From: Lachnospiraceae bacterium
GTDB taxonomy: Bacteria > Bacillota > Clostridia > Lachnospirales > Lachnospiraceae
Direction: 5' to 3'
Assembly: GCA_022800815.1 (NCBI GenBank)
Contig: JAAWRC010000001.1
Coordinates: 62,001-126,000 of the forward strand
DNA length: 64,000 bases
Below, piece after piece: positions 1 to 64,000 of this stretch (positions are counted from its first letter, which is position 1; each line of letters begins with the position of its first letter). Below the pieces are notes generated by a model, which worked only from the letters and a program-made list of their open reading frames with translations, was not told where the DNA came from and made no database searches. Position numbers and translations under genes: made by a program.

Positions 1-267
1 ATGATGATGCTCTACAGCCTGGCGGGCTGTACTCTAAGCCTGTTCATCATGATTCTTTTAAAACGGACGGGCCGATTCGGCATGGTGGGGGTCAGTGTGG
101 CGGGAGGCGTCATGCACAACCTGGGACAGCTTCTGGTGGCGGCGGCCGTTTTGGAGACGTCGGCGCTCCTGTATTACTTTCCGGCGCTTTTGGTATCCGG
201 CTGTGTTGCAGGAATTGTGATTGGAGTGGCCGGAGCCGAGGCGGTGAAGCGGCTCCCGACGTTATGA
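1..267 (+). CDS. Gx transporter family protein (heptaprenyl diphosphate synthase component I-like), 5'-truncated
   Basis: This is the C-terminal part of a small hydrophobic membrane protein; the window edge cuts off the N-terminus, and the ATG triplets at the start may be internal codons. The 88 visible residues form about three membrane segments and carry the HNLGQ motif (residues 39-43) followed by a Gly-rich segment near the C-terminus, as I recall for Gx transporters (also annotated heptaprenyl diphosphate synthase component I). Family members are about 170 residues, so roughly half is present. The substrate is unknown; related ECF-type S components import small metabolites. It ends before a two-way terminator shared with rnpB. 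Family call moderately sure; function open. Confidence 0.55.
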   Translation: MMMLYSLAGCTLSLFIMILLKRTGRFGMVGVSVAGGVMHNLGQLLVAAAVLETSALLYYFPALLVSGCVAGIVIGVAGAEAVKRLPTL

Positions 268-279
268 AGTACGCAAAAG

Positions 280-318
280 AAAAAAGACCGAGGCTAAAAA
301 CAGGCGTCAGTCTTTTTT
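280..318. terminator. Bidirectional intrinsic terminator between the Gx gene and rnpB
   Basis: An A-tract followed by GACCGAGGC pairs imperfectly with GCGTCAGTC followed by a T-tract, with one G:U pair and one mismatch. The hairpin has U-runs on both strands, so it can end transcripts of the forward gene and of reverse-strand rnpB. Confidence 0.6.
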
Positions 319-319
319 C

Positions 320-660
320 GAGCAGAACTATAAGCCGGGTTCTGTCGTGAATGGCCATCTATCTAGGCCTGCCGTCACCGACAGGCTCAAGCGACCTACC
401 CGAAAGCAGACGGGCCGCCTTATGCTCTCTGTTCGGTCTTGCTTCGGATGGGGTTTACATATGCCCCCCCTGTTGCCAGGAGGGCGGTAGTCTCTTACAC
501 TGCCCTTCCAACCTTACCGGCCGAAGGCCGGCGGTACATTTCTGTTGCACTGTCCTTGGAGTCGCCTCCACCGGATGTTATCCGGCATCCTGCCCTGTGA
601 AGCCCGGACTTTCCTCGTCCGCCATCCCTTGGGGGGCGTCCGCAGCCATTCATTCTGCTC
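320..660 (-). ncRNA. rnpB: RNase P RNA (rnpB), bacterial type A
   Basis: On the reverse strand the RNA starts with GAGCAGAA (forward 660-653) and ends with UUCUGCUC (forward 327-320), which pair as helix P1. Between them are the conserved blocks of RNase P RNA: GAGGAAAGTCCGGGC near the 5' end, the GAAGGGC-AGUGUAAGAGACUACCG segment, the ACAGAACCCGGCTTA 3' region and a GGTAGGTCGC-type segment. The length of about 340 nt is normal for a type A RNA. It is the catalytic RNA that removes 5' leaders from tRNA precursors. Short reading frames that cross it on both strands are not genes. Confidence 0.95.
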
Positions 661-667
661 AGGTGGT

Positions 668-696
668 ATCATAACACAAGAGTCGGTGGATTGCAA
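668..696 (-). promoter_or_regulatory. rnpB promoter, sigma-A type
   Basis: On the reverse strand, TTGCAA (691-696) and TATGAT (668-673) are separated by exactly 17 bp and lie just upstream of the predicted rnpB 5' end at about 660. Confidence 0.75.
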
Positions 697-776
697 GGCT
701 TCTTTCAAGGAAAGGCGGCAGACCATGCCCCCGGCGGAATATCCTTCTGCAGGGGGCCGTTTTTTCTGTCCGATTG

Positions 777-2069
777 TCACGGGAGGTTCCTCACGGCCGC
801 AAATCCAAGCTCCAGATCCGCAAGGATATCGTCGATATGTTCCGTGCCGATGGAAAGACGGATGGTGCCCGGATGGATTCCCTGGTCCTTAAGTTCCTCG
901 GCGGTGAGCTGGGAATGAGTGGTGGTGGCCGGATGGATCACCAGGCTCTTCACGTCGGCCACGTTGGCCAGCAGAGAAAAGATTTTTAAATGGTCGATGA
1001 AGGCGTAAGCTTCCTGCTGGCTTCCCTTGATATCGAAGGTGAAGATGGAAGCGCCTCCGTTTGGAAAATATTTCTCATACAGGGCGTGGTCCGGATGGTT
1101 CGGCAGGGAAGGGTGGTTGACCCGTTCCACCAAGGGATGTGATGCCAGATAGTCCACCACTTTTTTTGTGTTCTCCGCATGACGTTCCAGTCTCAGGGAG
1201 AGGGTTTCCACGCCCTGCAGGAGCAGGAAGGCGTTGAAGGGGGAGATGGCGGCACCGGTGTCCCGAAGGAGGATGGCCCGGACGTAGGTGGCAAAGGCTG
1301 CGGGTCCCGCCGCCTCCACGAAGGAAACTCCATGGTAGCTGGGATTGGCGTCGGCGATGGCCGGGTATTTGCCGCTGGCCTTCCAGTCAAATTTTCCGGA
1401 ATCCACGATGATGCCGCCCAGGGTGGTGCCGTGCCCGCCGATAAACTTGGTGGCGGAGTGGACCACGATGTCGGCGCCGTGCTCGATGGGGCGGATCAGG
1501 TAAGGGGTGCCGAAGGTATTGTCGATGACCAGGGGCAGCCCGTGCCTGTGGGCGATGGCGGCGATGGCGTCGATATCGGGGATGTCGCTGTTAGGGTTTC
1601 CAAGGGTCTCCAGATAGATGGCCCTCGTGTTGTCCTGGATGGCGTTTTCCACCTCTGCCAGGTCGTGGGCGTCCACGAAGGTTGCCGTGACGCCGTAATG
1701 GGGGAGGGTGTGCTCCATAAGGTTGTAACTGCCGCCGTAAATGGTCTTCTGGGAGACGACGTGGCCGCCGTCGGGAGCCAGGGCAAGGATGGCGTAGGTG
1801 ATGGCGGCGGCCCCGGAAGCCACAGCCAGCGCAGCCACGCCGCCTTCCAGTGCGGCCAGGCGCTTTTCCAGTACCTCCTGGGTGGAATTGGTCAGGCGGC
1901 CGTAAATGTTTCCGGCGTCGGCAAGGCCGAAGCGGGCGGCCGCATGGGCGGAATTTTTAAATACGTAGGAAGTGGTCTGATAAATGGGAACCGCCCTGGA
2001 ATCCGTGGCGGGATCCGCTTCTTCTTGTCCGACATGTAACTGAAGGGTTTCAAATCTGTAATCACTCAT
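777..2069 (-). CDS. metY: O-acetylhomoserine sulfhydrylase (PLP-dependent, Cys/Met metabolism)
   Basis: Forms homocysteine (or a related thiol) from O-acetylhomoserine and sulfide in the cytoplasm, in methionine synthesis. The 430-residue product is full length. It starts [14 protein letters not shown] and carries the PLP lysine K208 in [13 protein letters not shown], plus the GxAA-type loop near residue 85 and ETLGNPN at 154-160. The ATG at 2069 follows a GAGGAC ribosome-binding site; a longer frame to 2126 lacks one. It is a single gene, divergent from an Rrf2 regulator gene, and its promoter overlaps an inverted repeat (see 2171-2203), which points to control by sulfur or redox state. Cystathionine synthase or methionine gamma-lyase relatives are possible, but the length and the TLQLHVGQ start fit MetY best. 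Confidence 0.9.
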
Positions 2070-2170
2070 GGTCCTGTCCTCTTTTCTGAATGTCTGCGTA
2101 TGTGTCCGGCAACGTGCGCCGAACAAAAATCATGCTGTGTCATGGTTCGTTTTACCGAATCGCTGTCATC

Positions 2171-2203
2171 ATATTACACCTATTAACCTACTAAGTCAAT
2201 AGG
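2171..2203 (-). promoter_or_regulatory. metY promoter with embedded Rrf2-type operator
   Basis: Reverse-strand -35 TTGACT (2194-2199) and -10 TAATAT (2171-2176) are 17 bp apart. An inverted repeat, CCTATT (2179-2184) and AATAGG (2198-2203), spans the -35 element and spacer, so a bound protein would block RNA polymerase. It resembles boxes I recall for CymR-like Rrf2 repressors; the regulator is inferred from the adjacent divergent rrf2 gene. Confidence 0.6.
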
Positions 2204-2250
2204 AAAATGAAAAAATATGGATATTACAGGAAATGGTCCACAAAATTATC

Positions 2251-2280
2251 TTGTCAAATTCAATTACCCAGCGTTATAAT
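2251..2280 (+). promoter_or_regulatory. Promoter of the Rrf2 regulator gene
   Basis: TTGTCA (2251-2256) and a consensus TATAAT (2275-2280), 18 bp apart, 26 bp upstream of the ATG at 2306. Confidence 0.65.
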
Positions 2281-2305
2281 AGGTGAAAGAACAGGGAGGT
2301 ATTTT

Positions 2306-2701
2306 ATGATTTCGACGAAGGGGAGATATGCGCTCCGGGTCATGGTGGACCTGGCAGGGCAGGATACGGAGCGGTTCGTTCCGTTAAAGGAAGTTGCGGG
2401 GAGACAGGAGATCTCCGAAAAATATTTGGAGATCATCGTCCGGGCGCTGGTGAAGGGAAAGCTTCTCAGGGGCTTAAGCGGAAAGGGCGGCGGCTATCGG
2501 CTGACCCGCAGGCCGGAAGAATACACGGTGGGGGAGATTCTGGAATTGACGGAAGGGACCCTGGCCGTGGTGGCCTGTCTGGAGAAGGGGGCGGAGGACT
2601 GCGCCAGACGGGAAAGCTGCCGGACCCTCCCCATGTGGGAGCGGTTTAACGGCATGGTGAGGGAATTTTTCTTTGGAATCACCTTGGCGGACCTGCTGTG
2701 A
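2306..2701 (+). CDS. Rrf2 family transcriptional regulator with three-cysteine pattern
   Basis: DNA-binding repressor of the Rrf2 family (131 residues, normal length). The start MISTKGRYALRVMVDLA is the family signature, followed by a winged helix with the SEKYLEIIVRAL recognition region and the GGGYRL wing. The ATG at 2306 follows GGGAGGT; an upstream in-frame ATG at 2207 has no ribosome-binding site and lies in the promoter. Cysteines 91, 99 and 105 have C-x7-C-x5-C spacing, close to the cluster-binding region of IscR, so it may sense iron-sulfur or redox state; CymR, the cysteine regulator, lacks such a triad. Divergence from metY and the shared intergenic box suggest it controls sulfur metabolism. 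The signal is unproven. Confidence 0.85.
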   Translation: MISTKGRYALRVMVDLAGQDTERFVPLKEVAGRQEISEKYLEIIVRALVKGKLLRGLSGKGGGYRLTRRPEEYTVGEILELTEGTLAVVACLEKGAEDCARRESCRTLPMWERFNGMVREFFFGITLADLL

Positions 2702-2733
2702 TGAATTGCCTTTTGAGAAATCTGAAATGTCGA

Positions 2734-2764
2734 TTTTTCGCAGATTACCCAAATCTGTGAAAAA
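2734..2764. repeat. Inverted repeat in the AT-rich gap after the Rrf2 gene
   Basis: TTTTTCGCAGATT (2734-2746) and AATCTGTGAAAAA (2752-2764) pair with one mismatch. No T-run follows on the forward strand, so it is not a standard terminator. The rest of the gap to 2978 is clearly more AT-rich than the flanks and shows no coding sequence. Confidence 0.45.
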
Positions 2765-2978
2765 GGTTAGAAATCCCATATCATACAATATATAAAATAT
2801 TACGACGGAAATTCATAAAATATAAGTAAAAACTGAACCTGCAATGGATTCTAAGCTTTAGCTCACCATACTCAGAACAATTATACTTTCAGAAAGAGCA
2901 TTTGTCAATTGAGGAATGGCTGGTAGGTTTTGTATAAAGCCCGAAAAATTTCTGGAGAGTTCCGCATAAAAATATGCC

Positions 2979-3401
2979 GTGGGATACGTGGCGGGCGTGT
3001 TTGACCTTTTTCATGTCGGGCATTTGAACCTGCTCAGGAGGGCGAAGGAGCAGTGCGGATATCTGATTGTCGGAGTGGTGTCGGACGAGCAGGTCATGAA
3101 GGAGAAAAAGACGATGCCGGTGATTTCCTTCGAAGAGCGCCTGGAGATCGTGCGGGCATGCCGCTACGTGGACGAGGCGGTGGAGATTCCCATTGGCAGG
3201 CCTTCCACGAAAGACGCCTACAGAATGTACCGGTTTGATGCGCAGTTTTCCGGGAGTGATTATGAAAACGATCCGTCCTGGTTGTCCCAGCGGACCTACC
3301 TCAGACAGCACGGTTCCGATTTGGTGTTCTTTCCGTACACGTCGTCCGTCAGTTCGACCGATTTGAAACATCAGCTTAAACGAGAGGGGAAGCCGGAATA
3401 G
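2979..3401 (+). pseudogene. Glycerol-3-phosphate-type cytidylyltransferase, start codon lost
   Basis: The 140-residue frame has the cytidylyltransferase signature GVFDLFHVGHLNLL close to its start and later the SSVSST motif, both as in TagD-type enzymes that join CTP to glycerol phosphate or a similar alcohol phosphate. The body looks intact. The only possible start is GTG at 2979, which has no spaced ribosome-binding site. A good GGAGA (2954-2958) lies the right distance from ATAAAAATATGCC (2966-2978), which looks like ATG-AAA-AAA-TAT-GCC with two bases lost. I infer the start was destroyed. The next gene starts directly after its stop. Low-level use of the GTG cannot be excluded. Confidence 0.55.
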
Positions 3402-4255
3402 ATGGAAATTGCCTGCATGCCGGATGGAGTTCCGGGGGAGAAAAAGTCGAAATCACTGATCTGGCTGGCCCAGGCGGGATTTGAGAACATTGTTTTGGAT
3501 ACGAGGCGGTATTGTTCTTCCTGGGAGCTGGAACACCAGGAAGAAATAAAGGAGATTGCGGAGGAGCGCCAGGATGCGGCTTTTGTTTCCCAGAGGCCGG
3601 AATTTGTATTTTAGTACCGAATGCTTATCGAAATTATCAGGGCCATCCAATGAGAGGCACATTCAGTGATCCCTATGAATTGAAACGGTTCACAGGGGAA
3701 TTAAATGCCCAGTCCGGAAAAAAACAGTATGGGATATGTGCGGACCTTGGCGTGTGCAATCTGGTCGGACAGAATATCTATGAGTTTTTGACCTTGCTTG
3801 GAGATGCGGTAAAGGCGGTAATCGTCAGGGAAAACGACGGGAGGACGGACAGTGCGTTAATCCCTTTTTCTGTATCGAATCGGGGTGCCGGCCGAATGGA
3901 CTATCTTGTCTGGCAGATTTCCATGGAACGCCGAATCAAAAAATATCGCTCCCGCGTCCTTTTCGGGGCGGGCAACATGTGCAGAAATTATATTCGCTGT
4001 TATGGAGAAGCGTTTCCGCCCCTGTTTACCTGCGACAATGACAAGGCGCACTGGGGGGAGCATTTTGAAGGGCTGGAGATCAGGCCGCCGGAAGCCTTGA
4101 AACAGCTTCCGGCAGACTGTGCGGTCTTTATCTGCAATATCTATTATAAAGAAATTAAAAACCAGCTCTGTGAGATGAGAATTCAGAATCCGATCGAATA
4201 TTTCAGCGATGAGTTTATGCCGTCGTATGTCAATGACCTGGCAAAAAAGAAGTAA
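3402..4255 (+). pseudogene. Sugar-isomerase-like TIM barrel plus C-terminal Rossmann-like domain, frameshifted with internal losses
   Basis: Frame 3402-3614 gives a TIM-barrel start (MEIACMPDGVPG, then FENIVLDTRRYCSSWELEH). After its stop, reading continues in another frame with NAYRNYQGH, then GICADLGVCNLVGQNIYEF and VRENDGRTDSALIPF, like the metal-binding strands of xylose-isomerase-type epimerases. A further domain follows (RVLFGAGNMCRNY ... TCDNDKAHWGEHFEG ... FICNIYY). The middle barrel strands, about 100 residues or more, and the segment between the barrel and the last domain appear missing from what I recall of full-length relatives. A frameshift near 3610 and at least one deletion make it a remnant. 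Its role was probably in surface-sugar synthesis. Confidence 0.6.
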
Positions 4256-4282
4256 AACGATCGGAAGTGAGGGGGTAAGCCG

Positions 4283-5231
4283 GTGCAGATCGGGGTTCAG
4301 ACAAAAAACGTGATAAATGACAATCATCCGGAAGAAGGTTTCGCATTACTTGCAAAGGCGGGATTTTCCTGTGCGGATTTTGGATTGAATGGTTATCTTT
4401 TGAATCAGGACATCTATCAGGCAAAGATAAATTCCTTTTTTGACCAGTCGGTTCAGGAATTGGAGATGTTTTTTTTCTGCCCACAAACAGGGGGCGGAGG
4501 CGACGGGGATCACCATAAACCAAATGCACATGCCATATCCTGTTTACGTGCCGAGGGGCGGCCGGGAGATGAATGATTATCTGTGGAACGTGGTCGCCAC
4601 CAAAAGCATGGCGGTCTGTGCTTTTTTCGACTGCCCCTTCCTGGTGATCCATGGGTTCAAGCTGATGCGCTTTCTGGGGACGGAAGAAAAAGAATGGCAG
4701 GAGACGGAACGCTTCCTGGATTTCCTTGCTCCGATGGCAAAGGAAATGGGAATCACCATCTGTATTGAGAATCTTTATGACGGCATTGGGGGACATCTGG
4801 TGGAAGGGCCGTGCTGTGATGCGAAAAAAGCGGCGGAGCGGATCGACCGGATGAATGAAAAGTATCATGCGGAGATCCTGGGCTTTTGTTTTGACACGGG
4901 ACATGCGAACCTGTTAGGCCTTGATTTTGAACGGTTCCTGACAACGCTGGGAGGAAGGCTCAAGGTTTTGCACATCCATGACAATGACGGTGTTTCTGAC
5001 CTGCACCAGATTCCTTTTACTTTTGCGAGGACGAGGGAGAACCAGTCATCCACGGACTGGGACGGCTTTATTCGTGGATTAAAGAATGTTGGATATCATG
5101 GAACTTTGAGTTTTGAAACGGCACCTGTGTTGACGGCCTTTCCTGATACGATGAAAGCGGATGCGCTCTCCTTTATTGCGCGGATCGGTCGTTATTTCGA
5201 AAGCCGTTTTGAGGACCGGAGCGTGCGGTAG
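4283..5231 (+). pseudogene. Sugar phosphate isomerase/epimerase, frameshifted at a T8 run
   Basis: The N-terminal frame starts at 4283 (MQIGVQTKNVIND ... VQELEMFF) and breaks down after a run of eight T (4469-4476). The correct continuation lies in another frame: SAHKQGAEATGITINQMHMPYP, then ICIENLYDG, FCFDTGHANLLG and HIHDNDGVSD, ending at 5231. Removing one T restores a single frame of about 315 residues with metal-ligand motifs of the xylose-isomerase-like TIM-barrel family. The start GTG/ATG area has a GTGAGGGGG-type ribosome-binding site. It follows two other damaged genes, so decay is the simplest reading; slippage at the T-run could still give some full-length product. Confidence 0.65.
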
Positions 5232-5369
5232 AATCGACGTGAACAACGGGAAAGCGCTTGAGGCCATCGAGCGGGATGTGTGGAAAGCGGACGAAACATG
5301 GCGGACAAGGCGGGCCCGTTCGGACTTCGCCGTCTTGTCCTGTCAAAAAAAATAAAAAAGTGTAAAAGC

Positions 5370-5397
5370 ACTGCGAAAGCTGTCCCGGCATAGACTA
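5370..5397 (+). promoter_or_regulatory. Candidate sigma-K/sigma-E promoter of sigK
   Basis: AC (5370-5371), 17 bp, then CATAGACTA (5389-5397) matches the sigma-K pattern AC-N17-CATAnnnTA exactly, 30 bp before the sigK ATG. Sigma-E promoters share CATA in the -10 region, so either factor could act here. Confidence 0.45.
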
Positions 5398-5426
5398 TAA
5401 GAAAGAACTTGCCGGAGCAGTGTTTC

Positions 5427-6044
5427 ATGAAGACTTTCTTAAAACCCCTGACGATTTTGGAGGAAAAGACCTTTTTAGAGCAGTTCAGACGGGGGGAACA
5501 GGAAGCGAAGCGTGTCCTGATCGAGAGAAACATGCGTCTGGTGGCCCACATTGTGAAAAAATACAGTCAGACGGATTATGAGATGGAGGACCTGATTTCC
5601 ATCGGGACCATCGGTCTGATCAAGGCCGTCGACACCTTCAACCCGGACCGGGCAAGCCGACTGGGAACCTATGCGGCCAAATGCATCGACAACGAGATCC
5701 TCATGTTCCTCCGGGCGGAGCGGAAACGGGGACGGGAGGTTTCCCTCTACGAACCCATCGGCGTGGACAAAGAGGGGAATGCCATCAGCCTGGTGGACGT
5801 GATCGAGGCGGAGAGCAGGGACATGACCGAGAAGGTCTCGACGGACCAGGACATCCGCAGAATGTACGGGGCTTACCGGGAGATTCTGAGCGGCCGGGAA
5901 AAACAGGTGATTGCCATGCGGTATGGCCTGTTCGGGGGAAAGGAACATACCCAGAGGGAGGTGGCGGCCGTTCTCGGCATCAGCCGCTCCTATGTGTCAA
6001 GGATCGAGAAGGGAGCGCTTTTAAAGTTGCGGGGGGCCCTGTAG
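5427..6044 (+). CDS. sigK: Sporulation sigma factor SigK (pro-sigma-K)
   Basis: Late mother-cell sigma factor of endospore formation, 205 residues and in one piece, with no skin-type element. MKTFLKPLT opens a short pro-sequence, followed by region 2 (ERNMRLVAHIVKKY, EDLISIGTIGLIKAVDTF, the TYAAKCIDNEILM helix) and region 4 with the helix-turn-helix QREVAAVLGISRSYVSRIEK. The ATG at 5427 follows GGAG; a TTG at 5409 would add six residues upstream. The promoter region carries a sigma-K-like element, suggesting self-activation. It stands alone after the decayed sugar cassette and before flagellin. SigE/SigG relatives are less likely because of the MKTFLKPL opening. Confidence 0.9.
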   Translation: MKTFLKPLTILEEKTFLEQFRRGEQEAKRVLIERNMRLVAHIVKKYSQTDYEMEDLISIGTIGLIKAVDTFNPDRASRLGTYAAKCIDNEILMFLRAERKRGREVSLYEPIGVDKEGNAISLVDVIEAESRDMTEKVSTDQDIRRMYGAYREILSGREKQVIAMRYGLFGGKEHTQREVAAVLGISRSYVSRIEKGALLKLRGAL

Positions 6045-6108
6045 AGGGACGGTGATAAAAATCTCTTTGCATATTATGTATTATGGATTATGGATTTCAA
6101 ACTTTTTT

Positions 6109-6136
6109 CTTATATCCTCCCGGAATCCGCCGATAA
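6109..6136 (+). promoter_or_regulatory. Flagellin promoter, sigma-28 (SigD/FliA) type
   Basis: A perfect sigma-28 -10 element GCCGATAA lies at 6129-6136. The usual TAAA -35 is absent; CTTATAT starts at 6109 instead. The same CTTATAT at the same distance precedes GACGATAA upstream of the chemoreceptor gene (54977-55004). Confidence 0.6.
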
Positions 6137-6208
6137 ATTTAATATAGCGAAAGAGATCTGCAAGGATGCAGGAGATAAATATAGAAGATTGGTGGGTGAA
6201 GAGAATCT

Positions 6209-7078
6209 ATGCGTATCGCACACAATATTGCAGGTATGAATACATCGAGAAATCAGGGAATGGTGAAGACTCAGCTGGGCAAATCGCTGGAGAAGCTGTC
6301 ATCCGGTTACCGGATCGTCCGTGCGGGCGACGATGCGGCTGGTCTGGCTATTTCGGAGGGAATGCGCTCACAGATCGCCGGTCTGGACCAGGCCATGCGC
6401 AATGCGGAGGACGGAGTCGGCATGGTCAACACGGGCGAGGGCGCCCTGCAGGAGGTTCACGCCATGCTCCATCGTCTGGAGACGCTGGCCATCGAGTCCG
6501 CCAACGGCACGTTTAACGATGTGGCAAGAGAGAACGTGGACCTGGAGAAGAAGGAGATCATGGAGGAGATCGACCGAATCTGTGGGAATACCTCCTTCAA
6601 TGAGAATGACCTGTTTAATTTCGGAGAACCGCCGGTTCCGATCAATCCGCCGGCGCAGAGCGACCTGGTCACGTTCCAGATCGGTCCGTCCGGAGAAGAG
6701 GTCATGGATGTGCCGCGTTACTTCATGGGCTCCAAGGCTCTTGGGCTGATGGGCGAGGACGGCAATACTGAAATGGAGCTTGGGACGCCGGAGAAGGCCA
6801 ATGCGGCGATTGATACCATTGCCCAGGCGGTTCAGGCCGTGACCGTGGTCCGTTCCGAGTTTGGGGCCGCACAGAATCATCTGGATCACACCCACAACAG
6901 CCTGAGCGTGACGGCTGAGAACATGCAGGCGGCCGAGAGCAGAATCCGCGACACCGACATGCCGGACGAAATTACCAATTTCACGTCCAAAAACATTCTC
7001 ATGCAGGCTACCATGTCCATGCAGAGCCAGGCCAATGCCGTGCCGCAGAGCGTACTTACGCTTCTTCAGAATGCCTGA
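6209..7078 (+). CDS. hag: Flagellin
   Basis: Filament subunit of the flagellum, exported through the flagellar type III system. The 289 residues hold the conserved N-terminal D0/D1 coiled coil (MRIAHNIAGMNTSR, then LEKLSSGYRIVRAGDDAAGL at 29-48) and the C-terminal partner ending in ATMSMQSQANAVPQSVLTLL. The middle D2/D3 region is short, about 100 residues, as in compact Firmicute flagellins. The ATG at 6209 is preceded by a weak GTGAAGAG site. It is monocistronic: a sigma-28-type -10 lies 73 bp upstream and a strong terminator sits at 7181. It is remote from the flagellar assembly operon at the right end of the window. Confidence 0.95.
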   Translation: MRIAHNIAGMNTSRNQGMVKTQLGKSLEKLSSGYRIVRAGDDAAGLAISEGMRSQIAGLDQAMRNAEDGVGMVNTGEGALQEVHAMLHRLETLAIESANGTFNDVARENVDLEKKEIMEEIDRICGNTSFNENDLFNFGEPPVPINPPAQSDLVTFQIGPSGEEVMDVPRYFMGSKALGLMGEDGNTEMELGTPEKANAAIDTIAQAVQAVTVVRSEFGAAQNHLDHTHNSLSVTAENMQAAESRIRDTDMPDEITNFTSKNILMQATMSMQSQANAVPQSVLTLLQNA

Positions 7079-7180
7079 TGGTTCTGAGACACATTGACAG
7101 TCCGGAAGCTTCTGTTAAGATGGAGATGTTGGTGGAAGGATTGCTTTGTATTTATAATCGAATGATCTTAAGCCTTGAAA

Positions 7181-7214
7181 AGCAGCCGGGCGCAGAGCCT
7201 GAGGCTGCTTTTTA
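7181..7214 (+). terminator. Flagellin transcription terminator
   Basis: AGCAGCC (7181-7187) pairs with GGCTGCT (7203-7209), followed by a T-run. Nothing coding is seen between the flagellin stop and this hairpin. Confidence 0.8.
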
Positions 7215-7323
7215 AGATTTGAAACAGAAGAGTTTGCCATAAGGGGGGACTACACATTTCCCCGGACTTATGTTATGATAGGGTTATCAAACACAGTTAT
7301 GCAAATAACAGAAATGGAGGAAG

Positions 7324-7890
7324 ATGATGAAAGCAAACGCAATCTCTGCCGCGGAGGCGCTGGAAAGGCTGAAAAAGGGAAATGAGACCTATTTATCGGC
7401 GAAATCCAATCCCGGAGACGTTTCTCCCGAGGTGAGAAAGGCCACCTGTGAAGGCGGGCAGCATCCCTATGCGATCGTTGTGGCCTGCTCCGATTCGAGG
7501 GTGATTCCGGAGAGCATTTTCTCTGCGGGGATCGGCGAACTGTTCGTGATCCGCGTGGCCGGAAACGTCATGGACAAACATCAGATCGGAAGCGTGGAGT
7601 ATGCGGCGGATCATTTGGGCTGCAAGCTGGTGGTGGTTCTCGGCCATGAGCATTGCGGTGCGGTGGGTGCGGCTCTCACCAGCAAGCCGGAAGGGTTTGT
7701 CAAGTACATAACGGACGAGATCTGCGAGGCCATTGGAGAAGAGAAGGATGAGTATAAGGCCTGCTGCCTGAACGTGAACCGGGGCGTTTCCATCTTGAAG
7801 GAGAGTCTCAAGGTGGGAGACGGGGATGACCTGAAGGTATGCGGCGCATACTACCGGATCAGCGACGGTGCCGTGGAGTTTTTTGACTAA
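7324..7890 (+). CDS. Beta-type carbonic anhydrase
   Basis: Zinc enzyme interconverting CO2 and bicarbonate in the cytoplasm, which supplies bicarbonate for carboxylations. The 188-residue product carries the beta-class zinc ligands C55 and D57 in CSDSR and H108 and C111 in GHEHCGAVGA. The FVIRVAGN segment (74-81) is also typical. Two adjacent ATGs (7324, 7327) follow GGAGG; either may be used. It is a single gene with a terminator at 7920. The length is short but normal for bacterial class enzymes of this subtype. Well supported as beta carbonic anhydrase; the physiological demand is not shown by the context. Confidence 0.9.
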   Translation: MMKANAISAAEALERLKKGNETYLSAKSNPGDVSPEVRKATCEGGQHPYAIVVACSDSRVIPESIFSAGIGELFVIRVAGNVMDKHQIGSVEYAADHLGCKLVVVLGHEHCGAVGAALTSKPEGFVKYITDEICEAIGEEKDEYKACCLNVNRGVSILKESLKVGDGDDLKVCGAYYRISDGAVEFFD

Positions 7891-7919
7891 TGTAGAAATT
7901 TCAGACCGTTTTTCAGAAA

Positions 7920-7954
7920 CTGGCGGACGGGGAATCCTGTTCCGCCAGCTTTTT
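7920..7954 (+). terminator. Terminator after carbonic anhydrase
   Basis: CTGGCGGA (7920-7927) and TCCGCCAG (7941-7948) form a stem followed by a short T-run. Confidence 0.7.
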
Positions 7955-8063
7955 GGCGGCGGATAACCAGATGGCTCTGCCCTGTTTTGGGGCGTCGGAT
8001 GTCCGTGGGCCTTGTCCTGTTTTGCGGCGGGCTGTCTGCGGGAGCTTAGGCGGGAGGAATGAT

Positions 8064-8633
8064 ATGGAGGCGCTTACCTTGTGGGAGCATGACATTCTGT
8101 TTTTTATCCAGGAGTCCATCCGGGCGGATTGGCTGGAGGGTTTTATGAAGGCGGTGACCTTTCTGGGAAACGGCGGGTGGTTCTTTATTGCGCTGGGAAT
8201 CCTTCTGGCCGTTTATCCGAAGACGAGAACCTACGGGTTCCTCCTGCTGGCGGCCCTGGCGGTGGACGCAGTGGTTTTGAATTTGGGCCTTAAAAACCTG
8301 GTGCAGCGGGTGAGACCCTACGACCAGTTTCCGGATTTGATCCTGCTTATAGAAAAGCAAGTGGATTTCTCCTTCCCGTCGGGCCATTCGGGCTGTGCCT
8401 TTGCGGCGGCGGGAGTGTTTCTTCTGGCTCCTCCGAAGGGGAAGCGGGCCTTTGGCTGGGGGATGCTCATCCTGGCTGTGATCATTGGATTTTCCAGGCT
8501 GTATGTGGGAGTCCATTTTCCCACGGACGTGCTGGCCGGGGCGGCCATAGGTTTCCTAAGCGCCCTGTTGGTGGTGTACTTATACCGCAGACAGGAAAGG
8601 CGGGAGAGGGCGAAAAAGGCCGGGCCGGAATAA
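8064..8633 (+). CDS. PAP2 family membrane phosphatase
   Basis: Integral membrane phosphatase of the PAP2 family (189 residues), probably acting on lipid phosphates such as undecaprenyl pyrophosphate or phosphatidate at the outer face. All three signature motifs are visible: [16 protein letters not shown] and [12 protein letters not shown], containing the catalytic histidines. There are five or six hydrophobic segments and a basic C-terminus. The ATG at 8064 follows GGGAGG; the frame extends upstream to 7953 without a good site, through the preceding terminator. It precedes a NUDIX gene by 55 bp. The substrate is not determined by sequence; undecaprenyl pyrophosphate recycling is a reasonable guess. 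Confidence 0.88.
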
Positions 8634-8688
8634 TACAGGCATAGATGAACTCAGAAAACGAGATTTTTACAGAAATGGGGAGGAATGG

Positions 8689-9210
8689 ATGTCTTACTGT
8701 ACGGAATGCGGAACGAAGCTTGTGCCAAAGTATCTGGAAAAGGAAGGGATGATCCCCTGGTGCGAACGATGTCAGGCCTATCGGTTTCCCACCTTTAATG
8801 CGGCCATCAGCACCATTGTCTACAGCCCGGACGGACAGGAAATTTTGCTGATTAAGCAGTACGGACGGGACAGAAATATTCTGGTGGCCGGATATATCAA
8901 CAAGGGAGAGGGGGCGGAGCACGCCCTGGCGAGGGAGGTCATGGAGGAGATGGGCCTTAAGGTGACGGCCTGTGCCTTTAACAGGAGCGAATATTTTGAA
9001 AAGAGCAACACGCTGATGCTCAATTTTGCCAGCATCGTGGATTCTTACGATCTTGGCGGCATGACGCCGGAGGTGGACGATGCGGCCTGGTATACGCCGG
9101 AGGAGGCGAGGGAGGCCATCACCCATGACAGCCTGGCCGAGAAGTTCCTTCTTAGCTGGCTGTCCAAACGGGAGAGGTATGACCATTCCTTTGATACATG
9201 GGTGTTTTGA
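8689..9210 (+). CDS. NUDIX hydrolase with N-terminal zinc ribbon
   Basis: Pyrophosphohydrolase of 173 residues. It has a zinc-ribbon-like CTEC ... CERC pair at residues 4-7 and 25-28, followed by a NUDIX fold. The NUDIX box is complete: G-YINKG-E-GAEHALA-REVMEEMGL. The arrangement resembles the C-terminal half of NADH pyrophosphatase NudC, but the SQPWPFPxS motif that sets NADH specificity is not present, so the substrate is open. The ATG at 8689 follows GGGGAGG. It may be cotranscribed with the PAP2 gene. It converges with pyrI, the two stops being only 7 bp apart. Confidence 0.85.
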   Translation: MSYCTECGTKLVPKYLEKEGMIPWCERCQAYRFPTFNAAISTIVYSPDGQEILLIKQYGRDRNILVAGYINKGEGAEHALAREVMEEMGLKVTACAFNRSEYFEKSNTLMLNFASIVDSYDLGGMTPEVDDAAWYTPEEAREAITHDSLAEKFLLSWLSKRERYDHSFDTWVF

Positions 9211-9217
9211 TGGTGCT

Positions 9218-9640
9218 TTATTTGTGCTTCTCTTCGCAGTAGGCGCAACGGTACACCTGGTTTTCTTCATCGGCCAGGAAAAATATATGGGGAAGCTCCT
9301 GTTCGATGGAGGTGATGCAGCGAGGATTTTTGCATTTGATGATATTGGTCAGTTTCTTCGGAAGCTGAACCACCTTCTTCTCTATAATCTTTTCGTCTTT
9401 GATAATGTTGACGGTGATGTTGCAGTCGATGTATCCCAGCACGTCCAGGTCCACCACGTCCAGGCCACCCTCGATCTTCAAGATGTCCTTGCGGCCCATC
9501 TTGTTGCTCCGGGCGTTCTTGATGATGGCTACCTGGCAGTCCAGTTTATCCAGCTTCAAATATTTATAGATATCCATGCTCTTGCCGGCCTGGATATGGT
9601 CGAGGACGATCCCGTCCTTCAGTCCTCCGATATTCAACAT
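9218..9640 (-). CDS. pyrI: Aspartate carbamoyltransferase regulatory subunit
   Basis: Regulatory chain (140 residues) that joins PyrB into the allosteric aspartate transcarbamoylase of pyrimidine synthesis and binds nucleotide effectors. It has an N-terminal allosteric domain (GIVLDHIQAGKSMDIYKYL) and a C-terminal zinc domain with C103, C108, C132 and C135. It lies 82 bp downstream of pyrB on the same strand, so the two form a pyrBI operon. The rest of the pyrimidine pathway is not in this window. The short separation from the convergent NUDIX gene leaves no room for a separate terminator. Confidence 0.95.
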   Translation of the reverse strand: MLNIGGLKDGIVLDHIQAGKSMDIYKYLKLDKLDCQVAIIKNARSNKMGRKDILKIEGGLDVVDLDVLGYIDCNITVNIIKDEKIIEKKVVQLPKKLTNIIKCKNPRCITSIEQELPHIFFLADEENQVYRCAYCEEKHK

Positions 9641-9721
9641 AACAGTCTATCCTTTCTGAGAAATGCATATACATGATAGCGGGAAAAAACGATCCATTGG
9701 GGCGAGCTGCCGCCCCGCGGC

Positions 9722-10639
9722 TCATACGGTGATCTCCAAGAGATCGAGGATCAGGGCCATGCGGATATAAACGCCGTACTGAGCCTGGGGGAAATAGGCG
9801 GCCCTGGGGTCGTCGTCCACCTCCACGGAAATCTCGTTGACCCGGGGCAGGGGGTGGAGGATGCTCATGTCCGGTTTGGCCGTTTTTAGTTTGGCACGGT
9901 CTAAAATGTAACAGTCTTTCATGCGGATGTATTCATCCTCGCTGAAAAAACGCTCCTTCTGCACTCTGGTCATATAGAGGATGTCCAGGGACGACATGGC
10001 TGTCTCCAGGTCACGGACTTCCTCATAGGGGATGTGGCCGGCGTCCAGCACGTTTTCCCGGATGTAGCTGGGGACTCTGAGCTCCTCCGGGGAGATCAGT
10101 ACGAAGCGGATGCCGGGATAACGGACGAGGGCTTCGATCAGAGAATGGACGGTGCGGCCGAATTTCAAATCCCCGCAAAGTCCCACCGTCATATCGCCCA
10201 AATGCCCCTTCAAAGAGCGGATGGTCAGAAGATCGGTCAAAGTCTGGGTGGGATGCTGATGCCCGCCGTCACCTGCATTGATGACGGGGATCTGGGATTT
10301 CATGGCGGCCACCATGGGAGCGCCCTCCTTGGGGTGGCGCATGGCACAGATGTCGGCATAGCAGGAGATCACGCGGATGGTATCGGAAACGCTCTCGCCC
10401 TTGGCGGCGGAGCTGGAATCGGCAGAAGAAAAACCAAGGACACTGCCCCCTAAATTCAACATCGCTGCCTCGAAGCTTAAACGGGTGCGGGTACTTGGTT
10501 CATAGAATAACGTGGCTAATTTTTTGCCTTTGCAGGCTTCTTTGTATTTGTCCGGGTGGGCTTTGATGTCGTCGGCCAGATCCATCAGCCGGTCAAGCTC
10601 GTCCACCGAGAAGTCCAGAGGGCTTAAAAGATGTCGCAT
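9722..10639 (-). CDS. pyrB: Aspartate carbamoyltransferase catalytic subunit
   Basis: Condenses carbamoyl phosphate with aspartate to N-carbamoylaspartate. The 305-residue protein shows the carbamoyl-phosphate loop STRTR (49-53), the SSAAKGES loop, the HPTQTL motif and the HPLPR motif near the C-terminus. The start ATG follows AAGGAGG. The 5' leader is only about 60 nt and contains a small hairpin, TTTCGC-TTT-GCGAAA (reverse strand, about 10674-10690). It lacks a T-run, so a classical attenuator is not evident, and no PyrR-type anti-antiterminator was recognised. Confidence 0.95.
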
Positions 10640-10705
10640 GTCGGGTATCCTCCTTGTTTCAGTTGCGGCACGTCATTTCGCAAAGCGAAAAATTTTACCG
10701 TTATC

Positions 10706-10734
10706 AGTATAAACGAAATCAGAAAAATGTGCAA
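10706..10734 (-). promoter_or_regulatory. pyrBI promoter
   Basis: On the reverse strand, TTGCAC (10729-10734) and TATACT (10706-10711) are 17 bp apart, about 70 bp upstream of pyrB. Confidence 0.7.
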
Positions 10735-10801
10735 CAGTTCCATAGACAAATTCCGGGATTTTTTGTAAAGTATAGATGTATGAATTTTAAAGGGAGGCTT
10801 C

Positions 10802-12217
10802 ATGGAAAAAAGGCAGAAACCAATTGGAAAACGGAAGAGAAAGAGCCTGTGGGAGAAAGCTCCCATTTTTTGCATGAGCTTCGTGGGGCTTCTGGCAGTG
10901 CTTTTCGTGACGGGAGCGTTTTTTCTGAAAAAGACCATCGAGCACAGGAAGCTGCTGGCTCCCACCGATACCTTTTATGAGGGAGTCTACGTGGAAAATA
11001 TTCCCCTGGCAGGCCTTACCATGGAGGAGGCAAAGGGGCAGGTGGCGGCGGTGACGGTGACGGCCGAGAGCACCTGGGCCATGAAGGCGGACTGCGGGGG
11101 CGAGACCTATGAGATTGAGAATCTGATGGAAAACAACATGGATGAAGTGCTTAAGGAGGCCTTTGCCCTAGGGCGCACCGGGACGGAGCGGGAGCGGATT
11201 GCGGAGATCACCGGCCTGCAGCGGTTTCCGAGGCATTTCAGCGTGGAGGACACCTACGACGAGGAGGCGGCCAAAAAGGCGGTCGACGCCATCGGGGCCC
11301 GGTTTGACATAGCGCCGGAGGATGCGGCCATGACCGGCTATGACGAGACGGAGAAGTTTCAGTTTTCGCAGGAGGCGGCCGGGAGGACGGTGGACCGGGA
11401 GGATCTGCTGGGCCAGATCGGGGAGGCGGTCGCCCGGGGAGACTATGACGCAGTGCTTTCCGGAAAGGTTTCGGAGGTGCCTGCGGCCATGAACCTGGAG
11501 CAGGCGAAGGAAGCCTATGTGCTTCTGGCAAAGTTCAGCACCAGGGCGGAGGTGGAAAGCGAGGACCGGGACCACAACGTGAAGCTGGCGGCGGACACGG
11601 TCAACAATACGCTGATCGCCCCCGGTGAAGAATTTTCCATGAACGAGGTGATCGGGGAGACCACCGAGGAACAGGGCTATAAGGAGGCGGCCACTTATGC
11701 CAGGGGAGAGGTGGTGCCGGAGTTCGGCGGCGGCGTCTGTCAGGTGTCTTCCACCATCTACAATGCGGTGATCCAGGCGGGCCTTGAGACTACGGAGCGG
11801 AAAAATCACAGCATGACCGTCTCCTACGTGCCACTGGGGGAGGACGCCATGATCTCCTACTGGAACTCGGACCTCAAGTTCAAGAACAATTCTTCGGGAA
11901 ACATCCTGGTGCTCCTGGATGCCTACGGGCCGGAGGTGATCTGTTATATTTACGGGATTCCGATCCTTCCGGAGGGGGTCACGGTGAAAATGGACTCCCA
12001 GGTCGTGGAGACCCTTCCTGTCCCCGAGCCCACCTACGTGGAGGACGATTCTCTGTCTCCCGGCGAGGAGCGCTATAAAACCTACGGGAAGGAAGGATAC
12101 CGGGTGAAGACGGACCTGGTGACCATGAAGGACGGGGTGGAGATCGGCCGGGAGTTTTTACATAACAGCACCTACAACCCGCAGACGCCCGTGATCCGCA
12201 GGAACAGCGGAGGGTGA
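10802..12217 (+). CDS. VanW family protein with peptidoglycan-binding-like domain
   Basis: Membrane-anchored, extracellular protein of 471 residues. A basic N-terminus and one membrane segment (about 23-46) precede a putative peptidoglycan-binding domain (about 50-230) and a VanW domain with the signature FGGGVCQVSSTIYNA (about 318-332). The end is a G5-like segment. VanW proteins take part in cell-wall metabolism and some vancomycin-resistance clusters carry them, but their reaction is not known. The start ATG follows AGGGAGG. It stands alone between pyrBI (divergent) and a TetR regulator. No other van genes are near, so a resistance role is not supported. Confidence 0.88.
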   Translation: MEKRQKPIGKRKRKSLWEKAPIFCMSFVGLLAVLFVTGAFFLKKTIEHRKLLAPTDTFYEGVYVENIPLAGLTMEEAKGQVAAVTVTAESTWAMKADCGGETYEIENLMENNMDEVLKEAFALGRTGTERERIAEITGLQRFPRHFSVEDTYDEEAAKKAVDAIGARFDIAPEDAAMTGYDETEKFQFSQEAAGRTVDREDLLGQIGEAVARGDYDAVLSGKVSEVPAAMNLEQAKEAYVLLAKFSTRAEVESEDRDHNVKLAADTVNNTLIAPGEEFSMNEVIGETTEEQGYKEAATYARGEVVPEFGGGVCQVSSTIYNAVIQAGLETTERKNHSMTVSYVPLGEDAMISYWNSDLKFKNNSSGNILVLLDAYGPEVICYIYGIPILPEGVTVKMDSQVVETLPVPEPTYVEDDSLSPGEERYKTYGKEGYRVKTDLVTMKDGVEIGREFLHNSTYNPQTPVIRRNSGG

Positions 12218-12284
12218 GGAACGGACGGAAAAACAGATGGGAAACATGACGGGAGAAGAAGTTCAGCTAGGGAGGACCTGATTT

Positions 12285-12839
12285 ATGTCGGCGTTTACGA
12301 AGAAAGCCATCGCGGATTCATTTTTAAAGCTTTTGAGAGAAAAGCCCCTTGACAAGATCACCATCAAGGATATCGTGGAGGACTGCGGCATCAACCGGAA
12401 CACGTTCTATTATCATTTCGAGGACGTTCCGGCGCTGGTGGAAGTGATTTTGAAGGAGGAGACGGAGCGGGTGCTGGGGGAGCATCTGGGGGAGGATTCC
12501 TGGGAGGAGGGCTTCATCGCCGCCGCCCGCTTTGCCCTGGAGAATAAAAGGAGCATTTACCATATCTACAACTCCGTGAACCGGGAGGTGTTTGAGCGGT
12601 ATTTGAATCAGATCGGGATGGATGTGATGGAACGGTTCGTGGAGAAGGCGGCCAGAGGATTTTCCGTGTCCCCGGAGGATCAGAAGCTGATGGCCTCCTT
12701 TTACCGGGCCGCCCTCACGGGAATGATTTTGGACTGGCTGGCCTGCGGCATGAAGTACGAGCCGGAGGACGTGATCCGGCGGATGGGGGTCATGCTAAAG
12801 GGGAGTATCGAGACGGCCTTTGCGAACATGAGCCGGTAA
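12285..12839 (+). CDS. TetR/AcrR family regulator
   Basis: Regulator of 184 residues. The N-terminal helix-turn-helix KITIKDIVEDCGINRNTFYYHF (first residues of the motif at about 24) is followed by a C-terminal dimer domain typical of the DhaS-like TetR group (TetR_C_8 type). It lies upstream of the DUF308-MMPL-heptad operon but is separated from it by a strong terminator. A palindrome over the operon promoter (12925-12945) is a candidate binding site. The likely role is repression of that membrane operon; the ligand is unknown. The ATG at 12285 follows GGGAGGACC. Confidence 0.9.
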   Translation: MSAFTKKAIADSFLKLLREKPLDKITIKDIVEDCGINRNTFYYHFEDVPALVEVILKEETERVLGEHLGEDSWEEGFIAAARFALENKRSIYHIYNSVNREVFERYLNQIGMDVMERFVEKAARGFSVSPEDQKLMASFYRAALTGMILDWLACGMKYEPEDVIRRMGVMLKGSIETAFANMSR

Positions 12840-12883
12840 TATTTGGGCATTTCCCGCCCGGTGTCTGATTTTCGGACAAAAAA

Positions 12884-12920
12884 GGCCCGGTGTACGATTT
12901 TTGTACACCGGGCTTTTTTT
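12884..12920 (+). terminator. Strong terminator after the TetR gene
   Basis: GCCCGGTGTAC and GTACACCGGGC form a perfect 11-bp stem around a 7-nt loop, followed by seven T. A-residues on the left arm make it usable on the other strand too. Confidence 0.9.
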
Positions 12921-12924
12921 GTCC

Positions 12925-12954
12925 GTTTTCCTTTTAAGGGAAAACAGATAGAAT
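12925..12954 (+). promoter_or_regulatory. Candidate TetR operator over the DUF308-MMPL operon promoter
   Basis: GTTTTCC (12925-12931) and GGAAAAC (12939-12945) form a perfect dyad with a 7-bp centre. It is followed at once by a -10-like TAGAAT (12949-12954). The site lies 35 bp before the DUF308 start, suited to repression by the TetR protein encoded upstream. Confidence 0.45.
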
Positions 12955-12979
12955 AGGGCAGTGTAAGGGAGGTGTGATT

Positions 12980-13546
12980 ATGAGAAAATTAAAAACCATA
13001 AAGGCGGCAAAGCTTGGATACATTGTCACTTCGTTGGTTTTATGCGGAATGGGCGTGCTCCTGGTGGTTTGGCCGGAGCTTTCCGCAAAGGTGCTCTGTC
13101 GGGCGGCGGGGGCCCTGCTCCTTGTCTGTGGAGTGATCAAGCTGATCGGATATTTTTCCAGAGATCTTTACCGGCTGGCCTTTCAGTTTGATCTGGCCTT
13201 TGGGCTTTTGTCCGCAGTCATGGGATTTTTGCTTCTGCTCGATGCGGAGGGCGTAATCTGGACGCTGCATGTGATCATCGGCGTGATCGCCCTGGCAGAC
13301 GGACTTTTCAAGCTGCAGACGGCCTTTGACGCCAGGCGCTTCGGTCTTGAACGGTGGTGGATGATCGCCGTCACGGCTCTGGTCTCCGCTCTGTTCGGAC
13401 TGCTCCTGGTGGTGGATCCCTTCGCCGGGGCTGCCGCTCTGATGACGATGATGGGGCTGACCTTTTTTGCGGAGGGAATGCTGAACCTGTGTGTTGCGCT
13501 CTGCGCAGTCAAAATTATTCAGAACAAGAAGGAGGAAAACGGATGA
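12980..13546 (+). CDS. DUF308 (HdeD-like) membrane protein
   Basis: Small integral membrane protein, 188 residues, with about six hydrophobic segments in three hairpins, like HdeD/DUF308 proteins. The ATG at 12980 is spaced well from GGGAGG (12968-12973); a GTG at 12974 overlaps that site. Its end overlaps the MMPL gene start by four bases (ATGA), showing translational coupling. The biochemical role of DUF308 is unknown; HdeD is linked to acid resistance in enterobacteria, but that cannot be carried over. Here it is the first gene of a membrane operon, probably under the upstream TetR regulator. Confidence 0.75.
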   Translation: MRKLKTIKAAKLGYIVTSLVLCGMGVLLVVWPELSAKVLCRAAGALLLVCGVIKLIGYFSRDLYRLAFQFDLAFGLLSAVMGFLLLLDAEGVIWTLHVIIGVIALADGLFKLQTAFDARRFGLERWWMIAVTALVSALFGLLLVVDPFAGAAALMTMMGLTFFAEGMLNLCVALCAVKIIQNKKEENG

Positions 13547-15636
13547 AATTCGGAAAGACAGTGGTAAAATGCCGGATCCCGATTTTGGTGATCGCCATCC
13601 TTTTGATGGTTCCCTCCGTGATCGGCATGGCGGCCACAAGGATCAATTACGATATGCTGACTTATCTGCCGGAGGATATGGATACGGTCAAAGGACAGGA
13701 TATTCTCATGGAAGATTTTGGAAAAGGGGCTTTTTCCTTCATTATCGTGGAAGGAATGGAGGAGGAGGCGGTGGCCGACATGAAGGCGGCCATCGAGAAG
13801 GTGGATCATGTGGACACGGCCCTCTGGTATGACAGTGTCATGGACCTGTCCGTTCCCATGGAGCTGCTTCCCGACAAGCTTTACGAGGCATTTAATTCCG
13901 GGGAAGCCACCATGATGGCCGTCTTCTTTGACAGTTCCACCTCGGCTGACGAGACCATGGAGGCCATCCAGGAGATCAAGCGGGTAACGGAGCGGAAATG
14001 CTTTGTTTCGGGGATGTCGGCCCTGGTCACGGACCTAAAGGAGCTTTGTGAGAAGGAGGAGCCGATCTACGTGGGGATCGCCGTGCTCTTGGCCTGCGGG
14101 GCCATGATGCTCTTCATGGATAATTTCCTGATTCCCTTTGTGTTTCTTGTAAGCATCGGCATGTCCATCCTGCTCAATATGGGCACCAATTACTTTTTGG
14201 GGGAGATTTCTTATCTCACAAAGGCGCTGGCGGCGGTCCTGCAGCTTGCGGTCACCATGGACTATTCGATTTTCCTCTGGCACAGCTACGAGGAGCAGAG
14301 AGAGACTCTTCCGGATAAACGGGAGGCCATGGCGGAGGCTATCCATAAGACGCTCACCTCGGTGGTGGGAAGCTCCGTTACCACGGTGGCCGGGTTTATC
14401 GCCCTGTGCTTTATGAGCTTTACCCTCGGGAAGGACCTGGGGATTGTCATGGCAAAGGGAGTGGTTCTGGGCGTAATCGGCTGCGTGACCACCCTTCCGT
14501 CCCTGATTTTGGCTCTGGATAAATTGCTTCTTAAGACCAGGCACAGATCCCTGATTCCCTCCACGGAAAGGCTGGCGGGTGTCATCACCAAATATTTTCC
14601 CGTATTCCTGGTGCTGTTCGCGGCGCTCCTGATTCCGGCCTATATCGGATATCAGGGGACCTCGAAGGAGGTGTACTACGAACTGTCCGACAGTCTTCCA
14701 AGGGATCTGGACAATATCATTGCCAACACGAAGCTCCAGGAGACCTTCGACGTGGGCTCCACCCACATGATTCTCACGGACATGTCGGTGCCGGTGGAGG
14801 ATAAACGGGCGATGATGAAGGAGATGGAGCAGGTGGACGGCGTGAAATACGTGCTGGGCCTGGAATCGGTGGTGGGACCGTTAATTCCCGAGGAAATGAT
14901 TCCGGATTCGGTGAGGAGCATTCTCCAGAGTGACAACTGGGAACTCGCATTAATTAATTCGGAATACAAGACGGCCAGCGACGAGGTCAACGGCCAGATC
15001 GACGACCTCAACAGAATCCTCAAAAAATACGATCAGAAAGGAATGCTAATCGGCGAGGCACCCTGCACCAAGGACATGATCGAGGTGACGGACCGGGATT
15101 TCAAGGTGGTAAACGCCATCTCCATCGTGGCGATCTTCCTTATCATCCTGATTGTGGAGCGGAGCCTGACCCTTCCGGTCATTCTGGTGGCGGTCATCGA
15201 GTTTGCGATCTTCATCAACCTGGGACTGCCCCATTACACGGGGACCTCGCTCCCCTTCATCGCACCCATCTGCATCAGCACCATCCAGCTCGGGGCGACG
15301 GTGGACTATGCGATCTTAATGACCACCAGATACAAGAGCGAGCGGCATGAGGGACGGAAAAAGCGGGAGGCGGTGGCGACGGCCCTGGCGGCTTCGATTC
15401 CTTCCGTGGTGGTCAGCGCCATGGGACTCTTTGCGGCCACTTTCGGCGTGGCGGTTTACTCGGACATCGACATGATCAGTTCCCTGTGCATGCTGATGGC
15501 GAGGGGGGCCATCATCAGTATGTTCTCGGTGATTCTGGCGCTGCCGGCCATGTTTATGCTCTTTGACCGGGTCATCTGCGCCACGAGCATGGGAATGAAA
15601 AAGAAAGCAAACAAGAAAGTGGAGGTTACGGTATGA
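13543..15636 (+). CDS. MMPL/RND family transporter
   Basis: Large membrane transporter of the MMPL branch of the RND superfamily (697 residues). The layout is two repeats: one N-terminal membrane helix, an extracellular loop of about 150 residues, then five helices, and the same again. The typical TM4 sequence LQLAVTMDYSIFLWHSYEE and its second-half counterpart TIQLGATVDYAILMTTRY are visible; the Asp-Tyr pairs are the proton-relay positions of the family. The ATG at 13543 follows GGAGG and overlaps the DUF308 stop. Members export lipids or lipophilic compounds; the cargo here is unknown. It overlaps the heptad-repeat gene by four bases, so the two products probably work together. Confidence 0.9.
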   Translation: MKFGKTVVKCRIPILVIAILLMVPSVIGMAATRINYDMLTYLPEDMDTVKGQDILMEDFGKGAFSFIIVEGMEEEAVADMKAAIEKVDHVDTALWYDSVMDLSVPMELLPDKLYEAFNSGEATMMAVFFDSSTSADETMEAIQEIKRVTERKCFVSGMSALVTDLKELCEKEEPIYVGIAVLLACGAMMLFMDNFLIPFVFLVSIGMSILLNMGTNYFLGEISYLTKALAAVLQLAVTMDYSIFLWHSYEEQRETLPDKREAMAEAIHKTLTSVVGSSVTTVAGFIALCFMSFTLGKDLGIVMAKGVVLGVIGCVTTLPSLILALDKLLLKTRHRSLIPSTERLAGVITKYFPVFLVLFAALLIPAYIGYQGTSKEVYYELSDSLPRDLDNIIANTKLQETFDVGSTHMILTDMSVPVEDKRAMMKEMEQVDGVKYVLGLESVVGPLIPEEMIPDSVRSILQSDNWELALINSEYKTASDEVNGQIDDLNRILKKYDQKGMLIGEAPCTKDMIEVTDRDFKVVNAISIVAIFLIILIVERSLTLPVILVAVIEFAIFINLGLPHYTGTSLPFIAPICISTIQLGATVDYAILMTTRYKSERHEGRKKREAVATALAASIPSVVVSAMGLFAATFGVAVYSDIDMISSLCMLMARGAIISMFSVILALPAMFMLFDRVICATSMGMKKKANKKVEVTV

Positions 15637-17855
15637 GACACATCGTGGAATATAAAAATAAGAAGAATAAGAGCGTAGAGCATTTGAATGTTAGGTATCT
15701 GAACGGGAGGGCGAAGCAGCTTGTGGCCTGGATCCTCGGCGGCTCCCTGGTCTTCGGCATGACCGGAGCCGGGGCTTACGCCGCAGGCATGAGGAAGGGG
15801 GAGGGCTCCGGCCCCCAGGTGATAGAGGCGGAGACCGCAGATGCCGGGGCGAAGGACACAGGCTCCGTCGGAACGAAAGAAGGAGGTTCCGTGGAGGAGA
15901 CCGTCTATGTCCTTGCAGGGGCGGACGGAACCCCGCAGAAAATCATTGTCAGCGACCTGATGAAGGATGCGGGCGGGGAGGATAGCTATACCCAGGAGGA
16001 TCTGCAAAAGGAGCTCCCCGTGGACATGGCCGTGAGTTTCAAGCTTGACGGAAGGCCGGTGGCGGCAGAGGACATGGCCGGAAAGAGCGGCAAGGTCACC
16101 ATGCGGTTTGATTACACCAACAGGCAGTACGAGGACGTGGAGATAAACGGGGAGAAAAAGAGGGTTTATGTTCCCTTTGTCATGGTGACCGGCATGGTCC
16201 TCGACAACGAGCGGTTCACCAATGTGGAGGTTTCCAACGGCAAGGTCTTAAACGACGGGGATCGGACCATTGTGGCGGGCTTCGCCATGCCGGGCCTCCA
16301 GGAAAGCCTTAATCTGGATCAGGAAAAGCTTGAGCTTCCGGGATACGTGGAGGTGACGGCCGACGTGACGGATTTTGAACTGGAGACCACCATGACTCTT
16401 GCCACCACGGAGGTGTTTGCAGACATGGAGCTGGACCAAACGGAAGCTTTTGACGAGCTGGACGAATCCATGGAGGAGCTGACCGACGCCATGGACCAGT
16501 TGATGGACGGCTCCTCCGCCCTCTATGACGGGCTGTCCGAGCTGCTTGACAAGTCCGGGGAGCTGACCGACGGGATCGGGAAGCTGCATTCCGGGGCGGA
16601 AACGCTGGCGACGGGCGCCGGGACGCTGGAGAGCGGAGCAAATGATCTGCAAAGCGGAGCAGGAGAATTAAAGAGCGGGGCGGGAACTTTGAAAGACGGA
16701 GCCGAAACGCTGAAAGCGGGAACGGAATCTCTGTCGGATGGCGCTCTGGCTTTGAAGGGCGGCCTGAATCAGCTTGCGGCAGGTAACGACAGCTTGAACG
16801 GCGGGGCGGGTCAGGTGTTTGATTCTCTTCTGGCGGCGGCGAACTCCCAGATCCAGGCTTCCGGCCTTTCCCTTCCGGCCCTCACCAGGGACAATTACGG
16901 CCAGGTGCTGGACGGGGCTCTCGGGTCGCTGAATGAGAACGCCGTGAGAGAACAGGCCCTCGGGATCGCCAGAGAACAGGTGGAGGCGAAGGTGCGGGAA
17001 CAGACGGGAACGGTGCGCACCGGGGTGGAGGCGGCCGTGCGGCAGCAGGTGTGGAACACGGTGCTCGGGCAGGCAGGACTTGACCAGGCCACGTATGATG
17101 GAATCGCAAACGGTTCCATTTCGGTAGATGCGGGTACGCAGGCATTGGTAGCCCAGATCCCCGGAATGGTGGAGGCGGCGATGAAGAGCCAGGAGACCGT
17201 CATTTCAGAGACGACGGAGGCGAAGCTTCAGGAATTGATTGGCCAGAACATGCAGAGTGCGGAAGTGACGAAGCAGGTGGAGGCGGCGGTGACCGCCGCA
17301 AGGACCGGTGCGGCCAGCCTGTCGGCGCTGAAGACCCAGCTGGACAGCTACAACCAGTTTTATCAGGGGCTTTTGACCTATACGGCGGGCGTGGCCTCCG
17401 CCAATGAGGGGGCCGGCCAGCTTGTGGATGGGGCCGGTCAGCTTGTGGGAGGGGCGGGCCAGCTCGCAGACGGAGCGGGACGCCTGGAAAGCGGAGCCGG
17501 TCAGTTGGAAAATGGAGCGGGACAGCTTGCGGGCGGGGCGGGCCAGCTCTCGGACGGGGCCGACACGCTGTATGTGGGGATCGGGACCCTGCAGACCGGA
17601 AGCAGCGCACTGATTGACGGCGTAGAGCGGCTTGCGGACGGGGCCATGCAGCTCTCTGAGGGCCTGGAGAAATTCAATGAAGAGGGAATCGAGGCTCTCG
17701 TGGATGCTTTTGACGGAGAACTTAAGGAGTTAAAAGACCGTATGACGGCCGTGTCCGATGCGGCGAAGAACTACAAGTCCTTTAAGGATAATGTTGGAAC
17801 CAGAGGAGAGAGCGTAAGATTCATTTATAAGACGGAGAAGATCGGGGACGAATAG
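15633..17855 (+). CDS. YhgE/EsaA-like secreted protein with LxxG heptad repeats
   Basis: Protein of 740 residues. A basic N-terminus and signal-like segment (about 31-52, ending AYAAG) are followed by a conserved N-terminal domain and two blocks of GAxxLxxG heptads, about residues 315-390 and 589-690. These surround a helical region that contains an Ala/Gln-rich coiled coil. This is the external part of YhgE/Pip/EsaA-type proteins, but the C-terminal group of membrane helices is absent and it ends about 50 residues after the repeats. It is translationally coupled to the MMPL gene. I infer an extracytoplasmic rod that assists the transporter. The truncated form may be an independent subfamily rather than a defect, since the frame is clean. 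Confidence 0.75.
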   Translation: MRHIVEYKNKKNKSVEHLNVRYLNGRAKQLVAWILGGSLVFGMTGAGAYAAGMRKGEGSGPQVIEAETADAGAKDTGSVGTKEGGSVEETVYVLAGADGTPQKIIVSDLMKDAGGEDSYTQEDLQKELPVDMAVSFKLDGRPVAAEDMAGKSGKVTMRFDYTNRQYEDVEINGEKKRVYVPFVMVTGMVLDNERFTNVEVSNGKVLNDGDRTIVAGFAMPGLQESLNLDQEKLELPGYVEVTADVTDFELETTMTLATTEVFADMELDQTEAFDELDESMEELTDAMDQLMDGSSALYDGLSELLDKSGELTDGIGKLHSGAETLATGAGTLESGANDLQSGAGELKSGAGTLKDGAETLKAGTESLSDGALALKGGLNQLAAGNDSLNGGAGQVFDSLLAAANSQIQASGLSLPALTRDNYGQVLDGALGSLNENAVREQALGIAREQVEAKVREQTGTVRTGVEAAVRQQVWNTVLGQAGLDQATYDGIANGSISVDAGTQALVAQIPGMVEAAMKSQETVISETTEAKLQELIGQNMQSAEVTKQVEAAVTAARTGAASLSALKTQLDSYNQFYQGLLTYTAGVASANEGAGQLVDGAGQLVGGAGQLADGAGRLESGAGQLENGAGQLAGGAGQLSDGADTLYVGIGTLQTGSSALIDGVERLADGAMQLSEGLEKFNEEGIEALVDAFDGELKELKDRMTAVSDAAKNYKSFKDNVGTRGESVRFIYKTEKIGDE
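17405..17570 (+). repeat. 21-bp coding tandem repeats (GAGQLxx heptads)
   Basis: About eight consecutive 21-bp units encode GAGQLVD/GAGQLVG/GAGQLAD/GAGRLES and variants. The units are similar in DNA as well as protein, which favours copy-number change by recombination. A more diverged block encodes similar heptads at about 16580-16800. Confidence 0.8.
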
Positions 17856-17896
17856 GGGACCCGGTCCACGGCTTCCGATTTTTGCGGTTTCATGCT

Positions 17897-19229
17897 TTAC
17901 AGATACCGGTATCGCTTCCTTTTGACGAAGAGGAAGGCCGCCGAGACCACGCAGGCGCAGACTTCCGCCACGGTGATTGCCCACCAGATTCCGTCCACGT
18001 CAAAAAAGACAGGCAGGACCAGGACGGAGGAGGTCTGGAAGACCAGGGTCCGCAGGAAGGAGATTGCCGCAGATACGGCTCCATTGCTCAATGCGGTAAA
18101 GAAGGAGGAGGCAAAGATATTCAGGCCGGCCAGCAGGAACGAGCAGGAAAACAGGCGAAACGCATGGCTGGTGAGCGCAAAAAGATCCCTGTCATAGCCG
18201 ACGAAAATTCCCGCAAGGGGATCCGCCAGGGAGAATGCGAGGATGCCCAGGATGATTCCGAAGCCGCCCATGAGCAATATGCTTTTTTTGAGCATGTTCT
18301 TAAGTTCCGGATGGTTTCCGGCTCCGTAATGGTAGCCGACCACGGGCGCGCTGCCGATGGAGTAGCCGATAAAGATGGCAATAAAAATAAACTGCACATA
18401 CATGAGCACGCCGTAGGCCGAGACGCCGTCCTCCCCCACGTACCGGAGAAGCTGGAAGTTGTAGATCATGCTGACGACGGAGGACGAAATGTTGCTCAAG
18501 AGCTCTGAAGAGCCGTTTCCAAAAGCTTTGAGAAGGGGGCGGCTCTCCATTCTTGTCCTCGTGAGCCGCAGAAGGCTCCCGTTTGGACGGAGGAAATAGA
18601 ACAGGGGCAGGATCCCTCCGATGCACTGGCTGATCCCGGTGGCAATGGCCGCGCCTGCCGCACCAAACGGGAACACGCCCACGAACAGGGCGTCCAGGGC
18701 CATGTTGACGACTCCCGCCGTCACGGTGGCGTAGAGTCCCAGCTTCGGTTTTTCAGCGGCGATGAAAAAGCTCTGGAAGACATTCTGCAGCATGAAGGCC
18801 GCATTGAAGCCGATGACGATGCGGCCGTAAAGAACGCAGTCGCCCATCATTTCCCCGGTGGCGCCCAGAAAGGCGGCAATCGGTTCCATGAATGCGATTC
18901 CGAATGCGGACAGGCCGAGACCCAGAATCAGCGTGGCGTAGATCAACATGGAAAAGTACCGGTTGGCCAGATCCCTCCGCCCTTCCCCCAATACACGGGA
19001 GACAAGGGCCGTTCCGCCGGTACCGATCATGAATCCCACGCCGCCCAGGATCATGACGAAGGGCATGACCAGGTTGACGGCGGCAAAGGCGGTCTTCCCG
19101 GCAAAATTTGACACGAAAAAGCCGTCCACCACTCCGTAGATGGAGGTAAACACCATCATGACGACAAGAGGGAAGGGTGAAACGGAATAGTTTTTTGTAG
19201 GTAAAATGGTCGGATAATTGAATATCCAT
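17897..19229 (-). pseudogene. MATE family efflux transporter, frameshifted near its start
   Basis: Twelve-helix MATE-type Na+/H+ drug antiporter. Most of the gene (17897-19159) is open: SIYGVVDGFFVSNFAG, GTGGTALVSRVLGEG and the later helices are typical. The true start, MDIQLSDHFTYKKLFRFTLPS at 19229, with AGGAG ten bases upstream, lies in another frame. The sequence TCTTGTCGTC on the reverse strand seems to hold one extra T (forward 19166/19167); removing it gives TLPSVVMMVFTS, which is what MATE proteins show. As it stands, translation stops early, and the internal ATG at 19159 has no ribosome-binding site. It follows the MarR gene by 3 bp. Either recently inactivated or a sequencing error. 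Confidence 0.75.
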
Positions 19230-19232
19230 TGC

Positions 19233-19691
19233 TCAAGACTCCTGTACAGACTGAAAATTTCGGCTTTCTCTCCTGAGGTCCTCCAGATAGCGGCGGGTCA
19301 GTTCCAGATAGGTCTCCACGTCCTCTCTTGGCCAGCCGGCGAAGATCCGGTTCTCCGCCTCGATGACCCTTCCAGCCGTGCGGCCGGCCAGGAGAAGGCC
19401 TTTTTCCGTGAGGATCACCTTTTTGCGTTTGCCTCCGGCCATTTCCAGGCGGAGGATCCCGTCCCGCTCCAGATTGCGGACGGCGGAATGGACGGTCTGC
19501 CTGCTCAGGCCCGTCAGGCTGCAAATTTCCCGGAGGAGGCAGCTCCCGTCTTCGTTGCCGCAGAGGGTATACAGGATCTGCATGGCGCTGTCGGAGAGCC
19601 CCAGTTTTAAGGACATCTCGTGGTAGGCGGCATCTGTCTCGCTGATCAGATGGTTAAACCGCCGGATATCGCTGGAAAAGTGGATCGTCAT
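19233..19691 (-). CDS. MarR family regulator
   Basis: Winged-helix regulator of 152 residues: the helix-turn-helix LLREICSLTGLSRQTVHSAVR is followed by a basic wing (GGKRKKVILTEKG). The ATG at 19691 is well spaced from GGAGG; an upstream ATG at 19721 lies in the untranslated leader. The MATE gene follows after 3 bp, an arrangement like MepR-MepA, so it probably represses itself and the pump. Its promoter carries candidate operators. With the pump frameshifted, its remaining purpose is unclear. Confidence 0.9.
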   Translation of the reverse strand: MTIHFSSDIRRFNHLISETDAAYHEMSLKLGLSDSAMQILYTLCGNEDGSCLLREICSLTGLSRQTVHSAVRNLERDGILRLEMAGGKRKKVILTEKGLLLAGRTAGRVIEAENRIFAGWPREDVETYLELTRRYLEDLRRESRNFQSVQES

Positions 19692-19709
19692 GGGTGTCAG
19701 CCTCCGTTT

Positions 19710-19767
19710 GTCCGAAATCATATAAAAACACGGGAAACATTATAGTACGAAATCGGACATATGTCAA
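19710..19767 (-). promoter_or_regulatory. MarR-MATE promoter with paired operator-like sites
   Basis: Reverse strand -35 TTGACA (19762-19767) and -10 TATAAT (19739-19744) are both perfect and 17 bp apart. GAAATCGGAC (19749-19758) lies within the spacer, and GTCCGAAATC (19710-19719) lies downstream as a near-inverted copy. Such a strong promoter normally needs a repressor. Confidence 0.7.
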
Positions 19768-19874
19768 GGGCGAAAAAAGATTCGGAAAATTTCAGTGCGG
19801 GCGGCTGGAGGGGAAGGAAGGGAAGCGGCATACTAGGGATGAAAAAGTGATAAAAAATGGATAATAAAAAACGG

Positions 19875-19905
19875 TTGACTCTGACGCTGCGTCATAGTTT
19901 ATACT
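19875..19905 (+). promoter_or_regulatory. MerR-type promoter with 19-bp spacer
   Basis: TTGACT (19875-19880) and TATACT (19900-19905) are separated by 19 bp, the stretched spacing on which MerR activators act. The perfect palindrome TGACGCTGCGTCA (19882-19894) lies inside the spacer. It precedes the MerR gene, so self-regulation is expected. Confidence 0.75.
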
Positions 19906-19940
19906 GGGGTTACGCAAGGGCAAGGAGGGAGGAAAACCAT

Positions 19941-20672
19941 ATGAGGACCGTGCATGAAGTGAGCGGGCTGACAGGCGTGAGTATACGCACCCTGCAGTAT
20001 TATGACCGGATTGGGCTTCTGCGTCCGGCGGGATACACGGAGTCGGGCTATCGGCTGTATGACGATGCAGCCTTGGAGAGGCTCCAGCAGATCCTGTTGT
20101 TCCGGGAACTGGAATTTCCCCTCAGGGATATAAAGGTGATCCTGGAGAGTCCGGATTTTGACAGGGAGAGGGCGCTGGAACAGCAGATCACCCTTCTGAC
20201 ACTCAAGAAGGAGCACCTTGAAAACCTGATTGATCTGGCCTGCGGAATAAAAGCGATAGGAGTGGATACGATGGATTTTACCGCATTTGACACAAAGAAG
20301 ATTGATGAATACGCCGCACAGGCGAAGGCTTCCTGGGGGAATACGGCGGCGTACCGGGAGTTTGAGGAAAAGACCAGGAGCCGTACCCCGGAGGAGGAGA
20401 AGAGCCTGAGTGTGCAGATGATGGCGCTCTTTGCACAGTTCGGCCGCATTTCCGGGGAGGCGCCGGACTCTGAGGAGGCGCAAGAACTGGTGAAAAAGCT
20501 GCAGGATTTTATTACGGAGAATTTCTATACCTGCACGGACGAGATCCTGTCCGGCCTGGGGAAGATGTATGCGGGCGGCGGTGATTTTACAAAGAGCATC
20601 GACGCCGCAGGCGGGGAGGGAACGGCCGACTTTGCCAATGCGGCCATCCAGGCCCGTTTCGGGAAGGGATAA
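19941..20672 (+). CDS. MerR family regulator with TipAS-type C-terminal domain
   Basis: Activator of 243 residues. The N-terminal MerR helix-turn-helix and wing (VHEVSGLTGVSIRTLQYYDR, then ESGYRLYDD) are followed by a dimerisation helix (about 85-110) and a TipAS-like effector-binding domain, with the AYREFEEKT segment typical of that group. TipA-type regulators bind thiopeptide or other large ligands and activate resistance genes. The ATG at 19941 follows GGAGGGAGG. Its own promoter has the 19-bp spacer typical of MerR targets. No obvious partner gene lies beside it: the next gene is a convergent NUDIX hydrolase. Confidence 0.9.
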   Translation: MRTVHEVSGLTGVSIRTLQYYDRIGLLRPAGYTESGYRLYDDAALERLQQILLFRELEFPLRDIKVILESPDFDRERALEQQITLLTLKKEHLENLIDLACGIKAIGVDTMDFTAFDTKKIDEYAAQAKASWGNTAAYREFEEKTRSRTPEEEKSLSVQMMALFAQFGRISGEAPDSEEAQELVKKLQDFITENFYTCTDEILSGLGKMYAGGGDFTKSIDAAGGEGTADFANAAIQARFGKG

Positions 20673-20682
20673 TGACCGGCGC

Positions 20683-21318
20683 TCAGCGTTCCCTCGCCAG
20701 AAGCCATGCCATGACATGGACCGCCTGTTGGAAATTGCCGCTTTTGATCAGAGCTTCGATTTCACCGGCGGAATATTTCCTGACATTTAAAAACTCAGTC
20801 TCATCCAAATGCTGGCTGCCGGTTCTCCGGCAGCCTTCTGCTGCGAAGACATGCGCATAATTGTCTGCGATGGTGGCGTTGGATGGCACGGTGATCAGAT
20901 GCCTCCAGTGCTCCGAGGCGTAACCGGTCTCCTCGAGAAGCTCCCGCCTGGCGGCCTCCAGGGCCTCCTCGGCCGCAGAGGAGGAACGACCCGTCCGGTA
21001 TTCCCTGCCATCCGTCCTCTCGATGCCTCCTGCCGGAAATTCCGTCGTCACTTCTTTGATCCCCTGCCGGAACTGCCGGACGCAGAGATAGTTCCCCTCC
21101 TCATCCGAGGCGACGATCACCACGTAGTCCCTGCGGCTGTAGCTGTAGAAGGGCTCAAACTCGCTTCCGTCCGGAAAGCGGTAGGCGGATCGTCTGAAAT
21201 CGATCCATTCATCCTGCACAAGGTGCTCCGTGCGGAGTTCCTCCCACTTAAGGTTTTCTTCGCCGGAGTCCGGCGGACCCGAGGGGAGACCCAGGGCCTT
21301 GTTCTGCATATTTCTCAC
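20683..21318 (-). CDS. NUDIX hydrolase, ADP-ribose pyrophosphatase-like, with insertion in the Nudix box
   Basis: The 211-residue protein follows the ADP-ribose/GDP-mannose pyrophosphatase layout: an N-terminal beta domain, VRQFRQGIKEVTTEFPAGG and REL-LEETGY. The NUDIX box is interrupted: after GGIER (98-101) about 18 extra residues rich in Arg, Gly and Ser precede EEALEAARRELLEETG. The catalytic REL-EE core remains intact, so activity is possible. The start ATG follows AAAGGAGCG. It converges with the MerR gene (10 bp between stops). The substrate is unproven; ADP-ribose is the usual one for this group. Confidence 0.85.
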   Translation of the reverse strand: MRNMQNKALGLPSGPPDSGEENLKWEELRTEHLVQDEWIDFRRSAYRFPDGSEFEPFYSYSRRDYVVIVASDEEGNYLCVRQFRQGIKEVTTEFPAGGIERTDGREYRTGRSSSAAEEALEAARRELLEETGYASEHWRHLITVPSNATIADNYAHVFAAEGCRRTGSQHLDETEFLNVRKYSAGEIEALIKSGNFQQAVHVMAWLLARER

Positions 21319-21460
21319 GCTCCTTTGAAATTTTCAGAAGTTATTGTATCACAGATTCGGGATAAAGTCCATTCTGCAGACAAAGGTGTTTTTTAAAGAG
21401 ATGAAAATTGTGAAGATATTGTGAAGATATGAAGATATGCGAACTTCTCTCTCCCGAGGA

Positions 21461-21489
21461 TTGAAACGAGGGTCTTTTTGTGCTATTAT
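21461..21489 (+). promoter_or_regulatory. Promoter of the surface-polymer cluster
   Basis: TTGAAA (21461-21466) and TATTAT (21484-21489) are 17 bp apart, 79 bp upstream of the first gene. Just upstream are three copies of GAAGATAT (21411-21438). Confidence 0.55.
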
Positions 21490-21567
21490 TTTTAATGTTG
21501 CGAATGAGCTTAAGTTGAACATTGCCCCTTCGGGGAGTTTTTGCGGGCTGGGAGGACGGAAGATTCA

Positions 21568-23313
21568 ATGGACACCGGAAAAGAAAAGCTGAAAGCACTG
21601 TGGCGGGACAAACGTTCCTGGAAGATCCGCCTGCCTCTGGCGGCGCTCTGTGCCTTTTCTTGCGTATTCACCTTTCTAATATTTGGCCCCTGCGAGATCT
21701 ATGCCCAGAATGTCCAGGAGCTGTCCTTTTCCTTCTCCGCCCTGCTGCAGGTACTGCTTGGCGCCGGGGCCCTCGTCTTTGCGGCGCTGTTTGGGCTCCT
21801 GCTCCTTCTGCGAGGGAAAATTTTTAATTTTGTGGTCAGTTTCCTGTTTGCGGTGACGCTGGCAGGGTATCTGCAGGGAAATTTCTGGAACACCGACCAC
21901 GGAGCGCTGACCGGGGATGCGGTGAACTGGCTGAACTATAAAGTTCCCATGCTTTTAAACGGCGCTGTTTGGCTGGGCGTGTTTGCCGCCGTTCTTCTTC
22001 TGTTGTATTTCAGCCGCAGAATATGGACCATGGGGATCGAGCTGGTCTGCGTGGTCCTGATCGGGGCGCAGATGGTCGCACTCGTGTCCCTGACGGCCGG
22101 GAGCGGTTCCGGCCAGCTCTGGAAGGCCGGCCGGGAGAAGGAGGCGCTTACGAGGGACGGCATTTACGAGGTGTCTGGAAAGAAGAACGTGATCGTGTTC
22201 CTGTTGGACCGCCTGGACAACCAGTACATGGATGCGGCGCTGGAAAAATATCCGGAGCTGGAGGAGGGGCTTGACGGCTTCACCTATTACCATGACTTTA
22301 CCGGAAGCTATGCCAATACCAGGCCGTCGATCGCCTATCTCCTGACGGGCGTTCAGCATGATTACAGCGTCTCCTGGAAGGATTACTTCCACAGGGCGTG
22401 GACGGAGCCGGTTTACACATTGCTGCCGGATATTCACGAGGCCGGTTACCGGACAAAGGTTTACACGGACTGCGGGTACGTGTTCGGCGAACCTCAGGAC
22501 GTGAGCGGCTTTGTGGACAACGTCCGCAAGATCAGTGAAAAAAAGGTCCGGAGGGCACCGTTGCTTGAGAAAATGCTGGACCTGTCCTTCTATCGCTACG
22601 CTCCTGAGTCGATGAAGCCTTATTTTCAGATCAGCACTTCGGATTTAAACGGCATTGCGGTGTCGGAGGACGATTCCGGCGAGGACCAGCTGTTTGCCGT
22701 GGACGACGCCGTTTTCTGGGGCGGCTACCGGGAGAACGGACTGACGGTGGAGGATGAGGGAAACGGTTCCTTTATCTTTTATCATTTGAACGGCGCCCAT
22801 GATCCTTTTACGATTGATGCGGATGCGGAGCCCGCTGCGGGGAGTACGAGGGAGGAGCAGATCGTCGGCAATTTCAGGATGATCTTCCGGTATATGGAGG
22901 AACTGAAGGAGAAGGGGCTTTATGAGGATGCCACGATCATCATCACGGCAGACCACGGCCGCCCGCCAAAGCCGACGGGAGATCTGAGCGGAATCAGTGA
23001 GAGCCGGGTCAGCACGCTGATGATCAAGCCCGCCGGCAAGGGGGCGGAGGGCCCCATGAAGATTTCCAACAAGCAGGTGTGCCAGGACAATCTCCGGGCA
23101 TCCATCGCCGGTTATTTCGGACTGGAAACCGGTGAGTATGGCCGGACGGTGGAATCCATCGGGGAACATGAGCAGATGACCAGGACCCTGTGGATGCGGA
23201 CGGAGGGGAAGGGAGAAAAGAGGCTGTATACCTTTGAGATCACGGGGGATGCAAATGATTTCGCCAACTGGAAGGTGGTTGGAGAGATCAAGATGGAGTA
23301 TACCGGGATATAG
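21568..23313 (+). CDS. Membrane sulfatase/alkaline-phosphatase-superfamily transferase (LtaS-like)
   Basis: Membrane enzyme of 581 residues. Four or five N-terminal helices (about 20-195) precede an extracellular alkaline-phosphatase-superfamily domain. Visible metal or nucleophile positions are D214 (VIVFLLDRLD), T251 in ANTRPSIAYLLTG as the probable phospho-acceptor, and D462-H463 in ITADHGR. The layout is that of lipoteichoic acid synthases and phosphoethanolamine or phosphoglycerol transferases, but the sequence is not a plain LtaS. The ATG at 21568 follows GGGAGGA; an in-frame ATG-like start at 21541 does not. It opens a cluster with a glycerophosphotransferase and CDP-choline-type genes, so it probably polymerises or decorates a phosphate-containing surface polymer. 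Confidence 0.75.
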   Translation: MDTGKEKLKALWRDKRSWKIRLPLAALCAFSCVFTFLIFGPCEIYAQNVQELSFSFSALLQVLLGAGALVFAALFGLLLLLRGKIFNFVVSFLFAVTLAGYLQGNFWNTDHGALTGDAVNWLNYKVPMLLNGAVWLGVFAAVLLLLYFSRRIWTMGIELVCVVLIGAQMVALVSLTAGSGSGQLWKAGREKEALTRDGIYEVSGKKNVIVFLLDRLDNQYMDAALEKYPELEEGLDGFTYYHDFTGSYANTRPSIAYLLTGVQHDYSVSWKDYFHRAWTEPVYTLLPDIHEAGYRTKVYTDCGYVFGEPQDVSGFVDNVRKISEKKVRRAPLLEKMLDLSFYRYAPESMKPYFQISTSDLNGIAVSEDDSGEDQLFAVDDAVFWGGYRENGLTVEDEGNGSFIFYHLNGAHDPFTIDADAEPAAGSTREEQIVGNFRMIFRYMEELKEKGLYEDATIIITADHGRPPKPTGDLSGISESRVSTLMIKPAGKGAEGPMKISNKQVCQDNLRASIAGYFGLETGEYGRTVESIGEHEQMTRTLWMRTEGKGEKRLYTFEITGDANDFANWKVVGEIKMEYTGI

Positions 23314-23385
23314 CGGGAACCGCCGGTGCGGACGTGCCGGTTTTATCGAACATGATTGGATTTATTTGACAAGGAGAATTTTGCC

Positions 23386-23940
23386 ATGAGGAAGGTGCTT
23401 TCCTTTCTGTATTTTTTCATCTGCGCCTCGCTGCTCTTTTCAGTGACTGCGCTGGCCTACATCGACCCCTCTGCCATGACCTACATCATCCAGATCATCG
23501 CCGGCGTGGCGATTGCGGCCGGTGCGGCCTTTGGCTTCTATTTCCGCAAGCTAAAGAGGAAATTTTCCCGTTTCGGAAAAAAGAAGGATCATGCGGTCTC
23601 GTATGGGGACGACATGGATGACGACGACACGGGCTTTGGCGACTACGAGATCGAGGGCTTTGCGGGGCCCTCCTCGGAGACGGCGGCTTCTTTTGCGGGG
23701 ACTGCGCCGGAGACGGTCCCTCTTGCCGGTGAGACGGCGAGGGCTGCGGCGTTTTCCACTGTCGTCAGGGAGCCGGACCTTGCTTTCCGGACCGCCAGGA
23801 CGGACCCCTATGACGAGTCCGGGGGCGAGGGGGGCCTTTTGGCGGAGAACCGGGAGCTCAGGCGTCTTTTGGCCGAGGAACGTCGGAACGTGGAGGAACT
23901 AAAACGGGCGCTGCACATCTGTACGGCCCCCAAAAGGTGA
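23386..23940 (+). CDS. Unknown small membrane protein with acidic tail
   Basis: Not recognised. The 184-residue product has a signal-like N-terminus (residues 3-22, ending ALAY), a second hydrophobic segment (about 27-50) and a strongly basic stop-transfer KLKRKFSRFGKKK. Next come an acidic stretch DDMDDDDTGFGDYE, a low-complexity Ala/Thr/Pro region and a C-terminal helix that may coil (ENRELRRLLAEERRNVEELK). The ATG at 23386 follows AAGGAGA. Its stop overlaps the GTG of the signal peptidase gene, so the two are coupled. The IDPSAMTYIIQIIAG segment is like that of small proteins I recall near surface-polysaccharide genes, but no function can be assigned. Confidence 0.6.
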   Translation: MRKVLSFLYFFICASLLFSVTALAYIDPSAMTYIIQIIAGVAIAAGAAFGFYFRKLKRKFSRFGKKKDHAVSYGDDMDDDDTGFGDYEIEGFAGPSSETAASFAGTAPETVPLAGETARAAAFSTVVREPDLAFRTARTDPYDESGGEGGLLAENRELRRLLAEERRNVEELKRALHICTAPKR

Positions 23941-24410
23941 GGCACTGGCGACGCCTGCTGATTCCTGCGGCGGCAATCCTTCTGGCGGCGCTTTTAAACT
24001 GCTTTTTCGTTCTGAACGCCTATGTGCCTTCCGGCTCCATGGTACTGGGAAACCGTCTGGCTTACCGCAAAGGCGCACCAGGGGTGGGGGACGTGGTTTT
24101 TTTTCATCATCCGGAAGCGGGGGAGAGACGGTGCCTGGTTAAACGCATTGTCGCCGGGCCCGGCCAGACCTTTGCCCTCCGTGACGGGAGAGTATACATT
24201 GACGGACGGCTTCTGGAGGAACCGTACGTGGAGGAGTTTTCCGGAGACGGATACCCGGAGACTCTCGTGCCGGAGGGCTGCTATGTCGTTTTGGGGGACA
24301 ACCGGACGGAATCCGGGGATTCCCGCTTTTGGGAGGACCCCTTCGTGCGCAGGGAGGATATCCTGGCAAAGGGCGTGTTCGTCTACTTTCCAAAATTCTG
24401 TAAGTTGTAG
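23937..24410 (+). CDS. Type I signal peptidase
   Basis: Short serine protease of the SipS/LepB family (157 residues), anchored by one N-terminal helix (about 6-27) and facing outward. The catalytic Ser34 lies in PSGSM and the general base Lys69 in RCLVKRIV; the later GDNRTESGDSR block is the conserved box E. The start is GTG at 23937, overlapping the preceding stop. The gene sits inside the surface-polymer cluster, directly before the YidC-glycerophosphotransferase fusion (11 bp), so it may process a dedicated substrate of that cluster, possibly the unknown protein encoded just upstream. It is surely a signal peptidase; its dedicated role is inference. Confidence 0.9.
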   Translation: MRHWRRLLIPAAAILLAALLNCFFVLNAYVPSGSMVLGNRLAYRKGAPGVGDVVFFHHPEAGERRCLVKRIVAGPGQTFALRDGRVYIDGRLLEEPYVEEFSGDGYPETLVPEGCYVVLGDNRTESGDSRFWEDPFVRREDILAKGVFVYFPKFCKL

Positions 24411-24421
24411 AGGAGTTAACC

Positions 24422-26506
24422 ATGAATCTGATCAACACCATCGTGGGCGTGCCGCTGGGCTGGCTGATGTGGGCGTGCTACCAGGTCTTCCATCATTACG
24501 GCCTGGCGCTTATTCTGTTCACGCTGCTTACCAAGGTCGTCATGTTTCCCATATCCCTGCTGGTGCAGAAGAATTCCATCAAGATGGTCCGCATGAAGCC
24601 GCAGTTAGACGCCCTGCGTTATCAGTACGTGGATGACAAGGATGCGTTTCTCGATGCCCAGTCGGCGCTTTATAAGAAGGAACATTACAGCCCGATGGCC
24701 GGGGTCTGGCCCCTTTTGCTCCAGCTCCCCATCATCTTCGGGCTGCTCGACGTCGTCTATAAACCGTTAAAGCATATTCTGCACCTTCCGGCGCAGGTTC
24801 AAAGTGCGTTCGTGGAAAAAACGGCGGAGCTTTTGGGGGTTGCCGCCGGGGAGTTGGGGACGACCGCCCAGCTTGCCGCAGTGGAGCAGGTGCGGAGCGT
24901 GCCGGACGCCTTCCTGGCGATCCCCGGCGCAGGGGAGGCCGTCGCCCGGATTCAGGGAATGCGTCTGGACTTTTTGGGCCTGGATCTCACGAAGATGCCC
25001 GATGTGGCGGTGATGAGCGCGGTACTCCTCGTTCCGATTCTGGCGGGGGCGTCGGCCCTCCTCATGTGCTGGACCCAGAACAAGATCAACGTGCTGCAGA
25101 TTGAGCAGAACAAGCTCTCCCAGTGGGGCATGACGGTTTTCATGATTGCCTTCTCCGGTCTCTTCGCTTTCATCGTCCCGGCGGCGGTGGGGCTCTATTG
25201 GACCTTCGGCAACCTGTTTTCCATCGGGGTCACGTATCTGGTGAACGTGGTCTATCCCCCAAAAAAATATATTGATTACAAGGTTTTGAAGGAGATGAAG
25301 CAGTCCGTCGCCGAGGAGCGGAGCGAGAAGAAAAAGAACGCCAGGCTGGCGAAGAAATATTATAAGGAATTCTTTGCGCCTGATAACGTAAAGAATATGA
25401 AGGTGATGTTTTATTCCGAGGGAAGCGGGTTTTATAAGTATTTCCGAAGCCTGATCGAGGCGCTTTTGCAAAATACGGACATCACGATTCACTATGTGAC
25501 CAGCGACCCGGAGGACGCCATTTTCCAGAAGGGGGAACCGAGGATCCGTCCGTACTATGCGGATGAAACCCGCTTGATCCCGCTGATGATGAAGCTGGAG
25601 GCGGACATCGTGGTCATGACGACGCCGGACCTGGAGAAGTACCACATCAAGCGGTCCAGGGTCCGGAAAAACGTGGAGTACATTTTCATGGACCATGGCT
25701 GCTCCAGTGACAACCTGGCTTACCGAACCGGAGCCCTGGACGCCTACGACACCCTGTTCGTGGTCAGCAGGGAGCAGGCCATGGAGGCCCGGGCCATTGA
25801 GAAGCTGCGGCACACCAGGAGAAAGCGCATCATTGAGTTCGGCTACGGGCTGATTGACGACATGATCGCCGCTTACGAGGCCATGGACAAGGTGGAGAAT
25901 CCGAAAAAGACGATCCTCATCGCCCCGTCCTGGCAGTATGACAACATCATGGATTCCTGCCTGGACGATCTGGTCGAGGCATTGTACGGGCAGGGCTACC
26001 GCATCATTATCCGTCCCCATCCCCAGTACGTGCGCCGCTTTCCCATGCAGATGAAGGCGGTCATGGAACGCTACCGGGACAGAATGTCGGAGGATTTCAT
26101 GATTGAGACGGACTTTTCCTCCAATGTGACGGTGTACACGGCCGATCTGGTGATCACGGACTGGAGCGGAATCGCCTACGAGTTTTCCTTTACGACGGAC
26201 AAGCCCTCCCTCTTTATCAACACGAAGCTAAAGGTGGTCAACGAGGATTATCAGAAGATACCGCTCGTTCCCTTTGACATCACGGCCAGGTCCAAGGTGG
26301 GCCGCCAGGTGGAAAAGAGCGAGGTGAAGGATCTGGCCCCCGTCGTGGAAGAACTGCTGGCGGGCCAGGAGGAGTACCGGGAACGGATCATCGCCCTGAA
26401 GCGGCAGCACTTTTACAATCTGGGGCACAGCGGAGAGGTGGGCTGTCAGTATATTCAGCATCGCCTGGCCAGACGGTACGGAAAAAAGCCCGGGGCGAGC
26501 GCCTGA
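24422..26506 (+). CDS. YidC/Oxa1 insertase fused to CDP-glycerol glycerophosphotransferase
   Basis: Single unbroken frame of 694 residues holding two usually separate proteins. Residues 1-290 are a YidC/Oxa1 membrane insertase: a first helix pair with the basic residue in LLTKVVMFPISLL, a charged cytoplasmic hairpin (QKNSIKMVRMKPQLDALRYQ), and the later WTQNKINVLQIEQNKLSQW and PAAVGLYWTFGNLFSI. A basic linker (about 295-322) leads to a TagF/TagB-type domain (about 323-690) with IAPSWQYDNI, RPHPQ near 530 and DWSGIAYEF at 580-588. The first half inserts membrane proteins; the second transfers glycerol phosphate from CDP-glycerol in teichoic acid synthesis. The ATG at 24422 follows GAGG. The fusion would fix the transferase on the inner membrane face. 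Confidence 0.85.
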   Translation: MNLINTIVGVPLGWLMWACYQVFHHYGLALILFTLLTKVVMFPISLLVQKNSIKMVRMKPQLDALRYQYVDDKDAFLDAQSALYKKEHYSPMAGVWPLLLQLPIIFGLLDVVYKPLKHILHLPAQVQSAFVEKTAELLGVAAGELGTTAQLAAVEQVRSVPDAFLAIPGAGEAVARIQGMRLDFLGLDLTKMPDVAVMSAVLLVPILAGASALLMCWTQNKINVLQIEQNKLSQWGMTVFMIAFSGLFAFIVPAAVGLYWTFGNLFSIGVTYLVNVVYPPKKYIDYKVLKEMKQSVAEERSEKKKNARLAKKYYKEFFAPDNVKNMKVMFYSEGSGFYKYFRSLIEALLQNTDITIHYVTSDPEDAIFQKGEPRIRPYYADETRLIPLMMKLEADIVVMTTPDLEKYHIKRSRVRKNVEYIFMDHGCSSDNLAYRTGALDAYDTLFVVSREQAMEARAIEKLRHTRRKRIIEFGYGLIDDMIAAYEAMDKVENPKKTILIAPSWQYDNIMDSCLDDLVEALYGQGYRIIIRPHPQYVRRFPMQMKAVMERYRDRMSEDFMIETDFSSNVTVYTADLVITDWSGIAYEFSFTTDKPSLFINTKLKVVNEDYQKIPLVPFDITARSKVGRQVEKSEVKDLAPVVEELLAGQEEYRERIIALKRQHFYNLGHSGEVGCQYIQHRLARRYGKKPGASA

Positions 26507-26511
26507 AGCGG

Positions 26512-26562
26512 GGAGAAAATCGGTTTTGCGTGTTCTGGCGTGACAATAAACCGATTTTCTCC
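26512..26562 (+). repeat. 15-bp perfect inverted repeat after the YidC fusion gene
   Basis: GGAGAAAATCGGTTT (26512-26526) and AAACCGATTTTCTCC (26548-26562) form a long perfect stem with a 21-nt loop. No T-run follows, so it is at best a weak or factor-dependent terminator; it may stabilise the upstream mRNA. Confidence 0.6.
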
Positions 26563-26624
26563 TCAATTCGCCGGCAGGTTATATTTATGGCAATTTGTTC
26601 ACGAAAAATGGAGAATAATATAAT

Positions 26625-28385
26625 ATGAACATTCGAGAGAGGGACATCCTGCGCTCACTGTGGAAAGAACCCTATGAAAATCAGCGGATTCTGGCGGAAA
26701 AGAGCGGTTTTTCCCTGGGGGCGGTAAACCGCTGCCTGAAAAATTTGAGGGAGAATGGCTATCTGGACGGGACCCTGCGGCTGACGGAGAAATCGAACCG
26801 TGAAATTCTGGCCGGAAAGCCGAAAAACGCCGTGATCCTGGCGGCCGGCTTTGGAATGCGCATGGTGCCGATCAACATGGAAATTCCTAAGGCTTTTCTG
26901 GAGGTGAAGGGGGAGTTGCTGATTGAGAGGCTTATCCGGCAGCTTCATGCGGTCGGCATCCGGGAGATTTACGTGGTGGTCGGATACAGGAAGGAGCGGT
27001 TTGATTACCTGATCGACCGTTTTGGCGTCCGGCTGCTGGTCAACCCGGATTATGGGACGAAAAACAACCTGTATTCCCTGAAACGGGCGGAGAATTATTT
27101 GTCCAACACCTACATTGTCCCCTGCGACATCTGGTGCGCCGTAAATCCCTTCAGCGCCTGCGAGCTATATTCCTGGTACATGGTGGGCGACGGGAAGGAC
27201 GGGAACAGCATGGTCCGCGTAAACCGCAAAATGGAGCTGGCCTTCGTTCCGGAGGACGCAGAGGGAAACTCCATGGTGGGGATCTCCTATCTTCTGCGGG
27301 AGGATGCGGTGCGGCTGAAAGAACAGATGGAGGCGCTTTGTTGCAGGAAGCAGGGGGACGGCCTGTTCTGGGAAGCGGCCCTCTATGACGGGGGGAAGAT
27401 GACGGTCCCCGCCCGCATCGTGCGCCAGAACCAGGTGATGGAGATCAACACCTATGAGCAGCTTCGGGATCTGGACGGTCATTCCAGCCAGCTCCAGTCG
27501 GAGAAGCTTGAGATGATCACGGAGGTTCTCGGCGTGTCCATGAATGACATCACTGACATCTCGGCCCTGAAAAAAGGGATGACGAACCGCTCCTTCCTCT
27601 TTTCCTGTCGGGGAAGCGCCTACATCATGCGCATTCCGGGGGAGGGGACGGAACGGCTCATCAACCGCCGGGAGGAGGCTTCGGCGTACCGGGTGGTCGG
27701 GGGAAAAGGCATCTGCGAAGACGTTGTCTCGCTCAATCCGGACAACGGGTATAAGATCAGCCGCTTTATTGAAGGGGCCAGAACCTGCGATCCCATGAAT
27801 CCGGCGGAGACGGCAGCCTGCATGCGGAAGCTGCGAAAGTTCCACCGGCTGGACCTGAGGGTGGGGCATGAGTTTGACCTTTTCGGTCACATTGATTTTT
27901 ATGAGAGTCTCTGGGGCGGAAGCCCCTCCGCCTACGGGGATTACCGGCGGACCAGGGAGCGGGTGTTCTCCCTGCGCCCCTTTATCGACGGGCAGGTGAA
28001 GAAAAAAGCGCTGACCCACATCGATGCGGTGCCGGACAACTTCCTTCTCTTTGAGAACGAGAGGGGGGAGGAGGAAATCCGGCTCATCGACTGGGAGTAT
28101 GCGGCGATGCAGGACCCCCACGTGGACATTGCCATGTTCTGCATTTACGCCCTGTATGATCGGGAGCAGGTTGATGGGCTCATCGATCAGTACTTTGAGG
28201 AGGGCTGTCCCGACAAGACGAGGGTCAAGATCTACTGCTACATCGCGGTCTGCGGGCTGCTCTGGAGCAACTGGTGCGAGTACAAACGGAATCTGGGGGT
28301 CGAATTCGGAGAATATTCCCTGTGGCAGTACCGCTATGCGAAGGATTATTACCGCATTGTGGAGGAGACGCTGGGACTGGAATGA
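26625..28385 (+). CDS. Winged helix + LicC-like nucleotidyltransferase + LicA-like choline kinase fusion
   Basis: Three-part protein of 586 residues. Residues 1-60 are a MarR-like winged helix (QRILAEKSGFSLGAVNRCLK). About 66-290 is a sugar/choline-phosphate nucleotidyltransferase with LAAGFGMRMVPINMEIPKAF at 72-91. About 300-586 is a choline/ethanolamine kinase-like domain with H465, D467 and N472 (HIDAVPDN) and D489 in LIDWEYA. It would phosphorylate choline or a similar amino alcohol and activate the product with CTP. The ATG has GGAGA ten bases upstream. The licC-type gene follows after 15 bp. The DNA-binding-like head is odd for an enzyme; it may sense substrate or act as a dimer piece. 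Glucose-1-phosphate-type substrates are less likely given the kinase. Confidence 0.85.
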   Translation: MNIRERDILRSLWKEPYENQRILAEKSGFSLGAVNRCLKNLRENGYLDGTLRLTEKSNREILAGKPKNAVILAAGFGMRMVPINMEIPKAFLEVKGELLIERLIRQLHAVGIREIYVVVGYRKERFDYLIDRFGVRLLVNPDYGTKNNLYSLKRAENYLSNTYIVPCDIWCAVNPFSACELYSWYMVGDGKDGNSMVRVNRKMELAFVPEDAEGNSMVGISYLLREDAVRLKEQMEALCCRKQGDGLFWEAALYDGGKMTVPARIVRQNQVMEINTYEQLRDLDGHSSQLQSEKLEMITEVLGVSMNDITDISALKKGMTNRSFLFSCRGSAYIMRIPGEGTERLINRREEASAYRVVGGKGICEDVVSLNPDNGYKISRFIEGARTCDPMNPAETAACMRKLRKFHRLDLRVGHEFDLFGHIDFYESLWGGSPSAYGDYRRTRERVFSLRPFIDGQVKKKALTHIDAVPDNFLLFENERGEEEIRLIDWEYAAMQDPHVDIAMFCIYALYDREQVDGLIDQYFEEGCPDKTRVKIYCYIAVCGLLWSNWCEYKRNLGVEFGEYSLWQYRYAKDYYRIVEETLGLE

Positions 28386-28400
28386 GGAGGACGAAAGAAA

Positions 28401-29111
28401 ATGAACAGGGTAGAGCGGGCCGTTATTGTTGCTGCGGGGAAGGGAACTCGGATGCGGCCGGTTACCTGTGAGACTCCCAAGCCGCTTGTCAGGGTGAACG
28501 GGGTCCGCATGATTGACACGGTGCTCTCGGGACTTAAGGAGAACGGGATTTCCGAAATTTACATTGTGGTCGGATATTTGAAGGAGCAGTTTGAGGCGCT
28601 CAAAGAAGTTTATCCAGATATAAGGTTCATTGAAAATCCCTATTATGCGGAGTGCAACAACATTTCTTCCCTCTATGTCGCCAGGGAGTATCTGGAGGAC
28701 GTGATGATTCTGGACGGGGACCAGCTGATTCACCGTCCGAGGGTGTTGTTTCCGGAATTTGAGCGCTCCGGCTATCAGGCGGTCTGGACGGACGTGCACA
28801 CCGACGAATGGCTCCTGACGGTGAGGGGGGGCGTGGTCACCTCCTGCAGCCGGACCGGCGGTGCGGGCGGGTGGCGGCTTTTCAGTGTCTCCCGCTGGAA
28901 CCGGGAGGACGGAAGACGGCTTAAAAGGCATTTGGAGCTGGAATTTGAGCAGAGACGGAACCGGCAGCTTTACTGGGACGACGTCGCTTTGTTCCGATAT
29001 CCAAAGGAGTATCGGCTGGGGATATTTAAAATGGAACCGGGAGACATTGTAGAGGTGGACAGCCTGGACGAGCTGGCGGCGCTGGACCAAAGCTATCAGA
29101 GATATTTATGA
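28401..29111 (+). CDS. LicC-type CTP:phosphocholine cytidylyltransferase
   Basis: Nucleotidyltransferase of 236 residues, close to the LicC length. The N-terminal signature AAGKGTRMRP (11-20) with the following ETPKPL binds the nucleotide. ENPYYAECNNISSLYVA (about 77-93) resembles the substrate loop of LicC, and DGD at 108-110 is the metal-binding site. It should make CDP-choline, or a similar CDP-alcohol, from CTP. It sits between the kinase fusion and the choline/betaine-type carrier, which supports choline as substrate. The ATG follows GAGGAGG. It is a second cytidylyltransferase beside the one in the fusion, so the two may serve different substrates. Confidence 0.8.
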   Translation: MNRVERAVIVAAGKGTRMRPVTCETPKPLVRVNGVRMIDTVLSGLKENGISEIYIVVGYLKEQFEALKEVYPDIRFIENPYYAECNNISSLYVAREYLEDVMILDGDQLIHRPRVLFPEFERSGYQAVWTDVHTDEWLLTVRGGVVTSCSRTGGAGGWRLFSVSRWNREDGRRLKRHLELEFEQRRNRQLYWDDVALFRYPKEYRLGIFKMEPGDIVEVDSLDELAALDQSYQRYL

Positions 29112-29127
29112 CGGGGAGGAAGACAAT

Positions 29128-30669
29128 ATGAGAAGATATAAGAATGCGGAAGGCGGGAGAGGGAGGATCGACTGGGCCATTTTTCTGGTTCCCATTGTGA
29201 CGGTCGTGACGCTCAGCGTCCTGTTCGCCTGCTTTCCCGTAAAGTCCAACGAGGTGCTGAGCGGGGTTCGCTCCCTGTTCGGGGATACCTTCGGGGTCTT
29301 CTATCTGGCCGTGGGGCTGGGCGTGTTCCTGACCTCCCTGTTCGTGGCCGTCTCCAGATATGGAACCATTGTGCTGGGAGATCCCGGGGAGAAGCCGAAA
29401 TTTTCTTTTTTTGCCTGGGGCTCGATGATGTTCACGGCGGGACTGGCGGCGGATATCCTGTTCTATTCCTTTTCCGAGTGGGTCATGTACGCCGCAGACC
29501 CCCACATCGCCGAGATGGGAGGTATACAGGAATGGGCCGGCGTTTATCCGGTGTTCCACTGGAGCCTGATACCCTGGGGCTTTTACCTGATGCTGGCGGT
29601 GGCCTTTGGGTTCATGCTCCACGTCAGAAAGAGAAGCAGGCAGAAATACTCCGAGGCGTGCCGGCCGCTTCTGGGAAAGCACACCGACGGCGTGCCGGGC
29701 AGACTGATCGACCTGCTGGCGGTGTTTGCACTCCTGGCGGGGACGGCCACCACCTTCGCCCTGGCCACCCCCCTGATGTCCGGCATCCTGGAGGAGCTTT
29801 TCCACATCCGGCTTGACCGGAGGGTGGTCACGGTGGCCATTCTCCTGGTGACCTGCGCCGTGTACACCTGTTCTCTGCTGAAGGGTTTTAAGGGCATCAG
29901 CATCCTGGCAAAATCCTGCATCTGGTTTTTTTTCGGACTGCTGGCGTACGTGCTGCTGTTCGGCGGGGAGGCAAGGTACATCATCGAGACCGGCTTTTCC
30001 TCCCTGGGCAGAATGGTTCAGAACTTTTTTGAGCTCTCCACCTTCACGGACCCGGAGCGGACGACCTCCTTTCCTCAGAACTGGACGATTTTCTACTGGT
30101 CTTACTGGATGGTCTGGTGCGTGGCGGCCCCGTTTTTCATCGGGAGCATCTCCAGGGGAAGGACCGTCCGCCAGACGATTCTGGGCGGCTACGTGTTTGG
30201 CGTGGGGTCGACCATCGTCAGCTTCGTCATCCTGGGAAACTATTCGCTGGGGAAACAGGTGCTGGAGGGCGTGGATTTCATCGGCCGGTATCAGCAAAGC
30301 GGCGATTTATACAGTCTGATTCTCTCCATCATTCAGACGCTGCCCCACGCATGGTTTGTGCTTTTGCTGGTCCTTGTCACGATGGTGGCTTTTTATGCCA
30401 CCTCCTTCGACTCGATTGCGCTGATCGCCTCCTGCTACAGCTACCGGGAGCTTGGGGAAGGCCAGACGCCCCACCGGGCGGTCATGCTGGCCTGGTGCCT
30501 GCTGCTGATTGCGTTCCCGATTGCGCTCGTGTTTTCGGAGAGCTCCATGAGCAATCTGCAGTCGGTCAGCATCATTGCCGCTTTTCCGGTGGGAATGATC
30601 ATTCTTCTGATTATCGCCAGCTTTTTCAAGGATGCGAATGCGCTCTTTCGCCAGCGGCCCGGCCGGTGA
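29128..30669 (+). CDS. BCCT family choline/glycine betaine-type transporter
   Basis: Twelve-helix carrier of the betaine/choline/carnitine family, 513 residues. The family signature region around FYWSYWMVWCVAAPFFIG (about 317-334), followed by ISRGRTVRQ, is plain, as is MFTAGLAADILFYSFSEW (about 98-115), the substrate- and sodium-site helix of BCCTs. The ATG follows GGGGAGG, 16 bp after the licC-type gene. Position after choline-kinase and cytidylyltransferase genes suggests it imports choline for surface modification, taking the place of LicB, rather than for osmotic stress. Its short C-terminus lacks the long osmosensing tail of BetP. Choline versus betaine cannot be settled by sequence reading. 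Confidence 0.88.
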   Translation: MRRYKNAEGGRGRIDWAIFLVPIVTVVTLSVLFACFPVKSNEVLSGVRSLFGDTFGVFYLAVGLGVFLTSLFVAVSRYGTIVLGDPGEKPKFSFFAWGSMMFTAGLAADILFYSFSEWVMYAADPHIAEMGGIQEWAGVYPVFHWSLIPWGFYLMLAVAFGFMLHVRKRSRQKYSEACRPLLGKHTDGVPGRLIDLLAVFALLAGTATTFALATPLMSGILEELFHIRLDRRVVTVAILLVTCAVYTCSLLKGFKGISILAKSCIWFFFGLLAYVLLFGGEARYIIETGFSSLGRMVQNFFELSTFTDPERTTSFPQNWTIFYWSYWMVWCVAAPFFIGSISRGRTVRQTILGGYVFGVGSTIVSFVILGNYSLGKQVLEGVDFIGRYQQSGDLYSLILSIIQTLPHAWFVLLLVLVTMVAFYATSFDSIALIASCYSYRELGEGQTPHRAVMLAWCLLLIAFPIALVFSESSMSNLQSVSIIAAFPVGMIILLIIASFFKDANALFRQRPGR

Positions 30670-30697
30670 GACCAAGGAGATGCGATTTTTTCTGTCC

Positions 30698-30726
30698 TTG
30701 TCTTATAAGGATAAAAATGGTATACT
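30698..30726 (+). promoter_or_regulatory. dut promoter
   Basis: TTGTCT (30698-30703) and TATACT (30721-30726), 17 bp apart, 21 bp before the dut ATG. Confidence 0.65.
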
Positions 30727-30747
30727 GTTTCGGTAGGAGGAAGAGCG

Positions 30748-31260
30748 ATGAAACGGATTGCGAGATTTGAGAAGGTGAGCCGGGGACAGTTTGAAAAGGA
30801 TTTCCTGGACACCTTCGGCGAGGGAGGCGAGGAGGCGTGCAGGGCGGCCTGGGAGCAGGTGGCCATCCCGAGACGGGCGACGGCGGGCTCGGCCGGGTAC
30901 GATTTCATTACCCCCGTGGCCATTGCGCTGGCGCCGGGGGAATCGGTGAAGGTGCCCACCGGGATCCGGGCGGCCATGGAGGAGGGCTGGGTCTTACAGA
31001 TTTATCCCAGGAGCGGCCTCGGTTTTAAATATCGGCTCCAGTTAAACAACACGGTGGGTATCGTGGACGGTGATTACTATCACTCCGACAACGAGGGCCA
31101 CATCTTCGTCAAGCTCACCAACGACAGCCGGGAGGGAAAGACCCTCTCCCTGGAGGCGGGGAGCGGCTTTGCCCAGGGGATTTTCATGGAGTTCGGGGTC
31201 ACGGAGGACGACGATGCGAAAGCGGTCCGAAACGGGGGCTTCGGAAGCACGGGGGCGTGA
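30748..31260 (+). CDS. dut: dUTP diphosphatase (trimeric dUTPase)
   Basis: Hydrolyses dUTP to dUMP, keeping uracil out of DNA and feeding thymidylate synthase. The 170-residue product shows the trimeric dUTPase motifs in order: AGSAGYDF (48-55), PRSGLGFKY (90-98), NNTVGIVDGDYYHSDNEG (103-120), GSGFAQGIF (about 141-149) and the C-terminal RNGGFGSTG P-loop-like motif that closes the site. An N-terminal extension of about 35 residues precedes the core. The ATG follows GGAGGAAG. Monocistronic; thyA lies 3.4 kb downstream but in a different unit. Confidence 0.93.
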   Translation: MKRIARFEKVSRGQFEKDFLDTFGEGGEEACRAAWEQVAIPRRATAGSAGYDFITPVAIALAPGESVKVPTGIRAAMEEGWVLQIYPRSGLGFKYRLQLNNTVGIVDGDYYHSDNEGHIFVKLTNDSREGKTLSLEAGSGFAQGIFMEFGVTEDDDAKAVRNGGFGSTGA

Positions 31261-31283
31261 GGGCGATGTCAGCGGAAAATTTG

Positions 31284-31515
31284 CATCTGTGCGGTTGAAT
31301 ATTTCGTATGCCTTCGTCAGGGGGCAGCCGTTTGAAGCATAAGATAGGCAGATTTTGCAGATTTTGCGAGCATAGCGTTGTCGAACCGGTCGACCCGGTT
31401 TGATGGAGGCCGGTTCGACGACAATAGGCGGCGCAGCAAAATCAAGAAATCAACGTGTCTGCGAAAACTGTTGCACCCTGACGGAGGCAGAGCAGATACT
31501 CTAACCGCACAGATG
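31284..31515. repeat. 232-bp nested imperfect inverted repeat upstream of degV
   Basis: The outer arms are CATCTGTGCGGTT (31284-31296) with AACCGCACAGATG (31503-31515), a perfect 13-bp match, continued by GCCTTCGTCAGGG (31310-31322) with CCCTGACGGAGGC (31476-31488). Inside is a second hairpin, TTGTCGAACCGG (31378-31389) with CCGGTTCGACGACAA (31410-31424), flanked by GATTTTGC and GCAAAATC. It fills the gap between dut and degV and contains no gene. It could be a non-autonomous mobile element (MITE-like) or a structured leader RNA. Confidence 0.75.
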
Positions 31516-31546
31516 GAAAACGAGGGATAGGAGAGAGGAAAAATTG

Positions 31547-32416
31547 ATGAAGGATTATGTGATCATGACGGATTCCTCCTGTGATCTGCCGGAGGATTAT
31601 ATTAAGGAGAAGAATTTGGACGTGCTGAACCTGTTCTACAATCTGGACGGGGTGATCTACGGCGGGGATAAGAAGCTTCCCATCGGGGAATTCTATGATA
31701 AAATGCGAAACGGGAGCATGCCCACCACCATGGCGGTGAACCCGGAGGACGTGGCGGCAGCCATGAAAAAGCACCTGGATGCGGGAGAGGACATTCTGTT
31801 CATCGGCTTTTCGTCAGGCCTCAGCGGAAGCTGTCAGAACGAGATGCTGGCGGCCGGCGAGATGAGGGAGGCCTATCCCGACCGAAAAATTGTGGTGGTG
31901 GACTCCCTCTGCGCCTCCATGGGTCAGGGGCTTTTCGTTCACTATGCGTTAAAGCGGCAGGCGGAAGGCATGAGCCTTGAGGAGAATGCAAAATGGCTGG
32001 AGGACCACAGGCTCAACCTCTGCCATCAGTTTACGGTGGACGACTTGAATCATCTCCACAGGGGCGGCCGGGTTTCCAAGACGGCGGCGGTTTTGGGAAC
32101 GTTAATCAACGTGAAGCCGGTGCTCCACGTGGACAACGAGGGCAAGCTGATTCCCCTGAGGAACGTGCGGGGGCGGAAAAAATCCCTGCAGGCCCTGGTG
32201 GAAAACATGGCCCGGACCATGGGAAGCTTTGAAAATGAAAACAAGGAGATTTTCATTAGCCACGGCGACTGTCTTGAGGACGCAGAGTATGTGGCGAAGC
32301 TGGTGGAAGAGCGGTTCGGCCCCAAGACCTTTTATTTCAGCCACGTGGGGGCGGTGATCGGCGCCCATTCGGGACCCGGCACGGTGGCGCTTTTCTATCT
32401 CGGAGATGAACGGTAA
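31547..32416 (+). CDS. DegV family fatty-acid-binding protein
   Basis: Cytoplasmic lipid-binding protein of 289 residues. MTDSSCDLP at the start and GFSSGLSGSCQN in the middle are the two DegV signatures; HSGPGTVALFYLG near the C-terminus is the third. Relatives (FakB) present fatty acids to the kinase FakA for phospholipid synthesis; FakA is not in this window. ATG 31547 is preferred over the TTG three bases upstream. It is followed at 7 bp by the TPR lipoprotein gene, then hflX, so these three may be cotranscribed. Its leader would include part of the inverted repeat at 31284-31515. Confidence 0.9.
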   Translation: MKDYVIMTDSSCDLPEDYIKEKNLDVLNLFYNLDGVIYGGDKKLPIGEFYDKMRNGSMPTTMAVNPEDVAAAMKKHLDAGEDILFIGFSSGLSGSCQNEMLAAGEMREAYPDRKIVVVDSLCASMGQGLFVHYALKRQAEGMSLEENAKWLEDHRLNLCHQFTVDDLNHLHRGGRVSKTAAVLGTLINVKPVLHVDNEGKLIPLRNVRGRKKSLQALVENMARTMGSFENENKEIFISHGDCLEDAEYVAKLVEERFGPKTFYFSHVGAVIGAHSGPGTVALFYLGDER

Positions 32417-32422
32417 AGAGGG

Positions 32423-33358
32423 ATGAATAGAAGAAGACTGTGGATAATCGGGATGCTTTTCGGCATCTGCCTGTGTCTGGCCTGCGGCTGCGGAAAGAAG
32501 GAGTCGGCGGCCTACGTGGAACGGGGGATGGAGGCGCTTGCCGCCGGGGATGCGGCGGGGGCGAAGGCGGCCCTCTCGGAGGCGGAAAAGCTTGCGCCCG
32601 AGGACCCGGCGGTGCTCAGGGCCATGGGGGTCGTATTTTATGAGGAAGGGAATGACGGGGAAGCCCTGGATTATTTCTCTCGGGCGCTTTTGGCGCTGGG
32701 GGAAGGGCACGGGGCGCTCAGGGAAGACATCCTCCGGTATAAGGCCGATGCGGAGTTTAGGAGCGGCGCCCTCCCGGAGGCGGTATCGGATTACGGACAG
32801 CTGATCTTGCTGGATAATGAGAATGCGGAGTATTATCTGCTCCGGGGCAGGGCCCTGGCGGAGCTCGGCGACGCAGAGGGTGCGGTTGCGGATTTCCGGA
32901 CGGTGTCCTCCCTGGTGGCCGGGGATGCGGCCCACTGCGAGGACATGTATCTGACCCTGAAGGAGCGGGGAGCGGCCGAGGCCGGATTGGAGTTTTTGGA
33001 GACCATCCGGCAGGCGGGGCCCCAGGGAGACGGCGCCCGTTACGGGAGAGCCTGCCTGGAGCTGGCCCGTGTCCGAATGGAGGAGGGACGGTACGAGGAG
33101 GCGCTCTCCCTGATTCAGGGGGCGCTTCCCCAGGCGGAGGAACCGGCCAGACAGGAGCTTCTCTATGCGGAGGGGGCCTGTTACGAGCGGCTTTTGGACT
33201 TTGGGACGGCCCTGGAGCGGTTCCGGGCCTACCGGGACGCTTACGGTGGTGACGAGACTTTGGACCATGAGATCGCATTCCTGGAGACCCGGGTGGATCT
33301 GATGGAAAACAACGACATCGAAGTGCAAACGCCGACGGAGACGGGGGCCTCCGGTTGA
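32423..33358 (+). CDS. TPR-repeat lipoprotein
   Basis: Exported protein of 311 residues. The N-terminus MNRRRLWIIGMLFGICLCLACG is a lipoprotein-type signal with Cys21 as the likely lipidated residue, although Cys at position -3 is not the usual lipobox residue. The mature part consists of tetratricopeptide helices (for example AALSEAEKLAPEDPAVLRAMG, first 20 residues from about 48, and ALAELGDAEGAVADF), ending in an acidic tail. TPRs bind other proteins; no enzyme domain is seen. It overlaps or abuts its neighbours, with degV 7 bp upstream and hflX following. The role is unknown; a scaffold on the outer face of the membrane is the plain reading. Confidence 0.8.
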   Translation: MNRRRLWIIGMLFGICLCLACGCGKKESAAYVERGMEALAAGDAAGAKAALSEAEKLAPEDPAVLRAMGVVFYEEGNDGEALDYFSRALLALGEGHGALREDILRYKADAEFRSGALPEAVSDYGQLILLDNENAEYYLLRGRALAELGDAEGAVADFRTVSSLVAGDAAHCEDMYLTLKERGAAEAGLEFLETIRQAGPQGDGARYGRACLELARVRMEEGRYEEALSLIQGALPQAEEPARQELLYAEGACYERLLDFGTALERFRAYRDAYGGDETLDHEIAFLETRVDLMENNDIEVQTPTETGASG

Positions 33359-33381
33359 GACGGCATGTGGATCGAGGATAT

Positions 33382-34617
33382 ATGATAGAGATCAAGAAAG
33401 ACGAGGAGAGGGTCATCCTGGTGGGAATCAGCGCCGGCGACGGGCGGGATGCGGAGGAGTCCCTGCGGGAGCTTGCGGAGCTTTTAAAGACTGCCGGGGC
33501 CGTTCCCGTGGAGACGCTCATTCAGAGACGGGAGGCGGCCCACCCGGGCACCTATCTGGGGACGGGAAAGCTCTCGGAGCTCTCTCTCCTGATTGAGGAG
33601 ACGGGGGTCACGGGCGTCGTCTGCGACGACGAACTCTCACCGGCCCAGCTTCGGAATCTGGAACGGGCGCTTAAGGTGAAGGTCATGGATCGGACCATGG
33701 TGATCCTGGACATTTTTGCGGCCAGGGCCTCCACCAGCGAGGGAAAGATCCAGGTGGAGCTGGCCCAGCTGCGCTACCGGGCGGCCAGGCTGACCGGCTT
33801 TGGAGGAGCCCTCTCAAGGCTGGGCGGCGGCATCGGTACCAGGGGGCCGGGAGAGAAGAAGCTGGAGGTGGACCGGAGGCGGATCCATGAGCGAATCTCC
33901 GTCCTCAAAGCGGAGCTTTCCCAGGTGGAGCGGCACCGGGAGGTCACCAGGCGGAGACGGGAGAAGAACCACAAACCGGTGGCGGCCATCGTGGGCTACA
34001 CCAATGCGGGGAAGTCCACCCTGTTGAACGCCCTGACCGGGGCGGGGGTTCTTTCTGAGGACAAGCTCTTTGCGACCCTGGACCCGACCACCAGGGAGCT
34101 TCCCCTGTCGGGCGGCGAGTCCATTCTCCTGACGGACACAGTGGGCTTCATCCGGAAGCTTCCCCACCATCTGGTGGAGGCCTTTCGGAGTACGCTGGAG
34201 GAGGCCCGGTATGCGGATCTCATCCTTCACGTGGTGGATGCGTCGAATCCGTCCATGGAGCATCAGATGCACACGGTCTATGAGACCCTGAAAAAGCTGG
34301 AGGCCGTGGGAAAGCCGGTGATCACCCTGTTCAACAAGGCGGACCGGTTTACGGAGCTTCCGCTGCTTCGGGACTTTACGGCGGACGAGACCCTGCTCAT
34401 CTCGGCAAGGGCCGGGCGGGGGCTCCCGGAATTAAAGGCGCTTCTGGCGAGGAAGCTGAGGGAACGGAAGATTCATCTGGAACGGCTGTATCCCTATCCG
34501 GAGGCGGGAAAAATCCAACTGATCCGGACCTATGGACGGCTGATTTCGGAGGATTACAGAGCGGACGGTATTGCCGTGGAGGCTTACGTGCCTCCGGAGC
34601 TTTACGGGCGGCTGTGA
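33382..34617 (+). CDS. hflX: GTPase HflX
   Basis: Ribosome-associated GTPase that splits stalled ribosomes. The 411-residue product has the HflX N-terminal domain (HPGTYLGTGKLSEL, ASTSEGKIQVELAQLRYR), the Gly-rich linker GGIGTRGPGEKKLEVDRR, then the GTPase domain with GYTNAGKST (G1), DTVGFIRKLPH (G3) and NKAD (G4). ATG 33382 with GAGGA is preferred to a TTG at 33355 that overlaps the preceding stop. It follows the TPR lipoprotein gene and precedes thyA by 12 bp; a shared transcript is likely. All GTPase motifs are intact. Confidence 0.95.
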   Translation: MIEIKKDEERVILVGISAGDGRDAEESLRELAELLKTAGAVPVETLIQRREAAHPGTYLGTGKLSELSLLIEETGVTGVVCDDELSPAQLRNLERALKVKVMDRTMVILDIFAARASTSEGKIQVELAQLRYRAARLTGFGGALSRLGGGIGTRGPGEKKLEVDRRRIHERISVLKAELSQVERHREVTRRRREKNHKPVAAIVGYTNAGKSTLLNALTGAGVLSEDKLFATLDPTTRELPLSGGESILLTDTVGFIRKLPHHLVEAFRSTLEEARYADLILHVVDASNPSMEHQMHTVYETLKKLEAVGKPVITLFNKADRFTELPLLRDFTADETLLISARAGRGLPELKALLARKLRERKIHLERLYPYPEAGKIQLIRTYGRLISEDYRADGIAVEAYVPPELYGRL

Positions 34618-34629
34618 GGAGGTGCGGAC

Positions 34630-35460
34630 ATGAGCTATGCGGACAGGGTTTTTATGGATACCTGCAAAGATATTCTGGAGAACGGCGTATGGGATACCGA
34701 CCAGGAGGTACGGCCCAGGTGGGAGGACGGGACTCCTGCCCACACGGTGAAAAAGTTTGGTGTTGTTAATCGGTATGACCTGTCGAAGGAGTTTCCGGTC
34801 ATCACGGTGCGGAGGAGTGCCTTCAAGGGGGCCATCGACGAGATCCTCTGGATCTGGCAGAAGAAATCCAACCGGGTGGCAGAGCTTGGCAGTCATGTGT
34901 GGGATTCCTGGACCGACGAGAACGGCACCATCGGGAAGGCCTATGGCTACCAGCTCGGGGTGAAGCACTCTTATAAGGAAGGGATGTTCGACCAGGTGGA
35001 CCGGGTCCTCTACGATTTAAAGCATAACCCGGCCAGCCGCCGGATCCTGACCAACATTTACAACCATCAGGACCTCCACGAGATGATGCTATACCCCTGC
35101 GCCTACAGCATGACTTTTAATGTATCGGGGAATAAGCTCAATGCGATTTTAAACCAGCGCTCCCAGGACATGCTGACGGCCAATAACTGGAACGTGCTGC
35201 AGTATGCGGTGCTCTTATGTATGTTCGCCCAGGTTTCCGGCCTCATGGCGGGGGAGCTGGTTCACGTGATCGCCGACGCCCATATTTATGACCGGCACGT
35301 GCCCATGGTGGAGGAGCTTTTAAAGCGGGAGCCCTACGAGGCGCCGGAGTTTGTCATGGACCGGTCGGTCACGGACTTTTATCAGTTTACGGTGGACAGT
35401 TTTTCTCTGAAAGGCTACCGGTATCACCCCTTTAAGGAGCGGATTCCGGTGGCGATATGA
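34630..35460 (+). CDS. thyA: Thymidylate synthase
   Basis: Methylates dUMP to dTMP using methylene-tetrahydrofolate. The 276-residue enzyme has the nucleophile Cys157 in YPCAYSMTF, followed by NAILNQRSQDM and the HVIADAHIYDRH block that holds substrate-binding residues. The ATG at 34630 follows GGAGG. Dihydrofolate reductase follows after 18 bp, a common pair because ThyA oxidises the folate that DHFR recycles. The sequence differs in spacing from the E. coli enzyme but every conserved block is present, so it is judged functional. Confidence 0.96.
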   Translation: MSYADRVFMDTCKDILENGVWDTDQEVRPRWEDGTPAHTVKKFGVVNRYDLSKEFPVITVRRSAFKGAIDEILWIWQKKSNRVAELGSHVWDSWTDENGTIGKAYGYQLGVKHSYKEGMFDQVDRVLYDLKHNPASRRILTNIYNHQDLHEMMLYPCAYSMTFNVSGNKLNAILNQRSQDMLTANNWNVLQYAVLLCMFAQVSGLMAGELVHVIADAHIYDRHVPMVEELLKREPYEAPEFVMDRSVTDFYQFTVDSFSLKGYRYHPFKERIPVAI

Positions 35461-35478
35461 TATGATAAGGAGGATGCC

Positions 35479-35970
35479 ATGCAGATGATCGTTGCGGCTG
35501 CAAAAAACTGGGCCATTGGGAAGGACGGGGACCTGCTCTGGCACCTTCCCGAGGACATGAAATTTTTCCGGAAGATGACGACGGGAAACGTGGTGGTCAT
35601 GGGGCGGAAGACCCTGGACAGCTTTCCCGGCGGGAAGCCGCTGAAAAACAGGACGAACCTGGTGCTCACCAGGGACCGGAGCTTTCACCGGGAGGGGACG
35701 CTTGCGGTCCACGACCTGGAGGGGGCCCTGGCTGCTTTAAAAGCGTATGAGCCGGAACAGATTTTTATCGCCGGGGGCGGCGACATTTACCGGCAGTTCC
35801 TTCCCCTCTGCGACACGGTCTATGTGACCAGGGTGGACCGGGATTTTTTGGCGGACACTTATTTTCCGGATCTGGATAAAAACCCGGAATGGGAGCTATC
35901 CTATGAGGGGGAACAAATGGAATGGGAGGGGCTTATCTTTGCCCATACCACATATAAAAGAAGATCATAA
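35479..35970 (+). CDS. folA: Dihydrofolate reductase
   Basis: Reduces dihydrofolate with NADPH to regenerate tetrahydrofolate after the ThyA reaction. The 163-residue chain starts MQMIVAAAKNWAIGKDGDLLWHLPEDMKFF, in which the WHLPED block (21-26) holds the active-site acid. VVMGRKTLDSFP and IFIAGGGDIYRQFL form the NADPH site. The ATG at 35479 follows AAGGAGG. It is in a thyA-folA-rubredoxin unit that ends at a strong terminator. Intact and of normal length. Confidence 0.95.
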   Translation: MQMIVAAAKNWAIGKDGDLLWHLPEDMKFFRKMTTGNVVVMGRKTLDSFPGGKPLKNRTNLVLTRDRSFHREGTLAVHDLEGALAALKAYEPEQIFIAGGGDIYRQFLPLCDTVYVTRVDRDFLADTYFPDLDKNPEWELSYEGEQMEWEGLIFAHTTYKRRS

Positions 35971-35990
35971 AACAGAAAGGATGATGTGAC

Positions 35991-36149
35991 ATGAAAAAGT
36001 ATGTATGTGAGCCCTGCGGCTATGTGTACGACCCCGAGGTGGGCGATCCCGACAACGGGATCCCTGCGGGAACGGCCTTTGAGGATCTTCCCGAGGACTG
36101 GGTCTGCCCCGTCTGCGGCGTGGGAAAAGACTCTTTTGCGGAGGAATAA
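35991..36149 (+). CDS. Rubredoxin
   Basis: Small iron protein, 52 residues: [20 protein letters not shown] opens it, and the second pair [10 protein letters not shown] completes the FeCys4 site (C6, C9, C39, C42). It carries single electrons in anaerobes, for example to rubrerythrin or superoxide reductase. The ATG at 35991 follows GAAAGGATGATG. It lies 20 bp after folA and ends at a terminator. Why it accompanies thymidylate genes is not evident. Full length for the family. Confidence 0.93.
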
Positions 36150-36161
36150 GAGGCACCCGGA

Positions 36162-36212
36162 AAGAGAAGGGAGCGGGCGGCGGCCGTTTGGCCGCCGCTC
36201 CGCTCTCTTTTT
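36162..36212 (+). terminator. Terminator after rubredoxin
   Basis: A GC-rich stem (GGCGGCC with GGCCGCC at its top, around a 4-nt GTTT loop) extends through AGAG...CTCT and is followed by five T. Confidence 0.88.
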
Positions 36213-36310
36213 GATAGCGGGAGGGCTTGTGCCCGACCGCTTTCTGTGCTTATGGACTCGTTGGAATGGTTGGCGCAGCAGGCTTTGGATGGATCAATCC
36301 TCAGAATCCG

Positions 36311-36350
36311 CTCTGCAGATTTGAGTTTTGCGGTTTCCTGCAAGATTCTT
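36311..36350 (-). repeat. Degenerate copy of the palindromic repeat family
   Basis: GAGTTTTGCGGTTTCCTG (36323-36340) matches the reverse complement of the left arm of the copy at 43101 in 14 of 18 positions. It lies downstream of the rubredoxin terminator and upstream of the stop of the threonine-synthase-like gene; nothing else was recognised between 36213 and 36348. Confidence 0.4.
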
Positions 36351-37443
36351 AGTGGTCGGATTTCAGGCCGGCACCGCACATGGTGATCAGGCAGTCAGAG
36401 GTTTTCCCGTACAGGCGGCAGTATTCCAGATAGGCCGCATAATTGGCCGCCGTGGTGTGCTCGCAGTAGATGCCCCTGCGAGCCAGCGAGGCCCTGGCGG
36501 CCAGAATCTGGTCCTCCGGGGCGTGGACGAAACGCACGTCGTGCTTCCTTGCGAGGGCCAGGATCTCCTTCCCCCGCATGGGCCGGCCGATGGCGATCCC
36601 CTCGGCGATGGTGGGGGCGGGGGAGACGGCCGCCGGCTCTTCACCGCCTCTTACCGCCGCCTGCAGGAGGGGGTCACAGCGCTCGCTCTGGAGGGCGATG
36701 ATGCGGGGCATCCGGCTGATGACGCCGCTTTCCAGGAGATGCTCCAGGGCGAAGAGGGCGCCCAGGAACAGGGTGCCGTTGCCGACGGGGATGGCGAGGT
36801 TTGCCGGGATCCGGCCTAACTGCTCAAGGATCTCGTAAATATAGGTTTTTGTGCCCTCGTAGAAAAAAGGATTGTAGACATGATTCGCATAATAGGCTCC
36901 CTCCTGCTCCACTTTGGTGCGGCAGACGTCGGCACAGTGGTCGCGGGTGCCGGGGACGACGGTGCAGACGGCCCCGTGGGCCCGGATCATGTCGATCTTT
37001 TTGGGACTGGTCCCCTCCGGGACGAAGATCTCGCAGGCGATGCCGGCCCTGGCGCAGTAGGCGGCCACGGAATTGCCCGCATTGCCACTGGAATCCTGCA
37101 CCACCCGGTCGATGCCGACGGCCTTGCAGTGGGCGATGAGCACGGCCGCCCCCCGGTCCTTGAAGGACAGGGTTGGCATGCAATAGTCCATTTTGAGGAG
37201 CAGGTCCTCGTCGAGGCGGATGACGGGGGTCATGCCTTCTCCCATCGAGACCTTCCGCCAGTCCTCCCCCTCAAGCGCCATGAAACTCCGGTAGCGGAAC
37301 TGGCTCCATTCCTGCCGGTCGATCCTTTCCGGGTCATAGGCGGGGGGCCGGTGATCCAGCCTCCAGAGGCCGCCGCAGTCGCAGCGGGCTTTTTTCGTTG
37401 TGACTGTCTCCCTGTGTCCGCATTTCGTGCAGATAAAGTCCAT
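36349..37443 (-). CDS. Threonine-synthase-like PLP enzyme with N-terminal zinc ribbon
   Basis: Fold-type II PLP enzyme, 364 residues. A zinc ribbon (C5-TK-C8 ... C20-D-C22) opens it, followed by the PLP lysine in PTLSFKDRGA (about 87-96), the phosphate-binding QDSSGNAGNS and a C-terminal TMCGAGLKSD. These are threonine synthase family features, but family members also include serine/threonine dehydratases, cysteate synthase and diaminopropionate lyases. No hom or thrB gene is nearby. It is the last gene of a reverse-strand group with RidA, a nitrilase, a DauR-type regulator and a D-amino-acid enzyme, so a catabolic lyase is at least as likely as threonine synthesis. The ATG follows GGAGG. Confidence 0.7.
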   Translation of the reverse strand: MDFICTKCGHRETVTTKKARCDCGGLWRLDHRPPAYDPERIDRQEWSQFRYRSFMALEGEDWRKVSMGEGMTPVIRLDEDLLLKMDYCMPTLSFKDRGAAVLIAHCKAVGIDRVVQDSSGNAGNSVAAYCARAGIACEIFVPEGTSPKKIDMIRAHGAVCTVVPGTRDHCADVCRTKVEQEGAYYANHVYNPFFYEGTKTYIYEILEQLGRIPANLAIPVGNGTLFLGALFALEHLLESGVISRMPRIIALQSERCDPLLQAAVRGGEEPAAVSPAPTIAEGIAIGRPMRGKEILALARKHDVRFVHAPEDQILAARASLARRGIYCEHTTAANYAAYLEYCRLYGKTSDCLITMCGAGLKSDH

Positions 37444-37474
37444 GGTAATTCCTCCGTACTCTTGTGTTTGATAC

Positions 37475-37524
37475 TTGCGAAACTCGAAATTGCAGGATTC
37501 TTACATCAGGTTTCGCAATCTCCT
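37475..37524. repeat. Palindromic repeat, copy A
   Basis: TTGCGAAAC (37475-37483) and GTTTCGCAA (37510-37518) are perfect arms, and CTCGAAA after the left arm is shared with copy C. It lies between ridA and the threonine-synthase-like gene, inside what would otherwise be one operon. Confidence 0.6.
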
Positions 37525-37548
37525 GGTTTCATGGTTCTTGAAAAGCGG

Positions 37549-37932
37549 TCAGGGGGCCGGAACTTCTGCAACGGCCTCGATTTCCACCAGTGCGCCTCCG
37601 TGGAGCTCCCGGCTGGGGACGATCACTCGGGCGGGCCTGTGATTTCCGAAAAAACGGGCGTAGGTTTCGTTTACCTCGTCCCAATATGCCACGTCCGGAA
37701 TATAAAGACGGCACATGACGACGCTTTCTTTTGTACAGCCGGCGGCCGTCAGAACCAGCTCCACATTGTGGAGGGCGTCCTCTGTCTGACGGACAATGTC
37801 TCCGGAAACGGGTTCGCCGGTCTCGTGATGCACCGGGAGCTGTCCGGAAATGTAGAGCGTTCCCCCGGATATCATGCCGGGAACGTAATGCCCTCTGTTT
37901 GTAAGCCTGGATTCAATGGTGATTGGTTTCAT
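37549..37932 (-). CDS. RidA/YjgF family enamine/imine deaminase
   Basis: Small trimeric protein (127 residues) that hydrolyses reactive enamines and imines released by PLP dehydratases. LYISGQLPVHHETGEP, AGCTKESVVMCRLYI and the ARVIVPSREL end with the conserved arginine of the deaminase group are visible. Its ATG overlaps the nitrilase stop (ATGA), so the two are translationally coupled; AAGGAGA lies upstream. In this operon it would clear intermediates made by the D-amino-acid enzyme or the threonine-synthase-like PLP enzyme. A 105-bp gap with a palindromic repeat follows. Confidence 0.88.
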   Translation of the reverse strand: MKPITIESRLTNRGHYVPGMISGGTLYISGQLPVHHETGEPVSGDIVRQTEDALHNVELVLTAAGCTKESVVMCRLYIPDVAYWDEVNETYARFFGNHRPARVIVPSRELHGGALVEIEAVAEVPAP

Positions 37933-38762
37933 CGTTCATTCTCCTTTAACGTATATAAGTCTGTGCGCCGGTGCTCAAGCAGCGGAAGCTGTCTGCGCAC
38001 GGAATCAGCCTCGGACAGGTCAAGCTCCACCAGCTGATAGCCTGCCTCCGTGCCCATCTGGGAGATCACGTTTCCCCAGGGGCTGACTGCGATTGAGTGT
38101 CCCCAGGAATGGTAGCTGCCGGACAGATCCAGTGCGGGAGCGGTGCCGACGGTGAAGACCTGATTGAACATGGACTGGGCCCGGAACATGAGCTCCCAGT
38201 GGGCCGGCCCGGTGGTCGGGTTGAAAGCCGCCGGGACGAGAATCAGCCTGGCTCCCCGATCGGCCATGAAACGTCCCATTTCCGGAAAACGGAAATCGTA
38301 GCAGACGCAGAGTCCCAGGACGCCGAATTCCGTGTCGAAGGTGGTGATGGAGTTTCCGGCCGTCAGCGTGTCGGATTCCCGGAAGGACTGGCCTCCCTCC
38401 ACATCGATGTCGAAGAGATGGACTTTCCGGTGCCTGGCGATCTGCCTGCCGTTCCGGTCAAATACACAGGCGGTATTGTAGACTGCCCCGTCCTCGCCCC
38501 TCTCCGGCACGGAGCCTGCAGACAGGTAGATCCCGTAGGTTTTGGCAAGGCTGGAACAGCGGCTCAAAACGGGGCCGTTTTCTCCCTCGGCATAAATCGG
38601 AAAATTTGCCGTGTCGTAGGGACAGCAGAACATCTCCGGCAGGGCTACAAGATCGACCCCTTCCGAGGCGGCCGCCCTGCAGGCGCACGCCGCAGCAGAC
38701 AGATTTTCTTCCTTATCTGCCAATACCGGCATCTGCATCTGTAAAATTTTTATTTTGTTCAT
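37929..38762 (-). CDS. Carbon-nitrogen hydrolase (nitrilase/omega-amidase type)
   Basis: Amidase of the nitrilase superfamily, 277 residues. The catalytic triad is visible: Glu in LPEMFCCPY, Lys in HRKVHLFD and Cys in LCVCYDFRFPE. The closest general pattern is omega-amidase (Nit2), which hydrolyses ketoglutaramate or ketosuccinamate, but deaminated glutathione amidase is similar. The ATG at 38762 overlaps the stop of the upstream regulator gene, and a longer frame to 38927 is not needed. It is followed by an overlapping ridA. The context suggests an amide made during amino-acid breakdown as substrate. Confidence 0.87.
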   Translation of the reverse strand: MNKIKILQMQMPVLADKEENLSAAACACRAAASEGVDLVALPEMFCCPYDTANFPIYAEGENGPVLSRCSSLAKTYGIYLSAGSVPERGEDGAVYNTACVFDRNGRQIARHRKVHLFDIDVEGGQSFRESDTLTAGNSITTFDTEFGVLGLCVCYDFRFPEMGRFMADRGARLILVPAAFNPTTGPAHWELMFRAQSMFNQVFTVGTAPALDLSGSYHSWGHSIAVSPWGNVISQMGTEAGYQLVELDLSEADSVRRQLPLLEHRRTDLYTLKENER

Positions 38763-39403
38763 TTTCGTTTCCCCCTGACTTCGTCCAGATAACTGTAAAT
38801 GGTGACCTTGTTGACTCCCAGCTTTTCTGCCGCCTTCTCGACGCTTCCTTTCATTAAGAAAATTCCCCGGGTCTCCATGAAGCGGATCTTCTCGATGCGT
38901 TCTTCCCTGGACAGGTCTGATGCGCATACGTTTCCGAGGATCCCGTCCATCAGCTTTTCGATCATCACGGCCACGTGGCCGGTCTGTGCGGCCTCCTCCT
39001 CTTCTGGCTTTTTTCCTCTCGTCTCTGGTTCAGGAAGGAAAGCCTGTAAAAAATCGATCTGTTCGGAAATCCTCGTGGTATCCAGATTGACGCAGAGGGC
39101 ACCTTCCAGATGCCCGCCCTCATCCCGGATGAGCAGGGTGGAGGAGCGGATCAATTTGCCGTTTTGGGCGGTGAAATAATAGTTGGCCACATAGTCTTCT
39201 TTTAGATGTTCGGAGAGGAGCACCTGGCGGACCAGATGGTCAAAGCTGTCCCCGGGCCTTCGTCCCGTCACGGAGGGATTGGCCACGTGGACGACGGAAT
39301 GCTCCGGTGTGTCCAGGTCATGGAGCACCACCTCGCAGTCGGTGCCGAAGGTCTGGGCCAGCATGTCGGCCACGGAGACGTAGGGAATCAATATCGGTTT
39401 CAT
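38759..39403 (-). CDS. YheO-like PAS / DauR-type HTH regulator
   Basis: Regulator of 214 residues. The N-terminal half is a YheO-like PAS domain (GTDCEVVLHDLDTPEHSVVH, SSTLLIRDEGGHLEGALC). The C-terminal half is a DauR-type helix-turn-helix (RGIFLMKGSVEKAAEKLGV, NKVTIYSYLDEVRG). DauR represses D-arginine use in Pseudomonas; relatives often sit beside D-amino-acid or amine genes. The ATG follows GGGAGGG, 17 bp after the D-amino-acid enzyme gene, and its stop overlaps the nitrilase ATG. It most likely controls this operon from the promoter at 40561-40589. Confidence 0.85.
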   Translation of the reverse strand: MKPILIPYVSVADMLAQTFGTDCEVVLHDLDTPEHSVVHVANPSVTGRRPGDSFDHLVRQVLLSEHLKEDYVANYYFTAQNGKLIRSSTLLIRDEGGHLEGALCVNLDTTRISEQIDFLQAFLPEPETRGKKPEEEEAAQTGHVAVMIEKLMDGILGNVCASDLSREERIEKIRFMETRGIFLMKGSVEKAAEKLGVNKVTIYSYLDEVRGKRK

Positions 39404-39420
39404 GATCGTCCCTCCCTTTT

Positions 39421-40530
39421 CTACTGCAGCCTTCCGCGGCAGGCGATCTCCAGCTCCTGGATCACTTCGCCGTCAGAGATCAGATACGCACGGTCATAAA
39501 GATTGCATACCGGGCAGATATGGACGGGGATGACCCGCACTTTGTCACCGATGCCCATCCGGTCATGGAATTCTTTGTCATAGAGAATGGCGTGTTCGTC
39601 AAATACAGAGTCAATGTGGGTTTCCGGATGTTCCAGAATGGTGCCCTTGCCGGGGGTGGCGCAGATCCCGGCTGTGCGCTCCTGCATGGTGAGCCCCTTG
39701 GCCCCTGCGTCCAGAATGGTACGGGTGTCGGTGGGCTTGCTGATGACGGTGGCGAGGACGGTGGCCGCACAGCGGTCCAGGGTTCCGATGGCGTGCCCCT
39801 GGGAAGCGTCCATGAGGGCATAGGTTCCGGGTCTGAGCTCGGTGATGCCTTCCAGAATCTTCACGTGGTTCATGAAGGTGGGGGTTGCGCCGTAGCTGAC
39901 GACCCTGCAGGGCATGCCGCGCTCTTTTGCCAGGCCGGCGAAATGGAGCGTCCGCCTCTGAGCCCCTTCGGCAATTTCGTGGAGTTCGGCGAGGTCCGCT
40001 GCGTGATAGCTGTTGCCGTCGTGGGAAAAAATTCCTGCGAAGGACACATGGGGACAGCCCTTGACTGTCTCTAGCAGGCGGAAAAAGTCCTCCTCCCGGA
40101 TGATGCCGGAGCGGTTTTCGCCCACTTCGATCTCGACGAGGACGGAGACGGTGGTCCCGGCTGCGGCGAATGCGGTCTCGGCCTGAGCCACCTGGCAGGG
40201 AGAGTCCACGCCGAAGGAGATGCGAATGCCGTTTTTGGCCAGGGCGGCGATTCGTTCCAGCTTCCGGGCACCCACGATCTCGTTGGCAATGAAAATATCC
40301 CTGAGACCCGCCTTTGCCATGACCTCCGCCTCGCCGACTTTTGCGACGGCGATCCCGCAGGCCCCCTGTTCCTCCTGCCATTTTGCGACCTCGGGCATTT
40401 TGTGGGTCTTGGTATGGGGCCGCAGCCGGACACCGTTTTCGTCGGCGTAATGCTGCATGTCGGCAAGGTTTTTGAGGAGACGTTCCCGGTCGATCAACAG
40501 GGACGGAGTGTCCAGTTCCAGATAGCGCAT
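39421..40530 (-). CDS. D-threonine aldolase / D-serine dehydratase-like PLP enzyme
   Basis: PLP enzyme of the alanine-racemase fold (DSD1 family), 369 residues. ELDTPSLLIDRERLLKN opens it; RPHTKTHKMPEVAKWQ holds the PLP lysine region (about 39-54). The C-terminal HICPVCNLYD supplies the His and Cys zinc ligands that define the zinc-dependent D-serine dehydratase/D-threonine aldolase group. It would split D-threonine to glycine and acetaldehyde or dehydrate D-serine. It is the first gene of the operon; ATG 40530 follows AAGGAGG and a strong promoter lies 31 bp upstream. Which reaction applies cannot be read from sequence. Confidence 0.87.
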   Translation of the reverse strand: MRYLELDTPSLLIDRERLLKNLADMQHYADENGVRLRPHTKTHKMPEVAKWQEEQGACGIAVAKVGEAEVMAKAGLRDIFIANEIVGARKLERIAALAKNGIRISFGVDSPCQVAQAETAFAAAGTTVSVLVEIEVGENRSGIIREEDFFRLLETVKGCPHVSFAGIFSHDGNSYHAADLAELHEIAEGAQRRTLHFAGLAKERGMPCRVVSYGATPTFMNHVKILEGITELRPGTYALMDASQGHAIGTLDRCAATVLATVISKPTDTRTILDAGAKGLTMQERTAGICATPGKGTILEHPETHIDSVFDEHAILYDKEFHDRMGIGDKVRVIPVHICPVCNLYDRAYLISDGEVIQELEIACRGRLQ

Positions 40531-40560
40531 AAGGTGTTCCTCCTTGGTTTGTTTACAAGC

Positions 40561-40589
40561 AGTATATATAAAAAAATCTACAATGTCAA
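40561..40589 (-). promoter_or_regulatory. Promoter of the D-amino-acid operon
   Basis: Reverse strand TTGACA (40584-40589) and TATACT (40561-40566), 17 bp apart, in an AT-rich region; nearly consensus, so probably repressed by the DauR-type regulator. Confidence 0.75.
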
Positions 40590-40631
40590 TGCATCGTATA
40601 AAAAAATATATGAAAAAATCCATGGAAAGGG

Positions 40632-40660
40632 TTGCCGAAAGCAAACATATATGCTAAAAT
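40632..40660 (+). promoter_or_regulatory. Promoter of the radical-SAM gene
   Basis: TTGCCG (40632-40637) and TAAAAT (40655-40660), 17 bp apart, 33 bp upstream of the ATG. ACATATAT motifs occur on both sides of the -10 region (around 40645 and 40668). Confidence 0.5.
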
Positions 40661-40693
40661 AATACAAACATATATTCGGATTCGGAGGCGGAG

Positions 40694-42217
40694 ATGGAGC
40701 GGAGATTTATGGAACTTGAAGAGAAGCTGCGGATTTTATCGGCTGCGGCGAAATATGACGTGGCCTGCACTTCCAGCGGCGTGGACCGGGCAGGAAAGAA
40801 GGGGGCGCTGGGGAATTCCCTGGCGGCGGGGATCTGCCACAGCTTTGCGTCGGACGGGCGCTGCATCTCCCTGCTCAAAATCCTTTTGACCAACCACTGT
40901 ATCTATGACTGCAAATATTGTCTGAACAGGCGCTCCAACGATGTGAAGCGGGCGGCCTTCACGCCGGACGAGATCTGTACCCTGACCATGGAGTTCTACC
41001 GAAGGAACTATATTGAGGGACTCTTTTTGAGCTCTGGCGTGTTCCGGTCGCCCACCTACACCATGGAACAGATTTACGAGGTGATCTGGAAGCTGCGGCG
41101 GATCCACCGGTTCCGGGGCTACATCCACGTGAAGGCCATTCCCGGTGCGGACGATTCGATTCTGGACGAGGTGGGGCTTCTGGCGGATAGGATGAGCGTC
41201 AATCTGGAGCTTCCCACGGCGGAGAGCCTTCGGGCCCTGGCACCCCATAAGAGCCGGGACGGCATCTTAAAACCCATGAGCCGGATCCGAAACCAGATTG
41301 CGGCCTCCAGGCAGTCCATGGGGCAGAACGCCAGGCTGGAGAGGGCCTGGGGCGTGAAACATCTGTCCAATGGGCTGTTTAACGAGGAGGATTATCGGAG
41401 ACGGCTGGAGGCGGAGGAGCTCTTTAAGATCGGGGCGGGACCTGGGCCCGGGGGCGGGATTTGCGACCCGGCCTCCGGGGAGGTCCGGCCGGCGGTTCCC
41501 GAGAGGGGACTGGACATCCGGACCTTCGCCCCGGCGGGCCAGAGCACCCAGATGATCGTGGGGGCCACGCCGGAGAGCGACTACCACATGATGATGGTGA
41601 CCCAGGCCCTGTACCGCCAGTATGACCTGAAACGGGTGTTTTTCTCCGCCTATATCGGGCTCAACGAGGATGCGGCCCTTCCGGATCCCGGCAGCCCGCC
41701 GCCCCTGCTCAGGGAGCACCGGCTCTACCAGGCCGACTGGCTGCTGCGGTTTTACGGCTTCCGGGCGGAGGAGCTTCTGTCGGAGGAGCGGCCCAATTTC
41801 AATGTGCTGCTGGACCCGAAGTGTGACTGGGCCGTCCGCCATCTGGAGTGCTTTCCGGTGGAAGTCATGAGCGCCGACTACGAGATGCTCCTCAGGGTGC
41901 CGGGGATCGGGGCCAAGTCCGCCAGGAGGATTTATAATGCCAGACGGTTCGGGAGCCTGGATTTTCCGGATCTGAAACGGATGGGCGTGGTGCTAAAGCG
42001 GGCCCACTATTTTATCACCTTGGGAGGCCGGCAGATGTTTCCGGTCCGTCTGGAGGAAAACCGGATCACGGCCGGGCTCATCGCCGATGGCCGGAAGAAA
42101 AACTGGGAGCTCTCCCACGACGACTGTTACCGGCAGCTGAACCTGTTTGACGACATGAAGCTTGAGGCGGTGCCGGAGGCGGAGGATTTTGCAAAGTCGG
42201 CCGGAGGCCAGTTATAA
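40694..42217 (+). CDS. Putative DNA modification/repair radical SAM protein
   Basis: Radical SAM enzyme of 507 residues. The 4Fe-4S ligands are C69, C73 and C76 (CIYDCKYC). A core barrel follows, and a helix-hairpin-helix DNA-binding motif, LRVPGIGAKSARRIYNAR, occurs at about residue 397. The layout matches the family I recall as 'putative DNA modification/repair radical SAM protein', which occurs with a DUF4130/TIGR03915 partner and, in some phyla, a uracil-DNA glycosylase-like domain. That partner follows here after a palindromic repeat. The ATG at 40694 follows GGAGGCGGAG. The reaction is not known; contact with DNA is inferred from the HhH motif. Confidence 0.85.
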   Translation: MERRFMELEEKLRILSAAAKYDVACTSSGVDRAGKKGALGNSLAAGICHSFASDGRCISLLKILLTNHCIYDCKYCLNRRSNDVKRAAFTPDEICTLTMEFYRRNYIEGLFLSSGVFRSPTYTMEQIYEVIWKLRRIHRFRGYIHVKAIPGADDSILDEVGLLADRMSVNLELPTAESLRALAPHKSRDGILKPMSRIRNQIAASRQSMGQNARLERAWGVKHLSNGLFNEEDYRRRLEAEELFKIGAGPGPGGGICDPASGEVRPAVPERGLDIRTFAPAGQSTQMIVGATPESDYHMMMVTQALYRQYDLKRVFFSAYIGLNEDAALPDPGSPPPLLREHRLYQADWLLRFYGFRAEELLSEERPNFNVLLDPKCDWAVRHLECFPVEVMSADYEMLLRVPGIGAKSARRIYNARRFGSLDFPDLKRMGVVLKRAHYFITLGGRQMFPVRLEENRITAGLIADGRKKNWELSHDDCYRQLNLFDDMKLEAVPEAEDFAKSAGGQL

Positions 42218-42314
42218 TGTCATCAGACAATTGCGAAGCGTAAAAACCTGTTGGATATATATTCCTTCAACGTCACGTTTCGCAATTGCCTGGGATGATG
42301 TCATAATATTATAA
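42212..42314. repeat. Palindromic repeat, copy B (long form)
   Basis: Inner arms CAATTGCGAAGCGT (42228-42241) and ACGTTTCGCAATTG (42275-42288) match at 13 of 14 positions. The symmetry extends outward through CATC/GATG to TTATAAT (42212-42218) and ATTATAA (42308-42314). It fills the space between the radical-SAM and DUF4130 genes and overlaps the stop of the former. Confidence 0.7.
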
Positions 42315-42330
42315 AGAAAGGAAGTTTACC

Positions 42331-43086
42331 ATGAGGGCATTTCTGTGCGAGGACTCCCTGGAGGGGATCTTCACGGGAGTCTACGATGCCTGGGCCTCCC
42401 GCCTGGGACATGAACATGTGCGGCTCTTGCTGCGGGACCAGTATGAGCCGGAGCTTTTCGTGGAGTATGAGGAGGTGGAGCCGGACGGCGAAAAATCAGA
42501 GAAGGTGGCCCGCTCCATCCAGAGGAAAATTTCCGGGGAGGCCTTCCGGGTGGTATGCCGGGCGGCCTTTTCCACCAGGCCGGAGCGGGCGGACGCAATC
42601 TACCGGTTTCTGGTCGAGGGCTTCCGGCATGGCGGGAAGGCGCTGCGGCTTTTGCAGAATCCGGCGGTGGCGGAGATCTTCGCACTGTCCAGAAAGGTGG
42701 CCAACGAAGCCCACCAGTTTCTGGAGTTCATCCGCTTCGAAGAGCTGGCAAACGGGGTTCTGTTTGCCACAATCTCCCCAAAGAGCCGGGTGCTCATGCT
42801 GGTGGCACCCCATTTTGCGGACCGATTTCCGGGGGAAAACTGGTTGATCTATGACGACATCCGGGAGGAGGCGGTCGTCCATGCGGCCGGTGAGGATTGG
42901 GTGACGGCGAAGCTTCCCAAAGAGCGGGTGGACGCATTCCTGGCGGCGAACGGGGCCTTGGACGGTTATGAGGACCTGTGGAAAGCGTTCTTCCATGCCA
43001 TCGGAATCAAGGAACGGGAGAATCCGGACTGTCAGCGGAATTTTCTGCCGATCTGGTACAGGAAGCATATGACAGAGTTCCTGTGA
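42331..43086 (+). CDS. DUF4130/TIGR03915 family DNA metabolism protein
   Basis: Protein of 251 residues that accompanies the radical-SAM enzyme upstream in many bacteria. MRAFLCEDSLEGIFTGVYDAW opens as (V/A)FLCEDTxEGIFTAIYDA-type proteins do; FRHGGKALRLLQNPAV, HQFLEFIRFEEL and PHFADRFPGENWLIYDD are the recognisable blocks, and it ends with the YRKHMTEF motif. In some lineages it is fused to a uracil-DNA glycosylase-like domain, hence the DNA link; here that domain is absent. The ATG follows AAGGAAG. No catalytic mechanism is known. The pair is separated by a palindromic repeat, so it may or may not share a transcript. Confidence 0.85.
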   Translation: MRAFLCEDSLEGIFTGVYDAWASRLGHEHVRLLLRDQYEPELFVEYEEVEPDGEKSEKVARSIQRKISGEAFRVVCRAAFSTRPERADAIYRFLVEGFRHGGKALRLLQNPAVAEIFALSRKVANEAHQFLEFIRFEELANGVLFATISPKSRVLMLVAPHFADRFPGENWLIYDDIREEAVVHAAGEDWVTAKLPKERVDAFLAANGALDGYEDLWKAFFHAIGIKERENPDCQRNFLPIWYRKHMTEFL

Positions 43087-43100
43087 TTTCCGGGCGGGAC

Positions 43101-43165
43101 CAGGCGATTGCAAAACTCGAAAGCCTGTCGAACATTTTCGTATTTACACGTTTCGCAATCGCCTG
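43101..43165. repeat. Palindromic repeat, copy C
   Basis: Left arm CAGGCGATTGCAAAACT (43101-43117) and right arm CGTTTCGCAATCGCCTG (43149-43165) pair over 16 positions with one mismatch. The sequence shares TCGAAA and the GTTTCGCAAT core with copies A and B. It follows the DUF4130 stop by 15 bp. Confidence 0.7.
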
Positions 43166-43200
43166 CTGAGAGGGGATCATTATTGAAAGGGAACAAAGGG

Positions 43201-43281
43201 ATGGCAAAAAAGGAAGATACGTGGTATGATGAGTGGGACGCCGGGAGGCGGACGATCAGAAAGCGAGGGAGTATAAAATGA
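43201..43281 (+). CDS. Candidate 26-residue ORF overlapping the deoC start
   Basis: ATG at 43201 opens [20 protein letters not shown] plus six residues, ending in TGA at 43279-43281 that overlaps the deoC ATG (ATGA). The product is highly charged. The upstream AAAGGG is a poor ribosome-binding site. It could be a leader peptide or coupling ORF, or chance. Confidence 0.25.
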
Positions 43282-43931
43282 ACAGGGAAGAACTTTTAAA
43301 ACGGGTGGATCACACGGTGCTGTCCCAGACGGCGACCTGGGAGGAGATCCGGGTGCTCTGCGACGATGCGGTGGCTTACGGGACTGCGTCGGTCTGCATC
43401 CCGCCCTCCTATGTGAAGCGGGCGAAGGAATATCTGGGAGACCGGATAGCGGTCTGCACGGTCATCGGTTTTCCGAACGGCTACAACACGACGGCGGTCA
43501 AGGTCTTCGAGACGGAGGAGGCCCTGCGGGAGGGGGCTGACGAGATCGACATGGTGGTGAACCTGGGCGACGTGCGCATGGGAGAATTCGGTAAGGTCAC
43601 GGAGGAGATCCGGGCCCTCAAGACAGTCTGCGGGGAGAAGGTCCTGAAGGTAATTGTCGAGACCTGCCTTCTGACGGAGGAGGAAAAAAAGGCCCTCTGC
43701 AGGGCGGTGACGGAGGCGGGGGCGGATTATATCAAGACCTCCACCGGCTTTTCCACGGCGGGTGCCACCTTTGCGGACGTGGAGCTGTTCGCCGCCAACG
43801 TGGGGCCCGGGGTGAAGATCAAGGCGGCGGGAGGGATCGGTTCCTTTGCGGATGCGGAGAGATTCGTGAGCCTTGGGGCGGACAGGCTGGGGACCAGCCG
43901 TTTGGTAAAGATTGCGAAGACGGAAGGCTGA
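43278..43931 (+). CDS. deoC: Deoxyribose-phosphate aldolase
   Basis: Splits 2-deoxyribose-5-phosphate to acetaldehyde and glyceraldehyde-3-phosphate in deoxynucleoside breakdown. The 217-residue TIM barrel has the Schiff-base lysine K153 in [10 protein letters not shown], the earlier EIDMVVNLG strand and KVIVETCLL, and the [10 protein letters not shown] strand near the C-terminus. ATG 43278 follows GAGGGAG; a GTG-like start farther upstream is unnecessary. Cytidine deaminase follows 34 bp later, so the two form a nucleoside salvage pair. Standard length, all motifs intact. Confidence 0.95.
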
Positions 43932-43965
43932 GAAAACAAACTCGGGAGGAAGGGGGAGCCGTGTC

Positions 43966-44424
43966 ATGAAAGTGGATTTTGAGAGGAGCGGAGGGGAGCG
44001 GGTATCTGCCGCCCAGGTCCGTGAGTTGGTCGGCAGGGCGGAGGAACAGCTCAGTCTGGCCTATGCGCCCTATTCCGGGTTCTGCGTGGCGGCGGCACTC
44101 CTCTGCGAGGACGGGACGATATATACCGGCTGCAACGTGGAGAACTCCTCCTATCCGGCGGGAAACTGTGCCGAACGGACGGCGGTGTTCAAGGCGGTCA
44201 GCGACGGAAAACGGGAGTTTTCCTGTATCGTCATCATGGGAGGCCCGGGGGGCAGGGTGGATGCCTACTGTCCGCCCTGCGGGATCTGCCGCCAGGTCCT
44301 CCGGGAATTTTGCCGTCCCCGGGAATTTTCGGTGATTCTCGCCAGGTCCCGGGAGGATTACCGCATGTTTTCCCTGGAGGAGCTGCTTCCGGAGAGCTTC
44401 GGCCCGGAATTTTTGGACGGATAG
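43966..44424 (+). CDS. cdd: Cytidine deaminase
   Basis: Deaminates cytidine and deoxycytidine in pyrimidine salvage. The 152-residue protein is of the small tetrameric type with zinc ligands in NCAERTAVF (Cys in place of His, with the catalytic Glu) and PPCGICRQVL. AYAPYSGFCVAAAL and GCNVENSSYP bind the nucleoside. The ATG at 43966 follows GGGGGA. It runs with deoC. A 15-residue N-terminal extension before the core is longer than in B. subtilis Cdd but otherwise the protein is normal. Confidence 0.95.
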   Translation: MKVDFERSGGERVSAAQVRELVGRAEEQLSLAYAPYSGFCVAAALLCEDGTIYTGCNVENSSYPAGNCAERTAVFKAVSDGKREFSCIVIMGGPGGRVDAYCPPCGICRQVLREFCRPREFSVILARSREDYRMFSLEELLPESFGPEFLDG

Positions 44425-44456
44425 GGCGTTTACAGGGGATTTTGCTTTGAATTCAG

Positions 44457-44485
44457 TTGAGATTTTTCTCTTTCGGTGTTAATAT
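44457..44485 (+). promoter_or_regulatory. Promoter of the zinc-ribbon membrane protein gene
   Basis: TTGAGA (44457-44462) and TAATAT (44480-44485), 17 bp apart, 35 bp before the ATG. Confidence 0.6.
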
Positions 44486-44520
44486 GATATTGCTGAAAAA
44501 CTTGTAGGAGGAGAAAAAAC

Positions 44521-45465
44521 ATGAAACAGGCGCTTGTAGAACAGATTAAGGGCATGGACAATCTGTTTGAAAAACCCAAGAACGTACTGCAGGGAAGAGT
44601 GGGGAATTTTCCGGTCTACGTGAGACAGGGGATCGACGGAACCACTTTTTGGAAGGTTGCGGTATATGCGAAGGAAGGAAGCACGGCCCCGGCGTATCAG
44701 ATGGACCGCTTTTTGGCGGAGCTGCGTTCCGGGATCAAAAAGGTCACCAAGGCTTCCTTTGACGGGAAAAGGCTTGAAATCATTGTGAGAAATTCCGGGA
44801 AGGTCGGCCTGCAGATTCGGGAGGTCCTCGACAGGGTCGTATCCTACCTGGCGCAGAACGGATACGCACCCTGCTGCGGTCATTGCGGGGAGGACGTTCC
44901 CGTGGCGCTTTGCAGCATCAACAATGCAATGGATTTCATGTGCGACAGCTGTTACAATGAACTGTGCAACAGCCTGGAGGACAATAAACAGGAGCTTGCC
45001 GCAAAGAAGGGAAATGTCGTGACCGGCATCGTCGGTGCCCTGCTCGGCGCATTGCTCGGCGGCGTTTTGTGGGTGCTCATTTATCAGCTTGGTTACATAG
45101 CGGGGATCGCCGGACTGGTGGCGGCCGTCTGCGCATTGAAGGGATACGAGAAATTCGGCGGTCGGATCAATGCGGTGGGGATCGTGGTTTCCCTCGTCAT
45201 CGTGGCGGCGGTGATCTATTTCGCCCACAACGTGGCTTACGCCATCGAGATCAAAAAGGCGGTGGACGAGGTGTGGGGAATGGAGATTTCCATCACCGAC
45301 GCCTTCCGCTCCATTCCTGATTTCCGGGCGGAAATTCCCGAGATCAACGCCGGCTACTGGAAGGACCTGCTGATCGGCTACGCCCTGACTGCGGTGGCCA
45401 GCTTTGCGACCATCAAAACCATGTTTCAGAACAGCACCGGAAGCTACAAGACCGGACGCTATTGA
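44521..45465 (+). CDS. Unknown membrane protein with zinc ribbon
   Basis: Not assigned to a family. The 314 residues comprise a soluble N-terminal part (1-115), a four- to six-cysteine cluster CCGHCGEDV ... CDSCYNELC (about 118-149) that should bind zinc, and a C-terminal membrane part with three or four helices. One of these holds the Gly-rich IVGALLGALLGGVLWVLIY (about 169-187). The ATG follows GTAGGAGG. It has its own promoter and terminator, so it is monocistronic. The N-terminal half has a beta-rich pattern that may be a lipid- or protein-binding domain. No catalytic motif was found. Confidence 0.65.
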   Translation: MKQALVEQIKGMDNLFEKPKNVLQGRVGNFPVYVRQGIDGTTFWKVAVYAKEGSTAPAYQMDRFLAELRSGIKKVTKASFDGKRLEIIVRNSGKVGLQIREVLDRVVSYLAQNGYAPCCGHCGEDVPVALCSINNAMDFMCDSCYNELCNSLEDNKQELAAKKGNVVTGIVGALLGALLGGVLWVLIYQLGYIAGIAGLVAAVCALKGYEKFGGRINAVGIVVSLVIVAAVIYFAHNVAYAIEIKKAVDEVWGMEISITDAFRSIPDFRAEIPEINAGYWKDLLIGYALTAVASFATIKTMFQNSTGSYKTGRY

Positions 45466-45489
45466 TCTTTGTCCTTTGAAGCGGAGCGA

Positions 45490-45525
45490 AACCCCGAACC
45501 TGCATCGTCTCAGGTCGGGGTTTTT
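45490..45525 (+). terminator. Terminator after the zinc-ribbon membrane protein gene
   Basis: AACCCCGAACCTG pairs with CAGGTCGGGGTT (one bulge) and is followed by T. Confidence 0.85.
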
Positions 45526-45664
45526 GCGTGCACGGGGCGGTGAGGAAATCCAAAACATTTTTGCACTTATTTTTGACAAGGGAAAATGAGTATGGTAGAC
45601 TTATAATAATTGTGTGTATTTTACGGAAAAGCAAATGGCGAATGAAGATATCTGAGGTGGCACT

Positions 45665-48133
45665 GTGGACAAATACGAACTGAGTATCAAAGAGGACAAG
45701 ATCAAGAAGCATGCGGAGAAAAAGGACTATGCCGCGGCGATGAAGATTGCGGATACCATTGACTGGAGCAAGGTGAAAAACATCAAGATACTGACTCTGG
45801 TTTCCCAGGTATACGAGAAGGCGAAGCATTACGAGGAGGCAAAGAACGTGCTTCTCTTTGCCTATGAGCGGGTGCCCATGGGGCGGAGGATGCTCTATAA
45901 GCTGACGGAGCTTTGCGTGAAAGAGGGGAAGCTGGAGGAGGCGGAGAGCTATTTTGACGAATTCCAGAAGATCGCTCCCAATGACATCGGCAAGCTCCTT
46001 TTGGCTTATCAGATCGAGGCGGCGAAGGACGGCGATCTGAACAAGATGATCACCATTCTGGAATTGTACCGGAAGAATGAGTTCGAGGAGCGGTGGGCTT
46101 ACGAGCTGGCCCATCTTTACCACAGGGCCGGCCGGGTGAAGGAGTGTGTGCAGCTCTGCAATGAAATCATTTTATGGTTCAGCGTGGGAACTTACGTGGA
46201 CCGGGCTCTGAATTTGAAGATGCAGTATGAGCCGCTTACGCCCGCCGAGCAGGAGAAGCTTGTCAATAAAAAGAAATTCGAGGCCCGCGTCCGCGCAGTG
46301 GAGCGGGAGTTTGAGAGGAGGGAATCCCGGGGAATAAGGGAAGAGGAGAGCGAGGAGGTCGAGCGGCGAAGGAAAAAAGATCAGCTTCGTGAGGCGGCCA
46401 TGACGAGCGAACTCTCTGAAGATTTCCGGAAAGAGGCTTCGGAAGAGGTTCCCGAGGAAACAATGGTCACGGAGGAAGTCGTCCTGGAACAGGAACCGCT
46501 GTTTGCGGACGATTTGGCGGAAGCGTCTGCCCCGGGAAAGGTGATTCCCTTTGCCGCCGTCTCTCCCGCATCTGCCAATTATGGGACCTCCGAGATGGAG
46601 GAGACTTCTGCGGAGGCAGAGCGGCTGTTTTTTGCCGAGGAGGAGGTTTCGGCCCGGGAGCCGGAGGCGGAGTCTTTGCCGGGGAACGGAGAGCCCGGGG
46701 AACTTCCGGACGGGGAAAAGGAAGCTTATGCCGGGGAGTTTGACATTCGGGCAAGCCTTGCCCAGTCGGTGCGGGAAGTGGAGAGGGAACCGCAGGGCCT
46801 GGGGGAGGAGCCGGCCGGGGAAACTCTTTCGGGACAGACAAAAGAGGTTGTGAGGGAGACAAAAAGGGCTCTGAAGCAGGAGACGAAAACGGAATTGGGA
46901 CAAACCGGGGAGTTTTTGAACGACGTGTCGACGTCCCTTGCGGAAGCCGTGTTTGCGGCGGAGAAAGAGGCGTCGCCTGCGGTTCTCCGGGACGGGGGGG
47001 CCATTACGCCGGAGAAGGAGCCTGCGGCAAGCCGGGAAGAGTTGCCCCGGGCGGAGGCATCGGTCACAGAAACGGAGGTGTCGGCTGCGAAAGCGGAGGA
47101 GACGGAAGTATCGATTCCGAAGCGTAAGGAGAAGGTCCCGGAGGCCGAACCGGCAGCTTTGAAGCCGGAAGAGGCGGTGCCGGAGAGTGAGACACCAAAA
47201 GCGGGAGCGGAGGTATCGATTCCGAAGCGTGAGGAGGAGGCCCCGGAGACCGAACCGGCAGTTTTGAGACGGGAGGAGACGATGCCGGAGGGAGAAGCGC
47301 CGGCCCCGAAGCGTGAGGAGAAGGTTCCGGAGGCCGAACCGGCAGTTTTGGAGCCGGGGGAGGCGACGGAGAGTGAGACACCGGAAACAAAGGCGGAGGA
47401 GGCGGAAGTGTCGGTTCCAAAGCGTGAGGAGATGGCGCAGAAGGCCGAACCGGCAGCGCCGAAGCGTGAGGAGAGAGTCCCGGAGGCGGCCGGAGAGTTT
47501 GAGATCACCTGTGTGGTGGTGGAGGCGGAACCGGGTGCAGGGCGGATTCCTTTTGCGGTGGAAAAGCTTAAGAAGACTCATGAGGTGCTGGGGAGCAAGG
47601 CGACCCAGGTGGCGAAGATTTCCGGGGAAAAGCTGAGTTCCAAGGGCGTGAAAAACACCTTTAAGCGTCTGGCCGGGAGAGACCTGATCGTGGACAATGC
47701 GGCGGACCTGAGCCACGAGGCGGCGGCAGAGCTCACGGAGGAAATGAAACGGCCCGCAGCGTCCCTTGTGCTGATTCTGGTGGATTCTTCCGCACGGATG
47801 AACGAGCTTTTGGTGGCGAATCCAGAACTGGACCAGCTCTGCGTGTACCTGGAAGAGGGCGGTCAGATGGACGTGGATGAGTTTGTGGCCTGTGCCTGCG
47901 AGTATGCGAAAAGCGAAGAGTGCGTCATTGACGAGATGGCGAGGCTGGCCATTTTCGCAGTGGCGGAACGGCTCCAGAATGACGGGGAGGAGCTTGCGGA
48001 GGAAACGGCGAAAAGGCTGGTCGACGAGGCCATTGAGCGGGCGGAACATCGGGGGATCAAGGGGCTGTTCGGGGCCAAGTATGACAAAGAGGGCTATCTG
48101 ATTTTAAAAGAACAGTTTTTTAAGAATTTATAA
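45665..48133 (+). CDS. TPR protein with acidic repeat region and degenerate AAA+ domain
   Basis: Large protein of 822 residues in three parts. Residues 1-200 are tetratricopeptide-like helices (KHYEEAKNVLLFAYERVP, EGKLEEAESYFDEFQK). About 205-610 is a charged, low-complexity stretch with repeats such as PKREEKVPEAEPA. About 613-822 has the outline of a CbbX/SpoVK-type AAA+ domain, but the P-loop reads EPGAGRIP (R627 where Lys belongs) and the Walker B region reads DLIVDNAADLS (Asn678 where Glu belongs). So it should not hydrolyse ATP. LVLILVDSSARMNELLVANPEL (first 20 residues) still matches the 'VILAGY...NPGL' segment. The start is GTG after GAGGTGG. A scaffold or regulator role is inferred; the partner is unknown. 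Confidence 0.7.
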   Translation: MDKYELSIKEDKIKKHAEKKDYAAAMKIADTIDWSKVKNIKILTLVSQVYEKAKHYEEAKNVLLFAYERVPMGRRMLYKLTELCVKEGKLEEAESYFDEFQKIAPNDIGKLLLAYQIEAAKDGDLNKMITILELYRKNEFEERWAYELAHLYHRAGRVKECVQLCNEIILWFSVGTYVDRALNLKMQYEPLTPAEQEKLVNKKKFEARVRAVEREFERRESRGIREEESEEVERRRKKDQLREAAMTSELSEDFRKEASEEVPEETMVTEEVVLEQEPLFADDLAEASAPGKVIPFAAVSPASANYGTSEMEETSAEAERLFFAEEEVSAREPEAESLPGNGEPGELPDGEKEAYAGEFDIRASLAQSVREVEREPQGLGEEPAGETLSGQTKEVVRETKRALKQETKTELGQTGEFLNDVSTSLAEAVFAAEKEASPAVLRDGGAITPEKEPAASREELPRAEASVTETEVSAAKAEETEVSIPKRKEKVPEAEPAALKPEEAVPESETPKAGAEVSIPKREEEAPETEPAVLRREETMPEGEAPAPKREEKVPEAEPAVLEPGEATESETPETKAEEAEVSVPKREEMAQKAEPAAPKREERVPEAAGEFEITCVVVEAEPGAGRIPFAVEKLKKTHEVLGSKATQVAKISGEKLSSKGVKNTFKRLAGRDLIVDNAADLSHEAAAELTEEMKRPAASLVLILVDSSARMNELLVANPELDQLCVYLEEGGQMDVDEFVACACEYAKSEECVIDEMARLAIFAVAERLQNDGEELAEETAKRLVDEAIERAEHRGIKGLFGAKYDKEGYLILKEQFFKNL
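47100..47490 (+). repeat. Degenerate coding repeats in the acidic linker
   Basis: Units encoding variants of (S/A)xPKREE-x-PEAEPA-xL recur about six times with DNA similarity (CCGAAGCGTGAGGAG and GCCGAACCGGCAG repeated). The number of units probably varies between strains. Confidence 0.7.
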
Positions 48134-48153
48134 AGAGGAAGAGGAGAGAGAAC

Positions 48154-49071
48154 ATGAAAAAGCCGGTGCTTGTGATTATGGCGGCTGGCATGGGAAGCCG
48201 TTATGGTGGATTGAAGCAGATCGACCCGGTGGATGAATACGGAAATATTATTATGGATTTTTCCGTTTACGATGCGAAGCGTGCGGGCTTTGAGCAGGTG
48301 GTTTTCATCATAAAAAAGGAGAACGAGGCGGATTTTAAGGCGGCCGTCGGAAACCGGATTGAGAAGCAGATGGGGGTTTCCTATGTTTTTCAGGACCTTA
48401 AAAAGATCCCGGAAGGGTTTTCCGTCCCGGAAGGCCGGACAAAGCCCTGGGGGACGGCCCATGCCATCCTCTGCTGCGAGGAGGCGGTGGACGGCCCCTT
48501 TGCGGTCATCAATGCGGACGACTTTTACGGGCGGGAGGCTTTTCGGGTCATGTACGATTACCTGGCCGGTCACGAGGACGACGAAAAATACCGGTTTGCC
48601 ATGGTGGGCTACCAGGTGGAAAACACCCTGACGGAGAACGGCTCCGTGGCGAGGGGCGTTTGCGGACTGGACGGTGCGGGATGCCTTTTGGACATCACCG
48701 AGCGGACGAAGATCTGGCGGCAGGACGGGAGAATCGTTTACGAGGATGAGAGGGGAGCTGCGGTTACCATACCGGAGGGGACGCCGGTCTCCATGAACCT
48801 GTGGGGCTTCAGCACAGGGATCTTCAAAGAGCTTTCTCTGCGGTTCCCTGCCTTCCTGAACCGCGCCCTCAGGGAAAATCCCCTGAAGGGGGAGTTTTAC
48901 ATTCCTTCGGTGGTGGACGGACTGATCAGGGAGGGTCGAGCCTCGGTGCGGGTGCTCCGTTCCCATGACAGATGGTTCGGCGTGACCTACAGGGAGGACA
49001 AGACCCTCGTGGTGGAGGCGGTCCGGAAGCTGAAGGCGGAGGGAGCGTATTCCGAACGGCTATGGGACTGA
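48154..49071 (+). CDS. Sugar-phosphate nucleotidyltransferase family protein
   Basis: Nucleotidyltransferase of the GlmU/RfbA fold, 305 residues. The N-terminal MAAGMGSRYGGLKQIDPVDE carries the nucleotide loop (first residues 9-15), though with YGG-LKQ in place of the more common PK motif. INADDFYGR (about 119-127) is the metal-binding aspartate region. RTKPWGTAHAILCCEE (about 95-110) is the substrate loop. A sugar-1-phosphate is the expected acceptor, but which is unknown. The ATG follows GAGGAGAG, 20 bp after the TPR/AAA-like gene, so cotranscription is likely. Ends before the two-component system. Confidence 0.8.
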   Translation: MKKPVLVIMAAGMGSRYGGLKQIDPVDEYGNIIMDFSVYDAKRAGFEQVVFIIKKENEADFKAAVGNRIEKQMGVSYVFQDLKKIPEGFSVPEGRTKPWGTAHAILCCEEAVDGPFAVINADDFYGREAFRVMYDYLAGHEDDEKYRFAMVGYQVENTLTENGSVARGVCGLDGAGCLLDITERTKIWRQDGRIVYEDERGAAVTIPEGTPVSMNLWGFSTGIFKELSLRFPAFLNRALRENPLKGEFYIPSVVDGLIREGRASVRVLRSHDRWFGVTYREDKTLVVEAVRKLKAEGAYSERLWD

Positions 49072-49203
49072 CGACTTTATAAAAAGTTTAGAATCTTTAT
49101 AGCACTTTATGAATGATTTCGCACGGAATGTGTTATGATGGAAGTCGGAAACTGGAGACGGGCAGAGAGCCGCAAGGTGCAGACCAGAGGGAGATGAAGA
49201 TGC

Positions 49204-50700
49204 GTGCAGCTAAAGACAAAGATTCTGATCACCTTCTTTACGATTATTCTGGTTCCCATGGCGATGCTCTACCTGTGCCTGATGATTCTTGGAAATTTTC
49301 AGGGCAGACTGTTGAAATCCGACTATGATATCAGCGGTGTCGGGGACATGTATTCCGGCGCCGCCGTCCGGGTATTCAACTCCCTGACCATGGCCGTTCA
49401 GCAGGACGTCGCAAAGGCGGCGGAAGAGCAGCCGGACTCTTTCGCAGATCCGGAGTACCAGCAGGCTCTGAACCAGAGGCTGGCGGGGAAATATTCCTTT
49501 CTGATCGTCCGGCGGGAGGATGCGATCATTTTCGACGGGAGCACGGGGGAGGATATCGAGGAGCTGGTCAGGGAGCTTCCGGATTTCAAGGGCGGGAGCG
49601 GCGTGGACGGACAGGCCGGGAGCGTGTTCGTCGGGGACAGCAAGCGGCTGATCAAGCAGCAGGACCTGGTCTTTTCCGACGGCGCCTGCGGCAGCGTTTT
49701 TATCATGACCAACGTGGGGGAGCTGATCCCCCAGGTGAAGCAGCTCTTCGGCAGCGTGGTCCTGGCCATGTTGATCCTTCTGATCCTGATCGCCATGCTG
49801 CTTTCCCTGTGGATCTACCGGACCATCCTCCGGCCCATCGGGGAGTTGAAAAAGGCGACCAACGAGATCAAGGAGGGGAATCTGGACTACGAGCTGGATA
49901 TCGGGGAGAGGGACGAGATCGGCCGGCTCTGCATGGACTTCGAGGAGATGCGCCAGAGACTCAAGGACAATGCCGAGGAAAAGCTCCAGTACGAGCAGGA
50001 GAACAAGGAGCTTATCCGGAATATTTCCCATGACCTGAAAACTCCCATCACGGCCATCAAGGGCTACGTGGAAGGAATCATGGACGGCGTCGCCTCCTCC
50101 CCGGAGAAGCTGGATAAATATATTCGTACGATCTATAATAAGGCGAACGACATGGACAAGCTCATCGACGAGCTGACCTTCTACTCCAAGATCGATACCA
50201 ACAAGATCCCCTACGTGTTTGCGAAGATCAATATCAACGACTATTTTGAGGATTGCGTGGAGGAACTGGGGCTTGAGCTGGAGGCGAAAAACATTGATCT
50301 GGGTTTTTTTGACTACACGGAGGGGCCGGTGACGGTGATCGCCGACGCAGAGCAGCTAAAGCGGGTCATCAACAACATCGTCAGCAATTCCGTGAAATAT
50401 CTGGATAAAAAGCGGGGGATCATCAATATCCGCCTAAAGGACGAAGGAGATTTCGTGCAGATCGAGATCGAGGACAACGGAAAGGGGATCGCGGCCAGGG
50501 ACCTGCCCAATATTTTTGAGCGGTTTTACCGGACGGATTCTTCCAGAAATTCCTCCAGGGGAGGGAGCGGCATCGGCCTCTCCATCGTGAGGAAGATCGT
50601 GGAGGACCACGGCGGCAGGATCTGGGCCACCAGCAAGGAGTCCATCGGGACCGTCATGCACATCGTGCTCAGGAAGCATCAGGAGGTAATCTATGAGTAG
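49204..50700 (+). CDS. Sensor histidine kinase
   Basis: Membrane sensor kinase of 498 residues. Two helices (about 7-29 and 184-204) enclose an extracellular domain of about 150 residues. A HAMP domain (205-257) is followed by the phospho-acceptor His276 in RNISHDLKTPI, and then the catalytic domain with NNIVSNSVKY (N box), DNGKGI (G1) and GGSGIGLSI (G2). The start is GTG 49204 after GAGGGAGATGAAG. It overlaps the response-regulator gene by 8 bp. The extracellular domain is not recognised, so the signal is open; the layout is like wall- or antibiotic-sensing kinases. The kinase-before-regulator order is the less usual one. Confidence 0.92.
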   Translation: MQLKTKILITFFTIILVPMAMLYLCLMILGNFQGRLLKSDYDISGVGDMYSGAAVRVFNSLTMAVQQDVAKAAEEQPDSFADPEYQQALNQRLAGKYSFLIVRREDAIIFDGSTGEDIEELVRELPDFKGGSGVDGQAGSVFVGDSKRLIKQQDLVFSDGACGSVFIMTNVGELIPQVKQLFGSVVLAMLILLILIAMLLSLWIYRTILRPIGELKKATNEIKEGNLDYELDIGERDEIGRLCMDFEEMRQRLKDNAEEKLQYEQENKELIRNISHDLKTPITAIKGYVEGIMDGVASSPEKLDKYIRTIYNKANDMDKLIDELTFYSKIDTNKIPYVFAKININDYFEDCVEELGLELEAKNIDLGFFDYTEGPVTVIADAEQLKRVINNIVSNSVKYLDKKRGIINIRLKDEGDFVQIEIEDNGKGIAARDLPNIFERFYRTDSSRNSSRGGSGIGLSIVRKIVEDHGGRIWATSKESIGTVMHIVLRKHQEVIYE

Positions 50701-51382
50701 GATTTTGATCGTGGAGGACGAGGAGAGCATCGCAGAGCTGGAGAAAGACTATTTGGAGCTTTCCGGATTCGAGGTGGAGATCGAGACCGACGGGAGCCGG
50801 GGGCTCCTCCGGGCGCTGAAGGAGGATTTTGACCTCTTTATCCTGGATCTCATGCTTCCGGGCACCGACGGCTTCGAGATCTGCAGGCAGGTGCGGGCCA
50901 GCAAGAATACCCCCATCCTCATGGTGTCGGCCAAGAAGGACGACATCGACAAGATCCGGGGCCTTGGACTGGGGGCGGACGACTACATCACGAAGCCCTT
51001 CAGTCCCAGCGAGCTGGTGGCCAGGGTGAAGGCCCACCTGGCCAGGTATGAGCGGCTGATCGGGAGCGGCATGCCGGAGAACGAGATCATCGAGATCCGG
51101 GGCTTGAAGATCGACAAGACGGCGAGACGGGTCTATATCAACGGAGAAGAGAAGAATTTCACTACCAAGGAATTTGATCTTCTGACCTTCCTGGCACAGA
51201 ATCCCAACCACGTGTTTACCAAGGATGAGCTGTTCCGGGAGATCTGGGACATGGAGTCCGTGGGGGACATTGCCACGGTGACGGTCCATATCAAAAAGAT
51301 TCGGGAAAAGATCGAGTACAACACGGCCAGACCCCAGTATATCGAGACCATATGGGGAGTGGGATACCGCTTCAAAATGTAA
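50693..51382 (+). CDS. OmpR family response regulator
   Basis: DNA-binding partner of the kinase encoded upstream (229 residues). The receiver domain has the acidic pair in VEDEE, phospho-acceptor Asp52 in LFILDLMLP, and switch residues in MVSAKKDD and ITKPFSPSEL. The C-terminal winged helix (KEFDLLTFLAQNPNHVFTKD, then TVHIKKIREKI and VGYRFKM) is of the OmpR/PhoB type. Its ATG lies inside the kinase gene, so translation is coupled. A short hairpin without T-run (AAACGGCG 51381-51388 with CGCCGTTT 51399-51406) follows its stop. Confidence 0.95.
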   Translation: MSRILIVEDEESIAELEKDYLELSGFEVEIETDGSRGLLRALKEDFDLFILDLMLPGTDGFEICRQVRASKNTPILMVSAKKDDIDKIRGLGLGADDYITKPFSPSELVARVKAHLARYERLIGSGMPENEIIEIRGLKIDKTARRVYINGEEKNFTTKEFDLLTFLAQNPNHVFTKDELFREIWDMESVGDIATVTVHIKKIREKIEYNTARPQYIETIWGVGYRFKM

Positions 51383-51468
51383 ACGGCGTATAAGGGACCG
51401 CCGTTTGGCGCATACTTTCCGTGACAGAAACCTGCCCTGGCAGGAGAAGGGCGGAAAGAGGGGATGGC

Positions 51469-52512
51469 ATGAAGCGGAAGCTTACGGAAAAGCAGAGGAT
51501 GGCGCTGCTGGTTGTGGGGATCACGACGGCGGTGTATGTTTCACTGAAATATATACTGCCCCTGGTGATCCCTTTTCTGCTGGCCTGGTGGGTGGCCCTT
51601 CTGGTGCGGCCGGCTTCCAGATGGCTCCACAAAAAATTCTGGCTGAAGGAGGGGGTGTGGGCGTCCCTCCTGGTGACGGCCCTCTCCGCCCTTCTGCTGG
51701 TCGGTGCGTATTACCTGGGAGAGCTGTTCTTGGAGCAGCTTGTTCTGGCGGCCAGGCGCCTGCCCCTCTACATCCGGTATCTGAGCGGGTGGCTGGACGA
51801 CTTCTGCTGTCGATGCGACGACTGTTTTGGGCTTGCCAGGGGGACTTCCCTGGACTTTCTCTATGAGCAGAGCAGAAACGTGATGGAAAACGCCGGGACC
51901 CAGGCCGGGGCCTACGTGATGGGAAACTCCTTGGGGATCTTCAGATGGCTCATAAAGGGCGGGGCCATTTTCGCCATCGTCTCCATCGGGAGCGTGCTGA
52001 TGGTCTCCTCCATGGACCGGATCGCAAAATACAGGAGCACGTCGGTGTTTCGCCAGGAGATTGCGGCGGTCACCGGGTGTTTGAGCAGGATCGGCCGGGC
52101 GTTTTTCCGCACCCAGCTGCTGATCATGGGGCTGACCTGCCTGATCTGCGGGGTGGGACTTTCTTTGCTGGGGAATCCCTACGCAGTGCTTTTGGGAGTG
52201 CTGATCGGGCTGCTGGACGCCCTTCCCGTGTTTGGGACCGGGACGGTGTTTATCCCCTGGATCATTTTTTCCGTGTTTTCCCGCAGGTTTGCCTATGCGG
52301 CAGGGCTTACCGGCATTTACATCCTGTGCTATTTCCTGAGGGAGGTCCTGGAGGCCCGCCTGATGGGCGGCCACATGGGGATCCCCCCGCTGGAAATGCT
52401 GGTCAGCATGTACATCGGTTTGGCCCTTTTCGGCGTGGCGGGATTCATCCTCGGCCCCTTCGCCTTCCTGGTGATCCGGGAACTGGTGGAATTATACGCC
52501 GGGAGGCATTGA
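51469..52512 (+). CDS. AI-2E family / sporulation membrane protein YtvI-like permease
   Basis: Polytopic membrane protein of 347 residues with about seven helices, in the AI-2E (PerM) superfamily. It has the family blocks LPLVIPFLLAWWVALLVRP near the start and, at the end, ALPVFGTGTVFIPW and VLEARLMGGHMGIPPLEML. The length and sequence style fit YtvI, the version found in spore formers. The ATG at 51469 follows GAGGGGATGG. Its transport substrate is not known. It stands between the two-component genes and the FtsA-like gene; no direct link is evident. Confidence 0.8.
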   Translation: MKRKLTEKQRMALLVVGITTAVYVSLKYILPLVIPFLLAWWVALLVRPASRWLHKKFWLKEGVWASLLVTALSALLLVGAYYLGELFLEQLVLAARRLPLYIRYLSGWLDDFCCRCDDCFGLARGTSLDFLYEQSRNVMENAGTQAGAYVMGNSLGIFRWLIKGGAIFAIVSIGSVLMVSSMDRIAKYRSTSVFRQEIAAVTGCLSRIGRAFFRTQLLIMGLTCLICGVGLSLLGNPYAVLLGVLIGLLDALPVFGTGTVFIPWIIFSVFSRRFAYAAGLTGIYILCYFLREVLEARLMGGHMGIPPLEMLVSMYIGLALFGVAGFILGPFAFLVIRELVELYAGRH

Positions 52513-52610
52513 CGAAAGCCGGGAATGTGGGTAAAATATAAGAAACGGCAAATTCTATTCCTTTGGCGTTTTCGATAAAGGCAGAACATGCGAAAGTGAA
52601 GGACGAGAGT

Positions 52611-54959
52611 ATGGAGAGCAGGAACCAGGGACGGCAGATGCTGGACGAACTGCCAAGACAGGCGGTCTTCGCACTGGACATCGGGACTCGCAGCATTATC
52701 GGCATGGTGGGGATCCCGAATGGTGAGCGGATGCAGATCGCGGCGGTCGAGAAGGTCGAGCACGGCGAGCGGGCCATGATCGACGGTCAGATCGAGAACA
52801 TTGAACAGGTGTCCCGGACGGCCGGGATCGTGAAGGAGAGGCTGGAGAAAAAGCTGGGCTGCCGCCTGACGAGGGTGGCGGTGGCTGCCGCCGGGCGGTC
52901 CCTTCGGACGGAGAGCGTTACATATGAGCTGGAGCTTGACCAGGTGTCGAGGATCAGTGCGGAGGTGGTGAGCCGTCTGGAGGCGGGAGCCATCAGCGAG
53001 GCGGAAAAGGCGTTTTTTGGCAGAGAGGAGGAGGGAAGGCAGAGGTTCTATCTGGTGGGCTACAGCGTGAGCCGGTATTACTTGGATAACTATATCCTGT
53101 CCAGCCTTCTCGACCACAGCGGGCGGGTGTTGAAGGCGGACGTGATCGCCACCTTCCTGCCCTCCGAGGTGGTGGAGAGTCTCTATGCGGCCATGCGGGG
53201 GATCGGCCTGGAGATCGCCAGCCTGACCCTTGAGCCCATTGCCGCCATCAACGCCGCCATTCCCGCCAATATCCGGCTTTTGAACCTGGCGCTGGTGGAT
53301 ATCGGGGCGGGGACCTCGGACATTGCGGTCTGCCGGGACGGGTGCATTACCGGATACACCATGGCGATTCAGGCGGGGGATGAGCTGACGGAGAGCATCG
53401 TGAAGCATTATCTGGTGGATTTCCAGACGGCGGAGACCATGAAGGCCTCCCTGGACCGGGACGGGCCCATCACCTTTACGGACATCCTGGGGTTTGAGAG
53501 GAGTACGACCAGGGACGAGGTCTGCGAGAGCGTGAAGGATGCCTTCTCGAATCTGTGCGGGGAGATCGGCGAGAAGATCCTGGAGGCAAACGGGAGCGCA
53601 CCGTCCGCCGTGTTCCTGGCGGGGGGCGGCAGCTTGTTTCCCGGTCTCAGGGAGGGGATCGCCGAGCGCCTTGGCATGGATGTCACCAGAGTGGCGGTGG
53701 CCGGGCGGAACTTCGGGACCAACGCCCTCTCGGAGGAGTATGACCTGGAGAATCCGGAGTATGCCACGCCCCTGGGGATCGTGATCTCCGCAGGGCTCAA
53801 CATGATCAACGACAGCTTCCGCATTCTGCTCAATGACCAGCCGGCCAAGCTGTTCCGCAGCGGGGTCTTCACGGTTATGAACGTTCTGATGATGAACGGC
53901 TACAGTTATCAGGACATGATGGGGAAATCCGGCCAGAACCTGGTGGTCCAGCTGAACGGGAGGCGGAAGGTGTTTTACGGGGAGAAGGCAGAGCCCTGCG
54001 TCCTCAAACTGAACGAGGAGGATGCGCAGCTTTCCGACCTGGTCCGCGCCGGTGACCGGATCCGTTTCGTTCCGGTCAGGAACGGGATGGATGCCGCAGC
54101 CACGCTCTTTCAGTTGTTTGAGTTTGAGAAGGGACAGAAGGTCACCGTCAACGGGAAAACGGTGAGGGAAGACGTCCCTTTAAAGAATGGCGACGTGATC
54201 CTTGCGGAGGGGATACCGGGGGAGCCGCTGCCGGAGAAGGAGACGGACGGAGCCCGGGTAAAGACTCCGAAAAAGCGGGGGGCGAAGCCGAAGGGACAGG
54301 ACGGGGCCCGGGCGGAGCCGAAGAAGAGGGGCCGTCCCGCCGGGAAGAAACGGAGCGCCGCGGCGGCGCTGGCCGAACGGCAGAAATCTGCCCGCCCGGA
54401 GGAGGAGGTTTCCGAGAAGGTGGCAACGCCCGTCATCGAAAAACTGATCGGAGCGGCGGAGTCCGCATCCTTCGGGGGGGCGGAGCCGGAGCAGCTCAGG
54501 CTGCCGCTGGAAGAGGCAGCCGCCGCACCGTTGCGGGAAGCGGAGCCCGAGCCGGAGATGCCTTTCGTCAGCCCCGGGGAGGGAGCCGCCGCACCCGTTC
54601 CGAAGCCCGTTACGCCTTCGTCTGCTAAGGAGCCCGTTCCGGAACCGGCGGAGACGAAGCCTGAGGTGGAAAAGCCTGCCGGGGCTTCGGAAATTTCGAC
54701 GGTTGCACCGGAACCGGTGCGGCGTTCCGCACCGTCCGGGAGAGGGCTTATGCTCTACCTCAATGACAGGCCTCTCGTTCTGCCGCCGAAGCAGGACGGA
54801 GCTCCTTACTATCTGATGGATATGCTGGAGTATTCCGACCTCGACATGGAGCGGCTGACGGCCCCTGTGATTCTGGAGGTCAACGGGGAGAGCGGGGCGT
54901 TCCAGCAGGAGCTTAAAAGCGGGGATGCGGTTCGGATTTTTGAACAAAAGCAGCGGTAA
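52611..54959 (+). CDS. FtsA/PilM-like actin-fold ATPase with long disordered linker
   Basis: Protein of 782 residues. Residues about 15-390 are an FtsA-type actin fold: ALDIGTRSIIGMVG (phosphate-1), NLALVDIGAGTSDIAV (phosphate-2) and AVFLAGGGSLFPGL (adenosine). Two small beta-rich modules follow (LVVQLNGRRKVFYGE ... VRAGDRIRFVPV; KVTVNGKTVREDVPLKNGDVI). Next is a 200-residue Pro/Glu/Ala- and Lys-rich linker, then a C-terminal module of similar beta type (GLMLYLNDRPLVLPP). It is longer than FtsA (about 420) and lacks an obvious C-terminal amphipathic helix. The ATG at 52611 follows AAGGA; a TTG at 52563 is possible. Next to chemotaxis and flagellar genes; cell-division or surface assembly role is inferred. 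Confidence 0.75.
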   Translation: MESRNQGRQMLDELPRQAVFALDIGTRSIIGMVGIPNGERMQIAAVEKVEHGERAMIDGQIENIEQVSRTAGIVKERLEKKLGCRLTRVAVAAAGRSLRTESVTYELELDQVSRISAEVVSRLEAGAISEAEKAFFGREEEGRQRFYLVGYSVSRYYLDNYILSSLLDHSGRVLKADVIATFLPSEVVESLYAAMRGIGLEIASLTLEPIAAINAAIPANIRLLNLALVDIGAGTSDIAVCRDGCITGYTMAIQAGDELTESIVKHYLVDFQTAETMKASLDRDGPITFTDILGFERSTTRDEVCESVKDAFSNLCGEIGEKILEANGSAPSAVFLAGGGSLFPGLREGIAERLGMDVTRVAVAGRNFGTNALSEEYDLENPEYATPLGIVISAGLNMINDSFRILLNDQPAKLFRSGVFTVMNVLMMNGYSYQDMMGKSGQNLVVQLNGRRKVFYGEKAEPCVLKLNEEDAQLSDLVRAGDRIRFVPVRNGMDAAATLFQLFEFEKGQKVTVNGKTVREDVPLKNGDVILAEGIPGEPLPEKETDGARVKTPKKRGAKPKGQDGARAEPKKRGRPAGKKRSAAAALAERQKSARPEEEVSEKVATPVIEKLIGAAESASFGGAEPEQLRLPLEEAAAAPLREAEPEPEMPFVSPGEGAAAPVPKPVTPSSAKEPVPEPAETKPEVEKPAGASEISTVAPEPVRRSAPSGRGLMLYLNDRPLVLPPKQDGAPYYLMDMLEYSDLDMERLTAPVILEVNGESGAFQQELKSGDAVRIFEQKQR

Positions 54960-54976
54960 TTCTTTTTCGGTTGCCG

Positions 54977-55004
54977 CTTATATATCGGAGTTTTGCGACG
55001 ATAA
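54977..55004 (+). promoter_or_regulatory. Candidate sigma-28-type promoter of the chemoreceptor gene
   Basis: GACGATAA (54997-55004) differs by one base from the sigma-28 -10 GCCGATAA and has CTTATAT starting 20 bp upstream (54977), the same arrangement as before flagellin. Confidence 0.5.
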
Positions 55005-55062
55005 CTAAATTAAAGGTGTTTATATCAAAGATATCTATACATACGATGGAGGAAAACCAGCC

Positions 55063-56838
55063 ATGAAAAATTTAAAGATTCGCTCAAAACTGACACTGGT
55101 ACTTGTGATCGCAGTACTATGTCTTCTGCTCACGGGTGTCGTGTCTGTGGTCTGCATGACCATCATCAACAAAAAAACCACTGAGATCAATGAAAAGAGC
55201 ATTCCCATGCTGACTGCGACTCAGGAACTTCGGACGGATATGGCCAATTTCCGCAGACTGACTCTTCGCCATGTGTTGACCGAGGGCGACGAGGACATGA
55301 AGACCATTGAGAACGAGCTGACAATTACCAGCGACGAGATCACGGAGGGCCTTTCCAACTGTGCTTCCACAGCGGAGAGCAGCGACGTGAAGCAGATGAT
55401 CCAGAACGTGGAATCCGGCTGGAACACCTATCTGACCTCCTCCACGGAAGTGTTGACCAAGAGCAGGAGCGGGGATACGGAGGGCGCCATGGAAGTCTCC
55501 ATCTCGTCCAGTTCGGATTACGATACCGTGGCGGACCAGCTTGCGGAGCTGGCAAAATACTGTGAGGACCATGCGGAGAACCTGGCCACCGAGTCGGGAA
55601 GCGCATTTCGTTCGGCCAACACCATCATGATTACCATCATCGTCGTCAGCATCCTGCTTCTGATTGCGGGCTCCATGATCGTGATTCGTCTGATCACGAA
55701 GCCGGTCAACGAGTTGGATGAGGTTTCCAAGAAGATTGCGGACGGCGAGCTGGATCTGACGATCAACTATCAGTCCAAGGATGAGCTGGGTGCGCTGGCA
55801 CACAATGTAAACGAAGTGGTTATCCGCCTGAAGGACTACGTGAAATACATCGACGAGATTTCCACCGTGCTGGACGAGATGGCAGACGGCGAGCTGACCG
55901 TCCGCCTGACCTACGATTACGCCGGCGAGTTTGCCAAGGTGAAGACCGCCCTGGAGCATATCGCCGATTCCATGAACGATACCATGACCCGCATCAACGA
56001 GGCTTCCGGGCAGGTGGCAGGCGGGAGCGATCAGGTATCCAGCGCCGCTCAGGCCCTGAGCCAGGGCGCCACCGAGCAGGCTTCCTCCGTGGAGGAGATC
56101 GCAGCCACCATCAACGAGATCTCCACCCATGTCAATGAGAATGCCAAGCGCGCAGAGGATGCAAAAGATCAGGCCGGTGCCACCGCAAACGAGCTGGAGC
56201 TCGGCAAGCAGCAGATGAACAGCATGACGGCGGCCATGGGCCAGATCGAGGATTCGGCCAACGAGATCAGCAAGATCATCAAGACCATCGAGGACATTGC
56301 GTTCCAGACCAACATTCTGGCGCTCAATGCGGCCGTGGAGGCGGCGAGGGCCGGCACTGCGGGCAAGGGCTTTGCGGTCGTGGCCGACGAGGTCCGCAAC
56401 CTGGCCAGCAAGTCCGCCGAGGCTTCCGCAAATACGGCTTCTCTGATCGGTGCGACCATCAAGGCCGTGAAGGAAGGCGCCGACATTGCGGAGCAGACTG
56501 CGGAGTCCTTCAACAAGATTACCGAGATGTCCGAACAGACTGCGTCGATTGTGTTCGAGATCTCCAAGGCTTCCCAGGAGCAGGCGGCTGCCGTGTCCCA
56601 GGTCATGGTGGGGATCGACCAGATTTCCAGCGTGGTACAGACCAATTCGGCGACGGCGGAAGAGAATGCGGCTTCCAGCGAGGAGCTTTCCGGTCAGGCA
56701 CAGGTGCTGAAGGGGCTGGTGTCCAGATTCAAACTGAGAGGCGGTTCTTCCTCCTACAGCGCATCCTCCTACAGTGCGCCCTCCTACGACGATTCCTCCT
56801 ATGTGGAGACGAGAAGCGGCGGGTTAGACAAATATTGA
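55063..56838 (+). CDS. Methyl-accepting chemotaxis protein
   Basis: Chemoreceptor of 591 residues. A first helix (about 10-32), an extracellular four-helix-bundle domain (33-185), a second helix (about 187-208) and a HAMP domain (209-262) are followed by a second HAMP-like segment ([20 protein letters not shown]). The long signalling coil has the tip sequence [20 protein letters not shown], first residues at about 410, with [15 protein letters not shown]. Its C-terminus is Ser/Tyr rich ([17 protein letters not shown]) and lacks an NWETF-type CheR tether. The ATG follows GGAGG. The upstream promoter resembles that of flagellin, so motility-linked expression is likely. Confidence 0.95.
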
Positions 56839-56924
56839 TCGGATACGCCATTCCGTTGATGCTATGCAGTGCTTAAAATAAATTTTTGTGGAACGAAATC
56901 AAAGAAAAGAAAGGAGAGACAAGA

Positions 56925-57566
56925 ATGATAGTTTCATCTGCGGTAACAAGCCGCTATCAGGCCACCGTTGATATAAAAGCGACCAGAACCGTTGGTCTGT
57001 CCAAGGAAGAGGCGGCGGCCGCCGCTTCCGAGGGGAAGAAGGCGGACGTGGATACGTTTGTCAAGAGCGGCGAGGCGGTGTCCGGGGAGACGAAGAAGCT
57101 TTCCGCCACGGACCTTCAGAAGTATCAGGAGCAGAGAGAGCAGTCCTTCACGAAGATGATCAACGACATCGTGAGCAAGCAGGCCAATGCGGGAAAGAAG
57201 GCAGAGCAGCTTGCGAAGAAGGGACTCACGAAAGACTTTTTCAGCGATCTCACGGTGACGCCGGAGCAGGCGCTGGCGGCGAAACAGTCCATCGGAGAGG
57301 ACGGCGAGTGGGGCGTCAATGCGGTGGCCACCAGGATCATGGACATGTGCGTCGCACTTTCCGGGGGAGACTCCTCCAAGGTCGAGGAAATGCGGGCTGC
57401 CGTTGACAAGGGCTTCAAGCAGGCCATGGGACAGTGGGGCGGTTCCCTTCCCTCCATCTGCAGTCAGACCCATGACGAGATCAACAAGCGTTTCGACTAC
57501 TGGAAGCAGAACGGGAGCCTGGATGGTTACGAGTACCAGAGGGCAGCTTCCGATTCGGAAGAATAA
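56925..57566 (+). CDS. DUF5610-like protein
   Basis: Soluble protein of 213 residues. The second half, GEWGVNAVATRIMDMCVALS with DKGFKQAMGQWGGSLPSICS (about 124-186), resembles DUF5610 domains, which occur in proteins of flagellated bacteria. The first half is helical with Ala/Lys-rich stretches. No signal peptide or membrane segment. ATG 56925 follows AAGGAGA. It lies between the chemoreceptor and flgB and ends at a terminator; the placement suggests a motility link, but the function is unknown. The repeated Lys-Ala coils might bind the flagellar export machinery, which is only a guess. Confidence 0.6.
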   Translation: MIVSSAVTSRYQATVDIKATRTVGLSKEEAAAAASEGKKADVDTFVKSGEAVSGETKKLSATDLQKYQEQREQSFTKMINDIVSKQANAGKKAEQLAKKGLTKDFFSDLTVTPEQALAAKQSIGEDGEWGVNAVATRIMDMCVALSGGDSSKVEEMRAAVDKGFKQAMGQWGGSLPSICSQTHDEINKRFDYWKQNGSLDGYEYQRAASDSEE

Positions 57567-57595
57567 AAGAACTGTAAATGAAGAAAATATCAGAA

Positions 57596-57624
57596 GGGCG
57601 AAGTCCATGAGACTTCGCCTCTTT
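57596..57624 (+). terminator. Terminator after the DUF5610-like gene
   Basis: GGCGAAGT and ACTTCGCC (57612-57619) form an 8-bp stem followed by TCTTTG. Between here and flgB (57625-57882) only the promoter at 57810-57838 was recognised. Confidence 0.7.
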
Positions 57625-57809
57625 GTTGAAAATAAAAAAATATCGACAAAATACTATTGTTTTTGCCCCCGAAAATGTGATATGATAATAAAGAAATTTT
57701 TGGCTTGAGGCAGAGCAGAAGAAGATTGACAGAAAGGCTGGCTGAAAGATCGGCTGGATGAAAAATCTAGCTATGGCAGGAACTGTTTTTTCCTTTTTTG
57801 TATTGCCTA

Positions 57810-57838
57810 TTGCTTTTGGAAACAGATCTTGATATACT
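57810..57838 (+). promoter_or_regulatory. flgB promoter
   Basis: TTGCTT (57810-57815) and TATACT (57833-57838), 17 bp apart, 44 bp upstream of the flgB start; a sigma-A-type promoter, as expected for early flagellar genes. Confidence 0.6.
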
Positions 57839-57882
57839 GAGTAAGTCGGAACGAACGAGACCAGAGAGAAGGAGTGATTTTT

Positions 57883-58278
57883 GTGGCCGGTTTATATGGG
57901 AACGGCATTGAGTTGACAGAGAAAATGATGGACTTTTTGTGGGAGAGGCAGAACGTGGGCCTGAACAACGTGGCGAACGTTGACACTCCCGGCTATAAGA
58001 CCAGATACATAACCTTTGAGGAAACCCTTCGCAAAAAGCTGCAGGGTGCCAGCCAGGGAGAAGGGAACGGAACCAAATCGGCAGTCTATCAGGCCATTCA
58101 TTCTTCCCGCGCCAGGCTGCATGTCGACGAGTCCACGTCTACCCGCCTGGATGGGAACAACGTGGACATGGACCAGGAGCAGGTGGATCTGGTGAGGACG
58201 GCATATGAATACCAGTTTATGCTGCAGTCGGTCAACAACGATCTCAAACGGCTGCAGAGTGCGGCGAAGGCGTTCTGA
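57883..58278 (+). CDS. flgB: Flagellar basal-body rod protein FlgB
   Basis: Proximal rod protein, 131 residues. RQNVGLNNVANVDTPGYK (about 25-42) is the FlgB/FlgC signature. QVDLVRTAYEYQFMLQSVNN near the end is the C-terminal coiled coil. GTG 57883 is preferred because AAGGAG lies eight bases upstream; an in-frame GTG at 57874 overlaps that site. FlgC, normally next and overlapping or nearly so, is absent. A terminator follows at 58333. FlgB works with FlgC, FlgF and FlgG in the rod, so flgC should exist elsewhere in the genome. Confidence 0.93.
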   Translation: MAGLYGNGIELTEKMMDFLWERQNVGLNNVANVDTPGYKTRYITFEETLRKKLQGASQGEGNGTKSAVYQAIHSSRARLHVDESTSTRLDGNNVDMDQEQVDLVRTAYEYQFMLQSVNNDLKRLQSAAKAF

Positions 58279-58332
58279 TGCCTGCTGGCGTGAAGGACGG
58301 CTTTGCCCGCGGGAAATATTGAGTTTAATACA

Positions 58333-58369
58333 GAAAACCGAATGGGATATTACTGTCCGGTTTTCTTTT
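58333..58369 (+). terminator. Intrinsic terminator between flgB and fliE
   Basis: GAAAACCG (58333-58340) and CGGTTTTC (58358-58365) form a perfect 8-bp stem followed by TTTT. It would split flgB from the fliE operon. Confidence 0.65.
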
Positions 58370-58392
58370 GTGTAAAAATGGAAGGAGCAGGG

Positions 58393-58725
58393 ATGGCTAT
58401 GGAATTCGAAGGAACGCAGTTTATTACGCCGATGACGGCATGGGGAAGAATCGGAGAGACTGGAAACGATGCGGGGCAGAAGGTTGTCAGGAGCGGCGAC
58501 GAGGTCGAACTTTTTTCCGACGTGTTTCACAACGTGATCAATCAGGTCTACACCACGCAGGCGGATGTGGAGAACAAGCAGTATCTCCTGAGTACGGGAC
58601 AGCTTGACAATGTACATACGCTACCCATTGCGGAAATGAAGGCCGCCCTCAGCGTGGATATCCTGATTTCGCTGAGGAACAAGGCACTGGAATCCTACAA
58701 TGAGCTGATGAAGATCAACGTGTAA
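58393..58725 (+). CDS. fliE: Flagellar hook-basal body protein FliE
   Basis: Adapter between the MS ring and rod, 110 residues. The C-terminal LSVDILISLRNKALESYNEL with MKINV is the conserved FliE end (canonical pattern 'LMIQVRNKxxEAYQEIMRM'). The N-terminal part is poorly conserved, as usual. ATG 58393 follows AAGGAG; a second ATG at 58399 is possible. fliF starts shortly after. This gene occupies the place after flgB where flgC would be expected. Confidence 0.88.
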   Translation: MAMEFEGTQFITPMTAWGRIGETGNDAGQKVVRSGDEVELFSDVFHNVINQVYTTQADVENKQYLLSTGQLDNVHTLPIAEMKAALSVDILISLRNKALESYNELMKINV

Positions 58726-58757
58726 TTAAAATTCGATAGTGAAGGTTGGGGAAGAAC

Positions 58758-60470
58758 GTGCAGAGGTTCAAAGAGTGGTGGCAGAAACTGGCATCGAAGA
58801 CAAAAAAGCAGCTGTTGATCCTGGTGGGAGGAACCGTGGTTCTCGCACTGGTGATTACGGCGATCGTATTTCTGAACAAAGATAACAGTTACAGCGTCCT
58901 GTTTACGAGCATGAATCAGTCGGAGGCTGCACAGGTTGCAAACCTTTTGCAGGATTCGGACATTTCCTTCCGGTACAATGAAAGTACCGGTACGATTTCT
59001 GTGCCCACCTCGGCGGTGGACCAGACCAGGGCGAATCTTTTGAGTCAGGGATATCCGAAAAGCGGATTTTCCTATGACATGTATATCGACCATGCGGGGC
59101 TGATGTCCACGGAATCGGACAGGAAGCAGTATTCGCTTTATGACCTTCAGAACAGGCTGGGTGAGACGATCCGGCTTTTTGACGGCGTGCAGGATGCGAC
59201 GGTGACGATCAACCAGGAGAAGGAGTCGACCTATGCCTTAGGAGACGATTCGGCGTCGGAGGCCTCCGCCTCGGCCGTGGTGACCATGGAAAACGGGCGC
59301 ACACTTTCGCCGGAAGGGGCGGACGCCATCCGCCGTCTGATCAGCACCTCGGTGAAGGGCATGACCTTTACCAATATTTCCGTGTTTGACGCAGCGACCA
59401 TGCAGGAGGTGGGCAGCGGCGGCGGAACGGGGACGACGGCTGCGGCGAATGACCTGACGGAGCTGACCAGTCTGATCGAAAGCAATATTGCGTCAAATAT
59501 CCGAACTATCCTGGAGAAGATCTACGGACGGGGAAAGGTGGAGGTGGCGGTCAAGGGCACCGTGGACATGGCGACCCTGCTGCAGGAGAGCACCACCTAC
59601 AGCACTCCGGAAAAGATAGATGACGAAGACAAAACAGGCTTCATTGAAAGGGAAACCCTGGCGGGGGACAGCGAGACCGACGAGACTACGGCCGACGGGG
59701 GCGTGGCGGGGGCCGACGGCAATGCGGAGACGCCCCGCTATGAATGGGAAAACGGAGATGGTACGGGGAGTGCCTATAATTATAGCCACGTTGACCGTCA
59801 ATATCTGTATAACATGGTCAAGGAGCAGCGCCAGGTCGATCCCGGAGTGCTGCAAAATGCCACGGTCAGCGTGGTGATCGACACGGATGACATGTCCGTG
59901 GCGGATGCGGAGCTTCGGAGTCTGGTGGCCAACGCCTCCGGGATTTCGGCCGAGGATGCGGCGAACAACATTACCATTATCCGGACTCTGTCTGCGGAAT
60001 CGAAGGCGCAGGCGGGGGAGGACAGCGTCCAGACGGTACAGCCCGGGCCCGGAGAGGGAGGCGGACTGCCCCTTCCGATCCTGATTGCAATCATTGCGGG
60101 CGGTGTTTTGCTTTTCCTGATTCTGCTTCTTTTGCTGCTCAGGAGAAAGAAAAAGAAGAAAAAAGCCAAGGAGGAAGAGGAACTTCTCGCCATGCCGGCC
60201 GACGCCCTCGGAGCTGCGGCGGGCGACGGATGGTCTGAGGGAGAGGCTCCCAGTGCGGCGGTTGCGTCGATCCTGGAGGAGGAGGAGGAGACCTCGCAGA
60301 ACGAAGAGATCATCAAGCTTAAGATGCAGCGGAACATGAAACTGAAACAGAATATCGGCGAGATGGTGGATCAGAATCCGCAGATCGTTGCCAAGCTCGT
60401 GCAGGGATGGCTGACCAGTGAGGAGGGTGGTAGAAATGGCGGAGGCCGCAGTTCAGACAAACATAAATAA
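58758..60470 (+). CDS. fliF: Flagellar MS-ring protein FliF
   Basis: Forms the MS ring in the membrane. About 570 residues: a first helix (about 20-40), a YscJ/FliF ring domain (SYSVLFTSMNQSEAAQVANL, then VDQTRANLLSQGYPKSGFSY), a second ring-building domain, an acidic Gly/Asp/Thr-rich insert (about 300-340), a second helix (PLPILIAIIAGGVLLFLILL) and a basic cytoplasmic stretch. The C-terminal EEIIKLKMQRNMKLKQNIGE region binds FliG. The start is uncertain: GTG 58758 after GGGGA is chosen, with TTG 58746 as the alternative. The end overlaps the fliG start by 35 bp, and the last residues (GGRNGGGRSSDKHK) are read through that overlap. Confidence 0.93.
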   Translation: MQRFKEWWQKLASKTKKQLLILVGGTVVLALVITAIVFLNKDNSYSVLFTSMNQSEAAQVANLLQDSDISFRYNESTGTISVPTSAVDQTRANLLSQGYPKSGFSYDMYIDHAGLMSTESDRKQYSLYDLQNRLGETIRLFDGVQDATVTINQEKESTYALGDDSASEASASAVVTMENGRTLSPEGADAIRRLISTSVKGMTFTNISVFDAATMQEVGSGGGTGTTAAANDLTELTSLIESNIASNIRTILEKIYGRGKVEVAVKGTVDMATLLQESTTYSTPEKIDDEDKTGFIERETLAGDSETDETTADGGVAGADGNAETPRYEWENGDGTGSAYNYSHVDRQYLYNMVKEQRQVDPGVLQNATVSVVIDTDDMSVADAELRSLVANASGISAEDAANNITIIRTLSAESKAQAGEDSVQTVQPGPGEGGGLPLPILIAIIAGGVLLFLILLLLLLRRKKKKKKAKEEEELLAMPADALGAAAGDGWSEGEAPSAAVASILEEEEETSQNEEIIKLKMQRNMKLKQNIGEMVDQNPQIVAKLVQGWLTSEEGGRNGGGRSSDKHK

Positions 60471-61500
60471 AGATGGCCAGGCGGAGGAAAAGAAGGTTGC
60501 GCTGACTCCCAAGCAGAAGGCGGCCATTGTCATCGTGTCCCTGGGGGCTGACCGGGCCTCCCAGATTTATAAGTATCTGAGCGAGCAGGATATCGAGGAT
60601 CTGACCTACGAGGTGGCGAAGCTTGGCAAGACCAGCAACGCCCAGGTGGAGGAGGCCCTGGATGAGTTTTACAAGCTCTGTCTGACCCATAAGATGATGA
60701 CGGACGGCGGGCTGGATTATGCCAGAAACGTTCTGGAGAAGGCTTTCGGAGACACGACGGCCAGGTCGCTTTTGGAGAGGGTTTCCAAGACCCTGCAGTC
60801 CAAACCGTTTAACTTCTTCACGAAGGGGGATCCGAAGGCGCTGCTTTCCCTTCTGCAGCACGAGCGATCCCAGGTGATCGTCCTGATCCTGTCCTACATG
60901 GACCCCGAGCAGGCGGCCGGGATTCTGGAGCAGCTTCCGGAGGAGAAACGAATTCCGGTGCTGGAGGGCATGGCAAATATGGACCGGGTGTCCCCGGAGG
61001 CCATCGCCATCGTGGAGGAGGAGATGAAGCGGAAGTTTTCCGCAATCATCACCAGCGAGGACAACACGAATCTGGGCGGTATCGATTACGTGGCGGACAT
61101 TATGAACCACGTGGACCGCAGCAGCGAGAGGAAGATTTTCGAGGAGCTGGGCAAGACCAATCCGGACCTGGCCCAGGACATCCGGGACAAAATGTTCATT
61201 TTCGAGAACATTTTGGATATGGACGATCGTTCCGTGCAGCGCTTTGTGCGTGACTGTGACTCCAAGGACGTGGTGTACGCCCTCAAGACGGCGTCTCAGG
61301 AAATGCAGGACATTTTCTTCAGCAACATGTCCAAGCGGATGGCGGAGACGGTCCGCGCCGATTTGGAGATCACGACCAACGTCCGCCTGAAGGACGTGGA
61401 AGAGGCGCAGCAGCGTATTGTTAACCTGATTCGAAATCTGGAGGAGAGAGGCGAGGTAATCATTAAGAAGGGCGGTGACGAGGATGATATCATCGTCTAA
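60436..61500 (+). CDS. fliG: Flagellar motor switch protein FliG
   Basis: Rotor protein that interacts with FliF, FliM and the stators. The 354 residues include the N-terminal domain (ALTPKQKAAIVIVSLGADRA), the middle domain with QHERSQVIVLILSYMDPEQA (the EHPQ-type motif varied to QHERSQ), and the C-terminal torque helix region ENILDMDDRSVQRFVRDCDS, with charged residues. ATG 60436 follows GGAGGG inside fliF, so translation is coupled. It overlaps fliH at its 3' end. Standard length; functional. Confidence 0.95.
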   Translation: MAEAAVQTNINKDGQAEEKKVALTPKQKAAIVIVSLGADRASQIYKYLSEQDIEDLTYEVAKLGKTSNAQVEEALDEFYKLCLTHKMMTDGGLDYARNVLEKAFGDTTARSLLERVSKTLQSKPFNFFTKGDPKALLSLLQHERSQVIVLILSYMDPEQAAGILEQLPEEKRIPVLEGMANMDRVSPEAIAIVEEEMKRKFSAIITSEDNTNLGGIDYVADIMNHVDRSSERKIFEELGKTNPDLAQDIRDKMFIFENILDMDDRSVQRFVRDCDSKDVVYALKTASQEMQDIFFSNMSKRMAETVRADLEITTNVRLKDVEEAQQRIVNLIRNLEERGEVIIKKGGDEDDIIV

Positions 61501-62323
61501 AAACGTGATTAAGGCGTGGAGTCCGGAGAAGGTCCGCGATTTCATTCCACCTCTGACAGCCTCCAAACCGGTTATACGGGAGCTTGACCGGCGGGATCTG
61601 GATCAGCCGGTGAAGCAGGAACAGGCGGTAACGGAAGAAGAATTTTACATAGATGAAGAGCTGAAAGCCCTGAGGGCCATGGAGGAAGCGGCCAGGGAAG
61701 CGGACGAGAAAGCGGAGCTTGCCTTAAAAGAAGCGCGGGAGCAGGCGGAGGAGATGCTTGAAGCCGCCAGGGCGGAGGCGGAGAACATCAGGGAAGAGGC
61801 CAGACAGGCGGGCTATGCCAGGGGCCTGGAGGAGGGCCGGCAGGCGGGCAAGGCGGAGTCCATCGGAAAGATGGAGGCGGTCCTGGCGGAACAGAAGCAG
61901 GAAGTGAGTCAGGAGCTCGAGGAGACGGTCGCCAGTGTCGAGAGGGCAAAGGCCAAGTGTCTGAGGGACTATCTGGACCAGCTCAGGGACTGTGCCTTCG
62001 CAGTGGCGGAAAAGGTGATTCACACCAGCCTGGAAGCCAGCGGCGACATCATCAGAAGGATGATCGTGTTTGAGACCGAGAAGTTAAAGAAGACGGCCTG
62101 GCTCAAGATCTATCTGGAAAAACTGGATTATGACATGATGATGGAGGCGGACGTGGATCTGGTGACGGAGCTTACCAGGGTGTCGGACAATATCAAGTTC
62201 GTCGTCATGGAAAAGGAGCAGCGGGGAAGCTGTATCATCGAGACGCCGGAGGAGATTCTCGACATCGGCGTGGAGACGCAGATGGAAAACATTCGTGAGA
62301 TCACAGGAACCATACGCGCATAG
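61484..62323 (+). CDS. fliH: Flagellar assembly protein FliH
   Basis: Regulator of the export ATPase FliI. The 279-residue protein has a poorly conserved N-terminus, then a long Ala/Glu-rich coiled coil (about 60-160, EAREQAEEMLEAARAEAENI) with GYARGLEEGRQAG, and a C-terminal domain (FAVAEKVIHTSLEASGDIIR) that contacts FliI. ATG 61484 is chosen, with the overlap into fliG; GTG 61475 is possible. It is followed by fliI after 20 bp. It resembles V-type ATPase E subunits, as FliH does. Confidence 0.9.
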   Translation: MISSSKNVIKAWSPEKVRDFIPPLTASKPVIRELDRRDLDQPVKQEQAVTEEEFYIDEELKALRAMEEAAREADEKAELALKEAREQAEEMLEAARAEAENIREEARQAGYARGLEEGRQAGKAESIGKMEAVLAEQKQEVSQELEETVASVERAKAKCLRDYLDQLRDCAFAVAEKVIHTSLEASGDIIRRMIVFETEKLKKTAWLKIYLEKLDYDMMMEADVDLVTELTRVSDNIKFVVMEKEQRGSCIIETPEEILDIGVETQMENIREITGTIRA

Positions 62324-62343
62324 AATAAAGGAGCAGGACGGCT

Positions 62344-63645
62344 ATGTTTAAAAAGCTGCCGCAGCTGATCGCCAATTCAGAGACCATCAGCCGAATCGGA
62401 AAAATTGAAAATGTAGTCGGAATGTCCGTGGAGGCGTCAGGCGGGAGAAGCAGCATCGGCGACATCGTGATGATTTACAACGAGGAGCAGAACCGGCAGA
62501 TCCGGGCCGAGGTGGTGGGTTTCAAGGAGAACCGCATTCAGCTGATGGCCTATGAGAATACCAGCGGAATCAGTGCGGGAAGCTTTGTGAGAAATACGAG
62601 GAGACGCCTGAAGGTTCCCGTGGGGGACTTCCTTCGGGGCCGGATCATCAATGCCATGGGGGAACCCATAGACGGGGGGCCTGAACTGCATCCCACAAGA
62701 TTTTACTCCGTGGATTCTCCGGGAATTAACCCTTTGGACAGACCGCCAATCCGGGAGCGGCTGGAGTTTGGCGTGAAAGCCATTGACGGGCTGAATACCA
62801 TCGGGAAGGGCCAGAGAATCGGTATTTTTGCCGGTTCCGGGGTCGGAAAAAGTACCCTGATGGGGATGATTGCCAAAAATGTGAAGACGGATATCAACGT
62901 GATCGCCCTGGTGGGCGAGCGTGGCCGTGAGGTCCTGGAGTTCGTCCAGAAAGATTTGGGGGAGGAGGGCATGAGCCGCTCCGTGTTGGTGGTGGCCACC
63001 TCGGACCAGCCGGCCATGCTCCGCATGAAATGCCCGCTGGTGGCGACGACCATCGCAGAATATTTCAGGGATCAGGGCCTGGACGTTCTTCTGATGATGG
63101 ACTCCCTCACCCGTTATGCCATGGCACAGCGGGAAATCGGCCTGGCCATCGGGGAGCCGCCCATTGCGAGGGGATACACGCCTTCCATTTATGCGGAGTT
63201 TCCCAAGCTCCTGGAGCGGAGCGGCAATTTCGACAGGGGCTCCATCACCGGGGTTTACACGGTGCTGGTGGAGGGCGACGATACCAACGAGCCGATCTCC
63301 GACACGGTCCGGGGCATTCTGGACGGCCACATCGTCTTAAGCCGTCAGCTTGCCAATGAGAATCATTTCCCGGCCATTGACATCGGTGCCAGCATTTCCA
63401 GACTGATGGTGGAGATCGTTCCGGAGCAGCACAAGAAGGTTGACGGGCGTTTCCGGAACCTTTTGGCCCTGTATCAGAAAAATGCGGACCTGATCGCCAT
63501 CGGGGCTTACAAGAAAGGCACCAATCCCGCCCTGGACGAGGCGGTTTCCAAAATAAACGGTATGAACGGATTCCTGAAACAGGGGATCAACGAGAGTTTT
63601 TCTTATGAAGAGACAGTGCGGCTTATGACGGACATTGCCGGATAA
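62344..63645 (+). CDS. fliI: Flagellar export ATPase FliI
   Basis: Hexameric ATPase of the flagellar type III export system, related to F1-beta. The 433-residue chain has an N-terminal beta barrel (GDIVMIYNEEQNRQIRAEVV), the Walker A loop FAGSGVGKST with K169, the Walker B region LDVLLMMDSLTRYAMAQREI and the typical GEPPIARGYTPSIYAEFPKL. The ATG follows AAGGAG. It is the sixth gene of the flgB-fliE-fliF-fliG-fliH-fliI series and is followed by fliJ after 21 bp. All ATPase motifs intact. Confidence 0.96.
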   Translation: MFKKLPQLIANSETISRIGKIENVVGMSVEASGGRSSIGDIVMIYNEEQNRQIRAEVVGFKENRIQLMAYENTSGISAGSFVRNTRRRLKVPVGDFLRGRIINAMGEPIDGGPELHPTRFYSVDSPGINPLDRPPIRERLEFGVKAIDGLNTIGKGQRIGIFAGSGVGKSTLMGMIAKNVKTDINVIALVGERGREVLEFVQKDLGEEGMSRSVLVVATSDQPAMLRMKCPLVATTIAEYFRDQGLDVLLMMDSLTRYAMAQREIGLAIGEPPIARGYTPSIYAEFPKLLERSGNFDRGSITGVYTVLVEGDDTNEPISDTVRGILDGHIVLSRQLANENHFPAIDIGASISRLMVEIVPEQHKKVDGRFRNLLALYQKNADLIAIGAYKKGTNPALDEAVSKINGMNGFLKQGINESFSYEETVRLMTDIAG

Positions 63646-63666
63646 TGGACATGGAGGGATTTTTAA

Positions 63667-64000
63667 GTGAAGCGGTTTCAATACAGTCTGGAAACGGTTT
63701 TGAATTACAAGACACAGGTTTTGGACGGTTTAAAGAAGGAACACGCTGTGATCTTAAAAAGCGTGAACGACAAAAAAGAAGAGATCAGGCAGTTAAACGG
63801 CAGGCTTCAGGATTATGAGGGAAGCTTTGACGAGACGAAGACGGCCGGGGCGCCCATTGAGACATATCTGCTCTATGACATGTGCATTGAGCGGATGGAG
63901 GAGCGCATTGAGCAGGAGAAGGAGCGTCTGGTGGTTTTGAAGACAAAAGAGGAGAAGAAGAAGAGCGAGGTGATCGACGCAAAGGTGGACACCTCCAAGT
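63667..64000 (+). CDS. fliJ: Flagellar export protein FliJ, 3'-truncated by the window end
   Basis: First 111 codons of a coiled-coil export chaperone. KRFQYSLETVLNYKTQVLDG is the FliJ opening, followed by heptad-rich Lys/Glu segments (EERIEQEKERLVVLKTKEEK). The start is GTG 63667, eight bases after GGAGGG. FliJ of about 145 residues interacts with FliI and FlhA. The window stops inside the gene. Confidence 0.88.
   Translation, partial: MKRFQYSLETVLNYKTQVLDGLKKEHAVILKSVNDKKEEIRQLNGRLQDYEGSFDETKTAGAPIETYLLYDMCIERMEERIEQEKERLVVLKTKEEKKKSEVIDAKVDTSK

Follow-up and report, generated by a model that had tools for sequence, protein, structure and literature searches.

A YidC-type domain joined in one chain to a divergent PF04464 transferase, a candidate component of surface headgroup decoration in gut Clostridia

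In the window studied here, which is the whole stretch of 64,000 nucleotides from a Lachnospiraceae genome, a single frame on the forward strand joins a YidC/Oxa1 domain to a transferase of the PF04464 family. Judged from its homologues, this fusion is a real, selected two-domain membrane protein. The adjoining genes support its assignment to a headgroup-decoration cassette, as genes predicted to activate small headgroups with CTP are often found beside it: for choline in this organism, and for aminoethylphosphonate or others elsewhere. We think that the best explanation of the whole arrangement, to which we give a probability of about 0.4, is that the headgroup would be loaded inside the cell, passed across the membrane by the YidC domain and delivered outside by a sulfatase-fold enzyme. 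The features involved are the following, with positions counted from the first letter of the window.

21571..23313, forward strand: sulfatase-fold membrane enzyme, LtaS/EptA-like (PF00884, 38.2 bits against a cut-off of 25)
23386..23940, forward strand: small membrane protein with a YIDP motif, without a Pfam family
23937..24410, forward strand: signal peptidase I (PF10502 and TIGR02227 over cut-off), overlapping the YIDP gene by 4 bases
24422..26506, forward strand: YidC/Oxa1 domain (residues 26-275), linker and PF04464 transferase (323-664) in one chain, from the open reading frame and Pfam
24533..24535, forward strand: codon of K38, the groove position, aligned with the groove arginine of 3wo7 and of E. 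coli YidC
25076..25108, forward strand: QNxxNxLQxxQ motif, codons 219-229, between transmembrane helices 3 and 4, typical of the fusion clade
25247..25387, forward strand: linker, codons 276-322, rich in K and R (14 in residues 276-325)
25388..26503, forward strand: transferase half, codons 323-694 (PF04464, with a subfamily model of its own)
26625..28385, forward strand: winged HTH, nucleotidyltransferase and choline kinase (LicC-LicA-like; PF13412, PF12804 and PF01633 over cut-off), predicted CDP-choline supply
28401..29111, forward strand: second LicC-like nucleotidyltransferase (PF12804 and PF00483 over cut-off)
29128..30669, forward strand: BCCT transporter (PF02028, 402 bits), predicted choline uptake, in the place of LicB

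The fusion frame starts with an ATG that has AGGAG just upstream and extends over 694 amino acids without an internal stop. Residues 26-275 match 60KD_IMP (YidC, PF02096) with 119 bits against a cut-off of 35, covering positions 1-162 of the 163 in the profile, and residues 323-664 match Glyphos_transf (PF04464) with 49.5 bits against 22.1. The first-pass annotation had described one chain with no stop or frame break between its halves, and this description holds: both domains lie in a single open frame in 81 of the 81 loci formed by the window and the best 80 of at least 535 confirmed relatives. The motifs RPHPQ and DWSGIAYEF, read in the same annotation, are both present in the frame. The fusion is not rare, since a scan of genome contigs gave at least 595 pattern matches, among which at least 535 were confirmed as relatives. 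The search for both Pfam families in one protein, which had been proposed as a check, also found the pair in 16 of 299 genomes of the family, with a single open frame in 14 and a frame broken by contig ends in the other two (G251 and G216); as this sample holds roughly one genome per genus and at most three candidates per genome were scored in a first look, carriers are possibly undercounted. One-frame copies with 88-89% identity occur in two of ten other congeners. Several families of Clostridia are represented among the best 80 of at least 535 relatives, together with two Treponema MAGs; isolates are present as well, such as Roseburia inulinivorans DSM 16841 (L077), Bittarella massiliensis (L076) and Ruminococcus flavefaciens YRD2003 (L117). 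The family is patchy, as 6 of the 398 genomes in a wider sample of the phylum gave a transferase match at E ≤ 1e-10.

Both halves are under purifying selection, with dN/dS values of 0.080-0.100 for residues 1-290 and 0.074-0.076 for residues 326-694 in the three congeners compared. The probability of an assembly join or of a chance read-through is negligible. The congener copies, the one-frame homologues (isolates included among the 81 loci) and the dN/dS values rule out an assembly artefact, purifying selection spans both halves and the linker, and the fusions form one clade in a tree of YidC domains. A phage or defence origin was also rejected: none of 538 pattern matches in viral contigs was confirmed as a relative, PHROGs gave no match and PADLOC gave none for three proteins of the window.

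A crude hydropathy scan of the YidC half gives four long stretches, the last of which is probably two helices, and the C1 loop is kept. Among 98 fusions, 96 have K at position 38, one has R and one a gap. This position is N or Q in all 16 sequences of a distant split type described below; in 25 ordinary YidC proteins of related genomes it is Y in 10, N in six, K in six, R in two and V in one. In this ordinary set 25 of 30 sequences were kept, the five dropped having been missed by our pattern. The QNxxNxLQxxQ motif is also conserved in the fusions (Q219 in 98, N220 in 95, N223 in 97, L225 in 98, Q226 in 97 and Q229 in 94 of 98), and it is absent from type B and from ordinary YidC in the alignment against these 98. 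With K or R at position 38 in 97 of 98 and a dN/dS of 0.08-0.10, the predicted groove of the fusion YidC is not decayed. In the YidC-domain tree the fusions (38 rows), the split-type YidC-sulfatases (16) and the ordinary YidC proteins (25) each stand on their own side of a branch; it is a quick tree in which long branches join the clades, and it should be read with a long-branch warning.

Whether a second, housekeeping yidC lies by rnpA had been left as a question by the first-pass annotation. A separate PF02096 gene does exist in the window genome, on a different contig and flanked by YidD and Jag, with rnpA outside the fetched stretch. A separate YidC frame was found in 29 of the 31 genomes with a fused or split form, being interrupted in two of the 29 (G135 and G109); the two genomes without it, G251 and G052, are represented by assemblies 79% and 84% complete.

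The fusion belongs to a cluster of seven genes on the same strand, separated by gaps of -4 to 118 bases. The LtaS-like neighbour mentioned as a possible partner in the earlier annotation is indeed a protein of the sulfatase fold (PF00884) at 21571, with counterparts in 63 of the 81 loci (window and best 80 of at least 535 relatives). Its start is more likely the ATG at 21571 than the mechanically assigned TTG at 21541, and it has four hydrophobic stretches. Residues D223, T260/T269, H415/H420 and D471-H472 (numbered from TTG 21541) show 90% conservation or more among 65 relatives, and we take the conserved D, T and D-H positions to be metal and nucleophile sites; against the solved LtaS and EptA chains, no sequence match was obtained at E up to 1. 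The YIDP protein, for which ATG 23386 is a likelier start than the mechanical TTG, looks like a protein with a cleavable signal (cut predicted between ALA and YIDPS), followed by one transmembrane helix and a cytosolic tail. The possible signal-peptidase site immediately ahead of YIDP and the overlapping signal peptidase I gene (23386-24410) may represent a dedicated processing pair. On the other side of the fusion, the protein encoded at 26625-28385 carries winged HTH, nucleotidyltransferase and choline kinase all in one chain. LicD matches are present in 15 of 18 carriers, including the window genome and excepting G290, G216 and G051; in the window genome they lie on contigs C31, C71 and C72 and none lies on C27, so the cluster has no LicD. 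Elsewhere in the window, a class A RNase P RNA (315-661, minus strand) is the sole Rfam match, and a small cytidylyltransferase-like frame (2970-3398; TagD-like, 66.9 bits, below cut-off) stands about 21 kb upstream of the fusion.

The neighbours in relatives were counted with models built from clusters of the same loci and with score limits set by ourselves. Besides the sulfatase, the 81 loci (window and best 80 of at least 535 relatives) have the YIDP protein in 72, a LicC-like protein in 45, signal peptidase in 31 and the choline set in 23. With stricter scores, a phnS2-like binding protein was counted in 12 of these 81, phosphonate synthesis in 5 and a nucleotidyltransferase-PLP enzyme in 4; aminoethylphosphonate synthesis had been assigned to 11 of 81 in a first count, reduced to 5 by the stricter scores and by counting the nucleotidyltransferase-PLP enzyme apart. 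Identification of the latter as a PntC-aminotransferase was rejected, as its matches (below cut-offs) are those of a nucleotidyltransferase in one chain with a CobD/HisC-like PLP enzyme. In 37 of the 81 loci the flanks reach 7 kb or more on each side; of these, 36 have the YIDP protein, 30 the sulfatase and 16 no headgroup genes. Since relatedness is uneven among the window and MAG loci, we use the count by clusters: the 98 loci fall into 32 clusters at 60% identity, of which 28 have the YIDP protein, 24 a LicC-like protein, 22 any headgroup set (choline, aminoethylphosphonate, NTP-transferase-PLP-enzyme or phnS2-like) and 19 the sulfatase.

The link to headgroups is also seen at the level of genomes. 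Of 299 genomes, 33 have a phosphonopyruvate decarboxylase that passes the TIGR03297 cut-off; 14 of these belong to the 29 carriers of the fused or split form and 19 to the 270 remaining genomes (odds ratio 12, p = 6e-8 by a one-sided Fisher test). The window genome, which is of the choline type, has none that passes. In the cluster of R. inulinivorans (L077), predicted to produce aminoethylphosphonate, the aminotransferase, the PEP mutase and the decarboxylase each exceed their NCBIfam cut-offs, and a transporter in L053 has its best matches with the phnS2/U2/T2 models, all below cut-off. At L087:14495-16318, a nucleotidyltransferase is joined to an iron alcohol dehydrogenase beside a PEP mutase and a decarboxylase, and this protein may make (activated) hydroxyethylphosphonate. 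One genome, G283, has four fusion copies, each with different headgroup neighbours: a nucleotidyltransferase-choline-kinase gene adjoins the fusion in L203, decarboxylase and PEP mutase adjoin it in L136, and other nucleotidyltransferase or aminotransferase genes lie near it in L135 and L134. We think that these four paralogous fusions are a natural test of donor specificity. Choline-binding repeats were not informative: none was found in the window genome at E ≤ 0.001, 9 of 18 carriers have some, and G283 gives 48 matches.

A model of the window-type transferase gives 158-201 bits on 16 split-type transferases, compared with at most 17 bits on the ordinary TagF-like frames in the fetched loci, which reach at most 26 with the split-type model. 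By these scores the predicted fusion transferase is a divergent PF04464 subfamily, grouped with the split-type transferases and apart from ordinary TagF. A search of solved structures with this half found no relative, only one chance match with an E value of 0.77. From the gene neighbourhoods, it is fairly likely that the donor in this organism is CDP-choline, and in relatives CMP-aminoethylphosphonate or a similar activated small headgroup, and not CDP-glycerol. Its products would probably be surface molecules carrying a small group, for instance phosphocholine. Neither choline nor aminoethylphosphonate offers a free hydroxyl from which a chain could grow.

The proposal of the first-pass annotation that this half builds a glycerophosphate polymer was not sustained. 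A TagF-like polymerase, which would make poly(glycerol phosphate) from CDP-glycerol and pass it to the LtaS-like enzyme, agrees with the PF04464 match over cut-off and with the RPHP motif, and CDP-glycerol or a relative may be the donor in view of the weak TagD-like matches (TIGR01518 at E ≤ 0.001, mostly below cut-off) in 14 of 18 carriers. CDP-glycerol synthase is, however, over cut-off in just 2 of these 18, with the window genome not among them, the PF04464 score of the fusion is 49.5 bits when other frames in carriers reach up to 413, and the adjoining genes supply choline or phosphonate headgroups, as CDP-choline or activated phosphonates. We consider such a polymerase very unlikely.

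Distant relatives show the same parts joined in other ways. In the split type, the transferases have 23-27% identity to the transferase half of the fusion, and their N-terminus carries LLYIDPGTG-like residues followed by a helix; the link thus suggested between the small YIDP protein and the split-type transferase is based mainly on a short motif. In 14 of 16 split-type loci (both exceptions are in G004), the neighbour is a protein of about 790-1090 amino acids that is YidC at its N-terminal part and sulfatase-like at its C-terminal part; of five such large proteins scanned, PF02096 was matched in five and PF00884 in three. By our own reading, headgroup genes lie near 11 of the 16 loci. YidC and sulfatase in one protein of about 860-930 amino acids can be seen at L130:9340-12123, L128:5623-8358 and L124:3905-6493, and this fusion is as unusual as that of YidC with the transferase. 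Another split-type locus, L129:8373-15784, has BCCT, LicC-like and choline-kinase genes, and two of its proteins resemble what we take to be trimethylamine/corrinoid methyltransferase parts. In L080, L083 and L140 it is the sulfatase that carries a YIDP part at its N-terminus. The four modules are therefore found in different pairs (YidC-transferase, YidC-sulfatase, YIDP-transferase and YIDP-sulfatase), from which we deduce that YidC was joined once to a cytosolic and once to an extracytoplasmic enzyme. A third arrangement, type C, consists of a lone transferase (G679, L218:8298-9461) with 34% identity and 387 bits with the fusion-type model, in a cluster with two sulfatase-like proteins (the one tested is PF00884-positive) and aminoethylphosphonate genes. 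This transferase has no YidC near it, and the genome contains a single ordinary one, which means that an additional YidC is not needed in every case. L218 represents a minimal form; transferase, sulfatase and headgroup genes may make up the core of the system, to which two lineages would have added YidC and YIDP.

A YidC domain joined to a cytosolic enzyme in one lineage and to an extracytoplasmic one in the other is best explained as lying between the two. LtaS and EptA take their headgroups from lipid donors. PptA, a phosphocholine (ChoP) transferase of the alkaline phosphatase superfamily, is also described with a lipid donor (PMC10434233), and YidC is reported to scramble glycerophospholipids in liposomes (PMC10491306), along a simulated path that follows the insertion groove. 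This intermediate position, the scrambling and the lipid-donor transferases together lead to the proposal that we favour. At the inner leaflet, the transferase would attach the headgroup to a carrier lipid, the polar headgroup-lipid would cross along the hydrophilic groove of the YidC domain, and the sulfatase-fold enzyme would use it outside as donor for decorating a surface polymer, in the manner of PptA, EptA or LtaS. These steps of loading, crossing and delivery are less certain than the identity of the donor. It is a tentative idea, and in our opinion one that may well be wrong, that a YidC-family domain was turned into a dedicated path for headgroup-lipids, serving an inner transferase in one lineage and an outer sulfatase in another. 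Several findings go against a lipid path: no additional YidC accompanies the transferase, sulfatases and phosphonate genes of G679, 16 of the 37 well-flanked loci (of the window and best 80) have no headgroup genes nearby, the LicD of the window genome could use CDP-choline, and all 16 split-type sequences have N or Q at the groove position.

The YidC fold might instead do no more than tether the transferase at the inner membrane face, beside the sulfatase and the YIDP protein, with another protein flipping the headgroup-lipid or the decorated polymer. Enzymes of the PF04464 family act at the membrane surface, the basic linker suits a cytosolic tail with a tethered enzyme, and type C apparently works without an extra YidC. 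Still, between 94 and 98 of the 98 fusions retain the groove lysine and other polar residues, a stricter conservation than in the 25 ordinary YidC proteins, and the split type joins YidC to the sulfatase; as the transferase has a helix of its own there, an anchor alone does not explain the presence of YidC. We regard a mere anchor or scaffold as possible, if doubtful. It is unlikely, on the other hand, that the YidC half is a dedicated insertase for its partners (the sulfatase and the YIDP protein), the fusion coupling insertion with the enzyme. Both roles, anchor and insertase for a partner, had been suggested in the first-pass annotation. Membership of the YidC family, retention of the C1 loop and the encoding of membrane-protein partners alongside would fit this role, but 29 of 31 carriers have an ordinary YidC (two with interrupted frames) and the sulfatases of type C occur without an extra one. 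The re-joining of domains in relatives favours a path shared by the inner and outer enzymes, as in the load, pass and deliver proposal.

In the literature searched, which was mostly open journals with most subscription journals outside its scope, no paper describing a YidC-transferase fusion was found, in agreement with the first-pass annotation, which knew of no described system of this kind. That annotation had also allowed that the fusion might be a long-known common variant in a genome with no other YidC; another YidC does exist, and the fusion is not rare, yet no paper on it was found. We think that the family is a candidate for the transferase and the export route of surface phosphonate and phosphocholine pathways in gut Clostridia. 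New ChoP pathways may remain undiscovered, according to PMC10434233, and the steps after formation of the C-P bond in Pnt phosphonyl-tailoring clusters are called enigmatic in PMC6697681. If our proposal were true, it would fill in the transfer step that many clusters for surface phosphonate and phosphocholine lack, as well as provide a case of physiological lipid flipping by a relative of YidC. The fusion hints at a possible second job of the YidC membrane machine, and a YidC domain joined to a headgroup transferase, or elsewhere to a surface sulfatase, lends itself to asking whether lipid scrambling is used in cells. Isolates carrying the fusion exist, such as Roseburia inulinivorans DSM 16841.

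Compared with known systems, the YidC half is the same whole domain as in YidC/Oxa1 insertases (PF02096; YidC2 of B. halodurans, 3wo6/3wo7, and E. coli YidC, 3wvf/5mg3), with the conserved core aligned and K38 at the groove arginine, but a cytosolic transferase stands where the usual tail does. It differs from the ordinary YidC of related genomes in having its own QNxxNxLQxxQ motif and a separate clade. With TagF/TagB (PF04464) the transferase half shares a Pfam match over cut-off and the RPHP and DWS motifs, whereas its subfamily is distinct, it is joined to YidC and a CDP-glycerol synthase over cut-off is present in just 2 of 18 carriers. Like LtaS, EptA and PptA, the sulfatase-fold neighbour is a PF00884 membrane enzyme with conserved D-H and threonine positions, although in a distant lineage it is joined to YidC. 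The Lic-1 pathway (LicA, LicB, LicC and LicD) is echoed by the predicted choline kinase, LicC-like cytidylyltransferases and choline-type transporter adjoining the fusion, while BCCT replaces LicB and LicD is absent from the cluster, which has the YidC-transferase, the YIDP protein and the sulfatase instead. With the Pnt clusters of PMC6697681, loci of relatives share a PEP mutase joined to a cytidylyltransferase, a decarboxylase and an aminotransferase, which lie there beside the fusions. The transferases named in passages of that paper are LicD-like phosphotransferases or glycosyltransferases, and the words "insertase" and "glycerophosphotransferase" are absent from its main text.
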